Virus record (IMG/VR): IMGVR_UViG_3300044837_000012
Location: 1-25,588 of that record
Strand: one strand, 5' to 3'
Length of the DNA stretch: 25,588 bases
Source of the DNA: a virus
Made by a program: the position numbers and the translations under genes. Positions 1 to 25,588 of the stretch are shown one piece after another. How positions within the stretch are numbered: position 1 is the stretch's first letter; each line of letters begins with the position of its first letter. Under the pieces are notes generated by a model. The model saw only the letters and a list, made by a program, of their open reading frames with translations. It had not been told where the DNA came from and searched no databases.

Positions 1-47
1 GGTTGATGGCCCAGCAGATCAGGTACGAGATGAGGCAGGGAAGATGA
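1..47 (+). CDS. 3' end of an upstream gene (partial)
   Basis: The third reading frame is open from the window edge and stops at TGA 45-47, giving a tail that reads LMAQQIRYEMRQGR. The stop overlaps the ATG of the next gene as ATGA, the junction type used repeatedly elsewhere in this window, which is the main reason to believe it. The product cannot be identified from 14 residues. Confidence 0.45.
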   Translation, partial: LMAQQIRYEMRQGR

Positions 48-907
48 CTCGCTGGTACCGCGCCTATGAGGGGACAGTGACCGACGCCAAGCTGGCGGAA
101 ACGGCCTTGATCGCTGAAACCTCGCGCTCGGTCGTGATCGCTACATGGCACGCCATTCTCGAAAGCTGCGCAATCACGCAAGGCAATGGGCGGTTTGAAA
201 CGACAGCCCGTCGCGTTGCCGCTTCGCTCGGGGAGCCGACCGCCGTCATTGAAAGGGTATTTGCAGGGCTCACCGAAGTAAAAATGACCGAAGGCGATGT
301 GGTGATAGCTTGGTCCAAACGCCAATTCGAGAGCGACATCAGCACGGAACGCTCACGAAAGCACCGTCAGGCGTCACGCAACGTTAACGCAACGTTGCAG
401 CAACAACACGCAACGCCCCCAGAGACAGATACAAAGACAAATACAGAAGCAGAAACAAAGAAGGAAGAACCCTCGCTTCGCTCGGTTGCGCTCACGGTCG
501 ATGTTTCACGTGCAACTTCGATCTGGCCAGCAAACTATCGCAACCATTTTTGGCAGGAATACCCCCGGAAGAAGGCGAAGAAAGCGGCCTTCAAGGCGCT
601 AGATCGCGTCTGCAAATCCGGCGAAGTTCCGTTTGACCGGCTGATGGCAGCGGTCAGGAAAATCCCAACGAACGAACCAGTTTTTATTCCGCACCCAGCG
701 ACGTGGTTGAACGGCGGGCGCTGGGACGACGAACAATCACCAGGAGAAACCGTCAATGCCCATGAAAAAACTGGAAGCATCATTGCCGCAGCCGACCGCC
801 TCGTCGCAAGGCTTGCAGACTTCGACCGACCGCCACCCGGTAGCGGAGGCGCAAGCCTACGCAGCGGAGAGGGCGCGAATGTTGTTCGGCTGCTATCGGA
901 AAGGTGA
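44..907 (+). CDS. Lambda-O-like phage replication initiator / helicase-loader-type protein
   Basis: 287 residues. The N-terminal ~110 residues open with WYRAYEGTVTDAKL and look like the winged-helix DNA-binding domain of phage replication proteins. A hydrophilic low-complexity linker follows (about residues 110-160, rich in Q, T, E and K). The C-terminal segment at about 168-232 carries the pattern FWQEYPRKKAKKAAFKAL ... PATWLNGGRWDDE, which is typical of the C-terminal part of phage replication O-like proteins. By analogy it would bind the phage origin and recruit the host helicase. The ATG overlaps the upstream stop (ATGA). The frame is also open upstream of position 44, so an earlier start cannot be excluded. 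The last ~50 codons overlap the next gene in another frame; the residues there (SIIAAADRLVARL ... NVVRLLSER) still look protein-like. Fold and role are inferred from sequence patterns only. Confidence 0.7.
   Translation: MTRWYRAYEGTVTDAKLAETALIAETSRSVVIATWHAILESCAITQGNGRFETTARRVAASLGEPTAVIERVFAGLTEVKMTEGDVVIAWSKRQFESDISTERSRKHRQASRNVNATLQQQHATPPETDTKTNTEAETKKEEPSLRSVALTVDVSRATSIWPANYRNHFWQEYPRKKAKKAAFKALDRVCKSGEVPFDRLMAAVRKIPTNEPVFIPHPATWLNGGRWDDEQSPGETVNAHEKTGSIIAAADRLVARLADFDRPPPGSGGASLRSGEGANVVRLLSER
376..470. other. Candidate replication origin inside the replication gene: three phased ACGCAACG repeats plus A-rich tract
   Basis: ACGCAACG occurs at 376-383, 387-394 and 408-415. Starts are 11 and 21 bases apart, so the copies lie on one face of the helix. 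Two copies extend to ACGCAACGTT. Directly downstream, 421-470 is strikingly A-rich (32 of 50 bases A or T) in an otherwise GC-rich region. In phage lambda the origin likewise lies inside gene O, as iterons followed by an AT-rich stretch in the linker between domains. Origin function here is inference. Confidence 0.45.
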
Positions 908-1250
908 TGCCAACGACCCGGACACCTACACGGCGGCCATTACGGCGATCCTGGCCGAGTATGCGCCAGAGGTTATCCAGCGCGCAACTGACCCGCGCAC
1001 AGGCATGGCGAGGAAGCTGAAATTCCTCCCGACTGTTGCCGAGGTTTCGGAGGAATGCGAGGCGGCAAAATCGTATCTTAATGCCGTCGCATCCCTGGCG
1101 CGGAGAGGGCCGGTAGAGAAGCCTAAGGAGATCGAGGTTGTGCGTGATCCGGTAAGAGACGCTGAAATGGCAAGGAAGTTTCAGGGCCTACTGGCTCAGC
1201 TCGCGGCAGGCATGCTGGGAAGTGTCAAAAGCAAAGGGAGCGCGGCGTGA
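756..1250 (+). CDS. Conserved phage protein of unknown function, next to the replication gene
   Basis: 164 residues. The core, about residues 38-110, reads ARMLFGCYRKGDANDPDTY ... AAITAILAEYAPEVI ... LKFLPTVAEVSEECE, a pattern I associate with small hypothetical proteins of alphaproteobacterial prophages. The C-terminus is charged and helical. No catalytic motif is visible. ATG 756 is supported by an AGGAG at 742-746 with a 9-base gap, so the 152-base out-of-frame overlap with the replication gene appears real. A shorter product from ATG 880 (MLFGCYRKG) is possible but has no comparable ribosome site. The position after an O-like gene would fit a replication accessory protein or helicase loader, but the sequence gives no direct support for that. 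Confidence 0.7.
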   Translation: MPMKKLEASLPQPTASSQGLQTSTDRHPVAEAQAYAAERARMLFGCYRKGDANDPDTYTAAITAILAEYAPEVIQRATDPRTGMARKLKFLPTVAEVSEECEAAKSYLNAVASLARRGPVEKPKEIEVVRDPVRDAEMARKFQGLLAQLAAGMLGSVKSKGSAA

Positions 1251-1516
1251 TGCGCGACCTGGATGCTATCCCGGTTGAGGAATGGACCATCGACGAACAG
1301 CGCGAGCATTTAGCGCAGACGTTTGACAGGGCCAGCAAGGCAAAGGCGCACGCGGACCTGATGGAGCCATATGTAATTGCCTTGAGCGATTGCGGCGGAG
1401 AGGCTGATCGCGTGGAGGCCATGCGGCGCGGCCTGCGGGAAACCTTCAAATGCAGATACCCAGAGGGCGGAGCGATGACCGCTCGAAGCGGGACCAGCAA
1501 CAATGACCCATCGTGA
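1250..1516 (+). CDS. Small hypothetical protein
   Basis: 88 residues starting at ATG 1250, which shares bases with the preceding stop (TGATG). GGGAG at 1236-1240 is well spaced. GTG 1247 is an in-frame alternative that adds one residue. The product is acidic in the middle and mostly helical by composition (DEQREHLAQTFDRASKAKAHADLMEPYVIALS), with no motif I recognise. The last 14 codons fall inside the first copy of repeat family A, and the stop TGA is part of that repeat. Confidence 0.6.
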   Translation: MRDLDAIPVEEWTIDEQREHLAQTFDRASKAKAHADLMEPYVIALSDCGGEADRVEAMRRGLRETFKCRYPEGGAMTARSGTSNNDPS

Positions 1517-1521
1517 ACCAA
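1476..1521 (+). repeat. Repeat family A, copy 1 (divergent)
   Basis: TGACCGC at 1476-1482 and CGTGAACCAA at 1512-1521, separated by 29 bases, the same spacing as copies 2 and 3. The internal CACTCCGCT block of the other copies is not kept. It overlaps the end of the 88-residue gene and lies 34 bases before the next start. Confidence 0.5.
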
Positions 1522-1554
1522 ACCTTTCTCCCTACCAAACCGAGAACCCCCTAA

Positions 1555-2157
1555 ATGCAAATGGTATCAGAGAAGAAGACAGCCATGAAGAAACGCCAGA
1601 ATGTAAAGCGTGGGTATGTCTCGTTAGCTCCAATCACACACGACAGGAGGGCCACTGACCTCCTACGGAACGCCATGGTAGCGCCAGTGGTGGTGGACGA
1701 TCCCATGGAGCCAGGGTCAAAACTGACGGTTCTCCGGTCGCTCCGGCATGACCCGCTAGCCGCCATGCATGACGCCAAGCAACTGGACGACGCCCAATTC
1801 ATGGCCGGCAGACATTGGCAGCGTAACCGGGAGCTGGCCGAGGTCGGCGGCACCAAGGCCATTGATCCAACCAAGGAAGCCGTGGGTGGCGGGAAGATAC
1901 CGGAAGCAAGGATTTCAGACGCCCAGATCAAAGCGTTCAAGGAAATGTCAGCCGCCCTTCGCGCCCTTGGGATGGAGGGGAGTGCGTTGATCGAGCAGTT
2001 CTTAGGCCGAGGCCTCGGCGTTCGGGACATTGCCGACCAGTGGGGCGCCAAAACAGATCGGGAGAGGGGCTACATCGGATTCCGGCTGCGCGAGTGTTTA
2101 GACACGCTGGCGGTGGAGTTCGGTTATGCGATGCGGGAAACGGGGAGGAGAGCTTAG
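1555..2157 (+). CDS. DUF6456-like protein, possible regulator
   Basis: 200 residues from ATG 1555. In-frame ATGs at 1561 and 1585 are alternatives; none has a strong ribosome site, and a purine-rich AGAGAAGAAG precedes ATG 1585. From about residue 63 it reads DPLAAMHDAKQLDDAQFMAGRHWQR ... ISDAQIKAFKEMSAALRALG ... FRLRECLDTLAVEFGYA. This resembles DUF6456, a helical domain found in alphaproteobacterial regulators and phage proteins, with its final segment predicting one or more long helices around a HTH-like core. The gene sits between replication-type genes and the small-gene cluster, where antitermination or late-gene regulators often lie; a regulatory role is inference. Family match by eye only. 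Confidence 0.65.
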   Translation: MQMVSEKKTAMKKRQNVKRGYVSLAPITHDRRATDLLRNAMVAPVVVDDPMEPGSKLTVLRSLRHDPLAAMHDAKQLDDAQFMAGRHWQRNRELAEVGGTKAIDPTKEAVGGGKIPEARISDAQIKAFKEMSAALRALGMEGSALIEQFLGRGLGVRDIADQWGAKTDRERGYIGFRLRECLDTLAVEFGYAMRETGRRA

Positions 2158-2439
2158 ATGTGGACAACTACCACTGCGACAAGCGGAGAGCGCGCCACTG
2201 GTGATCAGGGGGCTGGGGCTGCTGCTGTCTTAAGCAAGATGCGCGAGCTTGTGCGTGACATGTACATCGAAGATGTCATGCAATCAGACGGCCCGCCGAT
2301 CCACACGCAGGCAGAGGCAATCAAGGCCTTCAATTACTTCGTCAAGCATGCTGACGTTTTTGACGCGCTTTCCGCGCGGCAAAGTCTAGCTTGTGTTGAT
2401 AAGTTGTGCTTGCCCGATGATGACGGGGCGGTCAGCTGA
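2158..2439 (+). CDS. Small hypothetical protein
   Basis: 93 residues from ATG 2158, which directly abuts the previous stop and is preceded by a strong GGGGAGGAG about 7 bases upstream. The first ~27 residues (MWTTTTATSGERATG...) are low-complexity and coincide with a copy of repeat family B, so the conserved protein may effectively begin at Met 28 (ATG 2239). From there the product (MRELVRDMYIEDVMQSDGPP ... AIKAFNYFVKHADVF) is compact and helical. No known motif. It ends in a TGATG junction with the next gene, suggesting translational coupling. Confidence 0.6.
   Translation: MWTTTTATSGERATGDQGAGAAAVLSKMRELVRDMYIEDVMQSDGPPIHTQAEAIKAFNYFVKHADVFDALSARQSLACVDKLCLPDDDGAVS
2161..2205 (+). repeat. 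Repeat family B, copy 1 (inside coding sequence)
   Basis: TGGACAACTACC at 2161-2172 and ACTGGTGAT at 2197-2205, followed by AGGGGGCTGGGG. The same two blocks recur at 2990 and 16890, there 26 rather than 28 bases apart. Here it lies within the 5' end of a coding region, whereas the other copies form the leader of a gene. Confidence 0.45.
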
Positions 2440-2681
2440 TGGCTCGCAAGTATCGTCAGGAATACGGCGCAGGCCCGCGCGGGTTCTCTCGTTGGGTACA
2501 GCCTCGGATGGACAAGTATCTGCTAGCCTGCTGCGACTGCGATCTTGTGCACGAGATGAAATTCCGTGTCGTGGGAGCGAGGAAAACCGGCAAGAGCCTC
2601 GTCCAATTCAAGGCAAGGCGAGCACCAAGACTGACGGCGCAGCTTAGGAAATCGTCAGCCAAGAAACGGAAGCCTGCATGA
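2439..2681 (+). CDS. Small basic phage protein with CCDCDLVH motif
   Basis: 80 residues. ATG 2439 overlaps the preceding stop as TGATG. The centre reads MDKYLLACCDCDLVHEMKF (residues about 24-42). A Cys-Cys-x-Cys-x-x-x-His cluster like this recurs in small hypothetical phage proteins and may bind a metal; with only three Cys and one His a complete zinc site within one chain is possible but unproven. The C-terminal third is strongly basic (KARRAPRLTAQLRKSSAKKRKPA), suggesting nucleic-acid contact. Its stop overlaps the start of the membrane-protein gene (ATGATG). Confidence 0.65.
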   Translation: MARKYRQEYGAGPRGFSRWVQPRMDKYLLACCDCDLVHEMKFRVVGARKTGKSLVQFKARRAPRLTAQLRKSSAKKRKPA

Positions 2682-2800
2682 TGGCACCCGAGCGCTTCAC
2701 GCTTGAGCGCATCCAGCTCTTTCTGGATTGGCTGTTGTACGTGTCCTTGGCGGTCGGGCCAGTTACTTTACTTGTTTGGATTATCTGGACGCTCGGGTGA
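2678..2800 (+). CDS. 40-residue single-span membrane protein
   Basis: Begins at tandem ATGs (2678 or 2681) that overlap the previous stop, and ends at TGA 2798-2800, which is also the first TGA of a family A repeat. The product is MMAPERFTLERIQLFLDW followed by a hydrophobic stretch to the C-terminus (about residues 14-38, including LLYVSLAVGPVTLLVWIIW), consistent with one transmembrane helix. Phage genes of this size can be holin-like, superinfection-exclusion or unknown; nothing here decides between these. Tight coupling to the upstream gene supports it being real. Confidence 0.5.
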   Translation: MMAPERFTLERIQLFLDWLLYVSLAVGPVTLLVWIIWTLG

Positions 2801-2843
2801 CCGCACCGCCGCCCGCCGAGAACACTCCGCTCTCGTGAACCAA
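2794..2843 (+). repeat. Repeat family A, copy 2
   Basis: CGGGTGACCGC at 2794-2804, then CACTCCGCTCTCGTGAACCA from 2823, with TGACCGC and CGTGAACC 29 bases apart. It follows the membrane-protein gene and precedes a 210-base non-coding gap. The same frame upstream has no usable ATG here, so conservation is at DNA or RNA level rather than protein level. Confidence 0.65.
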
Positions 2844-2956
2844 CTAAAACCCAATGGCTAGCGTAGCTGACGGAATAGTTGTCCACAGATGGTGGAGGGG
2901 GCTTGATTTCCTGACCAGCATGTGCAATGGTTTCGTCATCATCAACAATTGCGAAC

Positions 2957-2990
2957 ACCCGCCCGGGAAACTGAGGCGGGTTTTATTATT
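2957..2990 (+). terminator. Rho-independent terminator
   Basis: Stem CCCGCC (2958-2963) pairs with GGCGGG (2975-2980) across an 11-base loop and is followed by TTTTATTATT. It ends the transcript of the small genes at 1250-2800. The rest of the gap 2801-3052 holds family A copy 2 and family B copy 2; I see no convincing gene in it. Confidence 0.75.
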
Positions 2991-3052
2991 GGACAACGAC
3001 CGTTCCCGTTGCTGGACCGCCCAACTGGTGATCATAGGCTGGAGATTGCGGC
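2989..3052 (+). repeat. Repeat family B, copy 2: leader of the 71-residue gene
   Basis: TTGGACAAC at 2989-2997, CAACTGGTGAT ending at 3032, then AGGC-GGAGAT-GCGGC immediately before ATG 3053. The arrangement matches the copy before ATG 16954, including the ribosome site GGAG. It begins right after a terminator, so it is well placed for a promoter plus leader. No sigma-70 -10 box is evident in this copy. Confidence 0.6.
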
Positions 3053-3268
3053 ATGGGCGAAGTCATCTATCTGCCTGTCGCCCGAGTGGACCACGCCGAG
3101 CCTCCCATTGATCCCAAGACGTGTTTGCACCCCTACAAGTCCGGCGCGGGTAGTTCCGGCTCGGATGGCTCCGGCTCAATCAGTTGGAGTTGCCATGAGT
3201 GCGGAGCGAGCGAAGGCCGGGAGTGGGGCGCTTCGGTGATCCCGCCGACAGAGCAAGGTGCGAAGTGA
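3053..3268 (+). CDS. Small hypothetical protein with possible zinc ligands
   Basis: 71 residues. GGAG lies about 9 bases before ATG 3053, inside the conserved family B leader. The product has a Cys/His pair CLHP (residues ~24-27) and, after a Gly/Ser-rich segment, CHEC (~47-50), which could form a CxH...CxxC metal site. The first residues MGEVIYLPV resemble the N-terminus of many small phage proteins. No family recognised. The stop overlaps the next start as GTGA. Confidence 0.6.
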   Translation: MGEVIYLPVARVDHAEPPIDPKTCLHPYKSGAGSSGSDGSGSISWSCHECGASEGREWGASVIPPTEQGAK

Positions 3269-3468
3269 AGTCGATCTACTTCAACCAAGTCCCGAACATG
3301 CGCGGCAAGAAAACCATGCCGTTCACGGATGTTGAAGTCTTCAATCCGCGAGAGAGGCTTAACGAGGCGTTTGAGCGGAATCAGGTCGCCCTCTTCTTGG
3401 CGTCAGCCGAGACTGACTGCTTCCGGGTGACCGCGCAGGCGGAACCCGCATCCACTCCGCTCTCGTGA
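3265..3468 (+). CDS. Small hypothetical protein, GTG start
   Basis: 67 residues. I place the start at GTG 3265, which overlaps the preceding stop as GTGA and has AAGG about 8 bases upstream. An in-frame ATG at 3199 would overlap the previous gene by 70 bases without a good ribosome site, and ATG 3298 is a shorter option. The product (KSIYFNQVPNMRGKKTMPF ... VEVFNPRERLNEAFERNQ) has no motif known to me. The last 14 codons are encoded by family A copy 3, so the C-terminus VTAQAEPASTPLS may reflect a DNA element rather than protein function. Confidence 0.5.
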   Translation: MKSIYFNQVPNMRGKKTMPFTDVEVFNPRERLNEAFERNQVALFLASAETDCFRVTAQAEPASTPLS

Positions 3469-3473
3469 ACCAA
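3424..3473 (+). repeat. Repeat family A, copy 3
   Basis: CGGGTGACCGCGCAGG from 3424, then CACTCCGCTCTCGTGAACCA from 3453; TGACCGC to CGTGAACC spacing is 29. It covers the 3' end of the 67-residue gene and lies 30 bases before the TTG start of the next gene. It shares a 17-base run (from 3423) with copy 4, which is 14 kb away. Confidence 0.65.
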
Positions 3474-3503
3474 ACCTAATCCTTCAACCCAAGGAGCCGT
3501 CAG

Positions 3504-3692
3504 TTGCAATCGCCAACGGGCTCACAAATAGCAACCTCTCTTCTAAGACTGAGACAAGACGCCATAGAACGCGGATACGGTGAACTAGCCATAGCTTACG
3601 GCTGGTCAGTTATCCGTATTGGCGCAGAAGAGATCGAGAGACGGGCGGCGTTGCTCGAAGCATACCGTGGCTCGAATAGCGAGGGGCGGTGA
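3504..3692 (+). CDS. Small hypothetical protein, TTG start
   Basis: 62 residues. AAGGAG at 3491-3496 sits 7 bases before TTG 3504, and no ATG or GTG is available nearby in frame, so the start is TTG. The product is helical and charged (TSLLRLRQDAIERGYGELAIAYGWSVIRIGAEEIERRAALLEAY). No family recognised. The stop is shared with the next gene's ATG (TGATG). Confidence 0.55.
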   Translation: MQSPTGSQIATSLLRLRQDAIERGYGELAIAYGWSVIRIGAEEIERRAALLEAYRGSNSEGR

Positions 3693-3973
3693 TGTTTAGA
3701 AAGATCAACCAGCTTCTCCATGATTACTTTGACATGTATGTGGCCTTCCCGAACGCGATGGACAGAATCCTGATGGACAGGGCCCTGTTGGGGATACCAG
3801 AGCGGTCTAAGACGGGAGCTAGATTGTCGCCAAAACCGTGGCCGAAGCCTTCCCCCATCTTCGAGGCGACGATGAAGATTGCCCATTTATCCCTTCACGC
3901 CTTGTCGTCAAGGGATAAATGGCGAAGATTGTCGCTCGGGACCAATTCCCTGCCAGCTACGGCGGCAAGGTAA
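3692..3973 (+). CDS. Hypothetical protein, C-terminal half doubtful
   Basis: 93 residues from ATG 3692 (GTG 3689 is an in-frame alternative). The first 40 residues (MFRKINQLLHDYFDMYVAF ... MDRILMDRALLGIPER) look protein-like and are coupled to the upstream gene. The remainder passes through a 13-bp perfect inverted repeat and looks less natural. Another frame gives protein-like text across the same stretch (VAEAFPHLRGDDEDCPFIPS to a stop at 3916-3918). The gene could be decayed, frameshifted, or simply end in a poorly conserved tail. Confidence 0.4.
   Translation: MFRKINQLLHDYFDMYVAFPNAMDRILMDRALLGIPERSKTGARLSPKPWPKPSPIFEATMKIAHLSLHALSSRDKWRRLSLGTNSLPATAAR
3883..3922. promoter_or_regulatory. 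13-bp perfect inverted repeat before the packaging genes
   Basis: CCATTTATCCCTT (3883-3895) is the exact reverse complement of AAGGGATAAATGG (3910-3922), with 14 bases between. ACG (3897-3899) and CGT (3906-3908) can extend the stem past one mismatch. The right arm contains AAGGG and an ATG at 3919, so in RNA it could hide a ribosome site; as DNA it could be an operator. There is no T tract, so it is not a standard terminator. Confidence 0.55.
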
Positions 3974-3990
3974 CGGCGCGGTTCATCTAA
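3919..3990 (+). CDS. Possible 23-residue ORF
   Basis: ATG 3919 to TAA 3990 encodes MAKIVARDQFPASYGGKVT.... AAGGG lies just upstream, inside the inverted repeat, and the ATG directly follows a TAA that closes another short frame. It ends 17 bases before the next gene. The size makes it uncertain; it may be a genuine small peptide, a leader, or chance. Confidence 0.25.
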   Translation: MAKIVARDQFPASYGGKVTARFI

Positions 3991-4007
3991 ACTAGAAATC
4001 CGATAGA

Positions 4008-4346
4008 ATGGTATTCCAGCCCAATAGACCCAAGACCGGCGGTCGCCAGAAGGGCGTCCCCAACAAAGCCACGGCAGCAAAGGTCCAAGAGATCGCGGCG
4101 TCCGGCGAAACCCCGCTGGACTACATGCTGCGGATCATGCGGGACGACAGCAGGCCAGTGGATATGCGTATCGACTGCGCCAAGGCGGCTGCACCCTACG
4201 TTCATCCGAAGCTGTCAGCAGTCGAGCATACCGGCAAGGACGGCGAGCCGCTAATCCCGGAAGCCGAACTGTCGCCAACCGAACTGGCCCGAGCTGTCGC
4301 ATTCATGCTTGCCAAGGGCGTTCAAGACAAGCCTACGGCGCACTGA
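4008..4346 (+). CDS. Putative terminase small subunit / GGRQKG-type DNA-binding protein
   Basis: 112 residues. The N-terminus has KTGGRQKGVPNKATAAKV (residues ~8-25), a motif of a family of small phage DNA-binding proteins encoded beside terminases. Next come TPLDYMLRIMRDD and a helical segment DMRIDCAKAAAPYVHPKLSAVEH (about 51-74). I infer that it recognises phage DNA for packaging, since it is the first gene of the packaging module, with two small structural-type genes before the large terminase. The ribosome site before ATG 4008 is weak. It could instead be an unrelated regulator with the same motif. Confidence 0.6.
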   Translation: MVFQPNRPKTGGRQKGVPNKATAAKVQEIAASGETPLDYMLRIMRDDSRPVDMRIDCAKAAAPYVHPKLSAVEHTGKDGEPLIPEAELSPTELARAVAFMLAKGVQDKPTAH

Positions 4347-4360
4347 TCCAAGGATACCCA

Positions 4361-4741
4361 ATGACAACCATTGCAACCGTAGCCGTCACCACGTCGGCTG
4401 GTGGGGCCTTCTCCACGACCATCTCTGCCCCTGCCGGTGCGCTGATGCAGTATCGCTATGTGCCACACGCTTCGACTCCACTGGATACCGGGGCTGACAT
4501 TGACCTCGTTGGAGCGACCACAGGCTTTGTCTACATCAACCAGGACAACATCGGCACGTCGGCATTCCAGAAGCTCCCGCGCTACGCCACCCATGACGAG
4601 ACGGGGACGGCTTCGCTCTATGCGGCGACTGGCGAACCTGTCGAGGATGAGATGGTCGTCGGCCCTGAGCAATTGAGCTTCACCGTCGCTAATGGCGGGA
4701 ACGCCCTGTCCGGCACATTTTACTTCTGGTTTTCCTGCTAA
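4361..4741 (+). CDS. Phage structural-type protein (beta-rich)
   Basis: 126 residues; AAGGA lies about 8 bases before ATG 4361. It begins MTTIATVAVTTSAGGAFS and is Thr/Ala/Gly/Val-rich with alternating polar and hydrophobic residues, suggesting a beta fold. The part FVYINQDNIGTSAFQKLPR ... THDETGTASLYA ... VEDEMVVGPEQLSFTVANGG resembles small proteins encoded near tailed-phage packaging or head genes. Function unknown; a head-associated role is inference. A terminator follows at 4767. Confidence 0.6.
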   Translation: MTTIATVAVTTSAGGAFSTTISAPAGALMQYRYVPHASTPLDTGADIDLVGATTGFVYINQDNIGTSAFQKLPRYATHDETGTASLYAATGEPVEDEMVVGPEQLSFTVANGGNALSGTFYFWFSC

Positions 4742-4766
4742 CCCATCCAGTAACCGCGTTCCACCG

Positions 4767-4790
4767 GCCCGCCTTGTGCGGGCTTTTTCT
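4767..4790 (+). terminator. Rho-independent terminator
   Basis: Stem GCCCGC (4767-4772) and GCGGGC (4778-4783), loop CTTGT, followed by TTTTTCT. It lies between the two small structural-type genes. Confidence 0.8.
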
Positions 4791-4841
4791 ATGGCCATCC
4801 CGGCCCAGCAATAGCACCAAGCATCAAAGGGAATTACGGCA

Positions 4842-5363
4842 ATGGACATTCTGCATTCAATTTACGGCAAGCAGCTCGGCATCGGCCCGAACGGTGAACT
4901 CATCGTCGGCGGTGGCCGGGTGGTCTTTAACGGCGGCAGCAATGCCTTCCTGGCGGCTGGCGCGACCAAGACACTGGTTGCAGACGATTCCGGCAAGACC
5001 GTCCTTTGGGACACCGCGGCTGGTTCCATCGTCACGCTCCCGGCAGCGACCGGCTCGGGCACCAAGTTCACGCTCGTCGTGTCAGTCCTTGCCACCTCGA
5101 ACAGCCATATCGTGAAGGTTGCCAATTCGAGCGATACCATGATCGGCGGCGTAACGGTTGCGGATACCGACACTGCCGGCGCGGCCTCCAGCTTCTTTGC
5201 TGGCGCGACCGGCGACACCATCACCTTGAACCGCTCCACGACCGGCTCTGTCTCGCTGGGCGAATGGATCGAGTTGGTCGATGTCGCGGCCAACAAATGG
5301 CAAGTCGCTGGCATGTTGTCGGGTACTGGCACGGTCGCAACGCCGTTCAGCGCAACGGTCTAG
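4842..5363 (+). CDS. Phage structural-type protein (beta-rich)
   Basis: 173 residues; AAGGGA lies about 9 bases before ATG 4842. After a short N-terminal segment (MDILHSIYGKQLGIGPNGEL) the protein is nearly all predicted beta strand with many Gly, Thr, Ser and Val: TLVADDSGKTVLWDTAAGS, IVTLPAATGSGTKFTLVVS, SFFAGATGDTITLNRSTTG. These resemble surface or decoration-like proteins of tailed phages. Cys is absent. It immediately precedes the large terminase and shares the packaging-module context. Precise role unknown; decoration or fibre-like is a guess. Confidence 0.6.
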   Translation: MDILHSIYGKQLGIGPNGELIVGGGRVVFNGGSNAFLAAGATKTLVADDSGKTVLWDTAAGSIVTLPAATGSGTKFTLVVSVLATSNSHIVKVANSSDTMIGGVTVADTDTAGAASSFFAGATGDTITLNRSTTGSVSLGEWIELVDVAANKWQVAGMLSGTGTVATPFSATV

Positions 5364-5373
5364 TACGGTTTGA

Positions 5374-6930
5374 ATGACCCTCGACGAAATCCTTCTCCGG
5401 CTAGGCGCTCTACCGGAGAAGGAACAGGCTGAACTCAAGACCATCGCAATGAAGGCCACGGAGGGGCGGTACTTCGTTCCCAACATTGGCCCTCAAACGG
5501 AGGCGTACTTCAGCCCTGCCGACGAGGTGTTCTACGGAGGTGGGGCGGGGGGTGGTAAGTCAGCCCTCCTGTGCGGCCTCGCAATCGAGGAACACAAGAA
5601 GGCGATTATCTTCCGCCGTGAGTATCCGCAGATCAAGGGATTGGTGGACGAGGTTCACCGGCAGATCAAGACCCGCGACGGCTACAACGCTCAGGACAAG
5701 GTCTGGCGATTACCGAACGGACATGAACTGGAGTTCGGTTCGGTCCAGCACGAGGATGACAAGGAGAAGTATCAAGGCCGCGCCCATGATCTTAAGGGCT
5801 TCGACGAGATTACCCATTTCAGTGAAAGCCAATATCGCTTTCTGATTGGCTGGACGCGCTCCATCGACGAGGGCCAGCGGTGCCGGATTGTTGTTACAGG
5901 CAACCCTCCGATCTCGGCTGAGGGAACGTGGGTTATCAAATACTGGGGTCCATGGCTTGATCCCACATACCCAAAACCGGCAAAGCCAGGTGAGCTTCGC
6001 TGGTTTGCTGTTGTCGGCGGAAGGGACGTTGAGGTTGATGGCAGGGGCCCACACGTCATTGACGGCAAGGAGTTACTAGCCCGCTCGCGGACGTTTATCC
6101 CCGCCAGACTTGAGGACAATCCAGACCTGATGGCGACCGATTATGCGTCGGTCATCGAGGGGATGCAGGAGCCGCTTCGCACGATGATGCGCGAGGGCCG
6201 GTTTGATGTCGGGCAGTCTGACGCTGAGTATCAGGTTTGCCCGACAAGCTGGATTATCGCCGCACAGGACCGTTGGAAGCCTGACGGGTTCAAAGACTTC
6301 GGCATGACCGCCATGGCATTCGATCCTGCCGGTGGCGGGGAGGACGCGGCGGAACTGGCTTACAGGCATGGGGGCTGGTACGGCACGCTGATAACGGAAA
6401 AGGGATCGGGGACCGCAGATGGAAACGCGGCTGCAGCTACCATATTTCGTCATCGTCGGGACAATGCTCCTGTTGTGGTGGATGTTGGTGGTGGGTACGG
6501 CGGCGCGGTCACTCTTCGGCTGAAGGACAACGGCGTCTCCCATATCGGGTTCAACGGAGCCAATAGCTCCACCCACAAGACCATAGACGGGCAGCTAGGC
6601 TTTGCGAACAAACGCGCTGAGGCATGGTGGCGATTCCGGGAAGCCCTCAACCCTGACCAACAGGGCGGGTCTGCGGTGGCCTTGCCTGCCGATCCTGAAT
6701 TGAGAGCCGATCTGGCTGCGCCGACTTACACGGTCGGGACGCGCGGGATTGTGATTGAATCGAAGGACGATCTGCGGAAGCGGCTAGGACGATCTCCCGG
6801 CAAGGGCGATGCCTGCGTCATGTGCCTGTCGGAAGGCAATGCGGCCCAGCGAAAGATGCTCCGCCACACCAATGGGCCAGAGCAGCAGACTGCGAACATG
6901 GGCTATGCGAAATTGAAGGGTCGGCGGTGA
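5374..6930 (+). CDS. terL: Terminase large subunit
   Basis: 518 residues, a normal length for the family. It is the ATP-driven DNA-packaging motor and nuclease. The Walker A-type loop GGGAGGGKSA is at residues ~55-64, Walker B is in LKGFDEITHF (D144, E145), and a coupling motif VVTGNPP is at ~173-179. The nuclease half shows FDPAGGGEDAAEL (D317), VVVDVGGGYGG (D370) and SPGKGDACVM (D479), plausible acidic residues of the RNase-H-like active site. ATG 5374 follows the previous stop by 10 bases and has only a weak ribosome site, so coupling to the upstream gene is likely. The stop overlaps the next start (GTGA). Terminase upstream of portal differs from T7 gene order. Confidence 0.93.
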   Translation: MTLDEILLRLGALPEKEQAELKTIAMKATEGRYFVPNIGPQTEAYFSPADEVFYGGGAGGGKSALLCGLAIEEHKKAIIFRREYPQIKGLVDEVHRQIKTRDGYNAQDKVWRLPNGHELEFGSVQHEDDKEKYQGRAHDLKGFDEITHFSESQYRFLIGWTRSIDEGQRCRIVVTGNPPISAEGTWVIKYWGPWLDPTYPKPAKPGELRWFAVVGGRDVEVDGRGPHVIDGKELLARSRTFIPARLEDNPDLMATDYASVIEGMQEPLRTMMREGRFDVGQSDAEYQVCPTSWIIAAQDRWKPDGFKDFGMTAMAFDPAGGGEDAAELAYRHGGWYGTLITEKGSGTADGNAAAATIFRHRRDNAPVVVDVGGGYGGAVTLRLKDNGVSHIGFNGANSSTHKTIDGQLGFANKRAEAWWRFREALNPDQQGGSAVALPADPELRADLAAPTYTVGTRGIVIESKDDLRKRLGRSPGKGDACVMCLSEGNAAQRKMLRHTNGPEQQTANMGYAKLKGRR

Positions 6931-7109
6931 GCTATTCGGATGATCCATCTGCTTCCGTCGCGCGGTTCCGTGCGGTTCTTGAGGAGCGTGAGATGGAGAG
7001 GGCGAACATGCACAAGCGTCTTGCTGCCGCTACCTCCCTGCAAGAATACCTCGAAATCAAATGGGCTTACGCGGCTAGCCCGGAGCAGCAGACGGCGAAC
7101 AAACGTTAA
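6927..7109 (+). CDS. Small protein coupled to terminase, GTG start
   Basis: 60 residues from GTG 6927, overlapping the terminase stop as GTGA, with AAGGG about 7 bases upstream. The product is helical and charged (RFRAVLEEREMERANMHKRL, then LQEYLEIKWAYAASPEQQ). It ends PEQQTANKR, echoing PEQQTAN near the terminase C-terminus; the DNA is also nearly identical there (6880-6898 against 7083-7101). Function unknown. An in-frame upstream ATG at 6822 lies deep inside terminase and is unlikely. Confidence 0.55.
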   Translation: MSYSDDPSASVARFRAVLEEREMERANMHKRLAAATSLQEYLEIKWAYAASPEQQTANKR

Positions 7110-7213
7110 CGAGTTGAAATGTGCCGCGAGAGTTTGATCACTGCGGTAAAGCGCAAATCACTTGCGGGCAAAGCGGGGGAGGGTCCTACGGGACGCCTCC
7201 CCAACCAATTCAG
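7110..7213 (+). ncRNA. Structured non-coding stretch (candidate small RNA or leader)
   Basis: No convincing gene between 7110 and 7258. Two hairpins can be drawn by hand. CGCAA (7152-7156) pairs with TTGCG (7162-7166). A stronger one at 7176-7202 pairs GGGGAGG with CCTCCCC, then GTCC with GGAC past one bulged G, closed by a TACG loop; C(UACG)G belongs to the unusually stable UNCG tetraloop class. A terminator follows at once, as expected for an independent small RNA or a processed 3' end. No match to a known RNA family is claimed. Confidence 0.35.
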
Positions 7214-7240
7214 ACCCGCCCTTAGTGGCGGGTTTTTCTT
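7214..7240 (+). terminator. Rho-independent terminator
   Basis: Stem CCCGCC (7215-7220) and GGCGGG (7227-7232), loop CTTAGT, followed by TTTTTCTTT. It separates the terminase unit from the head genes. Confidence 0.8.
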
Positions 7241-7258
7241 TGATCGAAGGATACAACT

Positions 7259-7489
7259 ATGGGCGGTCTATTCGGCGGCTCTGCTCCGCCCCCTCCTAAG
7301 CCTCAACCTCCAGCTCCAATGCCGGACGATCAGTCTCCGGCTGTGCTTGAGGCCAGGCGCCAAAAAATGCTGGCTGCTGGACTTCGGCAGGGCAGGGACT
7401 CGACGATCTTGAGCAATCCGTCTGACCGCGCGTCTTCGGCGCCTTCGGCCAGTGGCGATTACAGCCGCAGCACTCTTGGTGGCCGGTAA
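7259..7489 (+). CDS. Short conserved head-region phage protein
   Basis: 76 residues; AAGGA about 8 bases upstream of ATG 7259. It starts MGGLFGGSAPPPPKPQPPAP, then has a short helix AVLEARRQKMLAAGLRQGR and a Ser/Asp-rich tail ending YSRSTLGGR. Proteins with this layout (MGGLFGG, Pro-rich, RSGR-ST-like helix) are regularly encoded next to the portal in podoviruses of Proteobacteria. Their role is not known to me; a virion or head-assembly role is inferred from position only. The stop abuts the start of the endonuclease gene. Confidence 0.65.
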   Translation: MGGLFGGSAPPPPKPQPPAPMPDDQSPAVLEARRQKMLAAGLRQGRDSTILSNPSDRASSAPSASGDYSRSTLGGR

Positions 7490-8041
7490 ATGTCGCTGCC
7501 GAATCTGAAGGACATTGCCGGCCAAAGGTTTGGGCGGCTGACGGTAGTCTCGCGCGCGGAGAACGCAAAGGACGGCACGGCTCGGTGGCTGTGCAAATGC
7601 GATTGCGAGGGCGAGACAATTTCTTTCGGTTCGAATTTGAGGCGTGGCACAGCCAAGTCCTGTGGCTGTATTAAGCGGGAAAATGCAAGGAAGCACGCGA
7701 AGATTATGGGGTCGGCCACGAGAACGCATGGGCATGCTGCGGCTCACTCCCGCGAGTATACAACTTGGGCTTCGATGAAGGATCGCTGCAGCAACCCGAA
7801 TACCCCGAACTACCGAAACTATGGTGGCCGCGGCATCAAGGTTTGCGATAGGTGGCTACTTAGCTTTGAAAACTTTCTTGCTGACATGGGGCCTAAGCCA
7901 TCAGGCATGTCCATTGACCGCATCGACAACAACGGAAACTACGAGCCGAGCAATTGTCGGTGGGCAACGTGGGATGAGCAGGCCAACAACAGGCGCCCCC
8001 GTCGCAGCTATAGAGGCTATGCAGAGATGGTCGCCCTATGA
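7490..8041 (+). CDS. Free-standing HNH-type homing endonuclease
   Basis: 183 residues. The N-terminal part has a Cys-rich ribbon: WLCKCDC (C35, C37, C39) and KSCGC (C58, C60), within the pattern [13 protein letters not shown]. The C-terminal part shows [57 protein letters not shown] and EQANNRR. This set is characteristic of a widespread family of phage homing-endonuclease-like proteins with an HNH-like core (D143, D146, N155). It would cut DNA of phages lacking the insert and spread itself. It sits exactly between two head genes: ATG directly after the upstream stop, and its own stop overlapping the portal start (ATGA), so it is co-translated with late genes. No intron is evident. Confidence 0.85.
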
Positions 8042-9708
8042 CGTTAACGTCCAAGGTTCGCGACCTTGTTGAGCAAGGGGACCGGCTTTTCTCGAAGCGT
8101 TCGCAATGGCTTTCGTTATGGCAGACTACGGCTGAAAACTTCTACCCCCTCCGGGCGGACTTTACGAACAGCCTGCAGCCCGGTCAGGAGTTTGCCTCGC
8201 ATCTATTCACGTCCAAGCCGCTGTATGTCCATCGCGAACTGAGCAATTCCTTCTCCTCCATGCTTCGCCCGCGTGGCAAGACATGGTTCCGGGCGCGCAC
8301 CCATAACCAGCAGATCAATGAAGACGCGGCTTGCCGTGCGTTTCTCGACAATATGTCGGACGCCATGTTTACGGCGATGTACGACCCCCACGCGCAGTTC
8401 GTCAAAACCACCAAACAGGGCGATGCGGACTTCGCGGCCTTCGGGCAGGCGGTTATCTCTGTTGACCCCAATCGGGACTTGAACGGCCTTCTCTACCGTA
8501 ACTGGCATATTCGTGATTCTGCGTGGTGTGAAAACGCCGAAGGCAGGATCGACGTATTTCACCGCAACTGGAATATCGAGGCGCGGTCCTACGTCAGACT
8601 GTTCCCCAAGACTGCGGCAGATTCCGTCAAGAACAATCTCAGCAAGGAGCCATACAAAGAGATCAAGTGCCGCCACATCGTTATACCCTCGGACGAATAC
8701 GAAGCCGAGAAGAAGTATAACAAGGAGCGGTTCCCGTTCGTCTCGCTCTACGTTGACATCGAGAATAACATCCTCCTTGAGGAGACGCCCCGTAAGCGCC
8801 TTGGCTACGTTCTGCCGCGCTGGCAGACAATTCAGGGGTGGCAATACGCCTATTCGCCGGCAGCGGCCCTTGCCCTTCCTGATGCGAGGATGCTGCAGCA
8901 AATCTCGCTGACGATCCTCGAAGCGGGACAGAAGGCGGTCGATCCTCCGCTGAAGGTCACCTCGGAAGTTGTTGGCGCGGTCAACACCTATCCCGGTGGG
9001 CTGACGTGGGTTGATGCCGAATACGACGAGCGCTTAGGCCCGGCCATTGAACCGATCATTGGCGGCGACAAGTCGGCGCTGTCATGGGGTGAACGGAAAG
9101 AGCAGCAGATCGAACAAGCCTTGATGGATATGTTCTATCTGTCAAAGCTGGCGCTACCGCCTGCAGAGGGCGGCGACAAGATGACGGCTTACGAGGCCGG
9201 GCAACGGGTGGAGGAGTATATCCGTTCGACCCTCCCGCTCTTTGAGCCGATGGAGGTCGAATATAACGGCGGGCTTTGCGAGGAAACATTTAACCTGTGC
9301 ATGGACCTGAATCTGTTTGGCCCAATGGACGGCATGCCGGAACCCCTCAAGGGGAAAGACGTTCGCTGGCAGATGGATTCCCCGCTTCAGGAAGCTTTGG
9401 AGCGGACCAAATACACGGCGTTCCTGCAGACGACGAACCTCATGCAGTCAGGCTTGGCTGTCGATCCGAGCATTAGGCACGATGTGGATGTCTCCAAGGC
9501 ATTCCGCGAGGCGGCCATTGGTGGCGGAGCGCCGGCTGACTGGATCGTTCCCGAAGAACAGGCGGCACAAGCCAAGGCCGCTGAAGCTCAGGCCGCTCAG
9601 GCTCAACAGCTTGCTCAGGCTGTTCAGGCTGGCGGCGACATTGCGGGCAGCGTGGGCGCTGGCATTCAGCAGCTTCAGGCCGCTGGCGTTGTTCCGGGTG
9701 CTGCTTGA
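8038..9708 (+). CDS. Portal / head-to-tail connector protein
   Basis: 556 residues, similar in length to T7 gp8. It forms the ring through which DNA enters and leaves the head and on which the tail is built. Recognisable features of the podoviral head-tail connecting family are [20 protein letters not shown] at the N-terminus, the segment around [30 protein letters not shown] (about 145), and the region [14 protein letters not shown]. The C-terminal ~50 residues are a repetitive Ala/Gln helix ([20 protein letters not shown]) like the barrel extension of podoviral portals. ATG 8038 overlaps the endonuclease stop. The stop overlaps the next TTG start. Confidence 0.92.
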
Positions 9709-9974
9709 CCAAGAAAGCCACGCAGCCTTGGCATCCCGCGCCATACGAGCCCGCCGACACTGGCGCGATCAAGGCTCTGGCATCTGGAACCGCGAACCAA
9801 GGTCAACAGCAGCGGGCGCTTAACTGGATCATCATGACCCTCTGCGGAACCTACGATATGTCCTACCGCTCGGGCTCCGAAAGAGACACGGCGTTTGCCG
9901 AGGGTAAGCGGTTTGTGGGCAATCAAATTGTGAAGCAAACCAAGCTGACGACGGCAGAAAAGCAGGGCGGTTAA
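9705..9974 (+). CDS. Bbp19-like phage protein, TTG start
   Basis: 89 residues from TTG 9705, which overlaps the portal stop as TTGA; the next in-frame ATG (about 9834) would remove half the protein. The segment WIIMTLCGTYDMSYRSGSER and then DTAFAEGKRFVGNQIVKQTK matches the pattern of Bbp19-type proteins first seen in Bordetella phage BPP-1, encoded just after the portal. Function unknown; the conserved position suggests a virion or head-assembly role. Its stop overlaps the next ATG (TAATG). Confidence 0.7.
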   Translation: MTKKATQPWHPAPYEPADTGAIKALASGTANQGQQQRALNWIIMTLCGTYDMSYRSGSERDTAFAEGKRFVGNQIVKQTKLTTAEKQGG

Positions 9975-10534
9975 TGGGTGGATTCTTCGGGACCGCAAAT
10001 GCTGCCGAGTCAGTGCCAGCGGGAACAATCGCAGGGGGCAGTTCACCGGCTCCAATCCTGACGCCTCCGCCGAGTCCTCCGCCGCCTGTCCAAATGGCCA
10101 TGAGCACTCCGACCATTGCCGGCGGCTCGCAGCCGGCAGCCGCAGCCTTCGACGCGCGGTTCAAGGGCTCGCCACTGGAAGGTAAGTGGGATGTGATCAA
10201 GTCCTCCGCTGAGGCGCACAAGATCAACCCCACGCTAGCCGCCTCTATCATGGCGCAGGAAACCGGCAACGGGAAAAACGTCAGGTTCAACAATCCTGGC
10301 GGCCTGATGGACACCGCGTCAAAGGACATGAAGACCAAGCTGCAGTTCCAGTCCATCGATCACGGCATTGATGCGTCGGTTAAAACGATGGCGAAGATTT
10401 ACGGCCAAGCCGGGGGCGACCTGAACAGGATGGCGGGCATCTACGCGCCCGTCGGCGTCAAGAACGACAATGGCGACAACAAGGATTGGCTGCCGGGCGT
10501 GAAGCAAATTGCCAAGAGCCTCGGCGGCATCTGA
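9974..10534 (+). CDS. Lysozyme-like virion peptidoglycan hydrolase
   Basis: 186 residues. The N-terminal ~60 residues are flexible and proline-rich (LTPPPSPPPPVQ), and a globular domain spans about 66-186. That domain shows the pattern of lysozyme/glucosaminidase-like folds: INPTLAASIMAQETGNGKNV with a candidate catalytic Glu at E96, FNNPGGL, FQSIDHGIDASVKTM, and IYAPVGVKNDNGDNKDWLPG near the end. It would cut the glycan strand of peptidoglycan. Lack of a clear signal peptide and its place between portal and scaffold point to a virion-borne enzyme used at infection rather than the lysis endolysin, though a lysis role is not excluded. ATG 9974 is in a TAATG junction. Confidence 0.65.
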   Translation: MGGFFGTANAAESVPAGTIAGGSSPAPILTPPPSPPPPVQMAMSTPTIAGGSQPAAAAFDARFKGSPLEGKWDVIKSSAEAHKINPTLAASIMAQETGNGKNVRFNNPGGLMDTASKDMKTKLQFQSIDHGIDASVKTMAKIYGQAGGDLNRMAGIYAPVGVKNDNGDNKDWLPGVKQIAKSLGGI

Positions 10535-10577
10535 GGCTGCCCTTCTCGCGAGCGAGAAACTTCTAACAGGAGACTAC

Positions 10578-11546
10578 ATGACTGAAGAAACCACGGCACA
10601 GCCGGGGACTGATACCGCTGCGACTGACGTAGCTGATACCACCACGACGGCTCCCGTAACGGCAACGACGACCGAGACGAAAGCCGCCGATGCAACGCTA
10701 TTGGGCGGTGGGCAAACCACGACGGAGCCAACTGTCACGGCCCCCGCCACCTGGCCGACCGATTGGCGCCAGCAGATGGCCGGCGAGGACAAGAAGCTCC
10801 TTGAGCGGCTTGGGCGCCTTAATTCGCCGCTCGATGTCACGAAATCGTGGATTGCCGCTGACAAGCTGATTTCATCTGGCAAGTTGAAAAAGGCCCTCCC
10901 TGAAAACCCGAGCGAGCAGGAACTTGCGGATTGGCGCAAGGAACAGGGCATCCCGGAGAAGGCGGAAGACTACAAGATCGAATTACCTGATGGAGTTGTC
11001 CTCGGCGCGGCGGATAAGCCGCTGGTCGATTCCTTCACCAAGGTTGCGCATGAGAACGGCTGGACCGAGAAGATTGTCAATCAGGCCATTGCGTGGAACC
11101 TCGCGGAACAGGACCGCATCGCGGCTGAAAAGGTCCAACGGGATGGCGACTTCAAAAGGCAATCAGAGGACGATCTTCGGCGCGAATGGGGCGCGGACTT
11201 CCGCCGCAACCTGAACGCTGCAGAGAACCTGATCGCGGGTCTTCCCGGAGAATCTGCAAAGAACTTCCTAGAAGGGCGGCTCGCTGACGGGACAAGGATC
11301 GGCGATAACGCTGGCGTCCTGAAGTGGCTATCCAGCATGTCAATGGACCTGAACCCGGCTGCCACGTTAGTCCCGGCTGGGACGAGTGACGCCGGCAAGA
11401 GCGTCGGTGATGAGATCGCCAGCATCGAGAAAATGATGGGCGACCGCTCTTCCGACTACTGGCGCGGCTCCAAGGCCGAAGGAATGCAACAGAGATACCG
11501 CGAGCTTCTATCGGCTCGCGAAAAGATGCAGAGCAGGGCGGCCTAG
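10578..11546 (+). CDS. Scaffolding (capsid assembly) protein
   Basis: 322 residues from ATG 10578, chosen because AGGAG at 10569-10573 is ideally spaced; the same frame extends to a start at 10509 that would overlap the previous gene and lacks a ribosome site. The first ~55 residues are Thr/Ala-rich and disordered. Then DWRQQMAGEDKKLLERLGRL, WIAADKLISSGKLKKALPEN, ELADWRKEQGIPEKAEDYKI are the standard features of podoviral scaffolds in the T7 gp9 position. The rest is charged and helical and ends in a basic tail (RYRELLSAREKMQSRAA). It directs procapsid assembly and is removed or ejected before packaging. Position directly before the capsid gene supports the call. Confidence 0.88.
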   Translation: MTEETTAQPGTDTAATDVADTTTTAPVTATTTETKAADATLLGGGQTTTEPTVTAPATWPTDWRQQMAGEDKKLLERLGRLNSPLDVTKSWIAADKLISSGKLKKALPENPSEQELADWRKEQGIPEKAEDYKIELPDGVVLGAADKPLVDSFTKVAHENGWTEKIVNQAIAWNLAEQDRIAAEKVQRDGDFKRQSEDDLRREWGADFRRNLNAAENLIAGLPGESAKNFLEGRLADGTRIGDNAGVLKWLSSMSMDLNPAATLVPAGTSDAGKSVGDEIASIEKMMGDRSSDYWRGSKAEGMQQRYRELLSAREKMQSRAA

Positions 11547-11736
11547 TCGCCATGATCTGATACCCGCGTTTCAGGCCGGACAACTCGCGCAGGCGACCCC
11601 GGCAACGAAGCGCATCTCACCCGCCAACTCGAAGCCCTCGACGGAACCGGATGGCCCCACGGGCAACCCGGATGGTTCTGCGCGAGACAACCAGAGACGA
11701 GGCTTTCACCAAATGGAACCCCGAAAGGACTGAGAA
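11547..11736 (+). other. 190-base leader before the capsid gene
   Basis: No gene supported. A short frame starting at ATG 11651 runs into the capsid gene out of phase and has no ribosome site. The stretch is long for this compact operon and contains a repeated CCGGATGG. It may be a leader or promoter region for the capsid gene, but I see no clear -35/-10 pair and no terminator. Confidence 0.4.
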
Positions 11737-12576
11737 ATGGCCGATACGGCATTTCAAACTCAGTACCGCCAGGAAACCATTGCGGGCTTTGAAGAGGAAT
11801 CCTCGCTTCTCAGCAACGCAGTGGTCCGCGAGGCGGTCATTAAAGGCAATACGGCAACCTTCCTGGTTGCTGACTCTGGCGGCGCTTCTGCCGTCACTCG
11901 TGGCGTGAACGGTCTTATCCCGGCGCGCTCCAACAACCTCACGCAGACCAGCGCTACGCTGTCTGAGTGGCACGATCTGGCCAAGGTGACCGAGTTCAAC
12001 GTGTTCGCCAGCCAGGGTGATCAGCGTCAGGTCATGCAGCGTACCACGCATGGCGTTATCAATCGCAAGATTGATAGCGACATCATTGCGCAGCTTGACA
12101 CCGCAACCATTGACACCGGCTCCACTGCGACGGCGTCTGTGGCCATGGTGGCGAAGGCGCTTGGCTACCTCGGCAACAACGAAGTCCCGATCAACGACAC
12201 CGAGAATATGTTCGGTGCAGTGACGGCGGGCTTCTGGGCCACGATGATGCAGACCACTGAGTTTTCCAGCGGCGATTATGTCGATGTGAAGACCTTCTCT
12301 GGCTCCATCAAGAAGTACTTCCGCTGGTTCGGCGTGAACTGGATTATGCACCCGAACCTGACCGGCGTCGGTACTTCGACGGAAAAGTGCTACGTCTTCC
12401 ACCGCAACGCCATTGGCTACGCGGTTGACAAGGCCGGCATCCGTACTGCCGTGGGCTACGACGACGAGCAGGACTACTCGTTCTGCCGCGTGTCGGTGAA
12501 CATGGGCTCCAAACTCTTGCAGAACGGCGGCATCGTGCAGTTGAAGCACGACGGCTCGGCGTTCGCTCTGTCGTAA
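11737..12576 (+). CDS. Major capsid protein
   Basis: 279 residues; AAGGA about 7 bases before ATG 11737. It forms the icosahedral shell, very likely with the HK97 fold. Typical text includes FQTQYRQETIAGFEEESSLL at the N-terminus, RTTHGVINRKIDSDIIAQLD (about 105-124), an Ala-rich helix with ALGYLGNNEVPINDTENMFG, and the C-terminal KCYVFHRNAIGYAVDKAGIR ... YSFCRVSVNMGSKLLQNGGI. These are characteristic of podoviral capsid proteins encoded immediately after a scaffold gene. A long open frame on the opposite strand (11617-12588) is a shadow of its codon usage. Confidence 0.92.
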   Translation: MADTAFQTQYRQETIAGFEEESSLLSNAVVREAVIKGNTATFLVADSGGASAVTRGVNGLIPARSNNLTQTSATLSEWHDLAKVTEFNVFASQGDQRQVMQRTTHGVINRKIDSDIIAQLDTATIDTGSTATASVAMVAKALGYLGNNEVPINDTENMFGAVTAGFWATMMQTTEFSSGDYVDVKTFSGSIKKYFRWFGVNWIMHPNLTGVGTSTEKCYVFHRNAIGYAVDKAGIRTAVGYDDEQDYSFCRVSVNMGSKLLQNGGIVQLKHDGSAFALS

Positions 12577-12588
12577 GGAGGACAGCAC

Positions 12589-12867
12589 ATGGCTGGTTAC
12601 GTTACTACGAACCCTCCGCGACTGATTGTGCAGGGCATCGTTGGTGGTCGACTTTGGTACTACGAGACTGCCGACGCCATCGCCACTGTCAACACGAGCG
12701 GCTACTTCACCAATGGTGATGCGCTTGGCATGAAAGTGGGAGACACCGTTATCGTTCGCGATACGGCAACCCCGACTTCAAGCCTTTGCACCGTCATTGA
12801 CGTGACTGCGGGCGGTCAGGCTGACGTCTCTGACGGTACTGCAATTTCGCAGACCGATAGCGATTGA
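12589..12867 (+). CDS. Head decoration-like structural protein
   Basis: 92 residues with a near-perfect AAGGAGG (12575-12581) 7 bases before ATG 12589, implying high expression alongside the capsid. The product (LIVQGIVGGRLWYYETADAI, GYFTNGDALGMKVGDTVIVRD) is beta-rich. The pattern W-Y-T-x-D followed by GYF and KVGDTVIV recurs in small proteins encoded right after podoviral capsid genes. A decoration or head-stabilising role is inferred from position and expression signal. Followed by a strong terminator. Confidence 0.65.
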   Translation: MAGYVTTNPPRLIVQGIVGGRLWYYETADAIATVNTSGYFTNGDALGMKVGDTVIVRDTATPTSSLCTVIDVTAGGQADVSDGTAISQTDSD

Positions 12868-12886
12868 TCGTCTTACAAGTGATCCT

Positions 12887-12920
12887 CGGGCGGGCCTTCG
12901 GGCTCGCCCGTTTTCTTTCC
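12887..12920 (+). terminator. Strong rho-independent terminator with UUCG loop
   Basis: Ten-pair stem CGGGCGGGCC (12887-12896) with GGCTCGCCCG (12901-12910), one G-U pair, closed by a TTCG tetraloop, followed by TTTTCTTT. It ends the capsid unit and would protect the capsid mRNA from 3' decay. Confidence 0.88.
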
Positions 12921-12937
12921 AATCACAAGGAGAAAGC

Positions 12938-13384
12938 ATGTCTGACGAAACGCAGGTAGCGCGAATTTATAAGGTGCTGCCATCCGAGTTCAAGGCTGCA
13001 GAGTTCGATATCAAGCAGTATTCAGCCATCGTCCCGGCTGGCACCCAATTTCAGGCCCTTGTCGAAAACCCGGCTTCGTGGGCGCACGTTGCGCGCGATC
13101 TTGCCGAAGATGACATCATCCACATCCGCACAAAGGACCACGCCTGGTATGGCAGGGTTTATGTCCTGAAGGTGGAGAAGCAGACGGCCAAGGTGCACCC
13201 CATCGAATACCACGAGTTCCCGAAGGGCGCCGCCGTCCCCCCGGAATACTTCGTTGAGTTTGGTGGCCGTCACAAGTGGCGTATTGTTCGCACCTCGGAC
13301 AGGACGGTTATCGAACACAGCTTCAGCAGCGAAGCGGATGCAGCCGCCCGCGCGAACGAAATCAGCAAGAAGCTCGCCGCCTAA
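12938..13384 (+). CDS. Phage structural-region protein of unknown function
   Basis: 148 residues with a strong AAGGAG 5 bases before ATG 12938. The sequence (VARIYKVLPSEFKAAEFDIK, DDIIHIRTKDHAWYGRVYVL, EFGGRHKWRIVRTSDRTVIE) is mixed alpha/beta. The C-terminal segment HKWRIVRTSDRTVIEHSFSSEADAAARANEI resembles the short WRVVR...E..A....e repeat-like domain found in various phage proteins of this position. No enzyme motif seen. It lies between capsid and tail genes and is presumably a head completion or virion protein. Confidence 0.6.
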   Translation: MSDETQVARIYKVLPSEFKAAEFDIKQYSAIVPAGTQFQALVENPASWAHVARDLAEDDIIHIRTKDHAWYGRVYVLKVEKQTAKVHPIEYHEFPKGAAVPPEYFVEFGGRHKWRIVRTSDRTVIEHSFSSEADAAARANEISKKLAA

Positions 13385-13400
13385 AGGGATACCCCACTAG

Positions 13401-14045
13401 ATGGCAATCGACGCAACGCAAAAGCTGTCAATCTACAATCGCGCCCTCGGCGCGATGGGGGAGCGCAAGCTTGCCTCCGTGACGGAAGCGAGGGAGCCCC
13501 GGTATGTGTTGGATGATTTCTTCAGCGATGTGGTCGGTCAGTGTCTTGAGTTAGGAGACTGGAAGTTTGCCAGACGGTTTGTGAAAATCACCGCTTCTAC
13601 AAGTGTGGAGCCTGATTTCGGCTTTCAGTTTGTATTCCCGATACCGACTGATTTCCTCAAGATCAGACGCCTCGCGGAGGATGAGAACCTTGATATTCCG
13701 CTCCTGCGCTTTCGGGAGGAAAACGGCTTCTGGTATGCAAACGTAACTCCGATCTATCTGGAGTACGTCTCCAGCAGCGCCACCCTAGGCGGGTTGGATG
13801 GCGGGAGTTGGCCGCAACTCTTTGAGCAATACGTGGCAGCCCGTCTTGCCACTCTCTCTGCCCCCAGAATAACGGGCTGGAATGCTAATATCATCCAGTA
13901 CCTTGAGACGAAGGAAAAGAAGGCGAAAGCCGAAGCGATGGAGCTGAATGCGATCGGCACTCCTCCACAGGCTCAGATGCCCGGGTCGTGGGTCATGTCA
14001 AGAATGAGTGGGTCAAACCGCTCTCGCTGGGATCGCCGCTCTTGA
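13401..14045 (+). CDS. Tail tubular protein A-like (T7 gp11 position)
   Basis: 214 residues, close to T7 gp11 (196). It forms the adaptor ring between portal and nozzle. Features of the family are the N-terminal IYNRALGAMGERKLASVTEA, the turn LDDFFSDVVGQCLELGDWKF, FPIPTDFLKIRRL in the middle, YLEYVSSSATLGG, and the helix LFEQYVAARLATLSAPRITG. AAAGGGA lies about 11 bases before ATG 13401. The stop overlaps the start of tail tubular protein B as TTGA. Confidence 0.85.
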   Translation: MAIDATQKLSIYNRALGAMGERKLASVTEAREPRYVLDDFFSDVVGQCLELGDWKFARRFVKITASTSVEPDFGFQFVFPIPTDFLKIRRLAEDENLDIPLLRFREENGFWYANVTPIYLEYVSSSATLGGLDGGSWPQLFEQYVAARLATLSAPRITGWNANIIQYLETKEKKAKAEAMELNAIGTPPQAQMPGSWVMSRMSGSNRSRWDRRS

Positions 14046-16876
14046 GCAAAGCCAAACTGCCTCTCTATGCCTTCAACCGTGGAATCGTGTCTCGGCTTGC
14101 GCTTGGGCGCGTGGACGTTGATCGCCTTCGGTTGTCCGCAGAAGAGCAAACCAATTGGCAGCCGCACATCATTGGCCCGATGAGCCTAAGGCCTGGCCTT
14201 GCGTTTGTCGGCGGGACGCGGGTTGATTCTGGAACCTATATTCCGTCGCGCTTCATTCCATTCATTTACGGGAATGCGGACACTGCATCTCTAGAGCTGA
14301 CGCACCGGACCATGCGGGTGTGGATACCCGATGGAAACGGCGTGCTTGAGTTGATCTCGCGCCCAAAGGTGACGACCGTAGTCACCAACGGGCCATTCGC
14401 CGCTGCCGGCGGCTGGACGCTGAAAGCGACGGATGGCTGCACGGCGCAGATTTCTGGCGGGAAGCTGAAACTGACGGCCACGGCGCGGGGTGGCAAGACC
14501 TCCTGCGAGCAGACAGTTCAGGTGATCGGCGCCAACAAAGGCAAGGAGCACGCCTTGCGCATTGTGGTTGAGCGCGGCCCCGTCACCTTCCGCGTGGGAA
14601 CGCCGGGCGACTTCAACCATTACATTAAAACAACGAAGCTGGGGGAGGGGACGCACTCCCTCGCCTTCACCCCCAACGGTAACTTCGTCATCTATTTCGA
14701 GAGCAAGGACCGCGCGCTTCGTCGGGTCGATAGCATCACCATCGAAAGTGATGGAACGCTGGAAGTCCCGACCCCTTGGGCAACAGCGAACCTTGATGAC
14801 ACACGCCCGGCACAATCCGCCGATATTGTTTATGTCGCCTGCCGCAATGTCCAGCCCTACAAGATCGAGCGCCGGTCTACCCGGTCCTGGTCTGTCGTCA
14901 AATATCTCCCCACCAAAGGACCAGTAAAAGCTACCGCGTCATCTGACGTGAAGTTGGAGATGGCCGACGCGCTGGAGGGGAACGGCAGGCTCATTGCGGA
15001 TGATAATTTCTTTACCTCCGATCATGAAGGAACCGTGATCCGCCTGTTCACCACAGGCCAGACAAACGAATGTGACCTTGGGGCAGAAGATACTTTCACC
15101 CAGCCAATCCGCATCACCGGAAACCGGCAGGGCTACCGGCAATTCCGCATGACAATCTCAGGTGATTGGGCGAGGAATGGAGCAACGATCACCGCGCAAT
15201 CATCGATGGAAGAGGGTGATCTGGCTGTAGGGTATACAGACGTTGTTCCCAACAAGGAAAATAACGGGGACACGTGGGCAGTTGAGTGGATCAAGAACAC
15301 CAACCCGAACAAACCCGTCAATTTCCCCGGCGATGTGACGCCCCCAGAGCTGAACACCATTGTTACCTATCGCTTCGGGTTCAAGGAGGGGGAATACAAG
15401 GGCGGCACTGCTCACATTAAGTTTTTCGGCCACAAGTCGGTTGAAACGCAGGGCGCCCGCGCCAGCTATGTGCGCGTGACTGATGTCCTTAGCCCCCGAC
15501 AGGCCAATGTTGAAATCCTCTACCCCGCCAGCTCCTACGCCAAGACAAACGATTGGCAGGAGTCCATGTGGATGGCTGATGCGGATTTCCCAACCGCCGT
15601 CGCCTTGCATGAAGGTCGGTTGTGGTGGTTCGGCGCTGATCGCATCTGGGGCTCGGCGTCGGATGACTACGAGAACTTCGATATTGACAAGGAGGGCGAT
15701 GCCGCCCCGATCCTGCGGTCCATTGGCTATGGTCCGATTGATACGATCAACTGGGCTCTCCCGCTGTCCCGGTTGATCCTGGGAAGGGAAGGGTCGGAAA
15801 CCTCTCTTCGTTCCTCTTCGTTGGATGAACCATTAACCCCTACAAACATGAGCATGAAAGATTGCTCGACAAAAGGCTCCGCGCATATCGCGGCTGTCAA
15901 AGCTGACACCTTCGGCATTTTCGTTTCCAAGAACGGGAAGAAGGTTTACGAGCTACTTCCTGACGGTCAGGTGGCCGATTACGTCGCTCATGACTTGACA
16001 AGGCTGTGGGCGGAAGCGGCGGGGACCGGGACGTTCTCGCGTATGTGCGTGGCGATGCAGCCTGACACATGCATCCACAGCGTCCGCAGTGACGGCAAGG
16101 TGGCGGTTCTCCTATACGATAAAGAGGACGAGGTTGAGGCGTGGTGGCTTCTTGAAACAGATGGCGTTGTGGAGGAGTGCTTTTCGCTTCCGGGAGAGGA
16201 TGATAACGACACGGTTTATTACGTGGTGCGCCGCGTGATTAACGGGCTGACCAAGCGATACCTGGAGCGGCTGATCTCTCTCACTGAGATTACGCGGAAG
16301 GATGCAAGGCTGGCCGACAGCCATATCGTCGATACCGGTGGTGACCGAATCATTACCGGGCTTTCTCACCTTGAGGGTGAGACGGTTGTTGCCTGGGGCT
16401 GGGATAATAATGCTGACAGTGGCGTGCACATCGAGACCACTAGTTCCGGGACCGTAGCCAACAATTCCGGGGTGGTTCAGGGCGGCAGGCTCATTCTCCC
16501 AGTCGGGACCTCTTACGATAATGTCTGCGTCGGGTTGCCCTACACTGCCACGTTCAAATCAGCCAAGCTGGCTTATGCCGGCGATCAGGGGACGGCGCTG
16601 AACCAAAAGAAGCGTGTCGATCATCTCGGATTGATTCTGTACGACACGCATTATCAGGGCCTCCAATACGGCCAGCGTGAGGATCGATTGGACAACCTTC
16701 CTCTTGTTGAGGATGGCGCGACGGTTGCCGCAAACACGGTTCACGACGAATACGACGCGCCGATGATTGAAGTCCCCGGTGAGTGGAATACGGATTCCCG
16801 GCTTTATCTGAAGGCCTCGGCTCCACGTCCCTGCACGGTAGGCGGTGCGGTGATCGGAATGCAAACCAACGGGTAA
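14042..16876 (+). CDS. Tail tubular protein B-like / nozzle protein (T7 gp12 position)
   Basis: 944 residues from TTG 14042. I prefer this start to the in-frame GTG 13988 because TTG overlaps the preceding stop (TTGA) and the protein then begins SKAKLPLYAFNRGIVSRLAL, the natural N-terminus of this family, followed by RVDVDRLRLSAEEQTNW and GPMSLRPGLAFVGGT. The protein is beta-rich throughout, with an inserted stretch (about residues 115-240, GPFAAAGGWTLKATDGCTAQ ...) that resembles a jelly-roll or carbohydrate-binding-like insertion. Later segments such as ALHEGRLWWFGADRIWGSAS and YEKxDF-like turns match the beta-propeller nozzle of podoviruses. Forms the tail tube tip through which DNA passes. 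Confidence 0.87.
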   Translation: MSKAKLPLYAFNRGIVSRLALGRVDVDRLRLSAEEQTNWQPHIIGPMSLRPGLAFVGGTRVDSGTYIPSRFIPFIYGNADTASLELTHRTMRVWIPDGNGVLELISRPKVTTVVTNGPFAAAGGWTLKATDGCTAQISGGKLKLTATARGGKTSCEQTVQVIGANKGKEHALRIVVERGPVTFRVGTPGDFNHYIKTTKLGEGTHSLAFTPNGNFVIYFESKDRALRRVDSITIESDGTLEVPTPWATANLDDTRPAQSADIVYVACRNVQPYKIERRSTRSWSVVKYLPTKGPVKATASSDVKLEMADALEGNGRLIADDNFFTSDHEGTVIRLFTTGQTNECDLGAEDTFTQPIRITGNRQGYRQFRMTISGDWARNGATITAQSSMEEGDLAVGYTDVVPNKENNGDTWAVEWIKNTNPNKPVNFPGDVTPPELNTIVTYRFGFKEGEYKGGTAHIKFFGHKSVETQGARASYVRVTDVLSPRQANVEILYPASSYAKTNDWQESMWMADADFPTAVALHEGRLWWFGADRIWGSASDDYENFDIDKEGDAAPILRSIGYGPIDTINWALPLSRLILGREGSETSLRSSSLDEPLTPTNMSMKDCSTKGSAHIAAVKADTFGIFVSKNGKKVYELLPDGQVADYVAHDLTRLWAEAAGTGTFSRMCVAMQPDTCIHSVRSDGKVAVLLYDKEDEVEAWWLLETDGVVEECFSLPGEDDNDTVYYVVRRVINGLTKRYLERLISLTEITRKDARLADSHIVDTGGDRIITGLSHLEGETVVAWGWDNNADSGVHIETTSSGTVANNSGVVQGGRLILPVGTSYDNVCVGLPYTATFKSAKLAYAGDQGTALNQKKRVDHLGLILYDTHYQGLQYGQREDRLDNLPLVEDGATVAANTVHDEYDAPMIEVPGEWNTDSRLYLKASAPRPCTVGGAVIGMQTNG

Positions 16877-16888
16877 GATGAAGTTTAT

Positions 16889-16953
16889 TTGGACAACTAC
16901 CGCACCGCTCGCGTAGAATCACAACTGGTGATTAGAGGCAGGAGATCGCGGCT
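16889..16953 (+). promoter_or_regulatory. Repeat family B, copy 3: promoter/leader of the small gene at 16954
   Basis: TTGGACAAC at 16889-16897, CAACTGGTGAT ending at 16932, then AGGC-GGAGAT-GCGGCT and ATG. It matches the leader at 2989-3052 in order and spacing (26 bases between TGGACAAC and ACTGGTGAT). In this copy TGGACA (16890-16895) and TAGAAT (16914-16919) are 18 bases apart and resemble sigma-70 -35 and -10 boxes. That -10 is not kept in the other copies. Confidence 0.55.
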
Positions 16954-17124
16954 ATGGGTGACAAGGAAGAAATTGAAATAACCCCTGAGATGATCGAGGC
17001 TGGTGTGCAGGCCTACTATGAGAACGCCGTAGAAGGCTGGGACAATCCGGGCAACGCACAACTGCGTTCGATGATGCGAACTATTTTTCAGGCAATGTCG
17101 TCTTCGTCCCACCCAAAACGATAA
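16954..17124 (+). CDS. 56-residue hypothetical protein
   Basis: ATG 16954 to TAA 17124, with AGGCAGGAG in the conserved family B leader upstream. The product starts MGDKEEIEITPEMIEAGVQA and continues YYENAVEGWDNPG; this resembles short acidic helical proteins of phages and bacteria that begin with 'EITPEMIEAG...'. Function unknown. It opens a small unit between the tail nozzle and the internal virion genes. Confidence 0.55.
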   Translation: MGDKEEIEITPEMIEAGVQAYYENAVEGWDNPGNAQLRSMMRTIFQAMSSSSHPKR

Positions 17125-17176
17125 GATGCCAGCGCAATAACGCAATTAGCACCCATAGAGCAAGGTAAGGTGGCCT

Positions 17177-17347
17177 ATGAAGTTCTCCTTCACTCTACCA
17201 GAGTGGCTTAACTGGATTTTGTCTAAAAAGGTGCGCGATGACCATGTTAACCGGATTGGTCTTACGGGCTCGGCCTCGACAAGCTTTCTCGGCGGCGTGT
17301 TGGTGGTGACAAGTCAAGACGCCAACTCACTTGGCGAGCAGCGGTAG
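17177..17347 (+). CDS. 56-residue hypothetical protein
   Basis: ATG 17177 to TAG 17347, with AAGG about 8 bases upstream. The product is MKFSFTLPEWLNWILSKKVR, then DDHVNRIGLTGSASTSF, then a short hydrophobic segment LGGVLVV. The N-terminus is amphipathic and the hydrophobic run is too short for a clear membrane span. No family recognised; a small membrane-active protein is possible. Confidence 0.4.
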   Translation: MKFSFTLPEWLNWILSKKVRDDHVNRIGLTGSASTSFLGGVLVVTSQDANSLGEQR

Positions 17348-17363
17348 ACCGAGCAAGAACGCC

Positions 17364-17412
17364 CGGGTGACCGCGCAGGACTGGCACCGGCCACTCCGCT
17401 CTCGTGAACCAA
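17364..17412 (+). repeat. Repeat family A, copy 4
   Basis: CGGGTGACCGCGCAGG from 17364, then CACTCCGCTCTCGTGAACCA from 17392; TGACCGC to CGTGAACC spacing is 28, one less than in the other copies, so no shared protein frame is kept. It is entirely non-coding here, between a small gene and a terminator. Confidence 0.65.
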
Positions 17413-17416
17413 TTTC

Positions 17417-17443
17417 AACCCTCCCTCACCGGAGGGTTTTTCT
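17417..17443 (+). terminator. Rho-independent terminator
   Basis: Stem CCCTCC (17419-17424) and GGAGGG (17431-17436), loop CTCACC, extended by two A-T pairs and followed by TTTTTCTTT. It ends the two-gene unit just before the GNAT-like gene, whose start is 11 bases beyond. Confidence 0.8.
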
Positions 17444-17453
17444 TTGAGGCAAG

Positions 17454-17822
17454 ATGAAGCCTGTCACTCGCCCTGCTGTGTTGGGCGATTTTCTGAAAAT
17501 CTACGGAACGCCCCCTGACTACCGCGTGAGAGCCATCGCGGGTGAGGTTGGGGGAGAAGTGATTGCAGTCGGGGGAATAGCCTTTCTCCCAAACGGATCG
17601 CATGTCGCCTTCCTGCGGGCTGACGACAAGGCAAGACAGTTTCCAATGGCCCTGCACAAGGCGGGGCTTTTCATCATCAAGGAAGCGCGGCGGCTCGGGA
17701 TCAAACGTCTCGTTGCCTACGCGGAAGACGGGATTGAGGCGGCGGAGCGTTGGTTAAAACGGCTCGGCTTTGAACCCGCAGAATACGATGGACAAGAGGT
17801 TTGGGTATGGGAGCAGCGATAG
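17454..17822 (+). CDS. GNAT-like acetyltransferase-fold protein (T7 gp13 position)
   Basis: 122 residues. The middle GEVIAVGGIAFLPNGSHVAF is a beta hairpin, followed by the helix PMALHKAGLFIIKEARRLGI, strand KRLVAYAEDGIEAAERWLKR and LGFEPAE, the usual C-terminal half of a GNAT fold. The acetyl-CoA loop (Q/RxxGxG/A) is not clear, so catalysis is uncertain. Small GNAT-like proteins are common at this place in podovirus genomes, between nozzle and internal virion genes, where they are thought to be virion-associated. GAGG precedes ATG 17454 closely. The 3' end overlaps the next gene by 16 bases. Confidence 0.7.
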   Translation: MKPVTRPAVLGDFLKIYGTPPDYRVRAIAGEVGGEVIAVGGIAFLPNGSHVAFLRADDKARQFPMALHKAGLFIIKEARRLGIKRLVAYAEDGIEAAERWLKRLGFEPAEYDGQEVWVWEQR

Positions 17823-18379
17823 GTCTGATCGGCACTGCGGTTTCTGCTGTCGGCACCATTGCGGGCGGCGCAGCGGCGAATCAGGCGGGCCAGTATCAGG
17901 CTAATGCCCTTGAGTTTCAGGCCAAGCAATACGAGCTTCAGGCGTCAGACGCGCGCGCATCTGGACAGAGATCGGACTTTGAGAAACGCAGGGAAGGGCG
18001 GTTCGCGGAATCCGCCCTGACTGCTCGAGCCGCCGCTGGTGGCGGGAGCGCGACTGATCCCACGGCGTTAAATATCTTAGGTGATATTGCGGGCCGCTCG
18101 GAATATCTCGCGCTGACCGAAGGATTTAAGGGCGAGAACAAGGCGCGTGGTTTTGAAGATGCGGCCAAGGGCGCTCGCTATAGCGCGGGTGCAGCTATAG
18201 CCGGTGGCCAAACTGCGCAGACAGCCTCCTACTTAGGCGCGGGCGGGACGATCCTGAGTGGACTGGGTTCGGCCTATTCACAAAACAAGGGCATCCCCAC
18301 CGGGACATCGCCTCTCGCTTCGACTACCCCGCTCGGCCTTTCCCCGCTGAACTATCGCAACAAGTTTTCAGTCGGTTAG
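17807..18379 (+). CDS. Internal virion protein, T7 gp14-like
   Basis: 190 residues from ATG 17807 (TTG 17801 is in frame two codons earlier; AAGAGG lies upstream). The N-terminus GAAIGLIGTAVSAVGTIAGG is a hydrophobic Gly/Ala helix, followed by a Gln/Ala-rich helix (QAGQYQANALEFQAKQYELQ) and FEKRREGRFAESALTARAAA, then GGGSATDPTALNILGDIAG. This is the standard layout of the small ejection protein in T7-like gene order. It is expected to be ejected at infection and to form part of the channel across the outer membrane. The stop TAG overlaps the ribosome site of the next gene (TTAGGAG). Confidence 0.8.
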   Translation: MGAAIGLIGTAVSAVGTIAGGAAANQAGQYQANALEFQAKQYELQASDARASGQRSDFEKRREGRFAESALTARAAAGGGSATDPTALNILGDIAGRSEYLALTEGFKGENKARGFEDAAKGARYSAGAAIAGGQTAQTASYLGAGGTILSGLGSAYSQNKGIPTGTSPLASTTPLGLSPLNYRNKFSVG

Positions 18380-18390
18380 GAGCTACGACA

Positions 18391-21300
18391 ATCGCACGTC
18401 TCCCCGATTCAACGTCCCTAGGTCCGCTTCCATCAGCGGCTTCCGGTCGTCCCATGGCGAGCATTGATGCGTCCGGCTATGCCAAGGGCGCCGCCGCGAT
18501 GGCGGCTGGGGCTGAGCGTCTCGGGCGCGGCATTGCCAGCTTGGGCTCCAGTATTACGGCTGCAGACAACAAGGCGAAGGCGGATCAGGACTCGCTTGAG
18601 TTGGCGCACGCCAATTCGCAATATTCGATTGCCAAGCTTGATACGGCAGTTGGTGCGCCTCCCTCTGGCGGGAGTTCGGCTGGGAGCGCTGCGGCAGCCA
18701 GCGACCCCTATAGCCCGTCAGAGGAAGTCGATACCGCGCCCGTCACTGGATCCCCGGCGGCAGCGGGCGGCCAGCCGGTGGCCTCACCGGGTGCTACGCC
18801 AACCGCTTCCTCTCCTGATGTAGACGGCTCCACTCCTACTGCTCCGCAGGCCGATCAGAGCCTCCCTCAGCAGGAAGTCCACGCGCCGACCTCCTACGCC
18901 CGCCCCCTAGCAGCCAATCCCGATATCGAGGCAAAGACCAATGCCTTCAGGGCTCAGCGTGATCAATTCGCGCAGGGCATTACTGATCCTCTTGTTCGCC
19001 AGAAGTGGGTACTCAATAGCGAGGATGATGTAGAGCGTTATCGCCTTGGCCTCATGAAGCAGGCCCGCGCTGGCGAGCGTGACAAGCAAATTGCCTATGC
19101 CCGCGCCAATCAGAGCGCCGTTATCAGCCGCGCAATCGAGACAGGTGATGAGGGGGCGAGGGCTGCTGGCATTCGTGGTCAAATAGACGTTGTAGACGCG
19201 CTGGTCGCCAACAAATTCATGACCGCCCAGCAGGGCCAGGCATGGAAAAGCCAATTCCGAAACGACTACGGGACAGCAATTGGCCTCGCTTCCGAGCGCA
19301 AAGGGCCGGATGCGGTTAATAAGACCATTTCCGAACTGGAACAGGCGAGCTTCAATGCGGGCCATGCCCAGCCGCAGCAGCAGCCGAAGGATAAGCAATC
19401 GGCTTTGGACGATCCTACCAAGGTTGTGGCGCTTACCCATCAGCCGGAGCGCACCCCGAACGCCAAGGGCTACGGTGACACCCTCACAGGTGAAATCACC
19501 CTCAATGGCAACAAGTACAAGTTTGTAAACGGTGGCGGCGGTCGCGGCTCGATCCCGTTTGGTGAATACAAAATTGGGCAGTACCGCACTGCGGAGCAGC
19601 GCAATGCACAAGGCTTAAAGAATCTCGGCGACACGTTTGATTTGAGTGACGTTGCCGACCCGATGGCTGGCGGCAACCCACGCAGCGAACTCCGCATCCA
19701 TCGCGCTAGCAGAGGCGGCACGGCGGGCTGCATTGGTATTGTTGGCGACGAGGAAACCTTCCAGCGTTTCGTCAAGGATATGAAAACCGCCGGACCTCAG
19801 ACGCTTGCTCTTGCTGGCCCCGGCGGCGCAGCGGCGTCCGGCGGTGGTAAAGACGCGTCCGGCGGGTCTGCTGATGGGCTGCTCGGTTACAAGGTGCGCG
19901 ACAAGCTGCACCCAGGAGAAGACGAATATTTTAAAGCCAACCCGAAGGTTGCGGGCATGGCTGCCGAAACCGGCGACATCATCCTCAACCCGTATGCGGC
20001 AAAAGACGTAAACAAGGATGCTGTAGCGAAGAACGAGGCATTCCGGCTTTACCTGCGCGACAAGAAGATAAGCCCTGATTTTGCCATTACCGACGCGCAG
20101 CGCGCAGCTTTCAAGGGCGCCGCTTATGCCGAAGACGATGAGGCGCTAAAGGGCACCATCGCTGCTCGCATCTATTCCGGCGACCCATCTGCAAAGGCTA
20201 CCTCCGAACAAAAGGATTGGGTTACGGGCCAGCAGCAAGCGTTGGCGAAAGAAGAGCATGGCAAGCCGGTGAAGGTCGCGAGCGCAGACGGGAGCTTTCC
20301 GGCGCCCGGCCCATCGCCAGACAGCGGCGCTCTCCCCGGCGAGAAGGTTGCCCAAGCCCAGCCACAGCGCCACCCCACCATCTTCGACGCGATGGACCCG
20401 CTCCCCCGCGAGCATCTGCTCAATCAGTTGCGAGCAGCGCGCGATGTGCAGCAGGTGAAGGCTGCAAAAGACACGTCCGAAGGTTACGAACGGGCGCTCA
20501 TTGATGCATCTGCTGGTCGCGGGCCGTTGCCTACGCGCGAATCTATCCAAAACGAAAAGGCATTTAATGGGAATGAGAATATCCGCAACACGCTGCTGAA
20601 GCAGTACGACAGCGCGGCGGGCGATGTGGTTGCCATCCAAAACACCATGCAACGGTTTAGGGATGGTGGCCAGTTCAATCCCTACGACAAAGACGAGCGC
20701 AAGAACGTCGACAAGATTTACGGCGCGTTGGGCGGGGAAGACCCGAAACAGCAAGCCGCCGCGTTGCAGTCTGTTATCACCAAGACTGGCATTTTCCCAG
20801 ATTCCGCCGCCGTCAAGATTCGCGCCGATCTGATCTCCAATGACCCGAAGCGCGTTGTTGCCGGTATGACCCGGGCGTCCAATGCGCTGGCCGGCAACCC
20901 TAACATTCTAGTGAAGGTCGAGGGTGAAAAGGACATCGAGGACAATGCGCTCAAGTTCCGAACCTACGTCGATGACTTTGGCTTAACGGCTGAAGAAGCC
21001 GCCAATAGGCTGATCCGCGATCAGTCGCCGGAACACAAGGCGAGCGTGAACGCCAAGATCAAATCTGAAGACGTTGACGATAAGATCAAAAAGAACCTGA
21101 AGATCAATGATCTTTCCGGCGCGTTCGACGATAGCTTTCTCGGGCTGGCGACCAACCCTGTCGCTGGGTACAGCGTTAAGGCGCGCGACAGGGTGTTCGA
21201 CCAGTTCGGGCAGTTGGTAAAAGAATACTATTTGGATACGGCCAACGGCGATTGGGACATGGCCAAGAAGCTCGCCGCCAACCAGCTTAAAAAGACGTGG

Positions 21301-21801
21301 GGGATTAGCGAGATCAACGGCAATAAGATGTTGACGCAATACCCGCCTGAAAAAGCGCCCGCCTATCAGGGCATCGAGAATGCGCCCGCCTTGATCGCCC
21401 AGCAGGCGCAGGAGGCCATTAAAACGGAAACCGGCGTGGATATAGACCGCAAGGGAATCCGCATGAGCGTCGTTCCTGGAGTCACAGCGCAGCAATATAA
21501 GGCCGGTCAGCCCCCCGCTTACCTTTTGTCGTGGGAAGACAAGAACGGCCTCGTCCACATGCTCAACCCCGGCAAGGCGTTTGTTGCCGATCCGAAGGCG
21601 TTGCGAGACGCGCAGACCGCGCAGCGAGAGGCGGCTATCACCGCTGCCGTGGAAACCCGCGCCACCAACCCGATGCAGGATATTGGGCTTGAAGCTAAGG
21701 GGCGGAACGCTGCGGCTGACACGTTAATTACTTCGGCCCGCGAGCGAACGGCTGCTGATGTCCAGAAAATGCGACAGCGCCACGACGGGATGGTTTACTA
21801 A
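18391..21801 (+). CDS. Large ejection protein with Tlde1/L,D-transpeptidase-like domain; probable AUC start
   Basis: 1,136 residues if initiated at ATC 18391; ATG 18454 would give 1,115. AGGAG (18378-18382) is 8 bases before ATC, whereas ATG 18454 has no ribosome site. The residues between (ARLPDSTSLGPLPSAASG) match the usual beginning of such proteins. A Pro/Ala/Ser-rich linker covers about residues 90-175. A domain at about 360-466 begins GYGDTLTGEITLNGNKYKF and carries SIPFGEYKIG and RSELRIHRASRGGTAGCIGI, with candidate catalytic H437 and C447; this resembles Tlde1 (DUF2778) and other L,D-transpeptidase-like enzymes acting on peptidoglycan stem peptides. The rest is charged and helical. 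Position matches T7 gp15. The stop is in a TAATG junction. Confidence 0.82.
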   Translation: MARLPDSTSLGPLPSAASGRPMASIDASGYAKGAAAMAAGAERLGRGIASLGSSITAADNKAKADQDSLELAHANSQYSIAKLDTAVGAPPSGGSSAGSAAAASDPYSPSEEVDTAPVTGSPAAAGGQPVASPGATPTASSPDVDGSTPTAPQADQSLPQQEVHAPTSYARPLAANPDIEAKTNAFRAQRDQFAQGITDPLVRQKWVLNSEDDVERYRLGLMKQARAGERDKQIAYARANQSAVISRAIETGDEGARAAGIRGQIDVVDALVANKFMTAQQGQAWKSQFRNDYGTAIGLASERKGPDAVNKTISELEQASFNAGHAQPQQQPKDKQSALDDPTKVVALTHQPERTPNAKGYGDTLTGEITLNGNKYKFVNGGGGRGSIPFGEYKIGQYRTAEQRNAQGLKNLGDTFDLSDVADPMAGGNPRSELRIHRASRGGTAGCIGIVGDEETFQRFVKDMKTAGPQTLALAGPGGAAASGGGKDASGGSADGLLGYKVRDKLHPGEDEYFKANPKVAGMAAETGDIILNPYAAKDVNKDAVAKNEAFRLYLRDKKISPDFAITDAQRAAFKGAAYAEDDEALKGTIAARIYSGDPSAKATSEQKDWVTGQQQALAKEEHGKPVKVASADGSFPAPGPSPDSGALPGEKVAQAQPQRHPTIFDAMDPLPREHLLNQLRAARDVQQVKAAKDTSEGYERALIDASAGRGPLPTRESIQNEKAFNGNENIRNTLLKQYDSAAGDVVAIQNTMQRFRDGGQFNPYDKDERKNVDKIYGALGGEDPKQQAAALQSVITKTGIFPDSAAVKIRADLISNDPKRVVAGMTRASNALAGNPNILVKVEGEKDIEDNALKFRTYVDDFGLTAEEAANRLIRDQSPEHKASVNAKIKSEDVDDKIKKNLKINDLSGAFDDSFLGLATNPVAGYSVKARDRVFDQFGQLVKEYYLDTANGDWDMAKKLAANQLKKTWGISEINGNKMLTQYPPEKAPAYQGIENAPALIAQQAQEAIKTETGVDIDRKGIRMSVVPGVTAQQYKAGQPPAYLLSWEDKNGLVHMLNPGKAFVADPKALRDAQTAQREAAITAAVETRATNPMQDIGLEAKGRNAAADTLITSARERTAADVQKMRQRHDGMVY

Positions 21802-24800
21802 TGCCCATCGTCGATATTGCCCCGCCATCGACTGACGCAATCGTTGATACCCCGAAGGGCTTTGCTGTCACCCCCGGTCAGTTTGACGTTGACCACGGCT
21901 CGGAGGCGCCGGGCGCTGGGGCGATCTACGGCGCGGCGTGGGCCTCGGGAAATACATTCGGCTCCTACTCCGCCGATATGACGCGCGAACAAACGCACGT
22001 TGACGAGCCTGGCTATCGTGCGTGGGATGGCATTAAGGGGACGCCCTTTGAACCGCATTGGGAACGGTTCGTTGATGTCAGGAATAGCGGCGACGAAGAT
22101 ATACTGAAGCGCCAGATTCTAAGTGAGGATGAGCGCCGCAAGACAATTGACGCGGGGCCTTGGTATCACAGCGTCCCGGCCCAGATTGTTGCTGGCGGCG
22201 CGGATTGGCCGACCCTTCTTCCTGCCGGCGCGATTGTCAGGGGCGCTAAGGGCGCATCGTGGGCGCTGTCTGCTGCAAGTGTTGGTACGGCGGCTGCGGT
22301 CGGTAGCTTGGCTCAGGAAACGGCCCTTCATGCTACGCAGCAAACCCGCACTCTGACCGAAAGCGGCGTGAATGTTGGGGCTTCATTTCTCGTTGGCGGT
22401 CTGCTCGGGGCCACAGGCGCGAAGCTGCTGAGCAACGCCGAGTGGAGCCGCGCGGTAAAGTCGCTTGAACAGGAGTTGACGGGCGCACCAAAGCCAACCG
22501 CCGTTGCTGTAGAGGGCGCATTCCCAGGTTCAGCCGGTGCCGCCGCTGTAGAGCCCGGCAATATCGAAGGCAATGCGATTGCGGGCAGGGCGGCGGGTGC
22601 CGTGGCCGCGGCTACTTCGCGATTAAACCCAGCCCTCCGTATTCTGCAAAGCCCCTCCGCTGCCGTCCGAGACATTGGCACCAAACTATTTGAGAACAGC
22701 CTTTACCTGAAGAAGAACATGGACGGCGTAGCCTCAGAGCCAGCCGTCGAAACGCTGATGAAGGAGTGGAACGGCGGGTTAGCGAAAGCCGTAGAGATGA
22801 CGGACGGGAGCTTTTCGGAGTACCGCAAGGCTGGCGGCCCGCTTTCCCGGTCTGACTTTCGCGATGCTGTCGGGAAGGCCATGCGGCGCGGTGACGAATC
22901 CGACGATCCGCACGTTACCCAAGTAGCGAAGGAATGGCGCGCCAAGGTTTTCGATCCGCTGAAAGAAGCGGCCATTGCGGCCAAGCTGTTGCCGGAAGAT
23001 GTGAGCGTTGAAACAGCCGCGTCCTATTTCTCCCGCATGTGGAACCGCAATAAACTTATTGCGCAGGAGGGCAAGTTCGTAGGCACTGTTACGGATTACT
23101 ATGCTGGTGCAATTGGCAAGGAATACGACAAATCGTCCCAGAGCTTTGCCCAGCGTATAGCGCGGCTCGATCAGGAAAACGCCGACTTAAACCTACCGGC
23201 AGATGCCAGACTAAAAACGCTCGATGAAATCGATGTTAAGATCAAAGCGCTGGATGACCAGTCTGGCGATGCTGTTGAGCAGGCAGATAGGCTGTCAGAA
23301 TTGGCAGGCTCAATGCGCGCTGCCCGCAAAGCGGGCGATGACGCGGGCTATCAAACGGCAAAGACCGAGGCGGATGGCATAAAAAAAACGGGCGGCAAAG
23401 AGCTTGCTGCGTACATAGAGGCGCGGTCTGGCTTGCGCGCCCGTTCGCGCAACGTCGATCTCGGCGTTGCCGGTTTGCAAGAAAGATCAGACCGCGCTCT
23501 GGGCCAGTTGGCTGATCTTGAGGAGGCCAACTATCGGTCTATGGACTGGCTCATCAAGAAGGGCCAGAAGCTTGAGCGCGACCTGGATCGGCTGGACGCG
23601 GATGCATTTGAGCAAAAGGTTGATGACCTAATCGAGTCCTACCGCAAGGTAGCCAGTAAAGCCGAATCCTCTGCCGCCCGCGCCAACCAAGAAATTGAGA
23701 ATATCAATAAGCGCGCCGCCGCTAAGGAAGTCAGAAACATCGAAAAGGGCGCGGAGATCAGCGCCGAGTCTGATGTGCGTATCTCTCAACGCATTGAGCA
23801 AGAATCCGTGCGGCAGGCCGCGCGAGCCAAGCGCATGAGTGAGATTGCGGAGCGCTTGGAGGTAGCCAAGGGCTTCGACCACGACGGACTTATGGAAGAA
23901 ATCAGGTCGGCAGTTGACAAGGCCGTGCGCGAAACTTCCGCGCGGTCTTTGGCGCAGGGTGAACGAGCGGCGCGGCTTGGTGAGCGAATGGCAAAGCTGG
24001 ACCCAGCGCGCGTTGCGGCTCGGGTGAAGGTTATTGAGTCCATGAAGCGGGGCGCAGAGAGGTCATTCTACGACCGATGGGAGGTCCGCAATCTGGGTAG
24101 CGGTGTCGATCCTCGATCTGGTGCGAGGGCGGATTTTACTGAGGCTGCCAAGGCAATAGCTAATTCGGCCTATGCAACGCTGACTGGCCGCGTTGCTGGC
24201 GGGCCGCGCCCAGAGTTCATGAAGATAACAACCCGTGGCCCGATGAAGGACCGGACGCTTAATATCCCAGACCATCTAGTAGAGGATTTCCTTGAAAGTG
24301 ACGTTGACCTGGTTGGTCGACGATATGCTCGCGTCATGGGCGCCGATGTTGAAATGGCCAAAAAGTTCGGCTCAACCGATATGGCCGAGCAAATCCAGAA
24401 GATACGCGACGACTACGCCCAGTTAAGAACCGGCCTGACCGACGAAAAGCAACTGACGAAACTAGGCGAGGCGGAGAAGGGCGACGTTCGCGACATTGAG
24501 GCCTTGCGCGATCTGCTTCGTGGGACACGGCAGGAAAGCCCGATTGAACGGAATTATGGCCGCCTTACGCGGGCCTTCAATCACCTGAATTACATCCGGT
24601 CGATGGGCGAGGTCGTTCTAGCCTCGCTCACGGACGCGGTACGGCCCGCCATGGTGCATGGGCTGGGGCAGTTTATGCAGACCGTTCCTCAGCTTATTGG
24701 GAACCTGAAGGGTATCAAGCTCTCGGTTGCTGAGGCTCAGTTGGCCGGCAACGTGATTGAGCGGACGCTAGGCCATCGCCTCGCGACCATATCGGAGATT

Positions 24801-25588
24801 ATCGATCCCTACGCCTCGCGCGGCCCGACAGAGGCGTTTCTGGAAAACCTGACGAACATCGGCTCCAAGTGGAACGGCATTCGTATCTGGACCGACATGA
24901 TGAAGTCGGTTGCGTCGGTCATGACGCAGAACCGTATTATTGCAAGCTCGCTAGACTTCGGAAAGATCAAGCCGAAGGAACGCGCCTACCTCGCATATCT
25001 CGGCGTCGACCAATCAATGGCCGACCGCATCGCCAAGCAATTCTCAACCCACGGCGAAACCGTTGACGGCGTGAAGGTCGCCAATACGGCAGAATGGACG
25101 GACCCTGTAGCGGTTCGCACCTATCGTGCCGCGATGAATAAGGACGTTGACTCGATCATTGTTCAAAAGTCCGTGGCTGATGTTCCGCTGTTCGCCTCTA
25201 CCACAACCGGACGGATGCTGTTGCAGTTCAAATCCTTCGCGCTCGCCTCCCATCAGCGCGTTTTGCTCCGGGGGTTACAGGAAGACCAATCCCGCTTTAT
25301 CGGCGGCACCGTTGCTATGACGGCGATGGGAATGGCGATGACTTACCTGAAAGCAATTTCCGGCAACCGGACAGAGAAACAATCCAGCTTCTTCGATAAT
25401 CCGGGCTGGTGGATCGGGGAGGGCCTAGACCGTTCCGGCGTCTTGGCTGTCCCGATGGAGTTGGCAAATACATTCGAGCGCGCGAGCGGCTTTAATCCAA
25501 TCAAGGCCCCTCTGAAAATGGGGGACGAGGACTCGGCGATGTCGCAGAAGAACCAGGGCCGCAACGAGGTGGGCGCCTTGCTCGGTCC
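21801..25588 (+). CDS. Giant internal virion / ejection protein, T7 gp16 position (3' end outside window)
   Basis: ATG 21801 overlaps the previous stop (TAATG) and the frame stays open for 1,262 codons to the window edge. The first ~120 residues are acidic and soluble. Residues ~123-210 are Gly/Ala-rich and hydrophobic (LVGGLLGATGAKLL), suited to membrane insertion. About 440-755 is a long charged coiled-coil region (KKGQKLERDLDRLDADAFEQ and similar). Near 1138-1160, GRMLLQFKSFALASHQRVLL is a segment I recognise as recurring in the largest ejection proteins of podoviruses. No lytic transglycosylase domain like that of T7 gp16 is visible here; the wall-active domains are in two other genes. 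A run of eight A's lies at 23381-23388. It likely forms the periplasmic/inner-membrane DNA-ejection channel. Confidence 0.82.
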   Translation, partial: MPIVDIAPPSTDAIVDTPKGFAVTPGQFDVDHGSEAPGAGAIYGAAWASGNTFGSYSADMTREQTHVDEPGYRAWDGIKGTPFEPHWERFVDVRNSGDEDILKRQILSEDERRKTIDAGPWYHSVPAQIVAGGADWPTLLPAGAIVRGAKGASWALSAASVGTAAAVGSLAQETALHATQQTRTLTESGVNVGASFLVGGLLGATGAKLLSNAEWSRAVKSLEQELTGAPKPTAVAVEGAFPGSAGAAAVEPGNIEGNAIAGRAAGAVAAATSRLNPALRILQSPSAAVRDIGTKLFENSLYLKKNMDGVASEPAVETLMKEWNGGLAKAVEMTDGSFSEYRKAGGPLSRSDFRDAVGKAMRRGDESDDPHVTQVAKEWRAKVFDPLKEAAIAAKLLPEDVSVETAASYFSRMWNRNKLIAQEGKFVGTVTDYYAGAIGKEYDKSSQSFAQRIARLDQENADLNLPADARLKTLDEIDVKIKALDDQSGDAVEQADRLSELAGSMRAARKAGDDAGYQTAKTEADGIKKTGGKELAAYIEARSGLRARSRNVDLGVAGLQERSDRALGQLADLEEANYRSMDWLIKKGQKLERDLDRLDADAFEQKVDDLIESYRKVASKAESSAARANQEIENINKRAAAKEVRNIEKGAEISAESDVRISQRIEQESVRQAARAKRMSEIAERLEVAKGFDHDGLMEEIRSAVDKAVRETSARSLAQGERAARLGERMAKLDPARVAARVKVIESMKRGAERSFYDRWEVRNLGSGVDPRSGARADFTEAAKAIANSAYATLTGRVAGGPRPEFMKITTRGPMKDRTLNIPDHLVEDFLESDVDLVGRRYARVMGADVEMAKKFGSTDMAEQIQKIRDDYAQLRTGLTDEKQLTKLGEAEKGDVRDIEALRDLLRGTRQESPIERNYGRLTRAFNHLNYIRSMGEVVLASLTDAVRPAMVHGLGQFMQTVPQLIGNLKGIKLSVAEAQLAGNVIERTLGHRLATISEIIDPYASRGPTEAFLENLTNIGSKWNGIRIWTDMMKSVASVMTQNRIIASSLDFGKIKPKERAYLAYLGVDQSMADRIAKQFSTHGETVDGVKVANTAEWTDPVAVRTYRAAMNKDVDSIIVQKSVADVPLFASTTTGRMLLQFKSFALASHQRVLLRGLQEDQSRFIGGTVAMTAMGMAMTYLKAISGNRTEKQSSFFDNPGWWIGEGLDRSGVLAVPMELANTFERASGFNPIKAPLKMGDEDSAMSQKNQGRNEVGALLG

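Follow-up and report, generated by a model that had tools for sequence, protein, structure and literature searches.

Phages that carry their replication origin inside the initiator gene are known beyond the lambdoid group. The lambdoid origin is described as occupying the central part of gene O and as made up of iterons and an AT-rich region (PMC7466680), and in lambda four iterons are annotated at codons 117–145 of the 299 codons of gene O, with an A-rich stretch after them. The families of DnaD/DnaT-type and replisome-organizer initiators have been defined by their proteins. In the unwinding region of bacterial oriC, DnaA-trios have been described (PMC10797057), so that there too, in that account, short repeats stand beside the last initiator box.

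In this study, we analysed a viral record of 25,588 bases, the whole of which is referred to below as the window. Judging from its sequence and that of its relatives, the segment 376–470 is very probably the replication origin of the phage, contained in its initiator gene and working like lambda ori. Computation brought out conservation at the DNA level, a defined box architecture, agreement in box type between two arrays, and modular C-termini. The features discussed are as follows.

44–907, + strand: initiator gene of 287 amino acids carrying the putative origin internally (open frame; matches to PHROG ‘replication initiation / primosomal protein’)
86–325, + strand: predicted winged-helix DNA-binding domain, residues 15–94 (AlphaFold2 blocks mostly at pLDDT 88–98; VIA-align)
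374–523, + strand: predicted disordered linker, residues 111–160 (mean block pLDDT 43–59)
376–415, no strand assigned: candidate initiator-box (iteron) array (repeats and box layout of relatives)
378–383 (+), 389–394 (+), 393–398 (−) and 410–415 (+): GCAACG half-sites, that at 393–398 forming an overlapping palindrome
416–420, no strand assigned: C cluster CCCCC between the last box and the tract (sequence; relatives by inspection)
421–470, + strand: A-rich CAGAYA-repeat tract (lowest duplex stability; codon bias in relatives)
524–739, + strand: C-terminal domain, residues 161–232 (blocks 161–230 at pLDDT 80–97)

Comparison with known systems

As in lambda ori, and likewise in the Stx phages P27 and 933W, boxes for the initiator, putative ones in the window, are followed midway through the initiator gene by an A-rich tract, and the position corresponds, the window array occupying codons 111–124 of 287 and the tract reaching to about codon 142. 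The units differ: lambda iterons are 18 bp long and about 20–24 bp apart, whereas the window has 6-bp half-sites 11 bp apart, arranged in a dyad, and, unlike lambda, a tract of CAGAYA repeats preceded by a C cluster. An O-type domain was sought with Pfam and gave no match up to E 0.1 in the window protein and none up to E 0.01 in ten other proteins of the two families described below; PHROG 345 (‘O-like’) matches L093 (residues 89–240) and L026 (100–249) but not the window protein. Thus the lambda-ori architecture claimed by the earlier note stands as regards layout and position, without extending to membership of the O family, and ‘lambda-like’ appears to hold for the way of working, as far as anatomy goes.

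The proteins resemble DnaD/DnaT-type and replisome-organizer initiators in that their PHROG and fold matches are ‘replication initiation protein’, ‘DnaD-like helicase loader’ and ‘primosomal protein’, in a predicted fold like that of the DnaD N-domain, and, in one relative (L157, family 2), in a C-terminal DnaT domain (PF17948); the box array and the conservation at the DNA level are what is added here. Compared with oriC as described in the DnaA-trio account, both the initiator and the repeat (CAGAYA, period 6) are different, and the likeness is one of analogy only. Titles and opening parts of abstracts on origins in phage initiator genes contained no description of this array.

The initiator and its predicted fold

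The initiator matches PHROG 270 (E 2e-16), PHROG 9474 (E 5e-16) and PHROG 9327, the first two placing it by sequence in a replication-initiator family; no Pfam family scored above the cut-off. The AlphaFold2 model (mean pLDDT 75) comprises the N-domain (residues 15–94), a long helix (90–116), disorder to about residue 160 and the C-domain (161–232). The earlier note had put the repeats in a low-complexity linker between two domains, and residues 111–160 are indeed predicted to be disordered between confidently predicted N- and C-domains.

By VIA-align, the N-domain superimposes on the DNA-binding domain of CRP (Z 8.9, 70 residues, 1.9 Å) and on the N-domain of DnaD (2vn2; Z 7.7, 77 residues, 3.2 Å), although a Z near 8 may reflect merely a common arrangement. 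Most of the closest folds among solved structures belong to transcription factors; matches among viral structures are, among others, to DUF1376, replisome-organizer and RepA-like proteins. By prediction, the protein has the winged-helix N-domain of phage DnaD-like and replisome-organizer initiators. Foldseek against the PDB returned nothing at E 0.001 or below, an absence that says little. A search for solved sequence relatives gave three matches (E 0.12–0.21), all to ribosomal protein S21, which look like effects of composition and were rejected.

The C-terminal domain probably contacts a helicase or a helicase loader. A gene at 756–1250 overlaps the end of the initiator gene and is a candidate loader, in the lambda O family the adjacent gene being that of a P-type helicase loader; it has only a sub-threshold match to DUF2826 and relatives in one (L043) of 26 loci searched, and no conserved loader gene was found downstream of the initiator across these 26 relatives. 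No helicase gene was recognised beside the window initiator, which counts against the origin reading. Farther along the window, 5374–25586 holds terminase, head–tail connector, major capsid and tail genes, marking a tailed phage, and after the tail genes an open frame of 1262 codons runs off the end.

A box array followed by an easily melted tract

The three repeats that the earlier note had seen, with starts 11 and 21 bases apart, are confirmed: ACGCAACG stands at 376–383, 387–394 and 408–415. A fourth copy lies at 13411, and this total of four in the window was matched by 3 of 100 dinucleotide shuffles, so that the count alone is modestly unusual and it is the clustering that stands out. Repeat 1 is read in a different phase from repeats 2 and 3, and the repeats are therefore not explained by a repeated peptide. 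The palindrome GCAACGTTGC (389–398) has the second repeat as one of its arms, and the true repeat unit, on this sequence evidence, is the half-site GCAACG/CGTTGC. Among the 37 such half-sites of the window, four fall within one 60-bp stretch from position 378; the next-densest 60-bp stretch has two. As literature text strings, the palindromes GCAACGTTGC and GTAACGTTAC retrieved only papers that were unrelated by their titles and abstract starts, and the tract string gave no match.

Protein searches yielded 14 distinct loci, the window included (family 1), two of them in Bosea genomes, with N-domains 52–68% identical to that of the window over 108 residues. In its full form, the array of these relatives consists of a 32-bp dyad, with two + boxes and two − boxes mirrored on one centre and 11 bp apart on each strand, and one adjacent + box. 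All five boxes are present in L002, L003, L005 and L025; the fourth is missing from L022, L023 and the window, where it would be expected at 404–409, and its absence from the window counts against the origin reading. Seven of the 14 loci (the window, L002, L003, L005, L022, L023 and L025) have their + boxes at the identical offsets of 11 and 21 bp. The boxes of L026, L029 and L030 are GTAACG- or GTGACG-like, and those of L024 are degenerate. Four viral records of 42–52 kb contain GCAACGTTGC once each, every time in the array, and in each of them, as in the window, the array is the densest box cluster. One record (G005, that of L022) has a second cluster, of three GCAACG half-sites, at 35409, about 750 bp upstream of its array; this is a possible operator or second binding site.

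The A-rich stretch noted after the repeats is borne out, positions 421–467 being 60% A and 64% A+T, against 41–42% A+T in 1–300 and 500–900. Nearest-neighbour energies place the starts of the least stable 45-mers of positions 1–1500 at 422–426, and those starting at 421–425 are among the lowest 0.04–0.1% of the window for stability. An AT-rich, easily melted tract thus adjoins the sites directly, as in an origin of the lambda type, and this CAGAYA tract is probably the unwinding element. Most relatives have, by inspection, CCC(C/T) at the position of the C cluster. At least two CAGA occur in 13/14 family-1 loci and in 65/66 loci of the more diverged family 2, the exceptions being L004 and L120, the latter with a tract of the AGAAGAG type. 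In L004, a CAGAYA tract at about 6407–6435 lies on the strand opposite to the boxes and encodes SVYVSVSD instead of DTDTE; we count this against the origin reading.

GC skew, which the earlier note had proposed as a check, gave a mixed result in the four long relatives: the cumulative minimum lies 0.5 kb from the array in one, a negligible minimum lies 1 kb away in another, and two do not fit. In these four records skew does not single out the array, which counts against the origin reading, and the window, which starts at the gene, is unusable for this purpose.

The site DNA is conserved beyond the protein

When codons were shuffled synonymously with the linker peptide held fixed and the half-sites were recounted, the linkers of the 14 family-1 loci were found to contain 43 GCAACG half-sites, against 9.6 expected and at most 19 in 2000 shuffles. 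Ten of the 14 loci are individually significant at p 0.004 or less; L024, L026, L029 and L030 failed, which counts against the origin reading, and with a looser box only L029 among these four reaches p 0.011. Relatives thus keep the repeats beyond what the protein requires, as the earlier note had suggested checking. Repeated sites in excess of the shuffle expectation therefore occur inside the initiator gene, their binding by the initiator being putative.

Codon choice points the same way. Identical residues are encoded by identical codons in 273 of 310 cases (88%) in the array and in 1019 of 2119 (48%) in the N-domain, none of whose 15-codon blocks exceeds 60% codon identity. This comparison covers 32 pairs among nine loci, pairs more than 85% identical being omitted, as were L004, L024, L026, L029 and L030, whose arrays are different or offered no anchor in the shared motif. 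It is the opposite of a protein kept while its repeats vary freely, the finding that had been named as fatal to an origin here. The site DNA is conserved independently of the peptide, as expected of an origin of the lambda type.

The tracts of the relatives show a codon bias of the form GAN-NCA. The tracts of 13 of the 14 family-1 loci use ACA for Thr in 32/32 cases (26/165 in the rest of the genes), GAT for Asp in 13/13 (70/173), GCA for Ala in 9/9 (84/438) and TCA for Ser in 7/7 (20/237); in family 2, the figures are 190/192 for ACA and 187/189 for GAT. The pattern used for these counts missed L004, L099, L161 and L164.

Searches with DNA alone and arrays outside the frame

A search of viral contigs with GCAACGNNNNNGCAACGTTGC returned 63 stretches. 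The family-1 N-domain is encoded by twenty at E <1e-20, the match lying inside the gene, and by a further three (L063, L070 and L078) at E <1e-6; two (L056 and L032) resemble other replication proteins by eye, and the remainder are other genes or noncoding. In L057 and L060, the array is read in a frame other than that of the other family-1 members listed. In L113, L158 and L165, the initiator frame ends before the array, the boxes and tract persist, and the frames following the array showed no C-terminal domain. L158 and L165 are sisters in the tree: the first 45 bases of array and tract start are identical, the N-domains are 81% identical and the sequence further downstream is 62% identical. 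L110 resembles these three loci and may be a plain frameshift, a point against the origin reading.

The string ACGCCCYAGATACAGATACAG, which joins a box, CCC and the GATACA tract, occurs in 53 stretches of viral contigs, many of them near-copies of each other and hence not 53 independent cases. All 53 have further boxes upstream, mainly GTAACG in 43 and GTGACG in 10, and 51 lie behind the W..RQ end of an initiator domain, the exceptions being L202 and L211 (the contig of L110). The tract is in the same phase in all 53, from which we conclude that the acidic peptide is probably selected too; this constancy counts against the origin reading.

A second family, box types and C-terminal modules

Through L063 and L070 we reached 140 viral loci with a diverged N-domain, the best 80 of which make up family 2; 69 of these have distinct linkers, and 65 are long enough for the shuffle test. 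By inspection, their layout is boxes of the type GTAACG, GCAACG or GTGACG, then CCC(C/T), then GATACA-type repeats. The 65 members contain 172 GTAACG half-sites, against 18.5 expected and a maximum of 33 in 500 shuffles.

Family 2 has a second array inside the region coding for the N-domain, at about codons 36–46 and about 200 bp upstream of the first. In 32 of 33 rows, all but L143, both arrays have boxes of the same type. On a tree of these 33 rows, built without the codons of the second array, the box type of the linker changes five times; with only two independent pairs on well-supported branches, the agreement is consistent with linked box types but does not amount to a significant test.

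Behind the array, five kinds of C-terminal part occur in the 14 family-1 loci, with no likeness between kinds detectable by blastp: the window with L004; L002; L003 with L018, L019, L023 and L024; L005 with L022 and L025; and L026 with L029 and L030. Replaceable C-terminal modules behind a constant N-domain and array are expected if N-domain and array travel together.

Two named phages have the layout: Acinetobacter phage vB_AbaS_Silvergun and Pseudomonas phage YMC11/07/P54_PAE_BP (L194), in which a DnaB-like helicase gene follows that of the initiator. In the more distant Cyanophage Cy-LDV1 (L196), the boxes are weaker, there is no clear tract, and the next gene encodes a replicative helicase. 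These helicase neighbours favour the origin reading. Among 397 genomes of the order to which the Bosea genome belongs, nine have N-domain matches; box-like linker repeats of several types (GCAACG, GTGACG, GTAACG and GCGAACGCAA included) are visible by inspection in eight of these, and L179 has none. The GCGAACGCAA-type repeats stand ahead of the GATACA tract in the related initiators L176 and L181 and are likely another box type. A two-sequence profile of family 2 matched in three of 398 genomes of the phylum, one match being the family-1 gene of the Bosea genome.

Discussion

We infer binding of the array by the window protein, unwinding of the tract, recruitment of a helicase and origin function, in the following manner. 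The winged-helix N-domain would bind the GCAACG half-sites, probably as dimers on the 32-bp dyad, with the boxes 11 bp apart on one face of the helix. The assembled complex would strain the adjoining A-rich CAGAYA tract, which would then open, and the C-terminal domain, tethered by a disordered linker that is itself encoded by the putative origin DNA, would bring in the helicase or its loader.

That the array is an operator only, through which the protein tunes its own transcription while the origin lies elsewhere, is unlikely. Repressors too bind box dyads through winged-helix proteins, the transcription factors among the nearest folds fit this idea, and so does the upstream second array of family 2 within the same gene; however, the boxes sit 330–370 bp inside the gene and not at its start, and an operator needs no low-stability tract with strict DNA conservation, whereas such a tract makes up the second part of an origin of the lambda type. 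Moreover, N-domain, array and tract stay together despite loss of the C-terminal part. A conserved boundary that aids recombination of C-terminal modules without being an origin would account for the five unrelated modules behind the array in 14 loci, but it would need neither a dyad, nor a fixed 11-bp spacing, nor agreement in box type with the array in the N-domain, and we give it very little credence; module swaps just behind the array are predicted by an initiator–origin pair bound to travel together.

It is equally improbable that the DNA likeness reflects nothing but codon usage or selection for the linker peptide. The constant phase of the tract and the recurrence of DTDTE-like acidic linkers in these proteins speak for such selection; against it, shuffles with the peptide fixed lose most boxes, codons are fixed in array and tract where those of the N-domain vary, and arrays are read in different frames and persist past stop codons. 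Together, these observations led us to reject this explanation. An RNA hairpin element in the transcript is hardly to be expected either: the window segment folds better than its shuffles (z −2.6), but L002, L005 and L158 give z −1.7, −0.4 and −1.5 with differing structures, none of them consistent over the four segments, and direct-repeat boxes that switch type together suit a protein site and not pairing.

Taking the origin reading of the window together with the two families, we put forward, as an evenly balanced conjecture, that they belong to an extensive class of phage replicators not recognised so far, in which a single portable cassette is made up of N-domain, box array and CAGAYA tract, the letters of the boxes are a compatibility code between initiator and origin, helicase-loading modules vary or are lacking, and the repetitive linkers are largely a read-out of origin DNA. 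If so, GCAACG, GTAACG, GTGACG and probably others would be letters of this code, and linkers such as NATLQ, CNVAVT and DTDTDTE in many phage proteins would largely reflect origin DNA. The signature of boxes, C cluster and CAGAYA tract would place the origin in phages known from metagenomes only and without a mapped origin, and would predict initiator specificity in many phages. Odd repetitive linker peptides would be explained as DNA sites, a caution against reading them purely as protein features. Natural switches in box type come with their own N-domains, and a direct test of initiator–origin specificity is therefore possible.

Two other kinds of cluster came to light in the same searches. 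One, apparently noncoding, consists of TGCAACG direct repeats, mostly followed by CCGTGTTGCAGTGTTGCG, and is alike by eye in L031, L033, L036, L037, L040, L042, L046, L050, L051, L055, L059, L066, L073, L082 and L088; that of L031 had no near match in phage or plasmid collections. In the other, a GCAACGTTGC cluster adjoins TTATCCACA, which resembles a DnaA box, in L035 (4513–4533) and L076 (9191–9222), and this arrangement is possibly another kind of origin.

Follow-up and report, generated by a model that had tools for sequence, protein, structure and literature searches.

We identified a phage structural gene that may begin at an AUC codon. The gene, for a gp15-like ejection protein, lies on a 25,588-base virus DNA record from IMG/VR (the whole stretch was analyzed and is referred to here as the window). 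Comparison with relatives indicates that the ancestral start of the gene was very probably at 18391, where the window has ATC. We slightly favor a real C at 18393 and a working AUC start over a sequence error.

The window has the gene order of T7-like short-tailed phages (Table 1). The gp14-like, gp15-like, and gp16-like genes are present in the T7-type order, based on matches to phrog_418 upstream and to phrog_16310 and phrog_342 downstream of the gp15-like gene. The original prediction described a “1.1-kDa-class” ejection gene. The gene is indeed a large ejection gene, but the unit is a slip and must mean about 1.1 thousand residues. The gp15-like protein had no match to a curated gp15 family (T7 gp15 models, Pfam, and NCBIfam were all negative) and its sole match was phrog_38128 (E 8e-5), a family of unknown function. 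Size and synteny are the usual basis for assigning gp15-like proteins (PMC8954989). As in T7, the gene sits between those for gp14 and gp16, and from this position it likely encodes the periplasmic tunnel protein (PMC8954989). It differs from T7 gp15 in length (1136 vs. 747 aa) and in having an inserted putative cell-wall enzyme domain.

Table 1. Features of the window (positions on the strand shown)
Feature	Position	Strand	Remarks
Terminase gene	5374		
Portal gene	8038		
Major head protein gene	11737		
Tail genes (two)	13401 and 14042		
gp14-like internal virion protein gene	17807..18379	+	phrog_418 internal virion protein, E 1.3e-21; T7_gp14 Pfam slightly under cut-off
Shine-Dalgarno (SD) core AGGAG	18378..18382	+	Spacer of 8 nt to ATC 18391-18393
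ATC, probable ancestral start codon position	18391..18393	+	ATG here in 16 relatives; N-terminal alignments
Putative gp15-like ejection protein gene	18391..21801	+	1136 codons counted from ATC; conserved N-terminal segment 18394-18453
First in-frame ATG, residue 22 of the protein	18454..18456	+	Choice of a gene caller
gp16-like ejection protein gene	21801..25588	+	Truncated by the record end; phrog_16310 E 6.8e-119, phrog_342 E 2.8e-90

Elsewhere in the window, the large tail gene has an apparent TTG start at 14042 that overlaps the TGA stop of the preceding gene (TTGA; 14042-14045). Relatives have ATG where the window has this TTG, and gene finders may extend the gene to GTG 13988. A small GNAT-like acetyltransferase-type gene (17454-17822) lies directly before the gp14-like gene, a place that it keeps in four related loci (L008, L014, L019, and L023). 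Between the terminase and portal genes is a 183-residue ORF (7490-8041) with by-eye resemblance to an HNH or AP2-type mobile endonuclease.

The frame of the gp15-like gene is open from 18184, after a stop at 18181-18183, and overlaps the end of the gp14-like gene. A codon scan confirmed the earlier claim that it holds no ATG, GTG, TTG, or CTG between this stop and ATG 18454; the only ATN codons in this interval are ATC 18307 and ATC 18391. The AGGAG predicted 8 bases before ATC 18391 is located as described, and the TAG stop of the gp14-like gene (18377-18379) overlaps it. This SD is a 5-base core rather than an extended one. Only 0.6% of window positions have AGGAG 5-9 nt upstream, and the computed SD:anti-SD duplex of -6.5 kcal/mol is equaled at 16% of random sites, and thus is unremarkable in this GC-rich record. 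The 71 nt around ATC 18391 fold weakly (-11.5 kcal/mol, against a 90th percentile of -13.2 for random sites), whereas those around ATG 18454 fold strongly (-22.2 kcal/mol). No SD precedes ATG 18454, as was also noted originally. The protein from the ATC start reads (M)ARLPDSTSLGPLP..., and the tryptic peptide predicted from residues 3-33 is LPDSTSLGPLPSAASGR, probably extending through PMASIDASGYAK given that trypsin seldom cleaves before proline.

No full-length relative of the gp15-like gene was found by sequence, so relatives were reached via the better conserved gp16-like neighbor. In each of 16 loci, from IMG/VR and public phages, we read the gene upstream of the gp16-like gene. Loci L002-L006 were set aside, as their similarity to the gp15-like protein is confined to an internal segment. 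The gene starts with ATG in all 16 relatives. This ATG mostly overlaps the preceding stop or lies immediately behind it, and the N-terminus is M-A-R/K/T-L/I-P in most. A strong SD precedes the gene in only five of the 16. Five relatives align to the window residue by residue, with N-termini MARLPD, MARLPG, MAKLPG, MKLPD, and MPTLPD, and their ATG falls at ATC 18391. The aligned N-terminus is (I)ARLPDSTSLGPLPSAASGRPMASIDASGYAKG in the window, MARLPDETALGGISNPSSGRQIATYDTTGYARG in L014, MARLPGALELGETPSIGPRPVANVDVSGFARG in L023, MAKLPGAPELGETPAVGPRPVASIDVSGLARG in L008, MKLPDYRALGPNPETRSG in L007, and MPTLPDITSLGSAP in L019. The match to these five is beyond chance, as the observed score was reached in 0 to 7 of 2000 shuffles, in agreement with the original view that the protein read from ATC has the normal N-terminus of the family. 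For the other 11 relatives, start equivalence is by position and, in most, a short motif (by position alone in L009-L011).

Over codons 2-21, the window agrees with L014 in 11 of 20 residues and over the following stretch in 12 of 24, compared to one of 20 for the 20 in-frame codons upstream of ATC 18391. Residue 22, encoded by ATG 18454, is V in L008 and L023, I in L014, and T in L007. The original prediction had asked whether homologs have their ATG at 18391 or at the equivalent of 18454; all those examined have it at the former and none starts at the latter. Because of this, and of the change in similarity to L014, 18391 rather than 18454 is very probably the ancestral start.

Among these phages, the cell-wall enzyme domain in the central part of the gp15-like protein varies. 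In detail, there is an SLT transglycosylase in L008 (5384-6400), a phage lysozyme2 in L007 (3110-3800), and an amidase_2 in L023 (6325-8997); no cell-wall enzyme domain was found in L014 (6431-8950). In the window, a weak match to a Tlde1-like (L,D-transpeptidase-type) domain lies at 19342-19797 (E 0.013) and includes the motif H...GGTAGCIG; the structure predicted for this insert was poor (mean pLDDT 49.5). T7 instead has its wall-cutting domain in gp16.

If the ancestral start had been lost, translation could have shifted downstream to ATG 18454, shortening the protein by 21 residues. This ATG is the first canonical start in frame, and codon usage before it is atypical: codons 1-21 have a GC3 of 0.43 compared to 0.67 in the other genes of the phage, and their codon-usage score is below that of every 21-codon stretch of accepted genes. 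The unusual composition may reflect relaxed constraint or N-terminal drift. We consider such a move improbable, however, given that the SD before 18391 is intact while 18454 lacks one and is strongly folded, that 18454 is 74 bases past the gp14-like stop and thus far for re-initiation, that conservation is much the same in the residues on either side of it, and that no relative begins there. We give very little credence to a further scenario in which no start is needed because ribosomes leave the gp14-like frame for the gp15-like one, yielding a fusion protein. The overlap of the open frame with the end of the gp14-like gene would permit this, but inspection revealed no X-XXY-YYZ slippery site near that end (CAAGTTTTCAGTCGGTTAG), the genes are separate in relatives, and the in-frame stretch upstream has no similarity to L014.

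A more serious alternative, which we think less likely than a working AUC start, is that the virus has ATG at 18391. The C would then have arisen by error during sequencing, amplification, or assembly, or would represent a minority variant that entered the consensus. ATG is universal in the relatives, and a single base would account for everything that is odd about the gene. The ATC is known from one assembled contig, and no second copy that could confirm the C was found in IMG/VR using an exact pattern that left the third base free. The gp15-like gene matched nothing in phage records, at either the DNA or the protein level, and nothing in genome contigs, where the gp16-like alignment also had no match. 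However, an error would have to strike exactly this base, and every gene compared with relatives is one intact frame, so the compared part of the contig has no frameshift, broken gene, or other sign of error. A working AUC start is favored by the ATG at this place in 16 of 16 relatives, the contrast in similarity to L014 on either side of the codon, the well-placed AGGAG, and weak folding at the ATC as opposed to strong folding and no SD at ATG 18454. Counting against it, besides the single contig and the one-base explanation, are the 5-base SD core, the unusual composition of codons 1-21, the use of AUG here by every relative, and the rarity of a change from AUG to AUC. Among 61,358 reconstructed AUG starts, one had changed to AUU and none to AUC (PMC5622118), although this survey undercounts such changes because it was built on annotations that seldom allow these codons. 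We also scanned IMG/VR for AGGAG-N5..9 followed by ATH or ATG and codons for A, R/S, L/F, P, and D. The 8 and 14 matches include no gp15-like gene, so the scan is uninformative on the frequency of such starts. The weights we give to a used AUC, an error or variant, and a moved start reflect judgment, not calculation.

The position of the start is indicated by homology, the SD, weak local folding, and the lack of another start in frame. If the C is real and the AUC used, as we infer, initiation would probably be helped by the SD and by coupling to gp14-like termination 11 bases upstream. Ribosomes ending the gp14-like gene at TAG would be positioned on AGGAG, and the same ribosomes, or fresh 30S subunits, could then initiate with formyl-methionine on the AUC 8 nt downstream, giving full-length gp15-like protein at reduced yield. 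Re-initiation downstream of a stop is aided by an SD and impaired by distance (PMC2268962). A start 11 nt past the stop with its own SD is, in this single case, as expected if a weak codon is compensated. AUA and AUU starts with good SDs have roughly 10% of AUG yield in S. aureus (PMC13009471), and T7 gp15 is an octamer in the virion (PMC8954989), so few copies would be needed. The original proposal that AUC provides self-limiting or low-yield control was not supported: because all relatives use AUG, control by the weak codon is not a conserved feature. It is also doubtful that a natural AUC start, compensated by the SD and gp14-like termination, determines how much gp15-like protein is made relative to its neighbors and confers sensitivity to host IF3. 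A phage-borne tRNA reading AUC as initiator was rejected, as there is no tRNA in the window.

The candidate start shares features with known non-AUG starts. E. coli has just two AUU starts, in infC and pcnB (PMC9410913), and, as there, an AUN codon replaces AUG as the sole candidate start after an SD, with low yield expected. Those are AUU codons in self-regulated host genes, whereas here AUC occurs in a phage structural gene on one contig. As in infC, homologs fix the start at a codon other than ATG, GTG, or TTG, the frame upstream contains no canonical start, and an SD is well placed. In contrast, the unusual codon is conserved in infC, sigR, and ccpN but is replaced by ATG in all relatives here. 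Streptomyces sigR (GTC) likewise has a third-base C behind an SD, and gene callers pick a nearby canonical codon; its GTC is conserved across Streptomyces, mutation-tested, and IF3-repressed (PMC5472188), whereas the start described here is a candidate. The infC (AUA), cvfC1 (AUU), and ccpN (AUA) genes of S. aureus also have non-canonical AUN codons behind SDs, but theirs have extended SDs, conservation, and ribosome-profiling proof (PMC13009471).

Gene callers accept only ATG, GTG, and TTG. With this codon set, the start would be placed 63 bases too far downstream and the conserved N-terminus would be dropped. A limited search, with partial coverage of the literature, turned up no phage gene documented to have a natural AUC start. 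If the C is not confirmed, the case reduces to a one-base error. If it is confirmed, the gene would join the known non-AUG starts (AUU in infC and pcnB, GTC in sigR, and AUA/AUU in S. aureus) as a clean example of AUC initiation in a phage structural gene, and the upstream stop overlapping the SD would represent a setting where re-initiation may relax start-codon choice.
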